A stretch of DNA of 51,523 nucleotides from assembly GCA_902385255.1 (NCBI GenBank), contig CABMEV010000009.1, positions 1 through 51,523 of the forward strand. The letters are read 5' to 3'. The DNA comes from Candidatus Tiddalikarchaeum anstoanum (GTDB taxonomy: Archaea > Nanobdellota > Nanobdellia > Tiddalikarchaeales > Tiddalikarchaeaceae). The stretch's first letter is position 1. Each line of letters starts with the position of its first letter. Below are positions 1 through 51,523 of the stretch, in pieces. The position numbers and the translations under genes are program-made. Below the pieces are notes generated by a model that had not been told where the DNA came from, did not search any database, and worked only from the letters and a program-made list of their open reading frames with translations.

Positions 1-158
1 ATTCAGCCACGCATACGATAGAGTCGAATACGGGTGTTTTTACATCGCAAGGTGTTTCTAATGGTGAGAGTTTCAGTTATACTTTTAACACTGCCGGAAC
101 ATTTGACTACCATTGCAGCATACACCCTTCAATGACAGGCAGTATTGTTGTTGAGTAA
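1..158 (+). CDS. Plastocyanin-like cupredoxin, C-terminal part
   Basis: This is the 3' end of an ORF that enters from the left edge; reading starts at base 3 and stops at TAA 156-158. About 51 residues are visible and end in a type 1 copper site: YHCSIHPSM supplies Cys, His and Met ligands, and an upstream THT matches the first His of plastocyanins (usually PHT). Plastocyanin/azurin-type proteins are exported one-electron carriers. The signal peptide or anchor must lie outside the window, so export is inferred from the family. The intact ligand set makes the family call strong; the electron-transfer partner is unknown. Confidence 0.85.
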   Translation, partial: SATHTIESNTGVFTSQGVSNGESFSYTFNTAGTFDYHCSIHPSMTGSIVVE

Positions 159-198
159 AGTTTTTTAAACATTCTTTTTACTTATTTTAATTAATCGT

Positions 199-345
199 GC
201 CGGTGTAGCTCAGCTTGGTTAGAGCGCTACGCTCATAAAAAAACTTTATTTTTGTGAGCTCTGAATGTTTCGATATGATGAAACGCTCAAAAACAAGGAA
301 ATTGAGAAACGTAGAGGTTCGCGCGTTCAAATCCCGCCACCGGCA
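199..345 (+). tRNA. tRNA-Met(CAT), probably elongator, with a 71-nt intron
   Basis: Acceptor GCCGGTG (199-205) pairs perfectly with CACCGGC (338-344), discriminator A345. D-stem GCTC/GAGC is at 208-211 and 222-225, anticodon stem CTACG (227-231) with CGTAG (310-314), anticodon CAT at 234-236. An intron separates position 37 (A237) from 38 (A309). The T-loop TTCAAAT (326-332) is normal, but the T-stem has one C-C mismatch and the variable loop is 6 nt. G1-C72 argues for the elongator, since archaeal initiators start A1-U72; an Ile2 tRNA with modified CAT is less likely. Confidence 0.93.
238..308 (+). other. Archaeal bulge-helix-bulge tRNA intron
   Basis: The exon-intron junctions form a canonical BHB motif. 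CTCA (232-235) pairs with TGAG (303-306) as the central 4-bp helix, flanked by 3-nt bulges TAA (236-238) and AAA (307-309). Cutting between bulge bases 2 and 3 gives the 71-nt intron and leaves a standard 7-nt anticodon loop. The intron also folds internally: TGAGC near 255-259 with GCTCA near 285-289, extended by T/A runs, capped by a GTTTC/GAAAC hairpin. Confidence 0.85.
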
Positions 346-519
346 CTTCTCTTATCTTTAAGAGGCAAATTGAGTAATTCTAGTTAATATTGCCTTTTTT
401 TCCTTTTTAAAGGGGCACTAAAGTTTATAAATTCATTAGTATCTATATTATTTGTAATAGAATAAAGACTGAATAATTCTTTATAATATTAACAATTAAA
501 AAGGAAGTAGTGAATAAAA

Positions 520-705
520 ATGGAACAAAAAGAAGAAAGATCAGAGAAGTCAGAAAGATCATCAGAAAGCTCTGGTTCATATCCAGCTAAATGTTCAAAA
601 TGCAACAAAGAATGTACAGTACCATTTAAACCAGACCCACAGAAGAAAGTATATTGCAGAGAATGTTATGCTGAAATAAGAAAAAACAAACCTAAGAGAT
701 TCTAG
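520..705 (+). CDS. CxxC-x17-CxxC zinc-ribbon small protein
   Basis: A 61-aa protein with a charged, Ser/Glu-rich N-terminus (about residues 1-22) and one zinc-knuckle pair: CSKC, exactly 17 residues, then CREC, followed by a basic tail. This spacing and the VPFKPDP core match the CxxC-x17-CxxC family common in DPANN archaea and CPR bacteria. Four cysteines should bind one Zn ion; nucleic-acid binding is a guess from the basic tail. A TATA-like stretch near 480-488 and an AAGGAAG sequence at about 501-507 precede the ATG. The gene stands alone between tRNA-Met and a T-rich terminator region. Confidence 0.8.
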   Translation: MEQKEERSEKSERSSESSGSYPAKCSKCNKECTVPFKPDPQKKVYCRECYAEIRKNKPKRF

Positions 706-735
706 AACTAACGGTTTTATTAAAAAAACAGATTA

Positions 736-782
736 ATTTTTTAATGTTCTTTTAATATTTTATTTTTTTAATTTTTTTTTAA
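736..782 (+). terminator. Oligo-T terminator region
   Basis: Several T runs, ending in a run of nine T at 772-780, lie 30-75 bp after the zinc-ribbon gene. This is the usual intrinsic terminator form in archaea, which needs no hairpin. Confidence 0.5.
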
Positions 783-851
783 TTCTAACATAGGATATAT
801 CGTATTACGATAATAATCTATTTAAGCAGAAAATTTTTACTATTATTCCTT

Positions 852-1055
852 ATGAAGCACTGGGCTGAGTACATCTTGCTCATCCTCTTAATATATGCAG
901 TAATTGAATTATTAACTGCAGTTTTTGTTTCAACTATTTATTCATCGCCTGATTATTTAGGTATTGAATCATTAGCTATGTCTAAACTATTGGCAATGCA
1001 GGTAGTAATCTGCATTATTGGTTCTTTCGTTTTCGGAAGGAGTGTTAAAAAGTGA
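852..1055 (+). CDS. Small membrane protein, two predicted TM helices
   Basis: A 67-aa protein with hydrophobic stretches at about residues 7-27 (LLILLIYAVIELLTAVFV) and 44-63 (LLAMQVVICIIGSFVFG), ending in a basic tail that should be cytoplasmic. I recognise no family. TATA-like CTATTTAAG at about 819-827 lies about 30 bp before the ATG. The stop codon overlaps the GTG start of the next membrane protein (GTGA), so the two are translationally coupled and may work together. Confidence 0.7.
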   Translation: MKHWAEYILLILLIYAVIELLTAVFVSTIYSSPDYLGIESLAMSKLLAMQVVICIIGSFVFGRSVKK

Positions 1056-1342
1056 TTATTTTCTACGGAATCTTTGACCTGCTTACAATACTCTTATCAT
1101 TCGCCAGCATATACTTCTCCGTATATAAGAACGCTGCAATAATATCTCTTGTAATATTGGGATTTAAAGGATTATGGACTTTAAACACTACAAAGAACGT
1201 GCTCGATCCGTTGGGATTAATAGACCTTGGTGCATGTGTGGCAACATTATTAACAATTCAGTTTGGGTTATTCACTAAGTTTTCAGTAGTGATGCTGCTA
1301 CTGCTCGGCTGGAAATCTTATATATCAATAAAACCTTTCTAA
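1052..1342 (+). CDS. Small polytopic membrane protein
   Basis: A 96-aa, very hydrophobic protein with three or four likely TM segments (about residues 3-22, 24-42, 57-73 and 75-90) and almost no soluble loops. It starts with GTG at 1052, overlapping the TGA of the preceding small membrane protein. No catalytic motif or family is recognised; a two-component membrane complex is an inference from the coupling alone. tRNA-Thr follows 64 bp downstream on the same strand. Confidence 0.7.
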   Translation: MIIFYGIFDLLTILLSFASIYFSVYKNAAIISLVILGFKGLWTLNTTKNVLDPLGLIDLGACVATLLTIQFGLFTKFSVVMLLLLGWKSYISIKPF

Positions 1343-1406
1343 AATGCATTTTTTAAATAAAAACTTTTTAAAATAGTAAAAGGACTGATAATTATCAATC
1401 AAAAAT

Positions 1407-1478
1407 GCTTCAGTAGCTCAGTGGTAGAGCGTATGCCTTGTAAGCATAAGGTCGGGAGTTCAATCCTCCCCTGAAGCT
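1407..1478 (+). tRNA. tRNA-Thr(TGT)
   Basis: Acceptor GCTTCAG/CTGAAGC (1407-1413 and 1471-1477), discriminator T1478. D-stem GCTC/GAGC, anticodon stem TATGC/GCATA with loop CTTGTAA, anticodon TGT at 1439-1441, T-arm GGGAG-TTCAATC-CTCCC. All stems pair and there is no intron. CCA is not encoded. Confidence 0.96.
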
Positions 1479-1567
1479 TTATAACACTGCTTTATTGTAA
1501 AACATGTGAACAGCAAAATAAAATGTCAATACGAAATAAAGAAAGAAGATGTTAAAAAAAATCTAAT

Positions 1568-1858
1568 TCACCAAGGAGCTAATTCTTGGCCGTAAAAATC
1601 TAGTCTTATCTTAGGCAGATTATCAACAATTATTTCCGAACTAGGAGTATACAAATTGCATTTTGCACAATTTTCACTTTTGCCGCACCTAAATGCAGGA
1701 ATATAACATGAATAAAGATAGTTAGTTGGTCTTCTTGAAAACTCTAAGCAAAATTTCTGCCTTTCTATTGATTTTTCTTCGTCAAACTTTCTTTTTGTAT
1801 CTTTTAACATTTGTTCTCTAACAGTATTCTCATTAATTGAATTCTCTAAATTATCCAT
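1568..1858 (-). CDS. Small cysteine-containing hypothetical protein
   Basis: A 96-aa protein with a charged, probably helical N-terminal half (to about residue 42). A central region carries cysteines at about 37, 51, 58, 64 and 67 (YSCYIPAFRCG, ENCAKCN), which might bind a metal. No family is recognised. ACTTTATAG on the minus strand near 1886-1894 lies about 30 bp before the ATG, the same spacing as recognised genes here, which supports a real gene. No operon partner. Confidence 0.6.
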   Translation of the reverse strand: MDNLENSINENTVREQMLKDTKRKFDEEKSIERQKFCLEFSRRPTNYLYSCYIPAFRCGKSENCAKCNLYTPSSEIIVDNLPKIRLDFYGQELAPW

Positions 1859-2002
1859 AAAACTATGAATTAGAAAAACCTACCTATAAAGTTTGTTATC
1901 CTGTTCAGTCATCTCTGTTTTCTAATAAGTTTAAGAATAATATTCGGAAAGTTCTGCTAAAAAGATTAAAAAAAAAAATAAAAAGGTAAAAATAAAAGAT
2001 TT

Positions 2003-2242
2003 TTATTTCTTCTTGTAATTTATCCAGTGCGCTTTTGCCTTTGCTATCTTGTCGAACATTGCAAAAATCATCTTCTTAATATCTGATGATTTCACAATCT
2101 TTCTGTTCTTTATGCTTCTGCTGACATCGCTGGCAATGGCTTTAGCGATACTTTTTGGGACTCCGGCACCGATGCAGGCTTTTTCTATCTTTCCAGACTT
2201 GAAACCCTGTATGCTTTTGTCTGTTTTCACAACTTTAACCAT
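2003..2242 (-). CDS. Stand-alone ATP-cone-like domain protein
   Basis: A 79-aa protein resembling a single ATP-cone: VVKTDKSIQGFKSGKIEKACIGAGV matches the usual 'V.KrDG..e.Fd..KI..a...aG' start, followed by a helical pair and the Trp-containing end AKAHWINYKKK. ATP-cones bind ATP or dATP as regulatory modules in ribonucleotide reductases and NrdR; stand-alone versions are known in archaea, with unclear roles. The nucleotide-binding role is family knowledge, not shown here. A TATA-like TTTAAATTT at about 2262-2270 precedes the ATG. Confidence 0.7.
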   Translation of the reverse strand: MVKVVKTDKSIQGFKSGKIEKACIGAGVPKSIAKAIASDVSRSIKNRKIVKSSDIKKMIFAMFDKIAKAKAHWINYKKK

Positions 2243-2285
2243 GCCATAGCTGACGCTATTATTAAATTTAAAACATTCTAAAACC

Positions 2286-2711
2286 CTACATTTTTGACAA
2301 AATTACCAGGTTCTCTTTTAAATCCCTGCTATACCTGTAGCTTTTTTCCTCGAAACCTAATGATTTAAGAAAATCTATATAATTTTTTAACCCCTCCGGG
2401 ACATCAATCCTAAGTTCGTCGTGTTCGGGAAGTATTTTGCTAAGTACGTATTCTAATACGTCCTTATCCCCAGCCAGTAATTTAAGTTTAACAAGGGCTT
2501 TTTCATGAACTGGATGCATAAGCGTCTTATCCAGAACAATATATGAAACTACTGCCTTTATCTTATCATCATTAGTGAAAGTGGCTATTTGATACTTTCC
2601 AGGCTTTTTTTTAAAGCTTTCAGCAGCTTTTTTCCCGTAAATATTTTCGCCGAAAAAGTTCTCTATATACTTAGCAATTATTTCAACACCCTTACTAATA
2701 TCATTATTCAT
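2286..2711 (-). CDS. Hypothetical protein, possible GNAT-like fold
   Basis: A 141-aa soluble alpha/beta protein. The C-terminal YIDFLKSLGFEEKSYRYSRDL resembles the last motif of GNAT N-acetyltransferases ('fYeklGF'), and the middle IKAVVSYIVLDK could be the central strand. The usual acetyl-CoA P-loop (R/QxxGxG/A) is not visible, so the call is tentative and the protein may be a degenerate relative. TTTTTAAATAAG on the minus strand near 2736-2747 lies about 30 bp upstream of the ATG. Confidence 0.5.
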   Translation of the reverse strand: MNNDISKGVEIIAKYIENFFGENIYGKKAAESFKKKPGKYQIATFTNDDKIKAVVSYIVLDKTLMHPVHEKALVKLKLLAGDKDVLEYVLSKILPEHDELRIDVPEGLKNYIDFLKSLGFEEKSYRYSRDLKENLVILSKM

Positions 2712-2761
2712 AATATGATTTGGGAAAAAATTACTTATTTAAAAAGATTATGAAATAAAAA

Positions 2762-2770
2762 GGTATAAAA
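2762..2770 (+). promoter_or_regulatory. TATA-like box of trpS
   Basis: GGTATAAAA starts about 33 bp before the ATG at 2797. With the usual archaeal TATA-to-start distance of 25-30 bp the transcript would begin at or next to the start codon, so trpS is probably leaderless. Confidence 0.55.
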
Positions 2771-2796
2771 CATTACAATACTTACTTTCTTCCCTT

Positions 2797-3918
2797 ATGG
2801 TTGAAGATATGAAAGTGACGCCCTGGGATGTTAAGGGCAATATAGATTATGACCGTTTGATAAAAGAGTTTGGAACTGAGAGGCTTGATTCCAAATTATT
2901 AAAACGCATCGAGAAGCATACAGGCAGCCTTCACACATTTCTTCGAAGAGGCATATTCTTCTCCCACCGGGACATGAACTGGATATTAGACGAGTACGAG
3001 AAAGGCAACAAGTTCTTCTTATACACAGGAAGAAGCCCTTCAGGCGACGTTCACATAGGCCACTTAGTGCCTTGGATTTTCACAAAATGGCTGCAGGACA
3101 AGTTTAATGTAGATTTATGGTTCCAATTCCCTGATGAGGAGAAATTCTTATTCAAAGATGAATTAACTTTCAAGGACACGGAGCACTACCTTCATGAGAA
3201 CATGCTCGACGTAATAGCATTAGGATTCAACCCCAAGAAAACCAAGTTCTTAATAGACACTAGACACGCAGGATTAATGTACAAACCTGCATGCGAAGTT
3301 GCTAAGAAGATAACATTCTCAACAGTTAAGTCCAGCTTCGGCTTTGACGACAGTTTCAACATAGGACAAATATTTTACACCGCAATGCAGAGCGTTCCTG
3401 CGTTCCTTCCGTCCGTCTTGGCAAAGAAGAACATCCCCTGCCTGATTCCTTACGCTATCGACCAAGACCCTCATTTCAGGATAACCCGAGACGTTCTACC
3501 CAAGATGGGATATTACAAGCCTGCAGCCATTCACTCAGTCTTCCTGCCTCCACTGACAGGGTCCGGAGGCAAGATGAGTTCATCAATAAAGACGAGCGCT
3601 ATTTACACAACTGACTCACCGAAAGTTGTAAAAGACAAAGTTATGAAGTACGCTTTCAGCGGAGGAAGGTCAACACTCGAAGAGCACAGGAGACTTGGCG
3701 GGAACCCTGACGTGGACGTCCCCTACCAATGGCTTAGATTCTTCGAAGACGATGATGTTAAATTGAAGCAGATTTATGATGATTATAAGAGCGGCAAGAT
3801 GTTAACAGGCGAGATAAAACAAATACTAATCGACAAGTTGAACGCATTCCTGGAAAAACACCAGGAAAGAAGACTTGCAGCCAAGGATAAAATCGACGAG
3901 TTCATCCTGAAAGTTTAA
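2797..3918 (+). CDS. trpS: Tryptophanyl-tRNA synthetase
   Basis: A 373-aa class I aminoacyl-tRNA synthetase of the archaeal/eukaryotic TrpRS type; it charges tRNA-Trp with tryptophan using ATP. HIGH is at residues 86-89 (SGDVHIGHLVP) and the KMSKS loop is GGKMSSS at about 257-263. The segment around 219-232 (YAIDQDPHFRITRD) is characteristic of archaeal and eukaryotic enzymes. Length is normal for the group. Met5 is a possible alternative start; Met1 fits the TATA spacing. The gene is monocistronic and ends in a symmetrical A/T run shared with the convergent neighbour. Confidence 0.97.
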   Translation: MVEDMKVTPWDVKGNIDYDRLIKEFGTERLDSKLLKRIEKHTGSLHTFLRRGIFFSHRDMNWILDEYEKGNKFFLYTGRSPSGDVHIGHLVPWIFTKWLQDKFNVDLWFQFPDEEKFLFKDELTFKDTEHYLHENMLDVIALGFNPKKTKFLIDTRHAGLMYKPACEVAKKITFSTVKSSFGFDDSFNIGQIFYTAMQSVPAFLPSVLAKKNIPCLIPYAIDQDPHFRITRDVLPKMGYYKPAAIHSVFLPPLTGSGGKMSSSIKTSAIYTTDSPKVVKDKVMKYAFSGGRSTLEEHRRLGGNPDVDVPYQWLRFFEDDDVKLKQIYDDYKSGKMLTGEIKQILIDKLNAFLEKHQERRLAAKDKIDEFILKV

Positions 3919-3937
3919 AAAAAAATCTTTTTTTTAC
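3917..3937. terminator. Bidirectional A-run/T-run terminator
   Basis: Nine A, then TC, then eight T lie between the convergent trpS and coiled-coil gene ends. The T run on either strand could end transcription of both genes; the A/T symmetry could also form a weak hairpin. Confidence 0.5.
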
Positions 3938-4260
3938 TGAGTTTTAGGTGCTTCCTGGCTCATTCTCAGCTCTTCTTCAAGCAATTTTTTCTCAGCCATT
4001 ATCTCCTTAACCCTGTTCGCAACTCTTTTTATTATTTCCACATCCAGCCTTTGTTTGCCCTCAACTTCACTTAATAAATTCTCAGTTTCTATCCTTAAAT
4101 TCTTGAACTGTTGGAATAATTCATCCCTTGTTTTCACCCTATTTGGGTTTATCACTTTGTCAATATTGCTTGTTAAATACTTTAATTCGAATTCTATATT
4201 CTGGAGGTTCTTTAATATCTCCGGAAGGCTTTTCTTGGTTATTAACTCTTCAATGGTCAT
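3934..4260 (-). CDS. Coiled-coil hypothetical protein
   Basis: A 108-aa, highly charged, almost entirely helical protein with heptad-like hydrophobic spacing throughout (IEFELKYLTSNIDKVI, LRIETENLLSEVEG, IKRVANRVKEIMAEKKLLEEEL). No family is recognised. Its ATG overlaps the stop of the GalT-like gene by 4 bp, so it is co-translated with that gene. A structural or adaptor role is an inference from the coiled coil only. Confidence 0.65.
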   Translation of the reverse strand: MTIEELITKKSLPEILKNLQNIEFELKYLTSNIDKVINPNRVKTRDELFQQFKNLRIETENLLSEVEGKQRLDVEIIKRVANRVKEIMAEKKLLEEELRMSQEAPKTQ

Positions 4261-5192
4261 TTTATTGCCTCCCTAAGTTTAGGTCCGGAGTTCTCCGGGC
4301 TGACATCATTTACTATTACACCCGTGCCATACTCGAGCCCTGCATACTTATTAAACTGGGGATAAATCTCGATGTGGAAGTGGTATTCCAAATTCTTCGG
4401 CGCATTATGCAGTACAAAGTTGAAATCCATATTCTTGAATAATTTACTGTACGCTTTCATTACAACGCTTAACGCTTCAGCCAATTTGTATAATACATCA
4501 TCAGTCATATTAGATATGGACCTTGTGTGCATTAACGGATAAATATGGGTTTCGTAAGGGAACCTGCTTGCGAAGTTAGTGAACACTACAAAATCATTAT
4601 TCTTGAACACTAACCTGTTAGATTTCAACTCTTCATTAATCATGTTGCAGCAGACTTGGTTGGAGCACCCTTCTGCCTCGTTTAATATAATGTGAGGTAT
4701 GAAAGGCAGTGCTACGACTTGGCTGTGGCTGTGTTTGATGCTAGCCCCTGCCTTGCTGCCTTCATTATGGAATATTAATACGTATTCAACCTCTTCAAGT
4801 TTTGAGTTAGCTTCGAATCTTTCTTTGTAGACTTTCAGGCACTCGAACCATTTCTTTATTGGAAAAGATATTGTGTGCTCGTCATCATTGGGAGTTAGGA
4901 TTATTATCTCATTGTTCCCATGGCCTTTGTAAGACTCGAATACTCCTTCGCTCAGCTCTTTGAATTTTTGCAGAGTGAGTATTGGAAACTTGTTCGGGAT
5001 GACCCTGACACTCCAAATTTTGGAAGTTCCGACTCTTGAAATCTCAGGAGGCGTTAAATTCTCATTGCCTGCACAGAACAAACAATTAGTGGTCTTAATC
5101 TTATTTTCAACGTATTCTTCAGGCCTGAAAGCCCTGGTCTCGTTGATTATTACATTATATTTTGACAATGGGTCTACTCTTATTTCAATCAT
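4257..5192 (-). CDS. galT: Galactose-1-phosphate uridylyltransferase-like HIT-superfamily enzyme
   Basis: A 311-aa protein of the GalT branch of the HIT superfamily. The N-terminal CLFCAGNE (C37, C40) is the structural metal site and GASIKHSHSQ (HxHxQ at 154-158) is the nucleotidyl-transfer motif with the catalytic His; a second HFHIEIYPQ at about 271-279 fits the duplicated fold. GalT moves UMP between UDP-glucose and galactose-1-phosphate; archaeal members can have other sugar phosphates as substrates, so the substrate is not certain. Coupled by ATGA to the downstream coiled-coil gene. No galK or galE is nearby. Confidence 0.85.
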   Translation of the reverse strand: MIEIRVDPLSKYNVIINETRAFRPEEYVENKIKTTNCLFCAGNENLTPPEISRVGTSKIWSVRVIPNKFPILTLQKFKELSEGVFESYKGHGNNEIIILTPNDDEHTISFPIKKWFECLKVYKERFEANSKLEEVEYVLIFHNEGSKAGASIKHSHSQVVALPFIPHIILNEAEGCSNQVCCNMINEELKSNRLVFKNNDFVVFTNFASRFPYETHIYPLMHTRSISNMTDDVLYKLAEALSVVMKAYSKLFKNMDFNFVLHNAPKNLEYHFHIEIYPQFNKYAGLEYGTGVIVNDVSPENSGPKLREAIK

Positions 5193-5198
5193 CTTATA

Positions 5199-5639
5199 TT
5201 ACTCAACACTTTCTCTTATTTTTCTGCGAATCTTTTGAACCATGGGATTGCTCGCAAGATTCTCAAGATCAAGTTTTTTCAAGAATTTTTTAATGTTCTT
5301 CTTTGCATCTTCATCATTCTTAACCTGGTCATAAATTTTTACTGCAGCGACGCCTGCAAGCACTATTAATGACGCTATAATGAGAGAGTATAATATCTTC
5401 TTCTTCCTGCTTATTTTCTTCTTTTTAAGGATTAACAATCCCTGTATTAATCCTAGTATTTTAGCCAAGTCTTCATCTAAGGGTGAACCTTCTTCTGAAA
5501 GTTTTTTAATGGTTTTATTGCATTTCTCGCTCACTACGTCGAAAACTTTGGCTACTTCGCTGTTTTTCAGCTTTTTTTTCAAAATATTCAAAGCTTTTTT
5601 ATATACTGGTTTCATTCTAATAAAAGTAGGGTTTACCAT
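5199..5639 (-). CDS. Single-pass membrane hypothetical protein
   Basis: The protein has a charged N-terminal helix region, a lysine-rich stretch (KKKKISRKKK) and then one TM helix (ILYSLIIASLIVLAGVAAVKIY), followed by a charged, probably helical tail, suggesting a tail-side cytoplasmic domain. The longest frame would start at 5747, inside the divergent neighbour. I chose 5639 (MVNPTF); a TATA-like TTTTATATA at about 5640-5648 lies about 25-33 bp before Met at 5615 (MKPVYK), which may therefore be the true leaderless start. Six bases separate it from the GalT-like gene downstream. No family is recognised. Confidence 0.6.
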   Translation of the reverse strand: MVNPTFIRMKPVYKKALNILKKKLKNSEVAKVFDVVSEKCNKTIKKLSEEGSPLDEDLAKILGLIQGLLILKKKKISRKKKILYSLIIASLIVLAGVAAVKIYDQVKNDEDAKKNIKKFLKKLDLENLASNPMVQKIRRKIRESVE

Positions 5640-5732
5640 TATATAAAAAGTTAATTCTAAACTGTATTTTTTATAATTGCCCAGTGATAAGTAAGATTTA
5701 AAAGGCTCCTTTTCATATAAGTAATACTCAGG

Positions 5733-5969
5733 ATGAAGTGCACGCAATGTGGTAAAGAAATGGAGTTCTTGGGTAGCGTTGCCTTACAGGATGATTATTC
5801 TTCAACTGAAGATTTATGTTTTAACATAATTGAGCGATTCAAGTGCGATGCGTGCCAAGTTACGAATGAATTCTTAAAATCCATGAATAAGTCAGTAACT
5901 GATGAAGATATGTGTTCTGACAAGACGACAAGCAGCTTGAACATCTTAAACAAAAAATCTAAGAAATAA
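5733..5969 (+). CDS. Small zinc-ribbon protein
   Basis: A 78-aa protein with CTQC (residues 3-6) and CDAC (about 38-41), a CxxC pair spaced like a short zinc ribbon, then a Ser/Lys-rich tail. TTTAAAAGG at about 5698-5706 lies about 33 bp before the ATG. It is divergent from the membrane protein on the left and convergent with the flavoprotein on the right. Function is unknown; nucleic-acid binding or a redox role are both possible. Confidence 0.65.
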   Translation: MKCTQCGKEMEFLGSVALQDDYSSTEDLCFNIIERFKCDACQVTNEFLKSMNKSVTDEDMCSDKTTSSLNILNKKSKK

Positions 5970-5978
5970 ACTTTTTTT

Positions 5979-7307
5979 TTATACTAAAAAGGATTGTCTT
6001 ACTTTAATTATCTGATTTTGTAGTTTATTCTTCCACTGCAGGAACCCGCCATAATCAGGGTACTCGTTGTATAATTTTTTCATGCTGTTTGAGTAATTGA
6101 CAAGCCTTACAAACTTGTGTATTAATCCAGGTTTCAATAATAATCCTGCACTGTTAAAGAATATGTCCCGTTTTCTAATGCCTTTCTCCAATTTTTCAAT
6201 AAGACTTGGAGGAACTATTTTCTTCTCAAGTATGAAATTGAACTCTTCGCTTGACAGACTTGTGAAAAAATCCCTTATGCTCTCGAATATCGCGCTCTCC
6301 CCTCCAATATCTTTCATATACTCTGAATTATAATCCCATAACGTTTCAGTATTTATTATCTCTTTTTTGACTGAGATAGCTATATTCTTTGCTGCATAGA
6401 AAGCGCCTCTTATCCCGTAATCCATATAGCACGTTATTAACGGGTTCACTTGGCATCCTGCTCCGCCTATTATTACTACATTTTTGAATATGAAAGAATT
6501 TAGAGGCCTCCTGTGAGGCACTATCCCTGTAGAACTGCTCTTCAATTCAGAGTTTGCAAATTCAGGTATCCTCCTCTTATAATCATTGAATATTTTCTTA
6601 ATATCCGTCGGCATCCCGGGTATGCCAACTCCGAATGATACTAAATTATCTTTTTTCGGTATTATCCATAAATGCCCTCCTTTAATTTTTGAAGGATCGA
6701 ATGCGATTACTGTGCTGTTAAATTCTTTTTCTAACTGCAGGACTTCTTCATAAACTACTGCGCGGTCGAAGTCTTCTATTTCATTATTTACGAACCTGTT
6801 CTCAGGAATGCTCTTTCTTAATACGGCAGTCGGCCCGCTTGCATCAACGAACACTTTTGCCTTGATTACGAGTTTTGCCCCGCTGTTCATGTTTTGAACC
6901 CTGATTGCAGTGAACTGCTTATCCTCTTCTACCAGGCCCATCACTATGTGGCGCTCTAAGAATTCGAAATTTTCATGATTCAATGCTTTTCCAAGCAAGT
7001 ATGCAAGCAGGTAATTCTTATTCACGACGTAATTCTTGCTGTTTATTTCTATATCTTTTCCTTCAAACTGGCGGATGTGAACAGTGCTAATATCATGCTC
7101 TATTACTATTTTAGGTATCCTGATTCCGAAAGCCTCCTTTATGAAAACAACAGTCTCATCATGAATGATATTCCCGCTGACGCTCTCACCCAGCCTCTTG
7201 CTGCTCTTTAAATCGATTAATAAGACTTTTAGGTCTTTCTTTAACAAATAATGCGCTGTTAAGAGGCCTGATATACTAGCTCCAACTATGACAACATCGT
7301 AATCCAT
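5979..7307 (-). CDS. Geranylgeranyl-reductase-family FAD oxidoreductase
   Basis: A 442-aa flavoprotein. The N-terminal Rossmann motif VVIVGASISGLLTAHYLL (GxxxxG form, residues 8-14) with an acidic residue after the second strand (LLIDLK) binds FAD; a second FAD motif, IIGGAGCQVNPL, is near residues 295-306, and VFVDASGP lies in the middle. This layout is typical of the geranylgeranyl reductase (digeranylgeranylglycerophospholipid reductase) family that saturates archaeal lipid isoprenoid chains. The family also holds other monooxygenase-like enzymes, so lipid reduction is likely but not proved. It is divergent from the phosphoesterase at 7363 and may share its TATA element. Confidence 0.8.
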   Translation of the reverse strand: MDYDVVIVGASISGLLTAHYLLKKDLKVLLIDLKSSKRLGESVSGNIIHDETVVFIKEAFGIRIPKIVIEHDISTVHIRQFEGKDIEINSKNYVVNKNYLLAYLLGKALNHENFEFLERHIVMGLVEEDKQFTAIRVQNMNSGAKLVIKAKVFVDASGPTAVLRKSIPENRFVNNEIEDFDRAVVYEEVLQLEKEFNSTVIAFDPSKIKGGHLWIIPKKDNLVSFGVGIPGMPTDIKKIFNDYKRRIPEFANSELKSSSTGIVPHRRPLNSFIFKNVVIIGGAGCQVNPLITCYMDYGIRGAFYAAKNIAISVKKEIINTETLWDYNSEYMKDIGGESAIFESIRDFFTSLSSEEFNFILEKKIVPPSLIEKLEKGIRKRDIFFNSAGLLLKPGLIHKFVRLVNYSNSMKKLYNEYPDYGGFLQWKNKLQNQIIKVRQSFLV

Positions 7308-7333
7308 CAGTAGAATAAGATTATCGTAATATT

Positions 7334-7345
7334 GATAAATATTTC
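7334..7345. promoter_or_regulatory. Shared divergent TATA-like element
   Basis: GATAAATATTTC reads as a TATA-like box on both strands. It sits 27 bp before the plus-strand ATG at 7363 and about 33 bp before the minus-strand ATG at 7307. One palindromic element could serve both genes. Confidence 0.4.
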
Positions 7346-7362
7346 TTTAATTAGTATGATAA

Positions 7363-7956
7363 ATGATTAAGGAGACTATAATACCCAACTCTGGAGCGCT
7401 GTTAGTAAAAGACGGAGAGGAGAGCATACTCGTAATCAGCGATTTACATTTTGAGGACAACGAGTACGTGTATACAATCATTGAGATGGTAAAGCGTCTC
7501 GTCAAGAAGTATACACCGACGAGTGTCATAGTACTTGGCGACGTGTTCAACCTCGGCCAGGGAGGAGTCAGTGTTGAAGCTTTTGACAGAGAAATATCGA
7601 AAATAATTCCCTTAAGCATAACTGCTGGGAACCACGATTTTGAAATCTTTCCCCAGATGATACTAAGTGATAATTACGCATTCATGCACGGAGACACTGA
7701 CCACTGCGAAAACGAGAGAACAAATATAGTACTTGGCCACACCCACCCATACCTTAAAGGTAAAAGAGTTTTCCTGAAAGGAGTGCTCACAGACGGCAGA
7801 AATTTTATAATACTCCCTGTGTTTAATGACAAAGTTGGCGGGCCTGACATAATAGCGGAGAAGGATATGCTTCTTGGATTCGTATTTCAGAACGACTTAA
7901 TTAAGACCTGCGATGTATACGACTTGGAAGGGAAAAAAATAGGCAAGTATAAATAG
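7363..7956 (+). CDS. Calcineurin-like metallophosphoesterase
   Basis: A 197-aa two-metal phosphoesterase. Motifs in order: SDLH (D27, H29), GDVF at about 59-62, GNHD at 89-92, a lone His in FMHGD at about 109, and GHTH at 125-128. These are the metal ligands and catalytic His of the superfamily, so the protein should be active. It resembles the compact archaeal phosphoesterases of unknown substrate (nuclease or nucleotide phosphatase activity are both known in the family). It is followed 33 bp later by a second, unrelated-looking phosphoesterase. Confidence 0.85.
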   Translation: MIKETIIPNSGALLVKDGEESILVISDLHFEDNEYVYTIIEMVKRLVKKYTPTSVIVLGDVFNLGQGGVSVEAFDREISKIIPLSITAGNHDFEIFPQMILSDNYAFMHGDTDHCENERTNIVLGHTHPYLKGKRVFLKGVLTDGRNFIILPVFNDKVGGPDIIAEKDMLLGFVFQNDLIKTCDVYDLEGKKIGKYK

Positions 7957-7989
7957 TTTTTAAAATGCTTAAAAAATTATTATTATTTA

Positions 7990-8784
7990 ATGAAAATCTG
8001 CGCGATAGGCGACCCTCATGGAAACTTGAATAAGATTAAAAAAATACCTTTGAAGAATGTTGGCTTAATCTTATTAACAGGGGATATTGGCAATGCGGAT
8101 CTTGCAAGGAAAATGGCATTCACCAATATTGAAAGAAAAAACAAAGGATTAGACGAAATCCTATACTCAAAAAAAGATGAGAAAAAAGCTTATATGCAGT
8201 CTTATGAATCCGCCATAAAATTAGTCAAATACCTTGTTAAATTCGCGCCCGTCTATCTCATTTCAGGTAATGTTGAAAGCCCTGATAAAGACACAATTAA
8301 GCAGTCAAAAGAAATAGGATTAAAACTGCCTTTGCTCTTCAAGGACCTTTCTAAAATAAGAAACATTTTTGTAATAAACAATAAGTTAGTGACTATTAAT
8401 CATGTTAGGATTTTAGGATTAAAGTATTTCATAGATACTTCTTGGGTAAGGGAGTTTAAACCTTCCAATTACAAAGATAAACTTAAATATGCAGTTAAAG
8501 AGACTGAAAAAGTTAAAAAAATATTAACCCGATTTAAGCACGTAGACGTATTACTGACTCACCAGCCGCCTTACGGTGTAATGGATAAAGTCACCTCCAA
8601 ATTTGCCCCAAAAGAATGGAGGAATAAACATGCAGGCAGTAAAACAATACTTAACTATATAATTAAACAAAAACCTAAATATGTTTTTTCCGGGCACATA
8701 CACGAAATGGAAGGCACAAAGAAAATAGGCATTACGCAGGTTTACAATTTAGGTGTCTGCGGATATAAAACTATAGACATATAA
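7990..8784 (+). CDS. Calcineurin-like metallophosphoesterase
   Basis: A 264-aa protein with GDPHGN (D8, H10), LLTGDIGN (31-35), a degenerate third motif ISGNVES (GNxE where GNHE is usual), LTHQPPYG and SGHIHEMEG. The layout matches the DHxN/Icc-like archaeal phosphoesterases that also carry a large insertion before the THQPP motif. The substrate is unknown. A TATA-like TTTTTAAAATG at about 7958-7968 lies upstream and a T-run terminator follows, so it is probably its own unit. Confidence 0.85.
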   Translation: MKICAIGDPHGNLNKIKKIPLKNVGLILLTGDIGNADLARKMAFTNIERKNKGLDEILYSKKDEKKAYMQSYESAIKLVKYLVKFAPVYLISGNVESPDKDTIKQSKEIGLKLPLLFKDLSKIRNIFVINNKLVTINHVRILGLKYFIDTSWVREFKPSNYKDKLKYAVKETEKVKKILTRFKHVDVLLTHQPPYGVMDKVTSKFAPKEWRNKHAGSKTILNYIIKQKPKYVFSGHIHEMEGTKKIGITQVYNLGVCGYKTIDI

Positions 8785-8787
8785 GGC

Positions 8788-8799
8788 CCTTTTTTTTTG
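8788..8799 (+). terminator. T-run terminator
   Basis: CCC followed by nine or more T directly after the phosphoesterase stop codon, the usual archaeal intrinsic terminator. Confidence 0.5.
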
Positions 8800-8837
8800 A
8801 AAACATTTTTAATACCTTTTAGTTTTCTTTATTTTCA

Positions 8838-10277
8838 ATGATTCGCGAAGAAAGCGCTTATGAAGTAATAGGGGATAAGTCTAACTTTCCAGAATGGTAT
8901 GATCAAGTATTGTCAGCTGCAGGAATTATAGACATGCGTTATGACATGAAAGGAATGGTTGTATGGCTCCCTTATGGATTATCAATTATGAAGTTCTTGA
9001 TTAAAAGATGGGATGAGTTATTCCAGAAGAACGGCATTGAAGAAACGTACTTCCCATTGTTCGTCCCGATAAAGTACTGCGAGAAGAACGAGTCATGGTG
9101 GAATGGATTCAAAGATGAAGGCTACAAAGTTATAGCAGGAGAAGGTAATGAAATCCAGGGAGCAATCAGGCCAACAGGGGAGCCTGCGATGTACCCGATG
9201 TTCTCAATGTGGACTAGAAGCAGGAACGACCTGCCTATCCGAATTTACGAAACAGTAAGCAGTTACCGTTACGAGACTAAGCAGACCAAGCCGCTCATCA
9301 GGGCACGCGAGATAACACACTGGTTTGAAATACACACTGCTCATGCAACCAAGGAAGAGGCTGCTAACGAGTTAGAGCTTCACGTAAAATTCTATGATGA
9401 GATTTATGAAAAAATGCTCGCCCTTCCAGCGTTCAGGGTTAACAAGCCAATATGGGAGTGCTTCCCAGGAGCTGTCGGAGCTTACGAGTATTATTCATAC
9501 ATGCCTGACGGGAGGGTTATGGAAAACGGCAGCGCCAATAATCTTGGGCAGGCTTATGCCAAGAAATTTGATGTGAAATACGCTGATGAGAACGGCAAAG
9601 AGCAGTATTGCTGGATGATATGTACAGGCAACGGTGCGCGTTTCATAGCAGCAGCATTCTCAGAGCACGGGGACAAAAAAGGATTAATACTGCCTCCTTA
9701 CATAGCGCCGATACAAGTTGTAATCGTGCCAATAATTTTCAAAGGAAATGAAGCTGAAGTTTACAAGTATGCAGAGAAAGTGAAAACTAAATTGGAATCT
9801 CAGGGTATAAGGGTGCACTTGGACACCCGCTCCAATATGACTCCAGGGAAGAAGTATTTTTTCTGGGAAGTAAAAGGCGTGCCTGTAAGGTTGGAAATAG
9901 GACCTAAAGATGTGGAGAAAGACCAAGTTGTTGTCTCAACAAGATTCGACGCCAAGAAAGAATTCGTAAAACTTGACAAGTTAGACATAACGGGAACATT
10001 ATCAAACATTCACAACGCCATGTATGCCAAGTCGAAGAAGAGATTGGAAGAAGGCATAATTTTTGCAAACACTAACAAGGAAGTTGTAAAATTATTAGAT
10101 GAGAAGAAGATTGCAAAAGTATACTGGTGCGGGAACAGAGATTGTTATGACAAGATTAGCAAGATTGGCGAAGGATTTGAAGCGTTCGGCACTAGTGTTG
10201 AAAAGAAAGGCTCTGGAAAATGCTTATCCTGCAATAAAGAAGCCCACGAGACATTGTACATAGCAAAATCTTATTAG
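8838..10277 (+). CDS. proS: Prolyl-tRNA synthetase, archaeal type
   Basis: A 479-aa class II enzyme that charges tRNA-Pro. The catalytic core carries RPTGEPAMYPMFSMW and motif 2 (YETVSSYRYETKQTKPLIRARE) at about residues 110-160. The anticodon-binding domain follows, and a C-terminal zinc domain has CGNRDC and CLSCN, ending in the conserved terminal Tyr (IAKSY). Absence of the bacterial editing insertion and presence of the zinc domain mark the archaeal/eukaryotic type. TTTTTAATA at about 8806-8814 lies 28 bp before the ATG. Confidence 0.97.
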   Translation: MIREESAYEVIGDKSNFPEWYDQVLSAAGIIDMRYDMKGMVVWLPYGLSIMKFLIKRWDELFQKNGIEETYFPLFVPIKYCEKNESWWNGFKDEGYKVIAGEGNEIQGAIRPTGEPAMYPMFSMWTRSRNDLPIRIYETVSSYRYETKQTKPLIRAREITHWFEIHTAHATKEEAANELELHVKFYDEIYEKMLALPAFRVNKPIWECFPGAVGAYEYYSYMPDGRVMENGSANNLGQAYAKKFDVKYADENGKEQYCWMICTGNGARFIAAAFSEHGDKKGLILPPYIAPIQVVIVPIIFKGNEAEVYKYAEKVKTKLESQGIRVHLDTRSNMTPGKKYFFWEVKGVPVRLEIGPKDVEKDQVVVSTRFDAKKEFVKLDKLDITGTLSNIHNAMYAKSKKRLEEGIIFANTNKEVVKLLDEKKIAKVYWCGNRDCYDKISKIGEGFEAFGTSVEKKGSGKCLSCNKEAHETLYIAKSY

Positions 10278-10330
10278 GAAAATGATTAAAAAGTTTTATA
10301 AACAGTATTTTCTCTTAAGAACATCCGAAA

Positions 10331-11077
10331 ATGGTTTCGGTTTTTAATTGGGATAACTGCTTTAAGACTATCTTATTACAAGACTATAACAGCACAGCTA
10401 ATCTTAAAACTGCTGTTTTAACAGCGTTAAACGAGTTATACAGCCATCCTGTTAATGTTTCAAGACAAGTTTATGATGAGGTAAAATCCAAGTTTAACCG
10501 TGAGAGAGAACTTGGCTGGATGCTTTTTTCAAAAGATAATATAATAACTAAAGCTGTAGAGAGTACAAAACCCGGCGGCAGGATGAGTTATAGTTTTGAC
10601 AAAAGCCAAGTTATCAAAGAGTATACGAATAATAATAATCAGGGTTTTGAACTAATAGGCACAGCTCATTTTCACACACTGCCTTCATGGAGGTATAAAG
10701 GAGAATTTAGCTCGCCTAAACTGGCTTCGAACAGCGACTTTGGAATTTTCCACAAACATTTTCCAGGATTATCTTACACTGACCTTGATGAGGGACTAAT
10801 TCAAAAAATTTCAAACCTTGAAAGAGTAATACTTTTAGGCAGCCGTTTCGATAATGAAGATTTTATTTTCAGGGCTTTCCTGGCAATAGGCAACATAAAA
10901 TATTATGAATCTAACAATGAGATGAGAGAATTATCAAGTGATGAATCAGCGCTGTTGTCAAAAAACATAAACACATTGTACGAAGAGCACTGCGTGCCTT
11001 TCCCTGATTCATTGCGCAGTGAAGAACCAATAAGCAACCAGAAAAGCATGGTGGAACTACCCATTAAATTAGTCTGA
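10331..11077 (+). CDS. JAMM/MPN-like putative metalloprotease
   Basis: A 248-aa soluble protein. It has a plausible JAMM zinc site: Glu at about 60 (RELGWML), HxH at 113-115 (GTAHFHT) and SxxD at 133-136 (SNSD). The HxH-to-SxxD gap of about 17 residues is longer than the usual 7, so an insertion or a divergent subfamily must be assumed. Archaeal JAMM proteins remove ubiquitin-like SAMP tags or process other substrates; the substrate is unknown here. TTTTATAAAC at about 10295-10304 lies 30 bp before the ATG. If the metal site is wrong, the protein is an orphan. Confidence 0.5.
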   Translation: MVSVFNWDNCFKTILLQDYNSTANLKTAVLTALNELYSHPVNVSRQVYDEVKSKFNRERELGWMLFSKDNIITKAVESTKPGGRMSYSFDKSQVIKEYTNNNNQGFELIGTAHFHTLPSWRYKGEFSSPKLASNSDFGIFHKHFPGLSYTDLDEGLIQKISNLERVILLGSRFDNEDFIFRAFLAIGNIKYYESNNEMRELSSDESALLSKNINTLYEEHCVPFPDSLRSEEPISNQKSMVELPIKLV

Positions 11078-11121
11078 AAGAAACTAAAACTTATAAATAA
11101 CAAGTATTTTACTATTCATAT

Positions 11122-13023
11122 ATGAAGAAATTCTTATTTTTAGTCTTATCACTAATTTTAGTATCCGCGTGTTTTGCAACTAGTGAAGACTTATCATTCA
11201 TAAATGATATGACAATAAGCGGCAACGTTTCAACGAATGCTTTAACATTCTCAGGCTCTGGCAGCGTAATAAACGGGAACAACGTCAAAGTATACATAAT
11301 AGGACCAACGACTAATGTATACATAAACAGTTTAACAGTTAACGGCGCAATAACCCCTGTAAGCTTCGACTATTACGGATACTTTTTCATATCCAACATT
11401 TCAAACTTTAACTACTCAGGAAGCCTGAAACTACTTCAGATAGGGCAGGTAAACTTATATATCACAGGTCCTGTTAACCACTTAATATTCAGCTTAGTTG
11501 ACGGTTACACAGTAGGAGGATCCGAGTTCTACTCCTTATTAAACAAGAATATAATAATCCAGAGAAACCAAGCCTCCCAAGTACTCGTGGATGCAGACTT
11601 TCATTACTTATTCGAAAGGGTTAATAATTTCGAATACACCATCCGCTTCTCAAGCCTTGGAAACTCATTAAGCAAGTACACGCTTCACCTTAGAAATAAT
11701 GAATTAATACAAGATATAATAGGGGCAGTTGATTATGCACAAAGAGGCAGTGATTTAATACTAGACCTGACAGGATCATCAGCGACAGTAATAATAACAG
11801 GAACGTTCTCTTCAACAAATCTTAGAATTCCAATAGATGAAGGAGTATCAAACGTATTATTAGAATCAGAACCTGAGAAGAAACTGGCAGTATCAACAAG
11901 TGCGACAGTCATAGACTTGTCAGACTCCACAATAACACCTAAGTATTACAACAGCCAGGCATTCCTTGCATCCTCAACAGATGTGTTCTATGTAACAATA
12001 ACTGACCTAACACTACTACCTTCACTCACATTCAGCGTTAGCAGTGCAACGAATACTTTAGCATTAAACGAGAGAGGAACAATAATTGGAGAATTAAAAT
12101 ACAGTTATGCCAACTCAGGAGAGGAATACCTGAAAATTTCAATACCTGGAACGCCCCTTTATGCAGCAACAAACAATAGGGCAGTAATGCTAACAAAAGA
12201 TAATAATGACTTCTTACTGTCAATACCTAAAACTAACTACGGCTCGATGGTATTAACTTATCTTTCCACAACTAATCCCCTTAACTTGTTCTCAATATTA
12301 AACGTGCCACTCGCGAATACGTCAATGCCTATCTCGGAAATGACAACGAACGTGTACTTACCAAGCAATTATTTCGTACTATGGACATTTGGGTCAAAAT
12401 TCGGAGAAGGAACAGAACTACCTGATATAGGCTCAATTATTGTCTTCCTGGTAATATCAATAGCGTTATCATACACGTTAAGTAAAAACACCGGATTCGT
12501 AATCAAGTATATTATAGTAATAATAGGATTAATGCTGTTAAACCCTGCATTATTATTCTTATCATGGGTTATAACTGCAGTATTATTAATAAGAAAATAC
12601 TTGGACAAGAAATACTATAAACTAGTGATAATAATATTATCAGTATTATTCGTCCTTGGAGGAATACTATTCGTATTAATATTCTTATTCGCAGGGATGG
12701 ATTCTTCAACAGTGTCATACGCAGGGATGGGAGTATCAACTTCACTAGGTGCTCCAAGCTTTGACAACATGGAGCAGGTTGGACGCGGAGAAGGTGCTAT
12801 TTCACTGCCAACAGAGACGGGAGTTCTGCCTGTAAACTTTGAAATACCAAGCATGGGAAAAACTGTAACGTTAACAGATGAACTAATCACTATAGAAAAA
12901 CCAGTTAGTTACTCAATACTATTAATGGACGGCAACCTGAAATACATATTCACTGCAGTAAGCATATACTTAATGATTAAGGCATTCTTCAGATACAAGA
13001 ATAATGTTAAGCGGAAAAAGTGA
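11122..13023 (+). CDS. Large exported, C-terminally membrane-anchored protein
   Basis: A 633-aa protein. Residues 1-20 form a signal peptide; VSAC could also be a lipobox. Residues 21 to about 430 are a Ser/Thr/Asn-rich, beta-strand-rich ectodomain. Three TM helices follow (about 435-455, 459-490 and 498-525), then a short loop region and a last hydrophobic helix (IFTAVSIYLMIKAFF) before a basic end. This is the layout of a cell-surface protein; no family is recognised. ACTTATAAAT at about 11090-11099 lies about 29 bp before the ATG. The next gene also encodes an exported protein, so the pair may serve the cell surface together. Confidence 0.75.
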   Translation: MKKFLFLVLSLILVSACFATSEDLSFINDMTISGNVSTNALTFSGSGSVINGNNVKVYIIGPTTNVYINSLTVNGAITPVSFDYYGYFFISNISNFNYSGSLKLLQIGQVNLYITGPVNHLIFSLVDGYTVGGSEFYSLLNKNIIIQRNQASQVLVDADFHYLFERVNNFEYTIRFSSLGNSLSKYTLHLRNNELIQDIIGAVDYAQRGSDLILDLTGSSATVIITGTFSSTNLRIPIDEGVSNVLLESEPEKKLAVSTSATVIDLSDSTITPKYYNSQAFLASSTDVFYVTITDLTLLPSLTFSVSSATNTLALNERGTIIGELKYSYANSGEEYLKISIPGTPLYAATNNRAVMLTKDNNDFLLSIPKTNYGSMVLTYLSTTNPLNLFSILNVPLANTSMPISEMTTNVYLPSNYFVLWTFGSKFGEGTELPDIGSIIVFLVISIALSYTLSKNTGFVIKYIIVIIGLMLLNPALLFLSWVITAVLLIRKYLDKKYYKLVIIILSVLFVLGGILFVLIFLFAGMDSSTVSYAGMGVSTSLGAPSFDNMEQVGRGEGAISLPTETGVLPVNFEIPSMGKTVTLTDELITIEKPVSYSILLMDGNLKYIFTAVSIYLMIKAFFRYKNNVKRKK

Positions 13024-13067
13024 ATTTGAAGAAGATTATTTAAATCTTGTATAACTCCTTTAATATT

Positions 13068-14018
13068 ATGAAAATAATAGCATTAATACTTATTAGTTTA
13101 TTTTTTGCAAGCACTGCTTTTGCAATAACAGAAGCAGATGTTATGAATATAGCAAAAGACTGCGTTTTAAACGTTGAAAACTGCGATTGTAACGCAATGG
13201 TTGAACAATTAGCCAGCCAGTCAGGACAACAAGCTGACACTTCAAGCGCTGACGTTCAATCTAAAATTTCATTCTGCCAGGAACAGGTTGGTTTCGGCCA
13301 AGCATGCATGGCTGACTTAGGAAGCTCGGAGTGCAGCCAGATAGACTTAACAGTTATTGAGAATAGTTTTACTGGAGGACGAGCTCTTCGTTCATTAATT
13401 GAGGAAAAAGTAAGAAGTTACCTGCCTGAGATTAAGAACTGCGTCAACCTGGAGAACTGCAACTGCGCACAATTCCCAGGAGGGGTTGCTGATTTCTGCC
13501 AGAACTATGCAGACAAGCAGGATGCCTGCTTAAACTCTTACGACTTAGAAGCATGCAATATGATGGAAGCCCAAGACATAGAAGTATTGCCTTCATGGAC
13601 TCCGGAATGGGTTCGTATAATACTTGAACCTTTAATCCGACCATTAGTGCAGTTACGCCAGGATGCAATGAGAGTCCAAGCTGTAGGTTCAGCAATGAGT
13701 TCAGTTGGTGCATGCTTCAGGGACCCTTATAATTGTGACTGTTCAACGATTAATTACGCCAGTATCCGCGCTGACTGCGAAGAGAGAGCAAGACTCATGA
13801 AGACATGCTTGGAATACCGCGACTGCGCATTAGGAAGTGCTGGCAATTGTACCGGTGAGGATACCTGTGTTGGTATAGTTAACATGCCTTTAGTCCCTGA
13901 GACGACGCCAGGATTCATGAAACCTTTACTTGAACCAATAGTGCTTCAGAACGTCTGCCCTATGATGCAGGGCTGGCCGGCAACTAATTGGGGAAACTAC
14001 GCAAGCTGCAAACAATAA
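13068..14018 (+). CDS. Exported cysteine-rich protein with repeated NC(D/N)C modules
   Basis: About 316 aa from Met at 13068. I prefer this start to 13047 because TTTAAAT at about 13037 lies 30 bp upstream and the signal peptide (MKIIALILISLFFASTAFA) then begins at once. The mature part has many cysteines. A Cys followed by NCDC or NCNC occurs three times (VENCDCNAM, LENCNCAQF, PYNCDCSTI), pointing to about three related disulfide-stabilised modules. No TM segment follows the signal peptide, so it is secreted or bound to the surface. No known family is recognised. Confidence 0.75.
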   Translation: MKIIALILISLFFASTAFAITEADVMNIAKDCVLNVENCDCNAMVEQLASQSGQQADTSSADVQSKISFCQEQVGFGQACMADLGSSECSQIDLTVIENSFTGGRALRSLIEEKVRSYLPEIKNCVNLENCNCAQFPGGVADFCQNYADKQDACLNSYDLEACNMMEAQDIEVLPSWTPEWVRIILEPLIRPLVQLRQDAMRVQAVGSAMSSVGACFRDPYNCDCSTINYASIRADCEERARLMKTCLEYRDCALGSAGNCTGEDTCVGIVNMPLVPETTPGFMKPLLEPIVLQNVCPMMQGWPATNWGNYASCKQ

Positions 14019-14067
14019 AAGAACAGATTTTGTACATTAGTCTTATGCGGTTTACCTATTTTAGGAT

Positions 14068-14229
14068 ATGGGCTTAGCATACAGCGGCACTGCATACTCA
14101 TGGGGTAAAGAGATATAAAAACCTAACAAACAAGTAAGAAGCTTAGCAACTAATTACCTCGCTATGAATCCAACTATTCCCACCTCAAAGAAAGGCCAAT
14201 TAGAAAAAATAGTGACAGCGGCAAATTAG
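14068..14229 (+). pseudogene. Possible decayed gene remnant
   Basis: Between convergent genes, one frame reads MGLAYSGTAYSWGKEI, a TAA, then continues in the same frame for 36 codons (KPNKQVRSLATNYL... to VTAAN) before TAG. The amino-acid composition looks protein-like on both sides of the stop. It may be the tail of a decayed gene, or chance. No family can be named. Confidence 0.3.
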
Positions 14230-14588
14230 AATTTTAACTCGTTCTCGTTTTCTTTCTCCACATGCACTCTTTTGTTAATCTCCTCTTTTAAGAATATTAT
14301 AATGCATGATAGGAGATAATAATAAGCAACTGTAAAAACAGCAATTATTATATTGCTTATTCCCAACCCCTGAAAGACAGGCAGTATTAAGCTTACTACA
14401 AGCATTATTGGAAACGCAAGAGCCAGGAAGAACGAGTTCAGGACTGATATGAAATCATAATCTATTGGTGTAGTAAGAACAAGATGCCTTGCAACATCCA
14501 GTATAATAAAGAACGAGAATATCAGCGTGAACAATAACTTAAACCATGTGATTTTAAAAAAATCCTTCATTAACATAATTTTTAACAA
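14226..14588 (-). CDS. Small membrane protein
   Basis: A 120-aa protein with three likely TM helices (about residues 16-36, 47-68 and 75-98) and a charged C-terminal tail. The first Met or Met6/Met7 (MLMKDFF) could be the start. It lies just 25 bp from the uvrB stop in the same direction and may be the last gene of the uvrA-uvrC-uvrB transcript, though a repair role is not implied. No family is recognised. Confidence 0.65.
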   Translation of the reverse strand: MLKIMLMKDFFKITWFKLLFTLIFSFFIILDVARHLVLTTPIDYDFISVLNSFFLALAFPIMLVVSLILPVFQGLGISNIIIAVFTVAYYYLLSCIIIFLKEEINKRVHVEKENENELKF

Positions 14589-14613
14589 CTATTTAGTACA
14601 TTATAAATATTTA

Positions 14614-16539
14614 TTATTTCAGCCTCTCCTTTAAATTATTAATCCTGTCACGGAGGACTATTGCGCGCTCGAACTCCAAGCGTTCAACAGCATCATTCAT
14701 TTCAGCATCCAATTCTGCAATTATTGAAGGTATATCATTCTTAGGTATATGCTTAACGTCTGTTATTTCAACCTCTTTCTCGCTAACTGGTTTAATAATA
14801 GTTTTAGGAGTAATCTTATGCGCCTTATTATACTCTAATTGAATATTCCTTCTCCTGTTAGTCTCATCCAATGCATTACGCATAGACTTTGTTACAGTGT
14901 CAGCATATAACACTACCATTGAATCAACATTCCTGGCAGCCCTTCCAATAATCTGAATCAAACTCTTAGCATCACGCAAGAAACTCTCCTTATCAGCATC
15001 AAGTATGCCTATAAAACTAACCTCAGGAATATCCAACCCTTCACGCAGTAAGTTAATGCCGACTAATACGTCAAACTTGCCAAGCCTAAGCTCCCTAATT
15101 ATTTCGGAGCGTTCAAGAGTTTCAATATCAGAATGCAAATACCTCGTCTTAACACCTTCCTTAGACAAGTACTCAGTTAACTCCTCAGCAAGCTTCTTAG
15201 TCAATGTGGTAATTAATGCGCGGTTACCCTTGTTCACAGTTTGTTTAATCTCATTCTTTAAATCTTCAATCTGGCCTTTTCTGCTGCGAACTTCAACTAT
15301 AGGGTCGACAAGACCTGTCGGCCTGATTAACTGTTCAACTACTTGTTTTGACATCTTATACTCGTAGTCGCCAGGTGTTGCTGAGACGAATACAACATTC
15401 TTCATATAATCCTCGAACTCCCTGAACTTTAATGGCCTATTATCAAAAGCGCTTGGGAGCCTAAAACCATAATCAATCAAAACTTTCTTCCTTGAATAAT
15501 CACCTTTGTACATCCCGTTTATCTGGGGAATAGTCTGGTGGCTTTCATCAATGAATATTAAGAAATCTTCAGGGAAGTAATCCAATAAACAGTAAGGTTT
15601 CTCACCAGGCTTCCTCCCGTCAAAATGCCTGGAATAATTCTCTATACCCTTACAGCTTCCTGTCTCCTCAATCATTTCAATGTCAAAGAGAGTCCTCTGC
15701 TTCAGCCTGTGAGCTTCTAACATGTCAAGATTAGGAAGCGACTCATCCAGTTCTTTTCTAATACTTAATAATGCGCGCTCCCTCTCAGACTCAGTGGATA
15801 TGAAATGCTTTGCAGGATATACGAAAAAGTAAGACAATTCCTCAAGTTTGTTCCCGGTCACTTTGTCAACTTCGTATAATCTTTCAACAATATCACCTGC
15901 TAATTCAACCCTGATGATTGTGTCAGCGTAGCCGGGTACGAAGTCAACAGTGTCGCCTTTCACCCTGAAACGGCCAGGCATTAATTCAATATCATTCCTC
16001 TCAAACTGCAGGTCCAACAACTTGCTTAACAATTCTTTCCGTTGCAAAACTCCGCCTTTTGATAATTCAAAACCTAATTCCTTAAAGTTTGCAGGATTGC
16101 CAAGCCCGTAAATGCACGACACTGACGCAACAATTATCACATCATTCCTTGCCATTAAAGATGCAGTCGCAGCAAGCCTTAACATCTCAATCCTTGGATT
16201 AATGTCAGCATCTTTCTCAATATACTGGTCTTTTGAAGGGATGTAAGATTCAGGCTGGTAGTAATCATAATAAGAGATGAAGTATTCAACCCTGTTTTTC
16301 GGAAAGAACATTTTAAACTCGTTGTAAAGCTGTGCTGCTAAAGTCTTATTATGCACTATTACTAAAGTCGGCTTCTGCACAGCGTTTATTATATTAGCCA
16401 TTGTGAAAGTCTTCCCGCTGCCTGTCACTCCAACAAGAGTCTGGCAGTTAAAACCGCTCTTCAAACCAGACACTAATTTATTAATGGCTTCAGGCTGGCT
16501 GCCTGCAGGCTTAAAACTGGAGACTAATTCGAACTTCAT
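14614..16539 (-). CDS. uvrB: UvrABC system protein B (damage-verification helicase-like ATPase)
   Basis: A 641-aa protein, a little short of the bacterial 660-680. Walker A is GVTGSGKTFT at about 38-47, the beta-hairpin region YYDYYQPESYIP is near 91-102, the DEAD-like box is DESH, and the last helicase motif is QIIGRAARN. The C-terminal UVR domain (DAVERLEFERAIVLRDRI) contacts UvrC. UvrB receives damaged DNA from UvrA, verifies the lesion and recruits UvrC. Its ATG overlaps the uvrC stop (ATGA). The system is bacterial and reached many archaea by transfer. Confidence 0.97.
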   Translation of the reverse strand: MKFELVSSFKPAGSQPEAINKLVSGLKSGFNCQTLVGVTGSGKTFTMANIINAVQKPTLVIVHNKTLAAQLYNEFKMFFPKNRVEYFISYYDYYQPESYIPSKDQYIEKDADINPRIEMLRLAATASLMARNDVIIVASVSCIYGLGNPANFKELGFELSKGGVLQRKELLSKLLDLQFERNDIELMPGRFRVKGDTVDFVPGYADTIIRVELAGDIVERLYEVDKVTGNKLEELSYFFVYPAKHFISTESERERALLSIRKELDESLPNLDMLEAHRLKQRTLFDIEMIEETGSCKGIENYSRHFDGRKPGEKPYCLLDYFPEDFLIFIDESHQTIPQINGMYKGDYSRKKVLIDYGFRLPSAFDNRPLKFREFEDYMKNVVFVSATPGDYEYKMSKQVVEQLIRPTGLVDPIVEVRSRKGQIEDLKNEIKQTVNKGNRALITTLTKKLAEELTEYLSKEGVKTRYLHSDIETLERSEIIRELRLGKFDVLVGINLLREGLDIPEVSFIGILDADKESFLRDAKSLIQIIGRAARNVDSMVVLYADTVTKSMRNALDETNRRRNIQLEYNKAHKITPKTIIKPVSEKEVEITDVKHIPKNDIPSIIAELDAEMNDAVERLEFERAIVLRDRINNLKERLK

Positions 16540-18086
16540 TTTAACACATCCTTGCTCCTTAACAACTTATTATACTTTATTGCAAACCTATGCGCTTCGT
16601 CGCGCAGTCCCTGCAATAACTGTAAACCCTTATTCTTCTTATCAATTATTAAAGGATTCTCCTTATTAGGCAGATAAATATCCTCTTCACGTTTCGCTAA
16701 TGCTATAATTGGAAGATGCAATCCAATCTTGTTCAAGGCTGACATTGCGAATTTTAACTGTTCGCTTCCGCCATCGATTACTACAAGGTCAGGGAGAGGA
16801 AGGTTCTCCGCTGATAATCTTGAATACCTGCGAAATACCACTTCATACATAGCCCTAAAATCATCAGCACCGATTACTGTTTTAATCTTAAACCGTCTGT
16901 AATTGCTTTTGTCAGGCTTGCCATTTCTAAACTGCACCATTGAGCCGACAATGAAAGAGTTTGCAAGGTTTGATATGTCAAAACATTCAATCACAACAGG
17001 GAGTTCTTTCAAGTCCAGTATCTTCCTTAACTCCTCAACTTTTTCAACATCGCCAAAGAATGAAGCTTCAATATTCTTCTTAACAAGAAGCAACAAGTCT
17101 TTCTTCTCGCCAATTTTCGGAACAACCACTTTCACTTTCTTATTCTTTTCTCTTAACGCCAAAATCAATGATTCACTAACAGGATATGGCAGTATTATCT
17201 CGAGGGGAATGACATTCTCGGAATAATACTCTAGAATGAATTCTTCTATGAAATTATCAATATTATTGTCGAACTCGAACTCTTTCTTATTAATCAATGT
17301 CCCGTGCAAAATGTTGAACACTGCAATGTATATCTCATTGTTCTTTTCAACATAATTAATTATGTCCTCATCATAATTCTTATTCCTTTCAACGTTCTGC
17401 TTATTATTCAAGCTTTCAAGGCTTCTTATCCTGTCTCGAATAGGTATTGCGCGCTCGAAATCCTTATTATCAGAATACTTGCTCATTTCAAGTTTTAAAA
17501 TCTTAATGAGACTGGATATGTTTCCTTTAAGCACCCTGACAGCGTTAAAAACTTGTTTTTCATACTCCTCCTTTGACACGTTATTAATGCACGGGGCGCT
17601 GCAAAGCTTCAAATAATATCTCAAACAAGCCTTCTTAGGCAACTTATTGCAGGTCCTAATCATGAATATTCTTCTAAGAAGAGTGAGCAGTGATTCTCTT
17701 TCAAATCCTGAAACGAAAGGTCCGAAACACTGAAGGCCTTCCTCTTTCTTCCTTGCAATTACCAGTCTTGGAAAATTATCATTCGTGACGCTTATGTACG
17801 CGTAAGTCTTGGAATCTCGAAGATTAATATTATACTTCGGCTTGTTTTCCTTAATTAGCCTGTTCTCCAGTATGAAAGCTTCAGTCTCATTGTTTGTCAT
17901 TATAAAATCCATGCTTTCTATATTCTTGACTAAGCTTTGGGTCTTAATGTCCAAATCTTTCTTCTGAAAATACTGCGAGACCCTCTTCTGCAAATTCTTC
18001 GCCTTGCCGACGTAAATTACAGCATTATTATTATCTTTGAATAGGTAACATCCCGGCTTCTTAGGTATACTGTCTAACTTAATCAT
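16536..18086 (-). CDS. uvrC: UvrABC system protein C (dual-incision nuclease), lacking the HhH domain
   Basis: A 516-aa protein against about 600 in bacteria. The N-terminal GIY-YIG nuclease (KPGCYLF...VIYVGKAKNLQKRV, about 9-36) makes the 3' cut. A four-Cys cluster region (CNKLPKKACLRYYLKLCSAPC) fits the Fe-S binding site, then a UVR domain (DFERAIPIRDRI), then the RNase H-like nuclease with ECFDISN and VVIDGG for the 5' cut. The chain stops right after RDEAHRFAIKYNKLLRSK, where bacterial UvrC continues into the tandem helix-hairpin-helix domain. That truncation looks natural since the stop overlaps uvrB. Starts by ATGA overlap with uvrA. Confidence 0.96.
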   Translation of the reverse strand: MIKLDSIPKKPGCYLFKDNNNAVIYVGKAKNLQKRVSQYFQKKDLDIKTQSLVKNIESMDFIMTNNETEAFILENRLIKENKPKYNINLRDSKTYAYISVTNDNFPRLVIARKKEEGLQCFGPFVSGFERESLLTLLRRIFMIRTCNKLPKKACLRYYLKLCSAPCINNVSKEEYEKQVFNAVRVLKGNISSLIKILKLEMSKYSDNKDFERAIPIRDRIRSLESLNNKQNVERNKNYDEDIINYVEKNNEIYIAVFNILHGTLINKKEFEFDNNIDNFIEEFILEYYSENVIPLEIILPYPVSESLILALREKNKKVKVVVPKIGEKKDLLLLVKKNIEASFFGDVEKVEELRKILDLKELPVVIECFDISNLANSFIVGSMVQFRNGKPDKSNYRRFKIKTVIGADDFRAMYEVVFRRYSRLSAENLPLPDLVVIDGGSEQLKFAMSALNKIGLHLPIIALAKREEDIYLPNKENPLIIDKKNKGLQLLQGLRDEAHRFAIKYNKLLRSKDVLK

Positions 18087-20887
18087 ATTTTGAGTATTTT
18101 TTTCAAGAATTGTCCTGTGAAACTATCTTTCACCTCTGCAATTTTCTCAGGAGGCCCTTCAGCGATTATTCTTCCGCCGTTAGACCCGCCTTCAGGTCCA
18201 AGGTCAATAACGTAATCCGCGCTTTTTATTATGTCCAAGTTGTGCTCGATTATAATTATAGTATTCCCTTTTTCAACTAACGCATCCAATACACTTATTA
18301 ATTTTTTAATATCATGAAAGTGAAGGCCTGTAGTCGGCTCGTCTAATAAGTATACAGTTCTTCCTGTTCCCCTCTTCGCAAGCTCTCTTGTAAGTTTTAT
18401 CCTCTGAGCCTCTCCGCCGGATAACGTGGTGGAACTCTGGCCAAGTTTGATATAACCAAGTCCGACCTCATTTAATGTTTCAAGCTTCTGCCTTATGGGA
18501 GGTATGTTCTCGAAGAATTTCAAGCCTTCCTCAACAGTCATATCCAAGACTTCAGCAACAGACTTATCCTTGAACTTGATTGCAAGAGTCTCCGCATTAT
18601 ACCTTTTACCTTTGCACTCTTCGCACTCTACGAATACGTCAGGAAGGAAGTTCATCTCTATCTTTATGACGCCGTCACCTTCACAAGCTTCGCAGCGCCC
18701 GCCCTTAACGTTGAATGAGAACCTGCCTTCCTTATACCCTCTCATCTTAGCTTCCTTAGTTGAGGCGAATATCTTCCTAACTTCGTCAAACACTTTCGTA
18801 TAAGTTGCAGGATTACTCCTCGGAGTCTTCCCAATCGGGCTCTGGTCAACCATTATTACCTTATCAATAGGCGAGTCGAACCTTATGCTGTCATGCTTTC
18901 CGGGAGTGAGGCTGGAATTGTACAATTTATTCATCAAACCCTTATATAATATTTCATAAACGAGTGTTGACTTTCCGCTGCCAGACACTCCGCTAATCAC
19001 TGTGAACGTGTTAATAGGTATTTTAATGTCTATATTTTTCAGGTTATTCTCCCTGCATCCGTTTACGCGTATATACTTATCAGACACTCTCCTGCTTACA
19101 GGAATGTCTATTTTTAATCTCCCTGACAAGTATTTTCCAGTTAGTGATTCATCATTATTTATTATATCATTGGGTGTTCCTATTGCAACAACTCTTCCAC
19201 CATGTATTCCAGCTCCAGGACCCATGTCAACAACGAAGTCAGCCTCTCGTATAGTCTCCTCATCATGCTCTACAACAAGCAAAGTATTCCCAATATCCCT
19301 TAATTTCTTCAAAGTCTTTAACAATTTCTGGTTATCCCTCTGGTGCAGTCCTATTGAAGGCTCATCAAGCACGTATAATACTCCTACAAGGTTTGACCCA
19401 ATCTGCGTGGCAAGCCTTATCCTCTGAGCCTCTCCGCCGGATAACGTCCCTGTATTCCTGGAAAGAGTTAAATACCCAAGCCCTACATTGTTCAAGAATT
19501 CCAACCTGTTATTAATCTCCTTTATCACAAGTTTGGCTATTATCTGCTCCTTCTCAGTTAATTCAATCTTTTTGAAAAAATTAATAGTATCATCAACAGG
19601 CAAGTCTGTAATATCAATTATTGACTTATCATTTATTTTAACGCTTAATGCCTTAATGTTTAATCTTTTACTTTCGCAAGTCGAGCAATCAGTCACTTTC
19701 ATAAACTGCTGCATCTCTTTGCGCCTGTACTCAGACTTAGTCTGCTTGTATAATCTCTCGCTCTGGGGTATTATTCCCTCCCAATTCCCTGTAGTGGACC
19801 ACATAGTGTCGCCGCCTCTCATTGAAATGTTGAATTTCATCTCCTTATCAGTGCCGTACATTAACACCTTAAACTGCTCCTTGGTCAAATCCTTGATGGG
19901 CGTGAAAAGCGTGAATCCGAAATTTTTAGCAACCGTTCCTAAAAACTTCGCCCTCCAACTGTCAACAACGTTCCTGTAAACTTTTACTGCACCGTCTGCT
20001 ATTGACAAATTCTTGTCAGGTATTATGAGTATGGGGTCGAACTCCATTTTTATGCCAAGGCCGTTGCAGTCAGGGCAGGCTCCGAAAGGGCTGTTGAATG
20101 AGAACATCCTGGGCTGCAATTCTTCAAAAGAATAACCGCATTTTGGACAAGCACGGCTCGTTGAGTAAGTTTTAATCTCCTTCTTATCAGTTATAGTGCT
20201 AACTGTACCTTCTGCTTTCTTAACAGCTAACTCCACTCCTTCTGTCAGCCTTTGCAAATCATTAACATCAAATCTGTCTATGACTATTGATATGTCGTGT
20301 TTTTTGTAGCGATCAAGTTCCACTTTATCATCTGTGCGTTTAAACTCGCCGTCTAAGAATATTTTAGTGTAACCTTCAGTGTTTAACTCCTTAATTAGTT
20401 TCTCATAAGTTCCTTTCTTCTGCCTAACAATCGGGGCGAGTATTGTTATTGTTCCTGTCTCTTCCTTGTTTATTTTCTCGCTTATCTTCTGGGGAGTCTG
20501 GCTTTTAATCTGAATGTTATGAATCGGGCAGTAAGGCGTTCCAATCCTGGCATATAATAGTCTTAAATAATCATAAATCTCGGTTGTAGTGCCAACGGTG
20601 CTCCTTGGATTATTGCTAGTCGATTTTTGGTCTATTGATATTGCAGGGGATAAACCTTCTATGCTGTCAACGTCAGGTTTGTTCATGACTCCTAAAAACT
20701 GCCTTGCATAAGCTGACAAAGATTCGACATACCTTCTCTGCCCTTCAGCGTATATTGTATCAAAAGCTAGTGTGGATTTGCCGCTGCCAGAGAGCCCTGT
20801 AATCACTATGAATTTATCCCTCGGAAGCTCTATATTGACGTTTTTCAGGTTATGCTCTCTCGCTCCCCTAACTACTATCTTATCCAT
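18083..20887 (-). CDS. uvrA: UvrABC system protein A (damage-sensing ABC ATPase)
   Basis: About 934 aa from ATG at 20887 (MDKIVVRG), preferred over the TTG at 20902 because a TATA-like TATTTAAG lies near 20914-20921. Two ABC modules: Walker A GLSGSGKST near 30-40 and GVSGSGKST in the second half; LSGGEAQRI signatures occur twice. Zinc fingers CPKCGYSFEE...CPDCNG and CEACEGDG...CEECKG are intact. UvrA dimers scan DNA and load UvrB. It is the first gene of uvrA-uvrC-uvrB, with 4-bp overlaps at both junctions. This order (A-C-B) is compact and implies stoichiometric translation. Confidence 0.97.
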   Translation of the reverse strand: MDKIVVRGAREHNLKNVNIELPRDKFIVITGLSGSGKSTLAFDTIYAEGQRRYVESLSAYARQFLGVMNKPDVDSIEGLSPAISIDQKSTSNNPRSTVGTTTEIYDYLRLLYARIGTPYCPIHNIQIKSQTPQKISEKINKEETGTITILAPIVRQKKGTYEKLIKELNTEGYTKIFLDGEFKRTDDKVELDRYKKHDISIVIDRFDVNDLQRLTEGVELAVKKAEGTVSTITDKKEIKTYSTSRACPKCGYSFEELQPRMFSFNSPFGACPDCNGLGIKMEFDPILIIPDKNLSIADGAVKVYRNVVDSWRAKFLGTVAKNFGFTLFTPIKDLTKEQFKVLMYGTDKEMKFNISMRGGDTMWSTTGNWEGIIPQSERLYKQTKSEYRRKEMQQFMKVTDCSTCESKRLNIKALSVKINDKSIIDITDLPVDDTINFFKKIELTEKEQIIAKLVIKEINNRLEFLNNVGLGYLTLSRNTGTLSGGEAQRIRLATQIGSNLVGVLYVLDEPSIGLHQRDNQKLLKTLKKLRDIGNTLLVVEHDEETIREADFVVDMGPGAGIHGGRVVAIGTPNDIINNDESLTGKYLSGRLKIDIPVSRRVSDKYIRVNGCRENNLKNIDIKIPINTFTVISGVSGSGKSTLVYEILYKGLMNKLYNSSLTPGKHDSIRFDSPIDKVIMVDQSPIGKTPRSNPATYTKVFDEVRKIFASTKEAKMRGYKEGRFSFNVKGGRCEACEGDGVIKIEMNFLPDVFVECEECKGKRYNAETLAIKFKDKSVAEVLDMTVEEGLKFFENIPPIRQKLETLNEVGLGYIKLGQSSTTLSGGEAQRIKLTRELAKRGTGRTVYLLDEPTTGLHFHDIKKLISVLDALVEKGNTIIIIEHNLDIIKSADYVIDLGPEGGSNGGRIIAEGPPEKIAEVKDSFTGQFLKKILKI

Positions 20888-20984
20888 TTTTGCAGAAGAC
20901 AAGTATTGTTCTACTTAAATACCTTGTCTTAAGACGTCCAATAATGTTTATAAATGAATCTTTTTTGACTAATTGAGTATAATT

Positions 20985-21338
20985 ATGACGAATGTTATGA
21001 GCTTTAACGATGCAATGAAGTATTTTGGCAAAACTTCCGACAGGGATTTTGACATGGTTCCTTTCATGAGAAGGTGGAAATTCGAGGTTAAAGATATATT
21101 CTACAGCGACTTGTATGAGAATTGGGTTTACGCTAATGAAAACATAGGGTTTTACATACCCGGAAAGGAAAGGCCTGACAAGTTAATAGATGCTTTAGAT
21201 ATGGGCCACAAGGTTTTTATTAAGAATATCAAAGGCTTCTTCCAGCCTCACTATCATGGCTTGGCCATAATTCATGAAGGCAATTATGAGAGCATAATCA
21301 AGAAGAATAAGAACATTGAGAAGTCATTGCATAATTAA
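20985..21338 (+). CDS. Hypothetical protein
   Basis: About 117 aa from ATG at 20985; an upstream TTG at 20973 is less likely. TTTATAAAT at about 20947-20955 lies upstream. The sequence is soluble, aromatic-rich and contains FQPHYHGLAIIHEGNYESI near the end, with HYH possibly a metal site. No family is recognised. Its 3' end overlaps the ASCH gene on the other strand by 4 bp, so the two are convergent. Confidence 0.6.
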   Translation: MTNVMSFNDAMKYFGKTSDRDFDMVPFMRRWKFEVKDIFYSDLYENWVYANENIGFYIPGKERPDKLIDALDMGHKVFIKNIKGFFQPHYHGLAIIHEGNYESIIKKNKNIEKSLHN

Positions 21339-21715
21339 AAAATATTTCTTTTGAAGAATCCAAGCTGCCCTTTTATGGGTATATTCTCAATTCTTTCCGC
21401 GTTTTTCAGCAGGAATCCGTGGCATGGGACTCTGTATTCTGGTGCGAAATGCAGTTTAGCATCATTAAACAAGTCTTTTCTAGTATTGTACTCTTTTACG
21501 CTGACTAGTTCGCATTTTCCTATCACTGCACCATTAGCCAGCACTTTTGGATTGATGCCGAGTTCTTTGCATTTTTTAATGTCAGTCTTCATTGAAGCGT
21601 GCACATAGAACACTCCCCTGAACTTAGTATTCCACTTCCTAAGCTCTATAGTCTTTTTGCCTGAAACAACGAGTTCAGCCCAAGGCTGCATCAGTGATAA
21701 TATAACAACTTCCAT
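21335..21715 (-). CDS. ASCH-domain protein
   Basis: A 126-aa protein made of one ASCH domain, a PUA-like beta barrel that binds RNA. Hallmarks are ILSLMQPWAELVVSGKKTIELRKW at the N-terminus (the ligand-contacting GxKxxExR-like stretch) and the strand VFYVHAS. Proteins of this class include RNA-modification cofactors and cytidine-derivative amidohydrolases such as YqfB. The exact role is not visible. No operon partner. Confidence 0.85.
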   Translation of the reverse strand: MEVVILSLMQPWAELVVSGKKTIELRKWNTKFRGVFYVHASMKTDIKKCKELGINPKVLANGAVIGKCELVSVKEYNTRKDLFNDAKLHFAPEYRVPCHGFLLKNAERIENIPIKGQLGFFKRNIF

Positions 21716-21781
21716 TATTACTGAAATAGATACCTCATTTTTTTAATAATTTATTTAAATTGTGAATTAAATTACTTTGTT

Positions 21782-22153
21782 ATGGATGCTGTAAAGCCTA
21801 CTGTTGGGAAGTTGAAGTTCGAGTATGACTCTGTTTTAAAATTATCCAAATCTTTTGATAAGGTATTTTCTTCAAAGAGGAATAACTTGGAGCGCGAGAT
21901 TGTCAGGCTTTTTTCAAGCATGGTTGAGAGTGTTGAAACAGGGGAGAATAAGATGAGTGATATATGCTATTTTATTGCTAATTTTGTCTCTTTCGATTTC
22001 CCTAATGATCAATTGCATGATATTGTGTTATTAGCAGGGGAGTTGGAGATTCCGAAACTGTCGCGTAACGCTTCCAGTAAGTGGGAAGAGTTAAAGAACA
22101 GGCTGAAGCAATTGAAGAAGGATTTGGATTCGAACATTACGCGCAGAAACTAA
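21782..22153 (+). CDS. Helical hypothetical protein upstream of a PIG-L deacetylase
   Basis: A 123-aa, mostly helical, soluble protein ending in a charged coiled coil (WEELKNRLKQLKKDLDSNI). No family is recognised. ATTTATTTAAATTG at about 21750-21763 lies about 25-30 bp before the ATG. The stop is followed at once by a strong Shine-Dalgarno for the deacetylase gene, so they share a transcript. Confidence 0.65.
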   Translation: MDAVKPTVGKLKFEYDSVLKLSKSFDKVFSSKRNNLEREIVRLFSSMVESVETGENKMSDICYFIANFVSFDFPNDQLHDIVLLAGELEIPKLSRNASSKWEELKNRLKQLKKDLDSNITRRN

Positions 22154-22154
22154 A

Positions 22155-22160
22155 GGAGGT
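22155..22160 (+). promoter_or_regulatory. Strong Shine-Dalgarno of the PIG-L deacetylase gene
   Basis: GGAGGT lies two bases after the previous stop codon and 13 nt before ATG 22174. It fixes the start at 22174 rather than the upstream in-frame ATG at 22081 and shows that operon-internal genes here can use SD-led initiation. Confidence 0.7.
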
Positions 22161-22173
22161 CAGAATAAAAAAA

Positions 22174-22860
22174 ATGGAAAGTTTAGATTTGTCAAAATTA
22201 GTGAATAAGAAGGTATTATTCTTCTCACCTCACATGGATGATGATGCAATATCCGCAGGAGCATTGCTTTACTCATTGGCCAAGAAGAATACCATCATCT
22301 CTGTTTATGTTACTAACAGCGCCAAGGGTGTTAGCAAGGATTTAAGTTTTGAGAAGAAGGTTAAATTAAGGCAGGTTGAAGGATTAAAGTCCTGCAAATT
22401 ATTGGGTGTTAAGGCTTTATTTCTAAACATGGACAATCCTGTATTAGAAGTTACCAAGTCTAATATTAATTTAATATCCGACTTATTGAGTAAGGAGTGT
22501 CCTGATATTGTTTTCATACCTGTTAGTTATGATGCCCATCCCACTCATGCTAAAGTGCATGATTTAGTGTTAGAGGCTGCTAGGGATGTTCATATTGGCG
22601 AGTTCTGGTTTTACGAGGTTTGGACTCCGATTACTAATCCTAATTTCCTTTACTTTTTTGATAAGAATATTATGAAAATTAAGGTTCGCGCCATTAAGCA
22701 GCACAAGTCGCAATTGGAGAGGACTGATTTTGTTAAGGCAGTACTTGGTTTGGATACGTTCAGGTGCGTATTAGGCGAGGAGTTAGTCTCAGGTTTCGGG
22801 GGAGTTTCAAAAATTCACGGAGAGTATGCTGAAGCGTTCTTAATTTCCAAAAAATTATGA
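22174..22860 (+). CDS. PIG-L/LmbE-family deacetylase
   Basis: About 228 aa from the SD-supported start. SPHMDDDAISAG (residues 18-29) is the AHPDDE-type zinc and catalytic motif, and AHPTHAKVHD at about 121-130 supplies the HxxH zinc ligand. The family removes acetyl groups from GlcNAc moieties of glycolipids, mycothiol-like thiols or antibiotics. In this archaeon a glycan or lipid precursor is likely, but no sugar gene is adjacent. Cytoplasmic, no signal peptide. Confidence 0.9.
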   Translation: MESLDLSKLVNKKVLFFSPHMDDDAISAGALLYSLAKKNTIISVYVTNSAKGVSKDLSFEKKVKLRQVEGLKSCKLLGVKALFLNMDNPVLEVTKSNINLISDLLSKECPDIVFIPVSYDAHPTHAKVHDLVLEAARDVHIGEFWFYEVWTPITNPNFLYFFDKNIMKIKVRAIKQHKSQLERTDFVKAVLGLDTFRCVLGEELVSGFGGVSKIHGEYAEAFLISKKL

Positions 22861-22918
22861 TTTTTTGGGTTTTTGTTTAAGTACTTTTATTAATAATTAC
22901 TGTTTAACGGATTATTTG

Positions 22919-23323
22919 ATGTCTGATAAGAGAATAATAGGGATTGAAGGCTTATCCAGCGATGAGGTAAGGGCTGAGGTGGCTAAGGGAGGTAGGTTTG
23001 TAATATTCCATTACTGCATATCTGTTATTATTCTTACTTTTAATCGTTCATCCAATGTTTATTTTATTAAACCTGGGGAGAGCGCGTTCGTGACAGGACT
23101 ACCTTATACGCTGCTTACGTTGCTCTTAGGCTGGTGGGGTTTTCCTTTTGGTCCAATATTCTCAGTGTGGGACTTAGTTAGGAACTTGAATGGGACTAAT
23201 GTTAATAAGGAACTTGGGATATTCACCAAGGCTGAACGTGAAAAGTTCATGTCTGATGTTAATAAGAAAATTGACAATATGATTGCTAAAAAGAAGAAAG
23301 AAGATGCTAAAAAAACTTGGTGA
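22919..23323 (+). CDS. Two-TM hypothetical protein
   Basis: About 134 aa from ATG at 22919; the frame is open from 22865, but this start gives a soluble, charged N-terminus. Two hydrophobic segments (RFVIFHYCISVIILTF and LPYTLLTLLLGWWGFPFG) are followed by a charged cytoplasmic tail (EREKFMSDVNKKIDNMIAKKKK). The 'LLGWWGFPFGPI' turn is typical of a widespread family of small membrane proteins of unknown function. A TATA-like TTTAAGT lies near 22876. Confidence 0.65.
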   Translation: MSDKRIIGIEGLSSDEVRAEVAKGGRFVIFHYCISVIILTFNRSSNVYFIKPGESAFVTGLPYTLLTLLLGWWGFPFGPIFSVWDLVRNLNGTNVNKELGIFTKAEREKFMSDVNKKIDNMIAKKKKEDAKKTW

Positions 23324-23338
23324 GAAATAGTTTCAAAT

Positions 23339-24502
23339 TTATTCTTTTCTCTCATCGGATGATTTGTTCATTTCAAGTGATTGCTTTAATGTTTCCCTTA
23401 AACCTTCTGCTAAGATTCTTTCCCTGCTGTACATGAATGTTTTTTCATAATTATCCACTGCCAACTCGAAATGTTCACTTATCCTGTCCGGTGAAGGCAT
23501 TGGTATTCTTGCCTTTTCAGGGTCGAAATCGTCAATAAGCCACTTTATCTCATTTATGCCTCTTGATGTGTCTATCTGGTATGAGTAAATCTCGTATTCT
23601 AATGTATTTTTTGGCATGAATGTTTTGAGTTTGGTTTTAATATTTGTGAGAAAGCTGAAAAAATCAAGGTTTAATTCCTCTTTTATTTTTATTCTCTCCT
23701 CTTTTACTGATTTCAGTGTGTTCTCATATAATTGTTCATATCTTTTGATGAATTCTTTTTTGAGTGCTTCCATTTGGTTTTTATAGAATGTTTTCTCGCT
23801 TGGTTTTGCAGCATAGTTTAAGTATTTCTTGAATGCGTAATAAGCTCCGATTAACTGTAAATCTATGGCTAAGCTGCTGTAAGCGTTGTAGATTGTTAAT
23901 GCTATTTTTTGGGAGTGCTTGCTTGATTTCCATGATGCGAGACTTGTGCTTATTGTTCTTGTGAACAGGCTGTCATCGCAGTTTTTTTCTGCCTTTGCAT
24001 CTTGGCTGGTGTCGAATTCTTCAAGTGATAGGAATGCTTTGTCTAAGTTAAGTGTGGAGTATGAGGGTAGTAGTCCGTAGTTCATGTGAAGTATCTGGCT
24101 TGGTCTTCCTCCCATGCCGCTGTTTCTGTGGCTGAATTCTTCTTGGATTTTCGTCCTGTCTCCGAAGCGTCTCGTGTTTTCATTTGATCCTTGGTATGGT
24201 GATATTGCTATTTCGATGTCGTTGCTGTTTAGTTTTCCAAGTAGTATGTATGTGAGTAAGTAATGGCTTATTCTTATTTTCTGGTTGCTTAAGATTGTTG
24301 AATAGTTGAGTTTGTCATCTACTTTGCTGTAAGTTATTGACCCTGCCACTTCATTGATTGGGCAGTACACTGTTAGTTCGCTGTCTGTGACTTTAATTTC
24401 AGGGAATGATGAATTCTTGGTAATGGTTTCTTCAAGGCTCGAGCAGAAGTGTATTGTTTTCTGGACAAAGTCCATATTTACAGGTGTTGACATTTGAGGC
24501 AT
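23339..24502 (-). CDS. Large hypothetical protein with helical C-terminal half
   Basis: A 387-aa soluble protein. The N-terminal third is strand-rich (EIKVTDSELTVYCPINEVAGSITYS). A Ser/Arg/Gly patch (HRNSGMGGRPSQ) follows, then a long helical region with charged coiled-coil character (FYKNQMEALKKEFIKRYEQLYENTLKSVKEE). No signal peptide, TM or recognised domain. Met4 (MSTPVN) or Met10 could be the true start. It sits upstream of no obvious partner. Confidence 0.65.
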   Translation of the reverse strand: MPQMSTPVNMDFVQKTIHFCSSLEETITKNSSFPEIKVTDSELTVYCPINEVAGSITYSKVDDKLNYSTILSNQKIRISHYLLTYILLGKLNSNDIEIAISPYQGSNENTRRFGDRTKIQEEFSHRNSGMGGRPSQILHMNYGLLPSYSTLNLDKAFLSLEEFDTSQDAKAEKNCDDSLFTRTISTSLASWKSSKHSQKIALTIYNAYSSLAIDLQLIGAYYAFKKYLNYAAKPSEKTFYKNQMEALKKEFIKRYEQLYENTLKSVKEERIKIKEELNLDFFSFLTNIKTKLKTFMPKNTLEYEIYSYQIDTSRGINEIKWLIDDFDPEKARIPMPSPDRISEHFELAVDNYEKTFMYSRERILAEGLRETLKQSLEMNKSSDERKE

Positions 24503-24543
24503 AAGTTTTAGCTAAAAAATTCTGCTTTTAAATCTTCTTTTTT

Positions 24544-24948
24544 TCATGCTATTTTGCTTGTTTTTATTATGTGTTCTATTGTATTGGTTAATTCGTTTAT
24601 GTCTTTATCTACGTAGAATATGTGATGGTTGTCTGCCATTTTTTCGCATCCTTTGCCTATGGAATATAGTATTATATATGCGTTTTTGTCAGTTTCCTGC
24701 ACTTTTTTTACTGCTTCCGGTGCTAAGAATTCTTTTATGCCTATTGGTTCTTTTGTGAAGTTGCCGTCTATTACATAGATTAATGCTCTTGAGTCTTTTA
24801 GTACTTCTTCGAATTCGTCCAAGCAGGACGCTCCAGCATAGGGTGTTAGGTTGATTTTTTTTGCCAAATCTAATGTTCCGTCTTTAACTATTGTTCTTGC
24901 ATCGGAATCGTCATCGACCTGGATAATAAAGTATTGTTTAAGATTCAT
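24544..24948 (-). CDS. Receiver (REC)-like single-domain protein
   Basis: A 134-aa alpha/beta protein resembling a response-regulator receiver: an acidic cluster VDDDSD (12-16), the candidate phosphoacceptor Asp61 in YVIDGNF, a strand YIILYSIG, and YVDKD with the candidate conserved Lys. No output domain is attached. Without a histidine kinase in the window the input is unknown, and a degenerate, non-phosphorylated REC is possible. TTAAATATAAG near 24971-24981 on the minus strand lies about 28 bp upstream. Confidence 0.6.
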   Translation of the reverse strand: MNLKQYFIIQVDDDSDARTIVKDGTLDLAKKINLTPYAGASCLDEFEEVLKDSRALIYVIDGNFTKEPIGIKEFLAPEAVKKVQETDKNAYIILYSIGKGCEKMADNHHIFYVDKDINELTNTIEHIIKTSKIA

Positions 24949-25010
24949 TACATTAGTAAAAAATAATTCTTATATTTAAGATTTCCTTTCTTTTTAAAAA
25001 GATGAAACTT

Positions 25011-25199
25011 CTATTTTTCGCTGTATTTCTTCTTTAATGCTTTTGTAGGAAAAAGCGTAGCAATTATTTTGCTGTGCCACTTGACAAATTTGTCAATACA
25101 TTCTGGGCAAATATCCACTGCGTGTTGTTCGTCAATTGTTAAGTGGTTGAATTCAGCATCGTATTTTATTATTTCCTTCTCGCACAAACTGCATTTCAT
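25011..25199 (-). CDS. Small CxxC zinc-binding protein
   Basis: A 62-aa protein with CSLC at residues 3-6 and CPEC at about 31-34, a zinc-knuckle pair, separated by an aromatic/His-rich linker (YDAEFNHLTIDEQHAVD), then a helical basic tail. Similar small 'KCxxCxKEIxxYxxEFxHL' proteins are frequent in DPANN genomes, with no known role. A TATA-like element lies about 30 bp upstream. Confidence 0.65.
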   Translation of the reverse strand: MKCSLCEKEIIKYDAEFNHLTIDEQHAVDICPECIDKFVKWHSKIIATLFPTKALKKKYSEK

Positions 25200-25291
25200 A
25201 CTATATTATATAGAACTTTGTTGTAAAATAAAAACTTAATGATTAAAAAGAAATATAAAAAAAATTGATAGAAAAAAAGCAAGTTAATGTT

Positions 25292-25846
25292 TTAATTCAG
25301 CATTGCTTGGTCGATTAAATACTTGATTGAGTCGAAGAAGTAATTTACATCGCTTTCGTTGTTTACCTCTGTTTCAATGACGCCTTTAGCAGTGTATTTT
25401 TCAAGATATGAGCGTCGTGAATCTTCGTTGTCGATATTGTCGCGGCCGCTTCCTACTAATATATTTTTACCGACTATTAAGTTCTCAAGTCCCTCGACAG
25501 ACTTAAAGTCTTCAGGTAAGGAATCACCTTTAGGTAGTGCTACACCTATGTAATCTATGCACGGTTTATTAATTGGAAACCATGCAGTGCTTGCTTCTAC
25601 AAGGTTCATTGTGTTTGGAGTCTTTGCGCCAGTGTCTTTCATGTGTGCATAAGTTGCCCATTGGTCATATGCAGTATTCTCGTGTTGTTTACTGTCATAG
25701 TTTTGGTGAGGAGCTAATCTAATCACTATAGGCAGTTTGTATCCTTTATGCTCATAGAAGACATTGTTGTCTCCCCAAAAAAAGTCAATTTCGCCGTTCT
25801 TTTTTAATTGAGTTATTGCATTAGTAAATGCTGTTGTTGTTATCAT
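25292..25846 (-). CDS. Hypothetical soluble protein
   Basis: A 184-aa alpha/beta protein without TM or signal. No family recognised; no Cys motif or catalytic triad stands out. CATTTAAATAG near 25870-25880 on the minus strand lies about 28 bp before the ATG, which supports transcription. Neighbours (tRNA-Gln downstream of its promoter, small zinc protein) do not suggest a job. Confidence 0.65.
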   Translation of the reverse strand: MITTTAFTNAITQLKKNGEIDFFWGDNNVFYEHKGYKLPIVIRLAPHQNYDSKQHENTAYDQWATYAHMKDTGAKTPNTMNLVEASTAWFPINKPCIDYIGVALPKGDSLPEDFKSVEGLENLIVGKNILVGSGRDNIDNEDSRRSYLEKYTAKGVIETEVNNESDVNYFFDSIKYLIDQAMLN

Positions 25847-25988
25847 AATTCTTTAATTAGAAAAAAATCTATTTAAATGCTTTTATGATGAATAAACAAG
25901 TTTAAACTTAATATTCGTTTTAAAGAATTTAAAGCTAAATTGGAACTATTGTCTGTTAAGTTTAATCACTAAATTTTTTTTATATCTT

Positions 25989-26061
25989 TAGCCCCGCCAG
26001 GATTCGAACCTGAGTTCACTGGTTCAGAGCCAGTTGTCCTTGACCGCTAGACTACGGGGCT
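25989..26061 (-). tRNA. tRNA-Gln(CTG)
   Basis: Reading the minus strand: acceptor AGCCCCG pairs with CGGGGCT, discriminator A. D-arm GTCT/GGAC, anticodon stem ACTGG/CCAGT with loop CTCTGAA and anticodon CTG, T-arm TCAGG-TTCGAAT-CCTGG. A1-U72 is typical of tRNA-Gln. No intron, CCA not encoded. Confidence 0.95.
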
Positions 26062-26130
26062 GGATTTAGTATAGAAAGAATTAGTTAAATTGTTACTTTT
26101 TAAATTTTCGTAAGACCTGATTTTTAATTA

Positions 26131-26508
26131 TTATTTTTTAATTTTTGGTTTCATCACAGTGAATAAGTCAATAAAGTACTTGCCCTCGCCAACCTGGATA
26201 ATAACAGGGTTCCCCCGCATAAGACTGCTAATGTCAATCTCGTACTTCCCGGGACCGACTACGCGGATAGTCTCAATATCAAGGATGACAGGCTCCTCAC
26301 GCTTAACTTTAGGCATCAAACTTCTGACATCCTTCTCAATATGGCTTAACTCCTCCTTTGGAATCTCAGTCCTTAACTGCTTCTGCTCCTCAAAACGGTC
26401 TTTCCTGATATAAAAGAAGAACTTGCCCTTGCACTTACCGCATCCTTCCAGCAGCTCCTTGCTGCCATCATCATACAATTCCCCGCAACGAACACACTGG
26501 TGAGGCAT
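26131..26508 (-). CDS. Archaeal zinc-ribbon protein, DUF2072 (OapC/ArvC-like)
   Basis: A 125-aa protein. The N-terminus MPHQCVRCGELY and GCGKCKGKFFFYI give a four-Cys zinc ribbon (residues 5-27). A charged linker follows, and the C-terminal half (IRVVGPGKYEIDISSLM...VIIQVGEGKYFIDLFTVM) is a beta-rich domain with two similar halves. This matches the archaeal DUF2072/COG3364 family, which databases (from memory) label OapC/ArvC. It is usually found near a DUF2073 protein and an Era-like GTPase; both are in this window at 29764-30770, but alaS and others lie between. Confidence 0.8.
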   Translation of the reverse strand: MPHQCVRCGELYDDGSKELLEGCGKCKGKFFFYIRKDRFEEQKQLRTEIPKEELSHIEKDVRSLMPKVKREEPVILDIETIRVVGPGKYEIDISSLMRGNPVIIQVGEGKYFIDLFTVMKPKIKK

Positions 26509-26588
26509 AACTAAAATAGTTGCAGTATGATAATTTAACCTTTTTGGGTGACAAAATAAATTTAAAAAACTAAACTATTAAGAATAGA

Positions 26589-27026
26589 ATGGAAAACATC
26601 TTTCATGCTGAAAAAGAAGACATACCTGAAATTTACAGATTATACACGAAAGAGACTAATCTAGGGCACGACTTTGAACCAATACTGCATAAAATTAAAG
26701 ATTTCTATGATTATTTGAAAAATAAACAATCAATCCTTTTAGTTTACAAAATAGAAGGCGAAGTTGCAGGTTTCACACTATTATATGACATGATAAGCTG
26801 GGGTTATTTAGATATAATCTGCATAAATAAAAAATACAGAAATAAAGGCATAGCTTCAAAACTAATAGAACACGCACTGGATATCAGGCATGAAGCGTGG
26901 GAAAGTCTTGAAGCTTGTTATTTTGAAGGCGATAACGGGGTTGAGAGCTTTTTCAAAAAGAATAATTTCACACTTAACAAAAAACCAACAATCTGGGTTG
27001 CGAAAGACACTAAAAAATCAAAGTAA
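26589..27026 (+). CDS. GNAT-family N-acetyltransferase
   Basis: A 145-aa protein with the GNAT layout: GEVAGFTLLYDM as the substrate-side strands, YLDIICINKKYRNKGIASKLIEHAL carrying the acetyl-CoA-binding loop (KYRNKGIA, the R/QxxGxG/A motif, at about 89-95) and FFKKNNFTLNKK as the last motif. The family acetylates amines on proteins, antibiotics or small molecules; the substrate cannot be told. TTTAAAAAAC at about 26559-26568 lies 25 bp before the ATG. Confidence 0.85.
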   Translation: MENIFHAEKEDIPEIYRLYTKETNLGHDFEPILHKIKDFYDYLKNKQSILLVYKIEGEVAGFTLLYDMISWGYLDIICINKKYRNKGIASKLIEHALDIRHEAWESLEACYFEGDNGVESFFKKNNFTLNKKPTIWVAKDTKKSK

Positions 27027-27079
27027 TTAATTTAGGAATAAGCAAAGGATTATAAGTTAAAATATTTCAGTAAAAATTC

Positions 27080-27475
27080 ATGGTATTTGAGAAAACTGCG
27101 CTGTTAGAAAAAGTTATCAGTGAGAATTCTGATTTTGTAGCATTCGGAAGCCTAAAAGGAGATAAGTATTTCGTATCAGCCATAGACAAGGCAACAAGCG
27201 TGATGTCAGATACAGTTAAGCACTACTGTATTGTTAACAATAAACAATGCAGCGAACAAATATCACTGGAAAAAGGGGCTTCAAACACTATTTCTATTTA
27301 TAGTTGCGCCGTCAATAAATAAGAATATTAAACTATTAAATGAATTTGGAGAAGTTGTAGACTACGATATAAAATAATAACAGACAAGAGTTACAAAGGC
27401 ATAATAATACCCTCTAATGAATGTGTTAAGGCATTCATGGACTTATCACACGGTGCAAAAATATACAAGAAATAA
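27080..27475 (+). pseudogene. Probable frameshifted gene (80-aa ORF plus decayed tail)
   Basis: An intact-looking promoter (GATTATAAG near 27049) and ATG give 80 codons ending at 27322 (SCAVNK). In the +1 frame the sequence stays protein-like (VAPSINKNIKLLNEFGEVVDYDIK), then returns to the original frame for ITDKSYKGIIIPSN...HGAKIYKK and a TAA at 27473-27475. Compensating indels around 27300 and 27375 in what was one ~130-aa gene explain this well. Alternatively the 80-aa ORF is the whole gene. No family is recognised. Confidence 0.5.
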
Positions 27476-27557
27476 TCCATAAGTTTCGCACTTAATCAGT
27501 GATGATTTTAGGTTTTTTGAAACATTTTTAAAAACGCCAGAATTGTAAATAATATTT

Positions 27558-29309
27558 ATGAACCGCTCCGAATTAATCAAAGCATACCTGGATTTTTTCA
27601 AAAGCAAAGGCCACGCAATAATCAAATCAGCCTCACTAGTACCTGAAAACGACCCCACAGTACTATTCACAACTGCAGGAATGCACCCATTAGTGCCTTA
27701 CTTGCTTGGACAAAAACACCCAATGGGTACAAGACTTGCTGACGTTCAGAAATGCATAAGAACTACTGATATTGAAGGTGTAGGAGACCAAAGACACCTA
27801 ACCTTCTTCGAAATGCTGGGAAACTGGTCGCTCGGAGACTACTTCAAAAATGAAGCAATAATGTGGAGCTACGAATTCTTAATCAAGATACTTAAATTTA
27901 ATCCAAGCAAACTCCATGTTACAGTATTCGAAGGAAATAAAGATATACCAAGAGATGAGGAATCTGCAGATATTTGGAAAAAACTAGGAGTTAACGCGGA
28001 GCATATCCATTATCTTCCTGAGGATGATAATTTCTGGATTCAAGGAACGGGAATAGGGCCATGCGGGCCATGCACCGAGATGTTTATAGATACAGGACTT
28101 AAACCATGCGGACCGAACTGCAGCCCAGGATGCAAGTGCAAAAAGTATCTTGAGATTTGGAATGATGTATTCATGGAGTATAATAAAACCAAAGAAGGAA
28201 AATACGAAAAATTAAAAAATAAAAACGTTGACACAGGCATGGGCGTTGAGAGAGCCTTAACCATATTAAGCAATAAGGACAACGTTTACGAAACAAACTT
28301 ATTTCTTCCAGTCATTAAAATATTAGAAGATAAGACAGGAAAGAAATATGCAAAATTTGAAAAAAGCTTCAGAGTAATAATGGACCACGTCCGCGCAGCA
28401 ACATTCATACTAGGCGACAACAAGCCAGTCCTTCCGTCAAACAAAGACCAAGGATATGTACTAAGGAGGCTAATAAGGCGTGCAGTCAGGCATTCCAGGA
28501 CACTCGGCGTAGAAAAAGGATTGCTGACGCCAATTGCCGAGCACTACATAAAAGAATTCAAGAATGAGTACCCTGAATTGGCAAAGAATGAAACATTAAT
28601 AATCACTGAACTCAAAAAAGAAGAAGAAAAGTTTTTAGAAACTCTTGAGAAAGGACTTCACGAGTTTAACAAATTATCAAACAAAGACATAATCGCATCA
28701 GACGCATTCCTGCTTTACCAGAGTTTCGGCTTCCCATTAGAAATGATAACAGAACTGGCAGCTGAGAAAGGAATCAAAGTGGACGTTGAAGGATTCAAGA
28801 AAGAATACGCGAAGCATCAGGAAACCTCAAAATTAGGCTCTGAGCAGAAATTTAAAGGAGGACTCGCGGACAACAGCACTGAAACAACAAAGCTGCACAC
28901 GGTGGCGCACTTAATGCTTGAATCATTAAACAAGGTATTAAACACATCCGTTCACCAGAGGGGAAGCAACATCACTCCTGAACGATTAAGATTTGACTTC
29001 TCATTTGACCGCAAAATGACACCTGAAGAGCTGAAAAAGGTTGAAGACTTGGTCAACCAGAAAATAAAAGAAGGAATACGAGTAGTCTGCAAAGAAATGA
29101 GTCTGGATGACGCCAAGAAGTGCGGAGCCAGAGGGGAATTCGAGCACAAGTACGGAGAGAAAGTGAAAGTTTACTTAATTGGGGAGTTCAGCAAGGAGAT
29201 ATGCGGAGGACCTCACGCTGCAAACACGAACGAGTTAGGGCATTTTAAGATATTGAAAGAGGAAGCATCAAGCGCAGGAGTAAGGAGAATAAAAGCAGTT
29301 TTAGAATAA
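27558..29309 (+). CDS. alaS: Alanyl-tRNA synthetase, short form
   Basis: A 583-aa class II enzyme that charges tRNA-Ala; full-length enzymes have about 850-900 residues. The catalytic and tRNA-recognition domains are present (SLVPENDPTVLFTTAGMHP, FFEMLGNWSLGDYFK, CGPCTEMFID), with an inserted Cys cluster (CGPNCSPGCKCKK). The editing-site motifs HTVAH at about 447-451 and CGGPH at about 549-553 are intact, so mischarged Ser/Gly-tRNA should still be cleared. The C-terminal dimerisation (C-Ala) domain is missing. This short form looks closer to bacterial/CPR enzymes than to the archaeal type. TTTTTAAAAACG near 27525 serves as a TATA box. Confidence 0.95.
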   Translation: MNRSELIKAYLDFFKSKGHAIIKSASLVPENDPTVLFTTAGMHPLVPYLLGQKHPMGTRLADVQKCIRTTDIEGVGDQRHLTFFEMLGNWSLGDYFKNEAIMWSYEFLIKILKFNPSKLHVTVFEGNKDIPRDEESADIWKKLGVNAEHIHYLPEDDNFWIQGTGIGPCGPCTEMFIDTGLKPCGPNCSPGCKCKKYLEIWNDVFMEYNKTKEGKYEKLKNKNVDTGMGVERALTILSNKDNVYETNLFLPVIKILEDKTGKKYAKFEKSFRVIMDHVRAATFILGDNKPVLPSNKDQGYVLRRLIRRAVRHSRTLGVEKGLLTPIAEHYIKEFKNEYPELAKNETLIITELKKEEEKFLETLEKGLHEFNKLSNKDIIASDAFLLYQSFGFPLEMITELAAEKGIKVDVEGFKKEYAKHQETSKLGSEQKFKGGLADNSTETTKLHTVAHLMLESLNKVLNTSVHQRGSNITPERLRFDFSFDRKMTPEELKKVEDLVNQKIKEGIRVVCKEMSLDDAKKCGARGEFEHKYGEKVKVYLIGEFSKEICGGPHAANTNELGHFKILKEEASSAGVRRIKAVLE

Positions 29310-29690
29310 GTTGAGTATATAATCATTTAATGCCCTTAAAGGAACAATATTAACTCCTTCATATTCAATTATTGAATCTTCACTGAAAGTTACTATCAAA
29401 GGAAGCACTTTTTTGCCAAGCAATGATTTTAATATTTTGCACCTGTTCTTCTGCGTCAATACTGCCTCTTTCAGCTTCGCGGAGCGGCTCTTCTTATTAT
29501 CCCACTTTTTGCAGTCAATAGCGAGGCAAGTATTATTCTTCATGCCTAACACGTCAAACTGCCTGCGCTCATGGTTAATAGTCAGATTAACATTATGGAA
29601 GCTGGTGTAATTATGCAATTCTAAAATATCGCAGACTAATTTTTCAAAATTTTTCCAGTCACAATTTTTATAAAACTCTTCAACATCCAT
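29301..29690 (-). CDS. PD-(D/E)XK nuclease-fold protein (Mrr-like)
   Basis: A 129-aa protein of restriction-endonuclease fold: helix FEKLVCDILELHNY with an early acidic residue, then RRQFDVLGMKNNTCLAIDCKKW, giving D...DxK (D about 51, D63, K65) of the nuclease active site. Families with this core include Mrr-like restriction enzymes and Holliday-junction resolvases. Small size and absence of a methylase neighbour favour a repair or stand-alone role. Its end overlaps the alaS end by 9 bp. Confidence 0.75.
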   Translation of the reverse strand: MDVEEFYKNCDWKNFEKLVCDILELHNYTSFHNVNLTINHERRQFDVLGMKNNTCLAIDCKKWDNKKSRSAKLKEAVLTQKNRCKILKSLLGKKVLPLIVTFSEDSIIEYEGVNIVPLRALNDYILNLF

Positions 29691-29763
29691 TAATTTAATC
29701 AGAACTTAAAGTAGACTAATTAAGCATTTAAGGATAATACTTCCGTTAATAAAAAAGAATTTT

Positions 29764-30132
29764 TTACTTCATTGCTATGCTGATTGATTCAGGGTTTCTT
29801 TTAATCTGCTTTATTATCTTTGCAGGACCTATAATGCTGGTTCCTCTGTTTTTACCTGTTAATATTTTGAATATCCAGTCTTTTATTGCTTCACCAAGCC
29901 GCTTATCCTCTTTTGATAATGAGCTTATCTCTATTCCTGAAAATTTCGGACCTATATTCTTCATAGTCTCGCTGATAAGTTTCGCTTCCTCTTCAGCTGT
30001 AAGTTTAGAATCAAAAACGAGTATCTTATTCTCCTTAGTCTTTGCTATTATATATTTTACCTGCTCCCTTAAGGGAAGCCCTCTTAGTGCTTCGTAAGGA
30101 ATGAATTCCAGACTGACTTTGGATTTAATCAT
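29764..30132 (-). CDS. DUF2073 archaeal protein (OapB/ArvB-like)
   Basis: A 122-aa protein: MIKSKVSLEFIPYEALRGLPLREQVKYI...KENKILVFDSKLTAEEEAKLI...FSGIEISSL...IIGPAKIIKQIKRNPESISIAMK matches the archaeal DUF2073 family, which databases (from memory) call OapB/ArvB and regard as RNA-binding-like. It starts 5 bp after the Era-like GTPase, so both are one transcript, an arrangement conserved in many archaea. The function in archaea is not established. Confidence 0.8.
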   Translation of the reverse strand: MIKSKVSLEFIPYEALRGLPLREQVKYIIAKTKENKILVFDSKLTAEEEAKLISETMKNIGPKFSGIEISSLSKEDKRLGEAIKDWIFKILTGKNRGTSIIGPAKIIKQIKRNPESISIAMK

Positions 30133-30137
30133 TTTAT

Positions 30138-30770
30138 TTACTTAGCCACCTCGAAAATAGTCTTATATAACTCGTCCATGTTTTTCCCGGTCTTCGCGCT
30201 TATTCCAATAACAGGGTATTGCGGAAACATTTTCTTGATATTGTTAATATCTGCTTTTTTAAGGTCAACTTTGTTGGCAACTATTATTACTGGTATTTTT
30301 CTTGCTTCCAAGTTTCCGAGTATTGTAATGTTAACCTGCGTGTAAGGGTCTTTTGTAGCATCCATGACTGCTAATACTACATCCATCTTGTCAAGCCATT
30401 TTATGGCGTCTATTACTCCTTTTGTTGCCTCTTTAGCCCTTTCTTTTGCAGCTTTTTTCCCGATGCCGAATTTTACGAATTCTTCAAAGTCAATCTTCGT
30501 AGCTATACCTGGAGTGTCAACTAAGTTAATAACTAATTTTTTCTTATTATGAGCTAATTCCACATGCTCTAACTCTGTCACTTCCCTGGTCTCATGGGGA
30601 ACAGGACTTACTGTACCCATTTCTTTGCCTGCGAAATCCATAGCTATCCTGTTTGCAAGAGTTGTCTTCCCGGCGTTAGGGCTGCCATAACAGCCTATCC
30701 TTCTTACCCCTCTTACTCCAAGAATTTTTGACAAGTAATCCTTTATGCCTTTGAAAAATCCATCTAACAT
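30138..30770 (-). CDS. Era-like GTP-binding protein
   Basis: About 210 aa from ATG 30770 (MLDGFFKG), chosen because TTTTAAAA near 30797-30803 lies 30 bp upstream; the open frame extends to 30791. GTPase motifs in order: G1 GSPNAGKT (29-36), a Thr-containing switch I (SPVPHETREVTE), G3 DTPG, G4 NKVD, G5 SAK. There is no KH domain, so it is the archaeal Era/Obg-type GTPase that pairs with DUF2073 and DUF2072 proteins. A ribosome- or RNA-related role is inferred from the GTPase family. Confidence 0.9.
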   Translation of the reverse strand: MLDGFFKGIKDYLSKILGVRGVRRIGCYGSPNAGKTTLANRIAMDFAGKEMGTVSPVPHETREVTELEHVELAHNKKKLVINLVDTPGIATKIDFEEFVKFGIGKKAAKERAKEATKGVIDAIKWLDKMDVVLAVMDATKDPYTQVNITILGNLEARKIPVIIVANKVDLKKADINNIKKMFPQYPVIGISAKTGKNMDELYKTIFEVAK

Positions 30771-30825
30771 TAAAATTAACCATATCATCACATGGTTTTA
30801 AAATTTACCCTTCCCAGATAAGACT

Positions 30826-31590
30826 TTATACTTTTATTATTTCAATAATTTTAACGTCATTCTTTACATCGACTAAATATATTTCTTCAGAACCGGGATT
30901 TATAAGCAGATTCTTGGAATTCTTGACTTTGGCATGAGTGAATAATTCCTCATACCCTGCTGCTTCATGTATGTGCCCAAAAAGAGTTAAAACAGGCTTG
31001 TTCTTCTCCACTAATTCTTTGAGCACCTTATCCCCTGCATGCTTGGTCTGAGCGTCAGGGTCGCCTATCTTTGCAGCCTGGTATCCTTTCTCTTTAGACC
31101 ATTTAAAGACAGCTAGGTCACAGTATGACTCAGGAGGCATATGGCTTACAAATATTAATTTCTTGCCAAGATTAGACATCACTTTGTCAAGTAGCAGCCT
31201 GTCATTTTCAGGGTTAATTACGAAATAAGTCTGGCCAACCACGTATCCATATATGTCTTTCCCTCCGCCGTAGCCGAGCAGGTAAGCGTCGCCTAAGTCG
31301 AATAATTTTTTGTCAAAATCAATTATGTTATTATACTTTGCAAGCTTAGGGTCTGTGATTAAAAGCCAGCTCTTATAAATCTCGTAATTTCCAGGGATTA
31401 CGTAAACTTTATTTTTGCACTTGCTAAGCTCGCTTAAGACTTTTTTTAACTGGTCTTCAGGGTCCTTGTAAGTTCCCAGCATCAAGTCTCCTGCTATGAT
31501 TATATCAGTATTATTTTTATTGGCTAATTTTACAGCTGCTTCGCATATCTTGGTATTGCCGTGAATATCACTCATTAGGACAAGTTTCAT
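30826..31590 (-). CDS. Calcineurin-like metallophosphoesterase
   Basis: A 254-aa phosphoesterase, the third in the window. Motifs: MSDIHGN (D8, H10), IAGDLMLG, IPGNYE (GNxE), VSHMPPESYCD and FGHIHEAAG, followed by LLINPGSEEIYLVD, the usual C-terminal strand. It is closest in layout to the gene at 7990. Its substrate is unknown. ATATTTATAATT near 31612-31623 on the minus strand gives a TATA box about 27 bp upstream; the 5S rRNA gene lies directly upstream in the same direction. Confidence 0.85.
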   Translation of the reverse strand: MKLVLMSDIHGNTKICEAAVKLANKNNTDIIIAGDLMLGTYKDPEDQLKKVLSELSKCKNKVYVIPGNYEIYKSWLLITDPKLAKYNNIIDFDKKLFDLGDAYLLGYGGGKDIYGYVVGQTYFVINPENDRLLLDKVMSNLGKKLIFVSHMPPESYCDLAVFKWSKEKGYQAAKIGDPDAQTKHAGDKVLKELVEKNKPVLTLFGHIHEAAGYEELFTHAKVKNSKNLLINPGSEEIYLVDVKNDVKIIEIIKV

Positions 31591-31664
31591 AACATTGAAA
31601 TATGCTGGAATAATTATAAATATTGCTTAGACAAGTTTAATTAAACATTGAAAGAAAATGAGAT

Positions 31665-31780
31665 GTTAGCAGCTTATCAGGTTCCCCCGTATTCCGGAGT
31701 ACTATATGATAACGGAAAAGGGCTTAACTTCTGTGATCGAAACGGGAACAGGTGTTTCCCCTAAACCTATGGCCGCTAAC
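31665..31780 (-). rRNA. rrf: 5S ribosomal RNA
   Basis: The minus strand reads GTTAGCGGCC...GGCTGCTAAC-like ends: the first and last nine bases (GTTAGCGGC and GCTGCTAAC) form helix I with one G-U type exchange. The internal GATCACAGAAGTTAAGC is the nearly universal 5S core, and the flanking CCTGTTCCCGTTTCG and CGGGGGAACCTG fit helices III-V. Length about 116-120 nt is normal. ATATTTAAAAAG near 31814-31825 could be its TATA box. No 16S or 23S gene is in the window, so the 5S gene is unlinked or at an operon far away, as in many DPANN archaea. Confidence 0.93.
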
Positions 31781-31900
31781 AAGAAAATAATAGGGTTGTT
31801 TCTCTTTTTAAATATTTTGATTTAACTCTAGTTGTTTTACTTTCTCCTCTAAGAAGTTATTAAATCCGCCAAAAATAATTATTCTTTATAAATGTTTTAC

Positions 31901-32305
31901 TTACCTTATTTTGTCATAGAAGCTGTTATTTCGCTTATAACCGAACTTTTTTGGCGCTTCGACGAACTTTTCAGACATATCATTGGATTCGTCAACTTTT
32001 ATCTCTTCCTTTATTTCTTTCATCTCGCTCTTCTTGCTGAGGCTTAATTTCATATTATTATTGAATACTAAGAGCCTTGCCTCGGTCACTTCATAAACCT
32101 TGCCGACTTTTATCTTCTTATTATAATCATCCCATAATGACAGAATAATAACTCCGCTCTCATCACCTATTTTGTAATCTCCGACTTTGTGAACTTCATC
32201 CTGGTATTTGACTTCCCTAATATCGCCTATTTTGCTTAATACTTTGAAATGCACCGTTATTCCCCAGACTCGGGGATTAAGATTGCCTAATCTAGAAACG
32301 TTCAT
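31901..32305 (-). CDS. OB-fold single-strand nucleic-acid-binding protein (RPA/SSB-like)
   Basis: A 134-aa protein: VHFKVLSKIGDIREVKYQDEVHKVGDYKIGDESGVIILSLWDD...VGKVYEVTEARLLVFNNNMKLSLSKKSEM is one OB fold with the GDESGVIxLSLWDD core typical of archaeal RPA-like and SOSS-B SSBs. A charged, flexible tail follows. It likely binds ssDNA (or RNA) in repair or replication. Its start overlaps the stop of the amidotransferase gene by 4 bp, so both are coupled. Confidence 0.8.
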   Translation of the reverse strand: MNVSRLGNLNPRVWGITVHFKVLSKIGDIREVKYQDEVHKVGDYKIGDESGVIILSLWDDYNKKIKVGKVYEVTEARLLVFNNNMKLSLSKKSEMKEIKEEIKVDESNDMSEKFVEAPKKFGYKRNNSFYDKIR

Positions 32306-32859
32306 TGTATCTCATGGCAGATGTTTTTTAAGAAGTTACCCATTATTTTCTTGCCAACTTCATTATTTTCAGGGTGGAATTGTACGCCGTATATGGGTTT
32401 AGTTTTATGCTTGATAATATCATAACGTGAATACATGCTTGCTCCGAGCACTTCAAAAGTTGCAGGAAGTTTTACTATCTTATGCATGTGGCAGTCCATG
32501 GCTTTTAATATTTTCATACTGCCTGTCAATTCATTCTCTTTAATCACATTAATGTCAAAGAATTCCTCCTCGCTTTCAGGTATGTCATGTATTGTTTCTC
32601 CTCCGAAAGTCCTCGCTATGTACTCATTGCCAAGGCATATGCCAAGCACAGGAATATTAGTTTTCTTAATAATATCTTTGATGAATTCGAATCTCTCATT
32701 TACGAAACTGCTTCCTCCGCTGAGAATTATACCTTTATATCTTGAAAATTTTGGAAGAGTATTATAGAAATCGCTGACTCTGAATTTAATCCTAAACTCC
32801 CTGAGTCTTACTAATAGTGTACGCATATATCTAGAACCATTATTAACTACTAAAATCAT
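32302..32859 (-). CDS. guaA: Class I glutamine amidotransferase, GMP synthase subunit A type
   Basis: A 185-aa glutaminase domain: oxyanion strand ILSGGSS, nucleophile Cys75 in GICLGNEY, and His/Glu of the triad in VQFHPENN. In archaea GMP synthase is split and this half makes ammonia from glutamine for the separate ATP-PPase subunit. The synthetase partner is not in the window, so another amidotransferase role (for example anthranilate synthase-like) is less likely but possible. TTTATATG near 32883-32890 gives a TATA box about 27 bp upstream. Confidence 0.8.
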   Translation of the reverse strand: MILVVNNGSRYMRTLLVRLREFRIKFRVSDFYNTLPKFSRYKGIILSGGSSFVNERFEFIKDIIKKTNIPVLGICLGNEYIARTFGGETIHDIPESEEEFFDINVIKENELTGSMKILKAMDCHMHKIVKLPATFEVLGASMYSRYDIIKHKTKPIYGVQFHPENNEVGKKIMGNFLKNICHEIQ

Positions 32860-32951
32860 GCAAACTTAAGGACCCTCCAACATATAAACACTTATTGTTT
32901 ATAAATGTTGACGTTAATTGTCGAAGTCTTTAAATTTTAAAAACAGAAAGC

Positions 32952-33290
32952 TTATTTCAGTTTTCTTTCTATTCTTTCAAGTCTCTCTCGTATCTCGTTC
33001 ATTATAGGGTTTTCGGTTGTTGTCTGCTTTGCCTCTTCACTCCTAATGCCTAACTTAGTGTCCAAATAGCCGAGGACAATGGAAACAAGCAGGAATAAAG
33101 GGAGCAGTATTAAGATGCCTGTTGTGCTGTTTGGTATCCAATTCTTCGAGAATTCATAATTTTTCAAAGTGTCAACGAATAAGAAGATAATCATGAAAAA
33201 GTTGATGTAATTAATGTACATCCTTGCCCTGTCTATGTATATCTTCCACTTGACGATATTCTCCCTTGCTTTCCTTAACTGTTCTTTCAT
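32952..33290 (-). CDS. Two-TM membrane protein with coiled-coil end
   Basis: A 112-aa protein. A charged N-terminal helix (KEQLRKARENIVKWKIYIDRA), TM1 (YINYINFFMIIFLFVDTL), TM2 (TTGILILLPLFLLVSIVLGYLD) and a short coiled coil (MNEIRERLERIERKLK) are visible. No family is recognised. Its ATG overlaps the HAD gene stop by 4 bp, so it is the last gene of a PAC2-HAD-membrane protein transcript. Confidence 0.65.
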   Translation of the reverse strand: MKEQLRKARENIVKWKIYIDRARMYINYINFFMIIFLFVDTLKNYEFSKNWIPNSTTGILILLPLFLLVSIVLGYLDTKLGIRSEEAKQTTTENPIMNEIRERLERIERKLK

Positions 33291-33913
33291 ATCAAAATCT
33301 CGCTGAAATCATTTACGCAAGTTGCAACTTTTAATAATTTCTCTTTAAAAAAACTGTATTCTAACACTCCGATGAATTTGATGCCTAAGCTTTTTGCAGC
33401 TTCGAAATCGTATATTGAATCCCCTATGGATACGGCATCACTCTTCTCAACTTCGGCCTTGCTTATGCATTTAATCAATAATTCCGGGTCAGGTTTCGGG
33501 TTGACAACATCTTCCCTGGTGATTAATATTTTGAAATACTTTTCAATTTTAAACTTGGCAAGCATTGTTGTTGCAAACTTTTTGTTTGCGCTTGTTGCTA
33601 ATGCAATAATATGATTCTTATGGACTCTTTCTAAAAAATCTTTGACGCTGTCTGCAAGGGTTATTTTTTGCAAATTTTCATCGAATAATATCTTGTTAAC
33701 TTCGATTAATATATCCTTCAATAATTTCTCATCCGAGTCTGGAAAAAGTGTTTTAATTATTTTATCCCCAGGTATGCCGAACATGTTTTTGATAGTGTTA
33801 GTTATGGCGTTGCTTTCTTTGCCTGTTACTTTCTTAATTGCCCTGACAAAACTATCTAAATGCTGCAATTGGCTGTTAATGATTGTGCCGTCAAGATCTA
33901 ATATGATTAACAT
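33287..33913 (-). CDS. HAD-superfamily hydrolase (phosphoglycolate-phosphatase-like)
   Basis: About 208 aa from ATG 33913 (MLIILDLDGT); the open frame extends upstream into the PAC2 gene. Motif I DLDGT (nucleophile D6), a helical cap, motif II IALATSANKK, motif III KPDPE (Lys) and motif IV GDSIYDFEAA. This is the subfamily I HAD layout of phosphoglycolate phosphatases and beta-phosphoglucomutases; the small-molecule substrate is unknown. Seven bases after the PAC2 stop. Confidence 0.9.
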   Translation of the reverse strand: MLIILDLDGTIINSQLQHLDSFVRAIKKVTGKESNAITNTIKNMFGIPGDKIIKTLFPDSDEKLLKDILIEVNKILFDENLQKITLADSVKDFLERVHKNHIIALATSANKKFATTMLAKFKIEKYFKILITREDVVNPKPDPELLIKCISKAEVEKSDAVSIGDSIYDFEAAKSLGIKFIGVLEYSFFKEKLLKVATCVNDFSEILI

Positions 33914-33920
33914 ATTACTT

Positions 33921-34661
33921 CTAACCGTACAGCACTTTTGAATCTTCACTAGTCTTGTAATTCTTCATTGTTTCCAATAATTTCTTAATCTTCTTTTCTA
34001 TAAGGGTCCCTTTCTTTTCAAGTTCTTCAGTGTCTATTTTAATGTGAAGCATTTCCCCTAATTTTTTCAGGATGCTGCTTGCTGCAAGTGCATCAGGCAC
34101 TTCAACATGGCTCTCGGCCATTAATGCGCAGCTACTTATCCCGTATTCTACACCCATTAAAAGCATTGATCCTGCGACGCCCAGTATTGCACCGTTCTTT
34201 ATTATTTTGACATCATTTTTAATTAAGAATTTCTTCATCTCTTCATTAGTAGGCACTCCGTAGACTTTAGTTCTGTCTTCTTCCTCGTTCCTGCCTACTA
34301 AGCCTTCAAGTACGAACATCCTTTTTGCTTTGAATTCTTTTATCAGTTCTAGAATATCATGGCTCATTTCAAAGGCGAATTCTCCGCTGACAGGGACTTC
34401 GCTGCTTATAATAACCAGATTATATTGTTTATTGTAATAAACCCTTATTGGGAATGTGACGCTATTCTCGTCTAATATCGCAATTGGAGGCAGGTATTCA
34501 GATTCTATATGGCCTATTAATTCGCATTTTAAATGGTCTGCTAAGTGCTGCGCGGCCATTGCGCCGACGAGGCCGACACCCTGGAATCCTATAACGAACG
34601 TAGGACCTGTTATTTTCTTGTTTTTAATTAATCTTATACTAAGACGATCTCGAATCTTCAT
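33921..34661 (-). CDS. PAC2-family protein (proteasome assembly chaperone 2-like)
   Basis: A 246-aa protein: FVIGFQGVGLVGAMAAQHLADHL, VIISSEVPVSGEFAFEMSHDILELIKE, FVLEGLVGR and the GVPTNEE and VAGSMLLMGVEYGI segments match archaeal COG2047/PAC2 proteins related to eukaryotic proteasome assembly chaperone 2. A role in 20S proteasome assembly is a family-level inference. A C-terminal coiled coil (IDTEELEKKGTLIEKKIKKLLE) is typical. GTATTTAAAC near 34686-34695 gives a TATA box about 28 bp upstream. Confidence 0.85.
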   Translation of the reverse strand: MKIRDRLSIRLIKNKKITGPTFVIGFQGVGLVGAMAAQHLADHLKCELIGHIESEYLPPIAILDENSVTFPIRVYYNKQYNLVIISSEVPVSGEFAFEMSHDILELIKEFKAKRMFVLEGLVGRNEEEDRTKVYGVPTNEEMKKFLIKNDVKIIKNGAILGVAGSMLLMGVEYGISSCALMAESHVEVPDALAASSILKKLGEMLHIKIDTEELEKKGTLIEKKIKKLLETMKNYKTSEDSKVLYG

Positions 34662-34760
34662 AATTATTCTAAGTTGAATTGATTGTTTAAATACTTTTCA
34701 AAAACCCTAATCTTTCGACATATAAATTTATAAGTATGAACTAATTTTTCTTCAACCACT

Positions 34761-35561
34761 ATGAAGTACGCCACAGCCCTATTAGTCTTATTAACCCTTC
34801 TTGTCGCAGGATGTACGAAGCTTACAGAACAAGAAAGAGTATGCAACTGCAACTGTTTAGCGAATCCGGCAGAGAATTTCCAATCAGCTAGTGAAGAATT
34901 GCCGAACGATTTTAATCTGATAAGTTCTCAGGTTTGTTCTGATTCGGCGCTATCAAATTGTATTATACATTTTGATTCGAATATAAGCAGATTATACTAC
35001 GCTGTATATTGGAATGGAGATGCAAATTTAACCCTGAAATTATACCAGAACGATTCATTATATGAAGAATTAAACGTTTCAAGCAATGTATTGAACATAC
35101 AAATCCCAACTTGTAGCGGTGGAGATTGGGTTGCGAAATTATTTGCAAATAATCAAGAGATAAATTCAAAAGAGTTTACTATATCATACAGAACGCCTGT
35201 ACGTTTAGGTGATGTTACATCAAGAAGCGTAAACACGGATTCTGATGTTTACAGGGATGCCATTGAAGTTTTTGGTGTAAAATTGTACGATGCGAATAGT
35301 TGTGTAACTCCTGAAGTTGGAACCGCAAGTGCCTACGTTTATGGCATAAAACTTAATCAAACAACAGGATTCATCTTAAATTATGAGTTCTTGGACGAAT
35401 GGCACATACCAGTAAACACAGCGGATGATAATTTATTACTGCCTTTCCATTCGAACACTACTAATGTGTTTGATTTTGATTACGGCCAGTTGCATATAAC
35501 AGTGGAAACGGAGTTTGGAAACTTTTCAACATTTAATCCGTACGTAAGCATACTGCAGTAA
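34761..35561 (+). CDS. Exported lipoprotein
   Basis: A 266-aa protein with a signal peptide and lipobox LVAGC (Cys18), then CNCNCL, which may form disulfides or bind metal. The mature part is strand-rich and Asn/Ser-rich, with Cys in VCSDSALSNC and CSGGDW. Surface-bound by its lipid anchor; no binding domain is recognised. CATATAAATTTATAAG just upstream (34720-34735) contains the TATA box, shared back-to-back with the PAC2 gene region. Confidence 0.75.
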   Translation: MKYATALLVLLTLLVAGCTKLTEQERVCNCNCLANPAENFQSASEELPNDFNLISSQVCSDSALSNCIIHFDSNISRLYYAVYWNGDANLTLKLYQNDSLYEELNVSSNVLNIQIPTCSGGDWVAKLFANNQEINSKEFTISYRTPVRLGDVTSRSVNTDSDVYRDAIEVFGVKLYDANSCVTPEVGTASAYVYGIKLNQTTGFILNYEFLDEWHIPVNTADDNLLLPFHSNTTNVFDFDYGQLHITVETEFGNFSTFNPYVSILQ

Positions 35562-35563
35562 GT

Positions 35564-35600
35564 TTTTTTTTAAACTTATTTCTTATTTTTTTTTTAATAT
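35564..35600 (+). terminator. T-run terminator
   Basis: AAGTTT, a T run, AAACTT, followed by a second run of about ten T after the lipoprotein stop. The first part can also fold as a short hairpin. Confidence 0.5.
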
Positions 35601-35640
35601 ACGCAAACTTTTTTATGTAGTTGATATCCCTATCTTTAAT

Positions 35641-36159
35641 ATGAATATTCTTGATGAGATTAAGAATTCTAGGAAGAATTCCAAGCAATTAGTTGAGGAT
35701 TTAACGAAATCGGTCTTAAGTGATAAAGTATTGGTTAAGCAGTTAGTTGATGGTTTAAAGTCAGGCTCGAAGACTGAGAAAGGCGTCATTGCTGATGTCA
35801 TGAAGCACGTGTCAGGCGAGAATCCGGATTTGCTTGCTCCTTACGTTGATGAACTTGTTGGTTCTGTCAATTCTGATATTCCAAGGGTGATGTGGGGGGT
35901 GCCTGAATCTATTGGAAACTTGGCTAAGAAGTTCCCTGATAAGGCTGTCAAAGCCGTGCCTAATCTTTTATTGAATACTAAGAGCGACAGCACTGTTGTC
36001 AAATGGTGTGCCGCTTACGCATTATCAGAGATATTCAAGTATAATCTTATTGTTCGAAAGACCCTTCTTCCTGAGATTGAGGAATTGGTTAAGAAGGAGA
36101 AGAATAATGGCGTGAAGAATGTGTATGTGAAGGTGTTAAAGGAGATAAGCAGGAAATAA
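35641..36159 (+). CDS. HEAT-repeat-like protein
   Basis: A 172-aa all-helical protein with repeated pairs of antiparallel helices: LVKQLVDGLKSGSKTEKGVIADVMKHVS, LLAPYVDELVGSVNSDIPRVMWGVPESIGNLA, AVPNLLLNTKSDSTVVKWCAAYALSEI. The spacing of about 35-40 residues and conserved aliphatics fit HEAT/ARM-like repeats used as binding scaffolds. The partner is unknown. TTTTTTATG near 35609-35617 lies 28 bp before the ATG. Confidence 0.7.
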   Translation: MNILDEIKNSRKNSKQLVEDLTKSVLSDKVLVKQLVDGLKSGSKTEKGVIADVMKHVSGENPDLLAPYVDELVGSVNSDIPRVMWGVPESIGNLAKKFPDKAVKAVPNLLLNTKSDSTVVKWCAAYALSEIFKYNLIVRKTLLPEIEELVKKEKNNGVKNVYVKVLKEISRK

Positions 36160-36167
36160 ATTTTATT

Positions 36168-36557
36168 TTAAGCTGTTAATATGTTTTCCAGTTTGCACTT
36201 TTTTGTTTCAGTGTTTAAGAAAGGGCAGTTCATCTCTAATTTCGTAGTGAATTGATTGTCATTTTCTGACTCAGTTATTGTTTTATTTTTGATATTGCTG
36301 GTTTCGTGGTTGTCTTTGTATTTTGTGCATTTTGTACTTAGTGCGGTTTGATAGTCTTTTTCTATTTTTACCAGCGCTAAGGTAGTTATGTCTGATGGCA
36401 TCCTGTCTCCGCTCATTACGTTGCTCACGTAACTATCGCAGTTTTTCCTGTTTAATATCTGCATTAAGTACATCCTTCTGTAGATATAGTTCATTCCTAT
36501 TTCTCCTTTTTTTGAGAAGGGTAGTATTTGGATAGTGCAGATGTCATCTTTGTTCAT
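36168..36557 (-). CDS. Hypothetical cysteine-containing protein
   Basis: A 129-aa protein without TM or recognised domain. A Lys/Thr/Asn-rich linker (SNIKNKTITESENDNQ) separates an N-terminal domain from the end segment CPFLNTETKKCKL, which could form a Cys pair. ATTTATAAATAAG near 36581-36593 on the minus strand lies about 30 bp upstream of the ATG. Met22 is an alternative start. Confidence 0.55.
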   Translation of the reverse strand: MNKDDICTIQILPFSKKGEIGMNYIYRRMYLMQILNRKNCDSYVSNVMSGDRMPSDITTLALVKIEKDYQTALSTKCTKYKDNHETSNIKNKTITESENDNQFTTKLEMNCPFLNTETKKCKLENILTA

Positions 36558-36662
36558 ATCTGATTAGGTCAGAAAATTCTTATTTATAAATGTTAACAAT
36601 AGGGGGTGGAGGGTTAATCCTATGTTAATCATGCAGTTTTAAACCCTTATTTTTGCCTGTTT

Positions 36663-36809
36663 TTAGTCTTTTTTAACTGTGATTCCTGCTTTTTTATGGC
36701 ATAGTTCGTGTTCTTTGCTGTTTTTTGTGTCGTACTCTTTGTGCTCTTTATGCCACTTATCATGCTCTTTCTGGGTGATTACCATGTTTTTTGCAAGCTT
36801 TTTTTCCAT
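36663..36809 (-). CDS. 48-aa charged small protein
   Basis: A short ORF: MEKKLAKNMVITQKEHDKWH and on through HKEYDT, HELCHKKAG to VKKD. It is rich in Lys, Glu and His, with EHDKWHKEH-type spacing that resembles small 'EEHxxWHxxH' proteins seen in DPANN genomes. ATTATTTTAACATA near 36832-36845 on the minus strand gives a TATA box about 28 bp upstream. The stretch 36558-36860 holds no other gene. No function can be given. Confidence 0.55.
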   Translation of the reverse strand: MEKKLAKNMVITQKEHDKWHKEHKEYDTKNSKEHELCHKKAGITVKKD

Positions 36810-36860
36810 TATTATTTTTCAAATCTGCTATATGTTAAAATAATTTTGTATATGCTATTT

Positions 36861-37253
36861 TTATTCTTTTATTTTTCCGCAATTATAGCAGTATCCTTTG
36901 TGAACGCAGATTACGCCTTTACATGAGGGGCATGTCCATCTTTTTGTTTCATTTTTAACAAATTTTGTTATGCCTATTTTTTTAATGTTGTTAAGGTTTT
37001 CAATCATGCTCATTTCGTATTTGGTTCTGTAGCGTTTGTCTATGTGTTTTATTTTTTCACAGGGGTATAGTTTGCATGAGAAGCAGTATTTGCCTTTTCG
37101 TTCGTTGCAGTTTTTAATTTTGCATCTTATGCAGGATATGTTTTTGTCAGTGTCGCTTCCACGGCATCCTACGCAGTGGTTCTTATCCCTGAGGTAAGCT
37201 AAGCATATGGCGCAGTTCATTCCGCATGGGGCGATTAATTCAGTTTTTTTGAT
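36861..37253 (-). CDS. DUF3795-like cysteine-rich zinc protein (possible non-AUG start)
   Basis: The AUG at 37220 gives 119 aa with many Cys pairs: CAIC, CVGC, CIRC, CKIKNC, CFSC, and a C-terminal zinc ribbon CPSC...CYNC. It matches the DUF3795 family, but the family's conserved N-terminal segment LIAPCGMNC lies upstream of that AUG in the same frame. The frame is open to ATC at 37253-37251 and closed by TAA just before; no ATG, GTG or TTG occurs in between. A TATA-like ATTTAAAAA near 37276-37284 points to a leaderless start at 37251-37254. So I give the longer form; the shorter one is the conservative choice. Confidence 0.6.
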   Translation of the reverse strand: MKKTELIAPCGMNCAICLAYLRDKNHCVGCRGSDTDKNISCIRCKIKNCNERKGKYCFSCKLYPCEKIKHIDKRYRTKYEMSMIENLNNIKKIGITKFVKNETKRWTCPSCKGVICVHKGYCYNCGKIKE

Positions 37254-37292
37254 AAATTAATTGTAGTATTAGTGTATTTTTAAATAATTTCG

Positions 37293-37676
37293 TTAAACTA
37301 GTTCTTGGTTATTTTTTTTGGGGATTTCATTCATTTTTGCTTTTGTTTTTAGAATTTGTTTTATTGTGGTTGGTACTTTTTGGTCGAACTTGATTTGTAT
37401 GATTTTTTTACCTGTTATGTAACCTTTTTTTTCAAGCGTTTTTCGGTTTTCACTTTGGAGCAGGGCGGCAAAGCCAAAGCTGACATGGTTCTTGAATGAG
37501 GCAAATCCTGCAAGAACACCGTGGTATTTGTAGAATGGTACGCCCCAACTTATTCCTTCTTCTGCTTTTGGCACGGCTGATTTTATTGCAGCTCTTAGTT
37601 CCTTAAGTTTAGGCTGGGCTTCTTTTTGGGCGTTTGCAATGTATTCATCAACGTTTTTTGCTAAATAATTTTTCAT
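37293..37676 (-). CDS. DUF1801 (YdhG-like) protein
   Basis: A 127-aa protein: VDEYIANAQKEAQPKLKELRAAIKSAVPKAEEGISWGVPFYKYHGVLAGFASFKNHVSFGF is the DUF1801/YdhG domain, including the 'P.aeE.IswG.P.f...G.l..fa..k.Hv.f' core. The C-terminal part (KGYITGKKIIQIKFDQKVPTTIKQILKTK) is usual. Members are iron-chaperone-like (frataxin-like fold) in Bacillus; the role in archaea is not established. AAAGGAAA directly precedes the ATG. Confidence 0.85.
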   Translation of the reverse strand: MKNYLAKNVDEYIANAQKEAQPKLKELRAAIKSAVPKAEEGISWGVPFYKYHGVLAGFASFKNHVSFGFAALLQSENRKTLEKKGYITGKKIIQIKFDQKVPTTIKQILKTKAKMNEIPKKNNQELV

Positions 37677-37721
37677 TTTCCTTTAGGATATTAATTGCAA
37701 TACAATACTAATTTATTAATA

Positions 37722-37793
37722 TGCGTCGGCCGGGAGTTGAACCCGGATAGCTAGCTTGGAGGGCTAGTATACTAACCATTATACTACCGGCGC
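37722..37793 (-). tRNA. tRNA-Gly(TCC)
   Basis: Minus strand: acceptor GCGCCGG with CCGACGC (one C-A mismatch at 4-69), discriminator A. D-arm GTAT/GTAT (weak), anticodon stem CTAGC/GCTAG with loop CCTCCAA, anticodon TCC; T-arm CCGGG-TTCAACT-CCCGG. No intron, CCA not encoded. The mismatch is unusual but the rest is regular. Confidence 0.93.
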
Positions 37794-37837
37794 ATCAAAT
37801 TGTTAAGAATATTAAGTGAGTGACTCTTTTAAATATT

Positions 37838-38548
37838 TTATGTTAATCCCAGCCTTTTTTCGCCATCCTCTTGTTCTGAACATTCTAAAATCTTGTTAAA
37901 ATTAGAAATGAACTTGCCAATCACGCACATATCATCCACGCTCGCTAACTCAGTCTCGAGCTCTTTATTATGCACTATCGAATAAATAAAAGTGTTAACT
38001 CCGCTATCAGACTTTTTTAACAAAATAACCTTGTCATCAATATCAGTCTGGGGAACAGGAATAATCATGACGCTTAAATCATTCTCTAAAGCTATACTCG
38101 CACACTTTTTCATATTGCTAAAAGTAACCCTTGAATCTGTGAAACATTCATACTCGCAGGGAAGAAGATAAAGAAGAGCAGTCATACCCTCCTTCCTGGC
38201 ATAATCCGCCCAGAACTTAGGATGATTATGAGACAAGAGAACATCGCCGCCGCAAAAAGGGATATACGTAACCTTAATTGCACCAGTCTTGCTTAACAAG
38301 CCAAAACCTAAATTGGCGCTTTTACCAGACACGTAACTCGTCACAGACTTAACAGAATCATCCTTGTTAAAATGTAAAATACTGACTTTCTCCTTATTAT
38401 CAGTTAATATCAAAATATCAAATAAGTAATGCAGCGCTTCAGCCTTGATATCAAGACCATTCATCTTGCCAGATGGCTTTTCTTTGGCTGAATAAGACAA
38501 AAGCGTTTTATTAAGCGTGTTAAAACAATCAGACTCGATTAAAACCAT
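37838..38548 (-). CDS. Hypothetical protein with GFGLL...PKFWADYA signature (paralog 1)
   Basis: About 236 aa from ATG 38548 (MVLIESDCF); a TTAAATAC near 38573-38580 gives a TATA box. The central block GFGLLSKTGAIKVTYIPFCGGDV...LLSHNHPKFWADYA is shared with the protein at 39074-39694. HNHP next to an Asp (WADYA) recalls a JAMM-type HxHP metal motif, but the Ser/Asp spacing does not fit, so enzyme activity is uncertain. No known family. It lies just left of rnp4 in the opposite direction. Confidence 0.65.
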   Translation of the reverse strand: MVLIESDCFNTLNKTLLSYSAKEKPSGKMNGLDIKAEALHYLFDILILTDNKEKVSILHFNKDDSVKSVTSYVSGKSANLGFGLLSKTGAIKVTYIPFCGGDVLLSHNHPKFWADYARKEGMTALLYLLPCEYECFTDSRVTFSNMKKCASIALENDLSVMIIPVPQTDIDDKVILLKKSDSGVNTFIYSIVHNKELETELASVDDMCVIGKFISNFNKILECSEQEDGEKRLGLT

Positions 38549-38627
38549 AACTAAAAACACCCATTCTTTTGTATTTAATAATATTTTGAATAAGTTTTTA
38601 TTGCGCGGTTAACGTTTTCATTAGTTA

Positions 38628-38906
38628 ATGAATGTTAAAGAATTAGCACTCGAGAGAATCAACATACTTATAAGCATGGCTAAGAAACACCCCGAATACG
38701 CCAAAAGATATGTTTACTTAATAAGGAAATTAAGCGAGAAAGCAGGAATACCAGTACCTGTCGAATATAAGAGATGGATGTGCAAAGGCTGCAACGCTTA
38801 CTTAGTGCCCGGAAAGAACTGCACAGTCAGGCTTAAAAATAAAGTGCGATATGTAACATGCACTGAATGTAAGGAAGTAAAGAGGTTTAATTATGCAGCC
38901 AAGTAA
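38628..38906 (+). CDS. rnp4: Ribonuclease P protein component 4 (Rpp21/Rpr2)
   Basis: A 92-aa protein: N-terminal helices (ALERINILISMAKKHPEYAKRYVYLIRKLSEKAGIPVP) then a zinc ribbon CKGC (52-55) and CTEC (78-81) and a short basic end. This is the archaeal Rpp21 subunit of RNase P, which removes 5' leaders from pre-tRNAs and pairs with Rpp29. GTTTTTATTG near 38595 lies about 28 bp upstream. The yhbY gene starts inside its 3' end, so both are co-translated. Confidence 0.93.
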   Translation: MNVKELALERINILISMAKKHPEYAKRYVYLIRKLSEKAGIPVPVEYKRWMCKGCNAYLVPGKNCTVRLKNKVRYVTCTECKEVKRFNYAAK

Positions 38907-39093
38907 AGATATAGTAACCATAAACATTGGAAAAGAAGGACTGACTGAGTCCGTGGTCGAGCACGTAAAATTACTGCTCAAACAGCATGGGCAAATCAAA
39001 CTGAAATTCTTAAAGAGCGCAAACTTCGACGCCGGAGTACTGGAGAACAAAGTAATAAAAAAGATTGGAAAAACTATGATTCTTCAGAAGTAG
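38893..39093 (+). CDS. yhbY: YhbY/CRM-domain RNA-binding protein
   Basis: A 66-aa protein: INIGKEGLTESVVEHVKLLLKQHGQIKLKFLKS...KVIKKIGKTMILQK matches the CRM/YhbY fold, with the GKxGLTExVVxxV start and the variant of the GxxG loop. In bacteria YhbY binds pre-50S particles; in archaea it sits with Rpp21 in a conserved ribosome/RNA-processing cluster. Starts 14 bp before the rnp4 stop. It overlaps the end of the opposite-strand paralog by 20 bp. Confidence 0.88.
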   Translation: MQPSKDIVTINIGKEGLTESVVEHVKLLLKQHGQIKLKFLKSANFDAGVLENKVIKKIGKTMILQK

Positions 39094-39694
39094 ATTCTTT
39101 AACTTTAATTCTATATTCATTATGTACTCCTGTGAAAACGTCGAAAGTAAATGTATTAAAAGGATTTTTAAAAATCACTACTTCTTTGTCAAACGAACTT
39201 ATAGGTGTAGGTATTGCTAACATGTAAATACTCCTCTTGCCAACCTCAGCTGCGCAGTCAGCAAAACGTTCAATATCATCATTTAATAAGAAATTACTCA
39301 TATCAGGGATGAAATAAACAATTGCCTGCGCATTTCTCCTCTCTGCATAATCTGCCCAGAACTTAGGCTGCTTCTCAGACAAATTCATATCCCCTCCGCA
39401 ATTTTCAATATAAGTAACTTTTAGGCTTCCATCGTTTTCTAACAAACCAAAACCAGAGACACCGATTTTACATTTTAAATAAGAATTTATTTTTCTTGCA
39501 CTATCTTTTTCTGAAAAATGAATGAGTTCAACAACGCCTTTATTGTTCACAAAACCTGTAGTTAACAAGTAATCGAAAGTGTTCTTTTTAATCTTAACAC
39601 CCCAATGTTCTACTACTTCATTCGGCACTTCATTGTTCTTGGCAGCTAAGATGGTTTCAAGCGCTCTAAAACTATTTTCCGTTATAATATCCAT
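39074..39694 (-). CDS. Hypothetical protein with GFGLL...PKFWADYA signature (paralog 2)
   Basis: A 206-aa paralog of the 37838-38548 product: GFGLLENDGSLKVTYIENCGGDMNLSEKQPKFWADYA has the same order, but EKQP stands where paralog 1 has HNHP, so any metal site is lost. The rest (MLAIPTPISSFDKEVVIFKN, TFDVFTGVHNEY) also aligns with paralog 1. The ATG is 39694; GTTTATAAATAAA near 39720-39732 gives the TATA box, only 5-15 bp from the transposon edge. Function unknown; a specialised, possibly non-catalytic partner of paralog 1 is an inference. Confidence 0.65.
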   Translation of the reverse strand: MDIITENSFRALETILAAKNNEVPNEVVEHWGVKIKKNTFDYLLTTGFVNNKGVVELIHFSEKDSARKINSYLKCKIGVSGFGLLENDGSLKVTYIENCGGDMNLSEKQPKFWADYAERRNAQAIVYFIPDMSNFLLNDDIERFADCAAEVGKRSIYMLAIPTPISSFDKEVVIFKNPFNTFTFDVFTGVHNEYRIKVKESTSEES

Positions 39695-39737
39695 ATTATC
39701 AGTTTAATAAGGAAATAGATTTTATTTATAAACCTTA

Positions 39738-39745
39738 CATTTTTG
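39738..39745. repeat. Left target-site duplication
   Basis: CATTTTTG, identical to 42961-42968, directly flanks the left terminal repeat. An 8-bp direct repeat is what IS6 and IS1595-type transposases make. Confidence 0.8.
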
Positions 39746-39776
39746 TGAGCTGTTAAGTTAGCGTCACCTATTTAAA
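39746..39776 (+). repeat. Left terminal inverted repeat (31 bp)
   Basis: Begins TGAGCTGTTAAGTTAGCG and ends TATTTAAA; all 31 bases are complementary to 42930-42960. The adjacent T-G pair outside could add to the match, but belongs to the duplicated target on one side. Confidence 0.92.
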
Positions 39777-39777
39777 C
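39769..39777 (+). promoter_or_regulatory. TATA-like box inside the left terminal repeat
   Basis: TATTTAAAC, whose first eight bases are the inner end of the repeat, lies 26-30 bp before the endonuclease ATG (39799), the standard spacing here. The inverted repeat thus seems to provide the endonuclease promoter. The same sequence in the right end points inward toward the transposase 3' end, where no gene starts. Confidence 0.5.
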
Positions 39778-39798
39778 TTTAAAGAACACTGAAGATAC

Positions 39799-40437
39799 AT
39801 GCATACGGCGGATACGAAAGAGTTTATAGAAGATAGTATCGAATCCTCAAAAAAGTTGTTTAATTTCAAGGATATTATAAAAGAGTGGTCAGGTTTTGAC
39901 GTAAAACAAGCGGATAGAGAGTATAAGCCGATTATTGATAAAATAATAAATGCACTTAAATCAAACCTGAAAACGCTTAGCAATACTGTCGAAAGAAAAT
40001 ATAAAGGTAGGTCTAATGAGTTAGGGAACTTTTTGGATAATGAGCTTATTAAGATTATAAACACAATTAAAAATTATAATGCAGATAGACCTCAAACTTC
40101 AAAGGGCGGAAAACAATCTTCGGGTTATCCTGATATAGAACTTAAAGCTGAGGGCAAAACGATTTATATAGAAACGAAATCTTATCAACCGAAAACTAAA
40201 ACTTCAACGCTTAGGACTTTTTATTTCAAGCCGTCAGAAGAAAAGAATGTTAAAATAACTGAATCGTGTCCGCATATACTAATAGGATTTGAAGTTATAT
40301 CTAAAGGCGAAGAAAACAAAAGCCCTTTTATAGTAAAAGATTTTACTATAATTGACTTGTTCGATTTAAAGGTTAATTTCAAGCCAGAATTTAATGCAAG
40401 TAATCCGATGATGTATAATAATTGCAGAAAATTATAA
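39799..40437 (+). CDS. Type II restriction endonuclease, PD-(D/E)XK fold
   Basis: A 212-aa protein. The active site is clear: PD at 111-112 (SGYPDIEL) and ExK at 125-127 (YIETKSYQ), with 12 residues between the Asp and the Glu, the classic spacing. The N-terminal half is helical and charged. It is convergent with the methyltransferase, their stop codons separated by one base, which is the standard type II R-M arrangement. The recognition sequence cannot be read; the enzyme should cut unmethylated DNA. Short leaderless transcript from the terminal-repeat TATA box is inferred. Confidence 0.85.
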   Translation: MHTADTKEFIEDSIESSKKLFNFKDIIKEWSGFDVKQADREYKPIIDKIINALKSNLKTLSNTVERKYKGRSNELGNFLDNELIKIINTIKNYNADRPQTSKGGKQSSGYPDIELKAEGKTIYIETKSYQPKTKTSTLRTFYFKPSEEKNVKITESCPHILIGFEVISKGEENKSPFIVKDFTIIDLFDLKVNFKPEFNASNPMMYNNCRKL

Positions 40438-40438
40438 G

Positions 40439-41230
40439 TTATTTCAAGCTAGTTTGTGATAACTTATTAAGAGCCATTTTGCGATATTTTTTATCTATTT
40501 CAAAACCTAAATATTTGCATCCTAATTCCTTAGCAACAATGCAAGTAGTTCCCGCACCTAAGAACGGGTCTAAAATGACAGTATCCTTATTGAAGCCATG
40601 CAGCTTTATGCACATCTCAGGCAACTTCTTTGGGAACATTGCTGGGTGTTCTCTTCCAGATTGAATAGTATCATACGTAATATACCATACATTACCTCTA
40701 TCTCTCTTATCACCATTGCTCTTTCCATGTTTCCACCTTTTTATGTTAGACTTATCAGCATAAGGAACTCCAACTGCTGTTCTGTTTAATTTAACTTTTT
40801 TTGTTTTTGTGAAATGAAAGATATACTCATGTAAATTATTAAGGAACCTTGTGCTATTAATTGGTTTGTAATGACCTATGTTTACGTTGTGCTCTGGTAT
40901 TGCTATCGATTTAACCCAGTGTATAGTGTTTTGGAGCTTTAGCGATTTTGCGATTCTTTTTGCAACTTCAAAGGATTTAAGCTCATCACTTGCTTTATCG
41001 CCTATGTTAAAAAACAGTGAACCATTTTCTTTCAAGACAATCGAACATTCTTTTCCAAATTCTTCCATCCAATTTAAATATTGTTCAAAAGGCATGTTAT
41101 CTTTATGCGAATTATATTTAATACCTATGTTATAAGGCGGCGAAGTAATTATAATATCAACACTATTTGGTTCTATAACTTCTTTCATGCCTTTAATACA
41201 ATCCATTTCGTAGATTTCGTTAGTTTTCAT
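40439..41230 (-). CDS. DNA methyltransferase (SPPY type, probably N4-cytosine)
   Basis: A 263-aa methylase of the beta group order: motif IV TSPPYN at 29-34 near the N-terminus and the AdoMet-binding motif I DPFLGAGTT at 221-229 near the C-terminus. SPPY (rather than DPPY/NPPY) is typical of N4-cytosine enzymes, but N6-adenine enzymes with SPPY exist. It should protect the host from the convergent endonuclease. Its ATG overlaps the TGA of the upstream 37-aa ORF, so it is coupled to the regulatory operon, which lets the regulator genes and the methylase be made together before the endonuclease. Confidence 0.93.
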   Translation of the reverse strand: MKTNEIYEMDCIKGMKEVIEPNSVDIIITSPPYNIGIKYNSHKDNMPFEQYLNWMEEFGKECSIVLKENGSLFFNIGDKASDELKSFEVAKRIAKSLKLQNTIHWVKSIAIPEHNVNIGHYKPINSTRFLNNLHEYIFHFTKTKKVKLNRTAVGVPYADKSNIKRWKHGKSNGDKRDRGNVWYITYDTIQSGREHPAMFPKKLPEMCIKLHGFNKDTVILDPFLGAGTTCIVAKELGCKYLGFEIDKKYRKMALNKLSQTSLK

Positions 41231-41340
41231 ATTAGTCTTTTCTTTTTTTTCCGTTCTGCAATTATTTTTATTAGTTCTGGGTTTATTACATATTTTGGTA
41301 TTTTTATTTTTGGCTGTCTTATTTTGAATGGACTACTCAT
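41227..41340 (-). CDS. 37-aa basic small ORF coupled to the methyltransferase
   Basis: ATG at 41340 gives MSSPFKIRQPKIKIPKYVIN and then a helical basic end (IIAERKKKKRLI). The stop TGA shares bases with the methyltransferase ATG (ATGA), and six bases separate it from the winged-helix ORF upstream. The overlap at both sides suggests real translation. No family is recognised; it could be a leader peptide or small regulator. Confidence 0.5.
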   Translation of the reverse strand: MSSPFKIRQPKIKIPKYVINPELIKIIAERKKKKRLI

Positions 41341-41346
41341 ATTATT

Positions 41347-41550
41347 TTAACTCCTTTCATCTTTCTTGATTACTATTTCTTCCCTTTCATCTATGACACC
41401 TTTATCTTTTAATATAGGTATATACTTTTTAATTGTAATCCAGCTAATTCCACTAATCTTTGATATTTCGTTTACTGTTAAAGGTCTATTCTCTTTGATT
41501 AATACTCTGACTATTTCTTTCTCTATGCGGTTTAGTGGTTTTTTGATTAT
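41347..41550 (-). CDS. Winged-helix-like ORF without a canonical start codon
   Basis: The frame reads IIKKPLNRIEKEIVRVLIKE, then NRPLTVNEISKISGISWITI and KKYIPILKDKGVIDEREE to KKDERS (67 codons from ATA at 41550). This is a typical winged-helix layout: helix, NEISKISGISWITIKKYI recognition helix, wing strand. No ATG, GTG or TTG occurs between the last in-frame stop and the domain. An ATA overlaps the TAA of the AbrB-like gene (ATAA), placed exactly like the ATGA overlaps elsewhere. Either a non-AUG start, a mutated start, or fusion to the AbrB-like protein by an indel. Confidence 0.55.
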   Translation of the reverse strand: MIKKPLNRIEKEIVRVLIKENRPLTVNEISKISGISWITIKKYIPILKDKGVIDEREEIVIKKDERS

Positions 41551-41810
41551 TGTTCGCCTCGTTTCAGTTTTATTATTAGTTCTGGCTTTTTGGATTCTTC
41601 GATAGGATACGTTTTTATTTCAAATATAAATGTGTCTTTAGTTGCGTTAATGTTTACTGCGTCAGCTATCTTTTTTGGTATTTTTAGGGTGTATTGCCTG
41701 CCGTCAAATATGATTCTTGATTCTGTTTTCTCTTCCGTCTTTTCCTTGTTTGTTGTTATTAAGTCCTCTACTTCGTTAATAACGTCCTCTTTTATGTCAG
41801 TTTTTGCCAT
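41547..41810 (-). CDS. AbrB/SpoVT-like small DNA-binding protein
   Basis: An 87-aa protein. A charged N-terminal third (IKEDVINEVEDLITTNKEKTEEK) precedes a swapped-hairpin-like core: SRIIFDGRQYTLKIPKKIADAVNIN, with the 'r.V.IPK.i...l.i' pattern of AbrB/MazE-type DNA-binding folds. It is the first gene of the operon that ends with the methyltransferase and faces the transposase across an intergenic region with repeated boxes. It is the likely regulator of both directions. Confidence 0.7.
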   Translation of the reverse strand: MAKTDIKEDVINEVEDLITTNKEKTEEKTESRIIFDGRQYTLKIPKKIADAVNINATKDTFIFEIKTYPIEESKKPELIIKLKRGEQ

Positions 41811-41844
41811 ATTTAGTCCTATTTATATTTACTTATTTATAAGT

Positions 41845-41955
41845 ATTAGTCTATATGTATTTAAATACTTTGTTATATTAATACTCTTTAGACTAATAGT
41901 TTATCAAAAAAGAGAAGGGTTTATAAGCAAGGTATTCTTTATACTAATTAGTCTA
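41845..41955. promoter_or_regulatory. Three ATTAGTCTA/TAGACTAAT operator-like boxes
   Basis: ATTAGTCTA at 41845-41853, its complement TAGACTAAT at 41889-41897, and ATTAGTCTA again at 41947-41955, the last also part of the palindrome ACTAATTAGT (41943-41952). A degenerate TTTAGTCCTA lies at 41812-41821, at the regulator start. The boxes cover both divergent promoters (ACTTATAAATAAG complement near 41838-41850 and GTTTATAAGC near 41919), as expected of control boxes bound by the AbrB-like or winged-helix protein. Confidence 0.55.
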
Positions 41956-41971
41956 AAAGGTATAAAGTGAT

Positions 41972-42895
41972 ATGATTAACGATGACCAAAGCAAAACACA
42001 AATCGCAAACGAACAGGACAACAGAACACTTACTGTTAAGTGTAAGTTTTGCGGGTCTCAAGATTACATTAAAAAAGGACTTAGAACAACGGATAATAGG
42101 GGGAAAATCCAGAAATATTATTGCAGAAATTGTCACAAGTATTTCACGGCAGATTTGGGATTTTATCGTATGCGTAACTCTGAAGCTAAGATAACTGCAG
42201 GAATAGACTTATATTTTTCAAGTCTTTCGAGCAGAAAAGTGCGAAACTTTTTTAGACGCCATTTAGAACACAACTCGAGCCATATCTCAATACTTAATTG
42301 GTGCAGGAAGTATGCTCTCAAAGTTCAAAACTATACTGACACTCTAACGCCACAACTAAGCGGCTTATTCTATGCGGATGAAACTATGATTGACTGCCAG
42401 AGAAGGCAAGACGCTCTCTGGTGCAACGTTGATTGGGAAACAAGGTTTATCGGCGGCTTCCATTACAGCACGACAAGGAACGAAAAAGAAGCAATAACTT
42501 TCTTAGAGAAAGCAACAAAGGATGAGAGACTTCCTAAATATATTCAAACTGACGCCGCACAATTCTATCCTAAAGCTATGAAGAAACTATACTACTCTAA
42601 CAAGCTGAAGGGGTTAAAGGTGGAACACAGGATAGTAAACACTCAGAGAACAAGGAAATACAACGTACGAATAGAAACAGTCTTTATGAAAATTAGAGAT
42701 AGGGTTAATAATTTCAGAGGACTAAAAGCGTTATGGTCAGCACCAATACTATTATCAGGCATAGTCTTACAACACAACTTCATAGAAGAACACACGACAC
42801 TAAGAGATTACCCATGCGAAAGAGCGGGATTAAACTTAAGATTAGGACAGAACAGATGGCTAAATCTAATAAGACTATCAAGCATTAATAAATAA
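41972..42895 (+). CDS. Zinc-ribbon DDE transposase (IS6/IS240-like)
   Basis: A 307-aa protein. A zinc ribbon CKFC (24-27) and CRNC (51-54) is followed by a helical DNA-binding region and a DDE RNase-H-like core: D136 in YADETMID, D194 in IQTDAAQFYP and E235 in RIETVFMK. The NNFRGLKALWSAPILLSGIVLQHNF stretch resembles the end of IS6-family enzymes. The 8-bp duplication supports this. It should bind the 31-bp ends and move the whole unit. An alternative is a related archaeal IS group with a similar DDE core. Confidence 0.88.
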   Translation: MINDDQSKTQIANEQDNRTLTVKCKFCGSQDYIKKGLRTTDNRGKIQKYYCRNCHKYFTADLGFYRMRNSEAKITAGIDLYFSSLSSRKVRNFFRRHLEHNSSHISILNWCRKYALKVQNYTDTLTPQLSGLFYADETMIDCQRRQDALWCNVDWETRFIGGFHYSTTRNEKEAITFLEKATKDERLPKYIQTDAAQFYPKAMKKLYYSNKLKGLKVEHRIVNTQRTRKYNVRIETVFMKIRDRVNNFRGLKALWSAPILLSGIVLQHNFIEEHTTLRDYPCERAGLNLRLGQNRWLNLIRLSSINK

Positions 42896-42929
42896 CTAAT
42901 TTATGTGCAAAGCTTCTTTTTATAAATTC

Positions 42930-42960
42930 TTTAAATAGGTGACGCTAACTTAACAGCTCA
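42930..42960 (-). repeat. Right terminal inverted repeat (31 bp)
   Basis: Starts TTTAAATAGGTGACGCTAAC and ends AACAGCTCA; exact complement of the left repeat. Followed directly by the right target duplication. Confidence 0.92.
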
Positions 42961-42968
42961 CATTTTTG
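42961..42968. repeat. Right target-site duplication
   Basis: CATTTTTG, identical to 39738-39745, then native sequence leading to rps19e. Confidence 0.8.
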
Positions 42969-42982
42969 CATGGATAGTAAGA

Positions 42983-42991
42983 TTTTTAAAA
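42983..42991 (+). promoter_or_regulatory. TATA-like box of the rps19e cluster
   Basis: TTTTTAAAA lies about 31 bp before ATG 43019 and only 14 bp inside the native side of the transposon edge. The ribosomal-protein promoter therefore survived the insertion, though its upstream BRE context is now close to transposon DNA. Confidence 0.5.
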
Positions 42992-43018
42992 CAAAGATAG
43001 TTTCTTCATTACTTAATC

Positions 43019-43450
43019 ATGGTAAATGTATTAGATGTTGACGCTCAAAAATTTGTAGAAGAATTAACTAAAGAACTGCAAAAATCTGAGAAATTAAAGC
43101 CTGAAGAATGGAGTTTCTTGGTTAAATCAGGCATGCATAAGGAGAATCCTCCAATACAAAAGGATTTCTGGTACAGGAGAGCTGCAAGCATGCTTAGAAA
43201 CATATATATTCACGGACCAAAAGGGGTTCAAAAATTAAAAGTTAAATACGGCGGCAAGAAAAAAAGAGGAACTAGGGCAGAGAAAAGATTCAACTCAGGC
43301 GGAAAAATAATCCGAACAATATTCAAACAATTAGAAGGGGAAGGCTTAGTCTCTAAAGTGTTAAAAGAAGGAAAGAAAGGAAGACAACTTACTCCAAAAG
43401 CTGTGAAGATGATGGATAATCTCGCATACAGGATACATAAAGGTGCATAA
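43019..43450 (+). CDS. rps19e: Ribosomal protein eS19
   Basis: A 143-aa small-subunit protein: MVNVLDVDAQKFVEELTKELQKSEKLKPEEWSFLVKSGMHKENPPIQKDFWYRRAASMLRNIYIHGPKGVQKLKVKYGGKKKRG is classical S19e, including the 'P.d.dWfY.RaASilRkiY..gpvGV..lr..YGg...rg' core. It helps 30S maturation. First gene of S19e-L39e-L31e-aIF6-prefoldin alpha. The stop is followed after three bases by the L39e TTG. Confidence 0.97.
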   Translation: MVNVLDVDAQKFVEELTKELQKSEKLKPEEWSFLVKSGMHKENPPIQKDFWYRRAASMLRNIYIHGPKGVQKLKVKYGGKKKRGTRAEKRFNSGGKIIRTIFKQLEGEGLVSKVLKEGKKGRQLTPKAVKMMDNLAYRIHKGA

Positions 43451-43453
43451 GAA

Positions 43454-43639
43454 TTGACTCGATTTAAAACTTCAGGATTGAAAAAGAAATTGCATAGCGC
43501 AATGACAAAAAGCAGAGTAGCCCCAAGATGGGTGGTGCTTAAAAAATACCGATTTTTAAAAAGAGCAGCGCATATAAGCAGCTGGAGCATGAATCCACAA
43601 ATGCGCAGAAACTGGAGACGTAACAGGATACAGGTGTAA
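43454..43639 (+). CDS. rpl39e: Ribosomal protein eL39, with insertion
   Basis: About 61 codons from TTG at 43454. The core KKLHSAMTKSRVAPRWVVLKKYR...MNPQMRRNWRRNRIQV is L39e ('VPRWV..KT.R......RR.WRR'). About ten residues (RAAHISSWS) are inserted between KYR and NP compared with the usual 51-aa protein. L39e lines the exit tunnel, so an insertion there is notable. Start at TTG four bases after the S19e stop; no ATG precedes the domain. Confidence 0.9.
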   Translation: MTRFKTSGLKKKLHSAMTKSRVAPRWVVLKKYRFLKRAAHISSWSMNPQMRRNWRRNRIQV

Positions 43640-43644
43640 AAATT

Positions 43645-44142
43645 ATGGTTAAAACTTTTGACGTTAGAAAATATATCATACCTTTAACTAAGTTTCTTAA
43701 AGCAGCGCCTAAACGTGACAGGACAAAACGAAGCATAGGGCTTGTTAAATTATTCGTGATGAAGCATACAAGAGCCAAAGTCGTCGTAATAGGTGAAGAA
43801 TTAAACCGTTCATTATGGGAATTCGGAGAAAGACATCCTAAGCATAAAATAAGCGTTTTCGTGCAAAAACTCAGCGACGGCAGCGTGTTCGTCAACAGCG
43901 AAGGTGCACCATTAAAGGTTGAAAAGAAGCCTGAAGAGAAGAAGAAAGAAGGAAAGAAGGAGAATCTTGAAGAGATAACAACAAAAGAGGAGCCTAAGAA
44001 AGTAGAGGAAAAGAAGGAAGCTCCGAAAAAAGAGGATGTAAAAAAAGAGGAGAAAGCAGAAAAGAAATCTGAAGAGAAGAAAGTAGAACACAAGAAAGAA
44101 GAGAAGAAAACACCTCATAAGCCTTCAAAGACTGAGAAGTAA
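43645..44142 (+). CDS. rpl31e: Ribosomal protein eL31 with a long Lys/Glu-rich tail
   Basis: A 165-aa protein. Residues 1 to about 90 are L31e (VRKYIIPLTKFLKAAPKRDRTKRSIGLVKLFVMKHTRAKVVVIGEELNRSLWEFGERHPKHKISVFVQKLSDG). Normal archaeal L31e ends there. About 70 further residues are almost only K, E, P and T (KKPEEKKKEGKKEN..., EEKKVEHKKEE), a charged, disordered or single-helix extension. L31e sits by the exit tunnel, so the tail may reach into solvent. Same operon, five bases after the L39e gene stop. Confidence 0.93.
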   Translation: MVKTFDVRKYIIPLTKFLKAAPKRDRTKRSIGLVKLFVMKHTRAKVVVIGEELNRSLWEFGERHPKHKISVFVQKLSDGSVFVNSEGAPLKVEKKPEEKKKEGKKENLEEITTKEEPKKVEEKKEAPKKEDVKKEEKAEKKSEEKKVEHKKEEKKTPHKPSKTEK

Positions 44143-44147
44143 TACTC

Positions 44148-44798
44148 ATGCAATTCATAGACTTTTACAATAATCCTAACATAGGATTATTTTTTTACAC
44201 AACGAATAAGATTACAATAGTTCCAACAATAACGCCGGATAAGCTTGTTGAACTCATAAAAGCAGAACTGAAAACTAAAGTAGTAATGACTGACGTTTAC
44301 TGCACAAACGTTGATAACATATTTCTTACAGGCAATGAAGAATACTTATTCGCGCCGACGATTATAAGCCCTGACGAGAAGAAATGCCTTGAAACTTCAG
44401 GCTTGAAATTAGTATTAATCGAAACCACACTAAACGCATTAGGCAATAATATGGTATTTCACGGGAATAATGCTATAATAAACCCTCATTTTGAAAAGAA
44501 GGTTGTTGAACAGCTTGAGAAACTAGGATTCAACGTCACGAAAACCACCATTGCGGGTATTGAAACAGTCGGAGCCAACATAGTAATAATGGGTGACAAA
44601 GCATTAGTTAACCCTGACATTAAAAAAGACGAGATAGAACTAGTCGAGAAGGGATTGAATCTGAAGCTTGATTTCGGAACAGTCAACAACGGCAGCAAAC
44701 TGGTAAAATCAGGATTAGTTGTTAATAAGAAAGGTGCACTAGTTTCCAGCATAATGACAGGTGCTGAGATAATGCGCATAGAGGAAATGTTAGCATGA
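44148..44798 (+). CDS. eif6: Translation initiation factor aIF6
   Basis: A 216-aa protein, a five-fold pentein: repeats such as NIGLFFYTTNKITIVP, VYCTNVDNIFLTGNEEYLFAPTIISPDE, LNALGNNMVFHGNNAIINPHF, VGANIVIMGDKALVNPDI and GLVVNKKGALVSS. It binds the 50S subunit and prevents joining with 30S. Its stop overlaps the ATG of prefoldin alpha (ATGA). In many archaea the next gene would be L18Ae (LX), which is absent here. Confidence 0.95.
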   Translation: MQFIDFYNNPNIGLFFYTTNKITIVPTITPDKLVELIKAELKTKVVMTDVYCTNVDNIFLTGNEEYLFAPTIISPDEKKCLETSGLKLVLIETTLNALGNNMVFHGNNAIINPHFEKKVVEQLEKLGFNVTKTTIAGIETVGANIVIMGDKALVNPDIKKDEIELVEKGLNLKLDFGTVNNGSKLVKSGLVVNKKGALVSSIMTGAEIMRIEEMLA

Positions 44799-45250
44799 CA
44801 TTAGCTATTGAGAATTTAAGAAAGACACTGAACGAGAAAGGCTACGAATTCGAAACTATGAGGCGTGAAGTTGCAGCACTGGACGAGGAGCTTGGGCAAG
44901 TCAGCGAGAGAATCTCAAGCTTCGAGAACGCCAAACTATCGCTCACCACATTCAAGAACACCAAAGAGAATGACGAATTAATAGTTCCCGTAGGAGAGGG
45001 CGTCTTCATCAAGACCAAATTGATGAAGAATGATGAAGTGATGATTGGTGTTGGAAGCAATGTTGTATTAACGAAGGATATAGACTCTGCAATAGCATAT
45101 ATTGACGCAAGAATAGATGAAGCGGACAACATAATCCAGACATTGAACAATAACTTGGCATATTTCAACCAGAGGCTTATGCAATTGGAAAACGAGATTC
45201 AGCAGATAATGAACGTTCTTAAAAGCGAAGAATCAAAAGGACAAAAATAA
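44795..45250 (+). CDS. pfdA: Prefoldin alpha subunit
   Basis: A 151-aa protein with the two coiled-coil helices and central beta hairpins of prefoldin alpha: AALDEELGQVSERISSFENAKLSLTTFK, then LIVPVGEGVFIKTKLMKNDEVMIGVGSNVVLTKDIDSAIAYID, then a second long coil (NIIQTLNNNLAYFNQRLMQLENEIQQIM). With beta subunits it forms a hexamer that hands unfolded proteins to the thermosome. It overlaps eif6 by 4 bp and is 55 bp before ftsY. Confidence 0.93.
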   Translation: MTLAIENLRKTLNEKGYEFETMRREVAALDEELGQVSERISSFENAKLSLTTFKNTKENDELIVPVGEGVFIKTKLMKNDEVMIGVGSNVVLTKDIDSAIAYIDARIDEADNIIQTLNNNLAYFNQRLMQLENEIQQIMNVLKSEESKGQK

Positions 45251-45305
45251 GACATTAGTAAAAAAGGTTAAAAAGCACTGGTTTAATATTTAAATTTTAA
45301 CTAAC

Positions 45306-46241
45306 ATGTTTGATTTTTTAAAAAAGAAACTTGGTGAAATATTTAAGGGTGTAGAGAAAACAGTAAATGACGCAACTAAAAGCGTTGAAAAAACAATAAC
45401 TGAAGCGAAGCTTGACAGGAAAACATTTGATTCAATATTCTGGAATTTTGAAATGGCACTTCTTGAGAATAATGTAAGCAGCGAAGTAGTGGACAATGTT
45501 AAGTTAGAGCTTGGCAACAAACTTGTCAATACCAGCGTCAAGCGTGATTTTAAGAAAGTTATTTTCGACGCGTTAAGAAGCGCTTTCGGAAACGTATTAT
45601 TCGAAGTTAAAATTGATGATTTTTTAGCAAAGGTCCGCTCCAAGAAGCCTTTCATAATAATGTTTGTAGGAATTAACGGCAGCGGAAAGACTACGAATTT
45701 GTCAAAGCTTGCAAGTTTTTTGAAAAAGAATAAGTTATCATGCGTTATCGCCGCAGGTGATACTTTCAGGGCTGCGAGTATAGAGCAGTTAAAGATTCAC
45801 GGGGACAATTTGGGTATTAAAGTGGTCAATGGCGAGTACGGATGCGATTCTGCAAGTGTTGCCTTCGATGCCGTGAAGCATGCGGAGAGCAGCAAATTAG
45901 ATGTTGTATTAATAGACACTGCAGGCCGTCTTCAGAGTGATACTAACTTAATGGATGAGTTATTGAAGATAAAGCGCGTAGCGAAGCCTGACTGTGTAAT
46001 ATTCGTTGCTGACTCCTTGACAGGCAACGATGTCGTGGAACAGGCTAAAGTCTTCGACAAGAAAATAGGAGTCGACTATGTTATCCTGTCAAAGTCTGAT
46101 GTTGACAGCAAGGGCGGAGCTGTACTAAGTGTTGGCTACGCTATTAAGAAGCCAATAATATTTTTAGGAACCGGCCAATCTTACAATGATTTAAAGCCTT
46201 TCAGCAAGTCTGAAATACTGGACAAATTATTCAAGCAATAA
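45306..46241 (+). CDS. ftsY: Signal recognition particle receptor FtsY
   Basis: A 311-aa SRP GTPase. N-terminal acidic/basic helices (to about 100) form the N domain, Walker A is GINGSGKTT (122-130), then the DTAGR motif, SLTGNDVVEQAKVF, the TKxD-type motif here SKSD, and GTGQSYNDLKPF near the C-terminus. FtsY docks SRP-ribosome complexes at the membrane. There is no long acidic A domain. TTTAATATTTAAATT near 45275-45292 gives a TATA box about 25 bp upstream, so it may be separately transcribed. Confidence 0.96.
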   Translation: MFDFLKKKLGEIFKGVEKTVNDATKSVEKTITEAKLDRKTFDSIFWNFEMALLENNVSSEVVDNVKLELGNKLVNTSVKRDFKKVIFDALRSAFGNVLFEVKIDDFLAKVRSKKPFIIMFVGINGSGKTTNLSKLASFLKKNKLSCVIAAGDTFRAASIEQLKIHGDNLGIKVVNGEYGCDSASVAFDAVKHAESSKLDVVLIDTAGRLQSDTNLMDELLKIKRVAKPDCVIFVADSLTGNDVVEQAKVFDKKIGVDYVILSKSDVDSKGGAVLSVGYAIKKPIIFLGTGQSYNDLKPFSKSEILDKLFKQ

Positions 46242-46271
46242 AAAAGAAATAAAAAATAGGGACAATTATTT

Positions 46272-47861
46272 TTATTGTCCGTGCAGCGTCTCTGCGTATT
46301 TAACGTTCTTTAATTCTTCTTTTATTATTTCTATTATCCTTGTTAAGTGAGCCGGTACGAATTTTATAGTTCCTGCCATCTCATGTCCTCCGCCGTCAAC
46401 GTTGGCTTCAGGTATTTTCTCCCTTAACACTTTTATTAATTTCTGGACTGGCAGCACTGGCTGCGTAGCTCTGATTATTATCATGTCCGAGACGTATCCT
46501 ATAGTTATTACAGGGCTGTGCTCTTTTCCGAGCGCTATCGTGTCATGAATCATTCCAAGTACTTTTCCAGGCGTTGGATAAGTGAATCTTAATGTGTACT
46601 TCTCCAAGTCTATGTGCGAGAATGTTATCCCGTCTATCTCCTGGGTTCTAAGGTATGGCATAGTGCTCTGCAATTGCTTTTCAACATCTTTCCTTACTTC
46701 TTCGTTTATTAATTCCACAAGAGGATAATTAGTGTATAATTCTTCAAACACTCCTTCTCCGCTTTCGAATCTTAAATTGTAAGCTATGAAGTCTATTGCG
46801 ATTCCGACCTTTTTAAGCTCGTCAAGTGATTTCTTGCTGTTTTTAACATAATCATCAGTTTCGCGTATTGTGCACCTGTCGCTTATTGCTGCAACTGCAG
46901 GCATTGATGGATTCTCAAACTCTTCATTAATCATCCTTGCAAGCTCGTAGCACAGCATTCCCGCGCTTGTCTGATTGTCAAACCCGAATAAGTAAGGGTT
47001 TAAGTGGTATGATAAGTAATCGCATACAGTTGTTTTCCCTTTCTCTATTATTACAGGATTGTGATGGTCAACCACTATGCATTCGTGATTCATCGTTTTC
47101 ATTATCTTAAAGCTGAATATGTCTTCAGGTGTTGAGCCGCTGTCTAATACGAGTATTAATGGTTTCTTCTGATCATGCTCTTCTGTTAATCTCTTGCTTA
47201 ATGTCAAGTCCCTGAATACGTCGCTTGTTTCGTAGAATGGAGCCATGCTTGGGCTTCTGTAAAGATTGTAAGATGGGTTGATTCCTATCTTCTCCATCAT
47301 CTTCTGACATGCTAGTTCTATTGCTATTCCTGCATTTATTCCGTCAGAGTCGTTGTGGTGTCGTATTATGATAGGTTCATTGTCTATTATTGCTCTTCTT
47401 ATTCTCTTTGCTATATCCATGAATCTAGTTTTCATCTTCTCGTAGCGTTCTGATTTTATTGAGAATGTAGTCCTTACTGGCTTACTTAACTCTTCTATTA
47501 TCTTGTTAAAGTCAGTGCTTGATTTTGTTATGTATTCTATTTCTATCTGTAATTTTCCAGCTCTCTCTGTGACTAATCCTTTAATGTCAACTACGTTGTC
47601 GACATCGTATTCTGAGTCTTTTATTACTCCGTCTATTGTGGATAATCCGTCGCTTAGCGTGAATATTACAGGTCCAGGTTTTACTTTTCTTAAAATTTTG
47701 GCTACGCCGTTGAAGTATTCTCCTTCTCTTATCCCGTTTATTTTGTTTGTTATAACTGGGTCTTTATATACAGGTCTTTCACTGTTTTCAAATTTTCTTG
47801 TACGATCGTGATCGTTGAATTTTCTGCTAGTATTTCTACTATTATCATTTTGTTTTTCCAT
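46272..47861 (-). CDS. DHH-family RecJ-like phosphoesterase with N-terminal OB fold
   Basis: A 529-aa protein. A disordered, charged N-terminus (1-35), then an OB-fold-like domain (EGEYFNGVAKILRKVKPGPVIFTLSDGLSTIDGVI...VDIKGLVTERAGKLQIEIEYI), then the DHH core: HHNDSDGI (168-175), a DSGST segment and DHHNP (about 267), and a C-terminal DHHA1 part with DGGGHEMAGT. This is the archaeal RecJ-like (COG1107-type) exonuclease order, possibly the GINS-associated nuclease-like line. It likely degrades ssDNA or RNA in repair or replication. The zinc finger of some members is missing. Confidence 0.85.
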   Translation of the reverse strand: MEKQNDNSRNTSRKFNDHDRTRKFENSERPVYKDPVITNKINGIREGEYFNGVAKILRKVKPGPVIFTLSDGLSTIDGVIKDSEYDVDNVVDIKGLVTERAGKLQIEIEYITKSSTDFNKIIEELSKPVRTTFSIKSERYEKMKTRFMDIAKRIRRAIIDNEPIIIRHHNDSDGINAGIAIELACQKMMEKIGINPSYNLYRSPSMAPFYETSDVFRDLTLSKRLTEEHDQKKPLILVLDSGSTPEDIFSFKIMKTMNHECIVVDHHNPVIIEKGKTTVCDYLSYHLNPYLFGFDNQTSAGMLCYELARMINEEFENPSMPAVAAISDRCTIRETDDYVKNSKKSLDELKKVGIAIDFIAYNLRFESGEGVFEELYTNYPLVELINEEVRKDVEKQLQSTMPYLRTQEIDGITFSHIDLEKYTLRFTYPTPGKVLGMIHDTIALGKEHSPVITIGYVSDMIIIRATQPVLPVQKLIKVLREKIPEANVDGGGHEMAGTIKFVPAHLTRIIEIIKEELKNVKYAETLHGQ

Positions 47862-47919
47862 TATTTTTCACTATTTTTTATTTTATTCGATATTTGAGGC
47901 CAAATAAATATCCTTTTTT

Positions 47920-47965
47920 CGCTAAAAGATTTAGCGCCCCATTTGTTCTCTTAGTAACTGAGAAC
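47920..47965. promoter_or_regulatory. Two perfect hairpins between gene blocks
   Basis: CGCTAAA-AGA-TTTAGCG (47920-47936) is a 7-bp perfect stem with a 3-nt loop, and GTTCTC...GAGAAC (47945-47965) a second stem. They lie in the 178-bp space between the RecJ-like gene (47861) and the 538-aa gene stop (48040), both on the minus strand. They could be operators for the RecJ-like gene, or the terminator of the upstream operon. Confidence 0.35.
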
Positions 47966-48039
47966 CAAAACCTGAGAAATACTTATTTTTCCCCTTTTCT
48001 TCGACAGGAAATAATTAGAACAATATGCTTATATAAACT

Positions 48040-49656
48040 TTATGCAGTCAAGTTTATCTGCTGGTTCTCATCCCAAGTGGTTGCTGTAAAGTCAATTTTT
48101 GACTTCCCCTGCCTGTAATTAGCATTTACTTTATTTTCAGTCTGGTATAATGTCTCGCATAAAGATAACACATACTTGAAATAAGTTGTCCTATGTTTGA
48201 TTTCTTTATCCGCCTTAGTTGGTCTTTTTACATTCCTTTTAATTGGTGAAGTTAGAGAAAACATAGACTCCCATATGGATAATGCATCAGTTACACCAGT
48301 TAAATCACTTTTGTTAGTGAATCTATTATCTGTTGCTAATGATTCTGGAAGCATGATATCTTCAGCATTAAAATCAAGTATATTATTTCCAGTTAAAACT
48401 TCAACTTCTCTTTTTTTATTGCCATTTTGTGTGGGTACTATTTTTGTTCTTACTGCTTGAAACGCGTCCTGTATACTAAAATTATTATCCCTTAATGATT
48501 TGTATAATGTGTACATAGTTTTATTTTGATTATAATCTTCAGGCAATAATCTTTTTTCATCTATTAATGCTTTTGTAAAGCTTATACCCATTTGTCTTAG
48601 GAATCTTGGAACGTTAAACTTTTTCTTGTAAGTAGTTAACCACTTAGTTATATCACCATTGGTTTTTATTTCAATATTATATTTCTCATTATACATGTAA
48701 AAATCAATTATTATCTTTCCACGTTTAACTATAGGTGCAACAGGTATTTCAGTATAACAAACATTAGCCAGGTTTGAAACTAATTTATTACTCGGGTCTA
48801 TGTTTGCTGTTGTGGAGCTGTTAGTTGCGGCGTTATACACTAATAAGTCTACCAGTGTTCCTGTAGCTGGGTTAGTAACTTTTACCGGACCTGTTGTTGC
48901 CTGTGTTATCCTAGGATTAGGCGTCTGCTGATTCTGTAATATATTTAGTATTTGTGAAACATCTTGTTTTATTTGTGAAATGTCCTGATTTAATTGTGTA
49001 ATTTTTGGGTAATATTTCTTGTCTAAGTCATCATGTTCTTTCGTGTTTGCCGTCGTGAAATCTTGTATCTGTTTTTGTGTTGCACCTTCTGCGTTGTATA
49101 TCTTCTGCATGTCCTGCTTTAATCCAGTTTCAACATTCGTTACTTGCTGGGATAATGAGTCAACTTTTTTATCAATCGAATCATTTAATGCATATATTTC
49201 TTCAGTGTTTTTTTTTACTGTCGATATCGTGCCCTGGTTTTTTTTTACTTCAGTATTTATATCATCATGCTGCTTTTTTGATTCCGCACTTTTGCCGTCA
49301 ACATAAACGTGTAATCGTTTTTCAAGGTCCAGAATATCATCTTTAGTTGCATTATCAGAAATATCCAATTCCTTGTCATCATACTGGCCTTTTAGGTCAC
49401 CGCTGTTATCAATAATTGGAGTACTAATATCCGGAGCTTTAGGAGTTAGTAAAGAGTCTAAATACGCGATTAATTCAGGTTTTAGTCCTGCAGCAGAATT
49501 ATATGCTATTAATTCATTTTGATTATAAAATTTGAATATTCCTCCTTCTACAGTTGAATCCGATAAAGTTGAATATGTGTTAAGTTCATTTATTGTTACT
49601 TTAATTTTGTTAATCCCGGTGCCTGCTTTTATTTTATTCATCTTATCTTCTGACAT
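48040..49656 (-). CDS. Coiled-coil, Asn/Gln-rich protein of unknown function
   Basis: A 538-aa protein. Residues about 1-90 look globular with strands. About 105-250 form a long coiled coil (KVDSLSQQVTNVETGLKQDMQKIYN, LNQDISQIKQDVSQILNILQN). A Pro/Thr/Asn-rich link (NQQTPNPRITQATTGPVKV) follows, then a C-terminal globular domain with strands IIIDFYMYNEKYNIEIK. No signal peptide or TM. AAGGTGG lies seven bases before the ATG, a good Shine-Dalgarno. Fibre-like tail proteins and surface-filament proteins share such layouts, but I recognise no family. Confidence 0.7.
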   Translation of the reverse strand: MSEDKMNKIKAGTGINKIKVTINELNTYSTLSDSTVEGGIFKFYNQNELIAYNSAAGLKPELIAYLDSLLTPKAPDISTPIIDNSGDLKGQYDDKELDISDNATKDDILDLEKRLHVYVDGKSAESKKQHDDINTEVKKNQGTISTVKKNTEEIYALNDSIDKKVDSLSQQVTNVETGLKQDMQKIYNAEGATQKQIQDFTTANTKEHDDLDKKYYPKITQLNQDISQIKQDVSQILNILQNQQTPNPRITQATTGPVKVTNPATGTLVDLLVYNAATNSSTTANIDPSNKLVSNLANVCYTEIPVAPIVKRGKIIIDFYMYNEKYNIEIKTNGDITKWLTTYKKKFNVPRFLRQMGISFTKALIDEKRLLPEDYNQNKTMYTLYKSLRDNNFSIQDAFQAVRTKIVPTQNGNKKREVEVLTGNNILDFNAEDIMLPESLATDNRFTNKSDLTGVTDALSIWESMFSLTSPIKRNVKRPTKADKEIKHRTTYFKYVLSLCETLYQTENKVNANYRQGKSKIDFTATTWDENQQINLTA

Positions 49657-50427
49657 TTATTTTCCACCTTTCTTTATTTTACCGCTTTGTCTTAAATCTT
49701 CTATTGAAGTGAAATACTCAACTAATACTTCGTTATCTTCTTCTAATTTTTTAATTCTTTTTTCATAAGTCTCTTTTAATTGATTTAAGCTGTTTTCGAT
49801 AGTTTCAACGTCTTGTTTTGAACTTTTATTCTTTTTTAACTCTTCTATTTGTTTAATAATTGATTCATAATCACTGTCTGAGTTAGTTGTATCATCATCT
49901 ATTTTTGGAGTTTTTAATAATTTTGAAACCTGGTCTTGTAGTGTTAGAATCTTTTCTAGTAAACCTTGATTATCATCTACTTTTTTAATATTCGAAATTA
50001 CGTATTTTGTTATTTCTTCAATTTCTGCTTCGTCTGGTGTTTTCATTAATAATTTGTCTGATACGTTCATTTTTAGTTTTTCAAAATAATATTTTTGAAT
50101 TAGTGATTCAATTTGCTCTTTTGGATAAAATTCATTACTTTGTTCTAGAATAATATTATAAACCTCATTTATAAGTGAGGAATACTTTTGTGACTTAATT
50201 GATCTAAATATTGTTTGTGCGTGATTATATACTGCTTCTGGTTTGTTTTGTATAGGTAATTTTAATTCGATAAAAATAGTATGAAGTGATTTTCCTACAT
50301 ATGAATCTTTTTTATCTTGGCCTGTTAATGGTTCATCAGTTTCATATTTTAAACTACATAAATCAACTGCAGCTCCGTTTATTTCGAAACTGCAGTTTTC
50401 ATTAAGTAGTGTAGGTAAATCATTCAT
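49657..50427 (-). CDS. Hypothetical protein with helical, coiled-coil end
   Basis: A 256-aa soluble, mostly helical protein. A domain of about 130 residues with aromatic and Lys/Glu mix is followed by a coiled-coil segment (EKILTLQDQVSKLLKTPKID; IKQIEELKKNKSSKQDVETIENSLNQLKETYEKRIKKLEEDNEVLVEYF). Its stop is directly followed by the 538-aa gene ATG with an SD sequence in its last codons. Function unknown; partner of the 538-aa protein by position. Confidence 0.65.
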   Translation of the reverse strand: MNDLPTLLNENCSFEINGAAVDLCSLKYETDEPLTGQDKKDSYVGKSLHTIFIELKLPIQNKPEAVYNHAQTIFRSIKSQKYSSLINEVYNIILEQSNEFYPKEQIESLIQKYYFEKLKMNVSDKLLMKTPDEAEIEEITKYVISNIKKVDDNQGLLEKILTLQDQVSKLLKTPKIDDDTTNSDSDYESIIKQIEELKKNKSSKQDVETIENSLNQLKETYEKRIKKLEEDNEVLVEYFTSIEDLRQSGKIKKGGK

Positions 50428-50434
50428 ATCTTAT

Positions 50435-50896
50435 TTATTTTTTATTCTGCCATTTAATAAGTTCTGCAAACATTGTTACTTGATTGTCTCTTGTTTCATA
50501 TTGTTCTGGGTTTAACATTCTGTTTCCTGCAGCTATATATTTTGCTTCTAATTGGTTTAATGCATAATTCTTAATTATTAATTTTAATGTTGCATCATCT
50601 AATTTTCCAACTACTGCTCTACCTATTGGACCTAATGCAGTTACTTTTGCTTCGAATTCTGATGTACCATTGTATAAGAAGCTGTGTAAGTTAACATCAT
50701 TGTCTGCTTGTGGAACTTTGTTTCCACCTACGTATACTATTATTTGTTCATTTGTGTAGTCTGTAGCTAGGTCAACAGCTTTTGTTACTAATTCTTCTGC
50801 TGGTGTAACCATGTATATTGTTGCTTGGTGAGTGTTTGCTGCTTGTCCAAGCATAGTTTCCAAATTTTGTATTAATTTTGCATTTTGTATTGCCAT
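50435..50896 (-). CDS. Hypothetical protein, Ala-rich compact domain
   Basis: A 153-aa soluble protein: MAIQNAKLIQNLETMLGQAANTHQATIYMVTP..., with IIVYVGGNKVPQADNDVNLHSFLYNGTSEFEAKV as a strand-rich middle and a helical end. Size, Ala/Asn content and position among coiled-coil genes would fit a small virion or filament subunit, but no homology is recognised. GGAGACG lies about 8 bases before the ATG (good Shine-Dalgarno). Confidence 0.65.
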   Translation of the reverse strand: MAIQNAKLIQNLETMLGQAANTHQATIYMVTPAEELVTKAVDLATDYTNEQIIVYVGGNKVPQADNDVNLHSFLYNGTSEFEAKVTALGPIGRAVVGKLDDATLKLIIKNYALNQLEAKYIAAGNRMLNPEQYETRDNQVTMFAELIKWQNKK

Positions 50897-50911
50897 GTTT
50901 TATCGTCTCCT

Positions 50912-51331
50912 TTACATTTTAGCGAAAAACTTCGCTAATTTTTCATTTTCATCTTTGACCACTTGCGTAATCAAAGTGTTACTATTACTTTTCATATAGT
51001 CATATCTAATTTTGTTTACAAATTCTTCAGAATTCATTATTGGAAGAGTCTTATGGTATAGTCCATTTCCGATGCTGTTGAATTCGTATACTAAAATACT
51101 GTTTTCAAAGTGTTTTAGTATTGCGTCTTCATAACTTACGAATTTATTTTTCCAGTGTTCTAATCTGTGAAATTCTCCATCCACTATTTTGCCTTTATCA
51201 TAGTTAGGGCTAAATTGTGGAATTGATTCTCTTCCATCTAAGTAATTTATGAAGCGTAAGTCCACTTTTTTATCCAAACAAACAACATTCTGTGGTGTTT
51301 GTAATAATGTTATTAAATCTTGTTTATTCAT
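50912..51331 (-). CDS. Hypothetical soluble protein
   Basis: A 139-aa protein without TM, signal peptide or known motif (MNKQDLITLLQTPQNVVCLDKKVDLRFINYLDGRESIPQFSP...). AGAGGGG lies seven bases upstream of the ATG as a Shine-Dalgarno-like site, 12 bases after the Q/N-rich gene stop. It is followed by the 153-aa gene after 15 bases. Part of the same polycistronic unit; job unknown. Confidence 0.65.
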   Translation of the reverse strand: MNKQDLITLLQTPQNVVCLDKKVDLRFINYLDGRESIPQFSPNYDKGKIVDGEFHRLEHWKNKFVSYEDAILKHFENSILVYEFNSIGNGLYHKTLPIMNSEEFVNKIRYDYMKSNSNTLITQVVKDENEKLAKFFAKM

Positions 51332-51343
51332 TTTTTCCCCTCT

Positions 51344-51523
51344 TTAATTAAGTCGTCCTCTATTTCGTGGATTAGCTAATACTTGAAGTGCAGCTAACTC
51401 TTCAGGTGTAAATCCACCCTGGTTTTGGTTGTTGTTTTGTGGTTGCTGATTTTGTGGTTGTTGGTTCTGGTTTTGGTTGTTGTTTTGTGGTTGCTGATTT
51501 TGTGGTTGTTGGTTCTGGTTTTG
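51344..51523 (-). CDS. C-terminal end of a Q/N-rich repeat protein (partial)
   Basis: The gene enters from the right edge and ends at TAA 51344-51346. The visible 59 residues are two copies of a 16-residue, Gln/Asn/Pro-only repeat (QNQNQQPQNQQPQNNN) plus QNQGG, then a short tail FTPEELAALQVLANPRNRGRLN. It is the first visible gene of the operon with the 139-, 153-, 256- and 538-aa proteins. Such Q/N-rich tails are prion-like or flexible spacers; the main domain is outside the window. Confidence 0.85.
   Translation of the reverse strand, partial: QNQNQQPQNQQPQNNNQNQNQQPQNQQPQNNNQNQGGFTPEELAALQVLANPRNRGRLN
51421..51523. repeat. 48-bp tandem repeat (about 2.1 copies)
   Basis: Units at 51421-51468 and 51469-51516 are identical and a third begins at 51517 and runs off the edge. 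The unit encodes the Q/N/P 16-mer of the partial gene on the minus strand. Identical copies at DNA level suggest recent expansion; the total number cannot be seen. Confidence 0.92.

Follow-up and report, generated by a model that had tools for sequence, protein, structure and literature searches.

We found that the stretch at positions 39738-42968 of the window (the whole 51,523-nt stretch of Candidatus Tiddalikarchaeum anstoanum DNA that we analysed) is very probably one insertion of a transposon from a cargo-carrying IS6-like family found in DPANN archaea, with a type II restriction-modification (R-M) pair as its cargo. A sequence-only reading had proposed a transposon bounded by terminal inverted repeats (TIRs), with its own transposase and type II R-M cargo, and both the anatomy of the window and seven further methyltransferase-bearing elements bear this out. 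A repeat search recovered 33-nt arms at 39744-39776 and 42930-42962 as a 100% complementary inverted repeat with 3,153 nt between them; the runner-up pair in the region reached only 72% over 32 nt. Subtraction of the 8-bp duplication leaves an element proper of 3,215 bp (39746-42960) with perfect 31-bp ends, and the perfect repeats and 8-bp target duplication reported earlier were thus confirmed by the search and by the exact match of the flanks. The first 21 bp of the left end are the family end consensus. The element sits upstream of the ribosomal protein S19e gene, and its genes lie in the order endonuclease (+), methyltransferase (-), 37-aa ORF (-), HTH frame (-), AbrB-like ORF (-) and transposase (+):

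39738..39745, no strand: target-site duplication CATTTTTG, left copy, an exact match to 42961-42968
39746..39776, + strand: left terminal inverted repeat, 31 bp, TGAGCTGTTAAGTTAGCGTCACCTATTTAAA, the perfect complement of the right end
39799..40437, + strand: predicted type II restriction endonuclease, 212 aa, with a PD...ETK motif (PADLOC REase_II PDLC03511, 6e-22)
40439..41230, - strand: beta-class amino-methyltransferase, 263 aa, convergent with the endonuclease (PF01555, N6_N4_Mtase, 9.5e-53; PADLOC MTase_II, 8e-96)
41227..41340, - strand: 37-aa ORF, its end overlapping the methyltransferase start (from translation)
41347..41619, - strand: HTH frame without an ATG, GTG or TTG start (L046, which has no R-M genes, contains a homologous ORF)
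41547..41810, - strand: small AbrB/MazE-like regulator, divergent from the transposase (family profile)
41833..41966, no strand: repeats around TTAGTCTA between regulator and transposase, possible operators (direct repeat D9 and inverted repeat I11)
41972..42895, + strand: IS6-like DDE transposase of archaeal type, 307 aa, with an N-terminal zinc ribbon (C24, C27, C51, C54) (PF13610, IS6 model, alignment)
42930..42960, - strand: right terminal inverted repeat, 31 bp (repeat search)
42961..42968, no strand: target-site duplication CATTTTTG, right copy, an exact match to the left copy

The single DDE transposase claimed for the unit is indeed there, and its ORF is intact: the DDE_Tnp_IS240 domain (PF13610) was matched at 1.8e-17 (64 bits, compared to a Pfam cut-off of 27), and the catalytic residues D136, D194 and E235 were invariant in an alignment across 21 relatives. 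We considered that this might nevertheless be a real insertion that is now immobile, with the R-M pair turned into a domesticated defence of the host and the transposase reduced to a relic. Such a history would fit the single copy in the genome, elsewhere in which we detected no further copies of the element's ends, as well as the finding of no other N6/N4 methylase in G000. Several features speak against it: none of the main reading frames is broken, the transposase retains its catalytic residues, and the 31-bp ends match perfectly, an identity that indicates a recent insertion; we consider immobility unlikely, while giving it some weight. A second copy of the unit was absent from the four other family genomes that we searched, and no empty site was found: in G002, G003 and G004 the window's upstream gene is missing from the S19e locus, which leaves no orthologous site for comparison. 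Thus, the second copies and empty sites sought for the window's own unit did not turn up; other elements of its transposon family occupy many loci (see below).

The methyltransferase has its motifs in the order TSPPY then FLGAG, and among PDB structures its closest relative is a cytosine-N4 DNA methyltransferase; the TSPPY motif and this relative suggest that the enzyme probably makes N4-methylcytosine (4mC). Its closest plasmid match is in Paracoccus (47%), with no endonuclease annotated next to that one. In the adjoining endonuclease, the PADLOC match covers residues 36-207, and the PD...ETK (PD-(D/E)XK-like) motif lies at about residues 111-127. The same PADLOC model also matches M. jannaschii and one other of 237 phylum genomes (G068), in which the homologue is likewise convergent with an N6/N4 methylase, though of a different kind. 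Since G068 has no match to the family end pattern, relatives of the endonuclease also exist outside the transposon; none was found among the viral contigs, plasmids or phages searched. Conceivably, the 212-aa protein lacks restriction activity and the methyltransferase is an orphan next to an unrelated gene, given that this protein has no Pfam or PDB match and that its single-sequence structure model was unusable (pLDDT 39). We regard this as quite improbable in view of the REase_II match and the PD...ETK motif, the convergent pairing with a methylase both here and in G068, and the homologue in M. jannaschii. Judged by sequence, the complete type II R-M pair of the earlier reading is supported, in that predicted endonuclease (6e-22) and methyltransferase (8e-96) genes are adjacent, as expected of a type II system, and converge.

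The family end pattern was searched against genomes, part of the check that the sequence-only reading had put forward. The end pattern was found in 67 of the 371 genomes of the window's phylum, compared to 2 with a reversed-pattern control. A search of the named genome collection gave 78 stretches with the pattern, DPANN with few exceptions and mostly Woesearchaeota, Pacearchaeota and Aenigmatarchaeota; single matches in bins assigned to Bathyarchaeota, Thaumarchaeota, Methanolobus, Lokiarchaeia, Euryarchaeota and one bacterium may be binning errors. There was no match among viral contigs. From these draft genomes we delimited 36 elements, the window's included (485-4,850 bp each; 99,888 bp total), and an exact 8-bp duplication flanked 33 of them, compared to 0 of 1,570 end pairs in a shifted-flank control; the ends of L150, L163 and L177 are paired but lack an exact duplication. 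The family ends agree with TGAGCTGTWAAGTWARCGTCA, positions 6, 7, 8 and 10 being invariant across 72 ends, and the family transposases are 51-70% identical to the window's. One element, in G177, has near-identical ends with a different 8-bp duplication (CGAAAATT) and other cargo. Matching ends with a duplication of fixed length thus recur at many independent insertions, the hallmark of a TIR transposon. When the flanks of the delimited elements were joined, few long frames spanned the sites; the insertions therefore appear to be mostly intergenic, and the evidence for gene interruption is weak.

Comparisons within the family separated a transposon backbone from its cargo. An AbrB-like ORF is present in 24 of the 36 elements, as judged by a family profile for which the window copy was a seed, and its relative in L108 just clears the Pfam MazE cut-off (PF04014). 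Because most of these 24 elements have no R-M genes, the AbrB-like regulator is, on this sequence evidence, a component of the transposon. The recurrence of the regulator in elements without R-M also led us to reject the AbrB and HTH genes as a controller of the R-M pair (C-protein type). Thus, the genes of the regulatory mini-operon proposed earlier (about 41227-41810, minus strand) are real, but they belong mostly to the transposon backbone and not to R-M control. Beyond this backbone the contents differ among relatives: pairs of elements with about 90% identical transposases align only over a module of about 1.1 kb (end, regulator and transposase), the remainder being unrelated, and differing cargo was found beside transposases up to 93% identical. 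Even within one genome (G282), two elements with 92% identical transposases have different cargo. Passenger genes accompany the transposase wherever it is intact, and the smallest of these elements measures 1,669 bp. Several others have ends and duplications with the transposase gene absent, and movement in trans is therefore likely for these. The family is not specific to R-M genes; most members have other cargo, including Fic proteins, HEPN with nucleotidyltransferase, LD-carboxypeptidase, serpin, deaminase and radical-SAM enzymes.

We compared the transposase and ends with those of the IS6 group. Archaeal IS6-like elements are set apart by the signature E--F---K-R and by longer ends that do not always start with GG, and the archaeal members tabulated are about 700-780 bp, with transposases of 211-231 aa (Harmer and Hall 2019, PMC6807381). 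The window family resembles the archaeal IS6-like ISs (ISfinder archaeal clades) in the DDE_Tnp_IS240 domain, in this signature (E235, F238 and R244 invariant and K242 in at least 90% of the alignment), in a G at end position 7, in an end consensus longer than 14 bp, and in its 8-bp duplication. It differs in the zinc ribbon, the AbrB-like regulator, the passengers, and its size, with elements of up to 4.9 kb and a longer transposase (307 aa, in a 3,215-bp element, in the window). With IS6/IS26 proper, the family shares a match to the IS6 transposase model in 21 of 21 members tested, a TGT core in the ends, and the 8-bp duplication, but the window transposase scores under the NCBIfam equivalog cut-off (1.4e-26; 93.4 bits compared to 125), the ends start with TG and not GG (T at position 1 in 71 of 72), and the bacterial E-DH---K signature is missing. 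Of the models compared, IS6 lay nearest; those for IS1/IS1595 gave 22.6 bits (N-terminal zinc-binding domain, cut-off 28) and 32 bits (IS1, cut-off 100). In its sequence features, then, the window transposase is IS6-like of the archaeal type, with an added zinc ribbon, and falls outside the classical IS6 definition.

A DNA methyltransferase is present in 8 of the 36 elements, in five of which a recognised type II endonuclease family is adjacent: the window's own family, MvaI/BcnI in L039 and L045, HinP1I in L053, and BsaWI in L101. The other three possibly also carry R-M systems: L177 combines a C5 methylase with a Vsr nuclease and a 313-aa protein without an assigned family, and in L178 (N6/N4 methylase) and L181 (Dam-like methylase) the methylase is beside small unassigned ORFs. 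The six N6/N4 methylases inside elements compare with 0.07 expected from the genome average, a baseline that does not represent other mobile DNA (Poisson P ~2e-10); the expectation derives from 77 matches of at least 40 bits, among the matches listed, in 100 phylum genomes (roughly 106 Mb). When all eight elements were scored as R-M on a tree of 43 transposases, the label required 7 changes, which can be gains or losses and at least 6 of which are forced by well-supported branches. Separate gains are favoured because the nearest relative of the window element, L101, encodes an endonuclease of another family, located on the opposite side of the transposase. Thus, these sequence comparisons indicate that R-M pairs entered the window's transposon family several times.

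The best evidence that R-M genes have travelled with the transposon comes from L039 (in G265) and L045 (in G103), and concerns these two elements rather than the window's own pair. They belong to two genera of one family and have an identical order of transposase, methylase and endonuclease, with 80% identity between the transposases, 79% between the methylases, and 80% along an uninterrupted 2,090 bp of DNA, and their target duplications and neighbourhoods differ. Given the equal identity, the different sites and the different genera, the transposase and methylase appear to have travelled together. The endonucleases are only 36% identical and thus seem to have been replaced or to diverge fast. 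Transposition of the whole unit, as proposed from the window, is accordingly supported for the family through this pair, and for the window's own unit stands without a second copy or empty site. The common inheritance in L039 and L045, the same layout around methylase genes in seven further elements, and the single matching 8-bp duplication outside two perfectly identical ends also make it very improbable indeed that this transposon, or its solo ends, inserted independently on both sides of a resident R-M pair, even though R-M genes are frequently near IS elements and the endonuclease relative in G068 adjoins a methylase in a genome without an end match.

We envisage that the zinc-ribbon DDE transposase would recognise both TGAGCTGTWAAGTWARCGTCA ends, insert the intervening DNA into A/T-rich, mostly intergenic targets, and duplicate 8 bp, an activity suggested by the anatomy of the elements. 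The AbrB-like regulator, which is transcribed away from the transposase in the window, probably represses it through the repeats of their shared promoter. As the comparisons among elements show, the space between backbone and ends is exchangeable, and DNA between two ends appears to move even without a transposase gene. R-M systems are known as addiction modules, and the selfish, addictive behaviour proposed for the window's unit would follow by analogy with other R-M systems. From known R-M biology, the pair would guard the cell against unmodified DNA and might also penalise loss of the element.

R-M mobility is usually ascribed to plasmids, phages, composite structures or Tn7-like elements. 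Like a transporter IS (tIS), the window family has an IS backbone with passengers within one pair of ends; it differs in that passengers are found in every delimited element with an intact transposase, and in that the cargo is interchangeable and repeatedly R-M. For the IS6 family, only a single member with a passenger has been listed, ISDsp3, with a hypothetical gene (Varani et al. 2021, PMC7986276). Tn7-like transposons carry defence cargo, of which R-M is the commonest kind, and were not found in archaea (PMC8649781). These elements resemble the window family in their defence cargo, but are larger and have several core proteins. The PluTI element, from work by Khan in 2010, reportedly has R-M genes as mobile cargo. 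R-M units flanked by IS elements are also known (Takahashi 2011, PMC3031569). In both, as here, mobile R-M cargo is linked to IS ends; those cases, however, are composite structures or plasmid integrations, whereas the window has one transposase inside a single end-bounded unit.

We found no description of this transposon family in the open-licence literature. We think it likely that DPANN archaea harbour a hitherto undescribed family of small, modular cargo transposons, with TGAGCTGTWAAG ends, a zinc-ribbon IS6-like transposase and an AbrB-like repressor, which acts as a general gene shuttle, has R-M and further defence or toxin genes as recurrent cargo, and is a small archaeal counterpart of the Tn7-like carriers. 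Regular cargo carriers would thereby join the IS6-like group, and this family makes it possible to test directly whether a transposon is stabilised by restriction genes. In DPANN, one small unit with its own transposase and with limits defined to the base acquired different R-M systems on several occasions, and the family offers a concrete, testable vehicle of horizontal gene spread for very small archaeal genomes.

In three restriction-modification elements (the window element, L039 and L045), a distance of 52-53 nt separates the outer end of the element from the ATG of the endonuclease gene, at these positions:

39746-39799, window element
10567-10619, L039
10729-10781, L045

In each of the three, CCTATTTAA(A/G) is present within the element end, about 22-30 nt upstream of this ATG. 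The element end may serve also as the TATA box of the endonuclease gene.

Also in the window, a helix-turn-helix (HTH) frame (41347-41619) overlaps the AbrB-like gene and lacks an ATG, GTG or TTG start, while its homologue in L046, an element without restriction-modification genes, has one; a rare start, a frameshift or an assembly error are suggested as candidate causes. Near the window element, two minus-strand genes (37838-38560 and 39074-39694) are paralogues with 32% identity, neither with a Pfam match.

Elsewhere in the family, L119, L042, L047 and L125 bear other conflict-type cargo, comprising:

nucleotidyltransferase with HEPN
Fic/Doc proteins
a protein that matches defence models weakly

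The cargo of L163 is a full-length serpin (1850-3112), adjoining a transposase fragment. We found no transposase gene in L107, L119, L133, L157, L158, L160, L167 and L180, all with both ends and an exact target duplication; their cargo includes nucleotide-metabolism genes (L158) and a radical-SAM enzyme (L160).

Family ends also occur in six bins labelled other than DPANN:

L107, Thaumarchaeota
L082, Bathyarchaeota
L097, Zixiibacteriota
L136, Methanolobus
L139, Euryarchaeota
L152, Lokiarchaeia

The family may have spread into other hosts, or DPANN contigs may have been misbinned.
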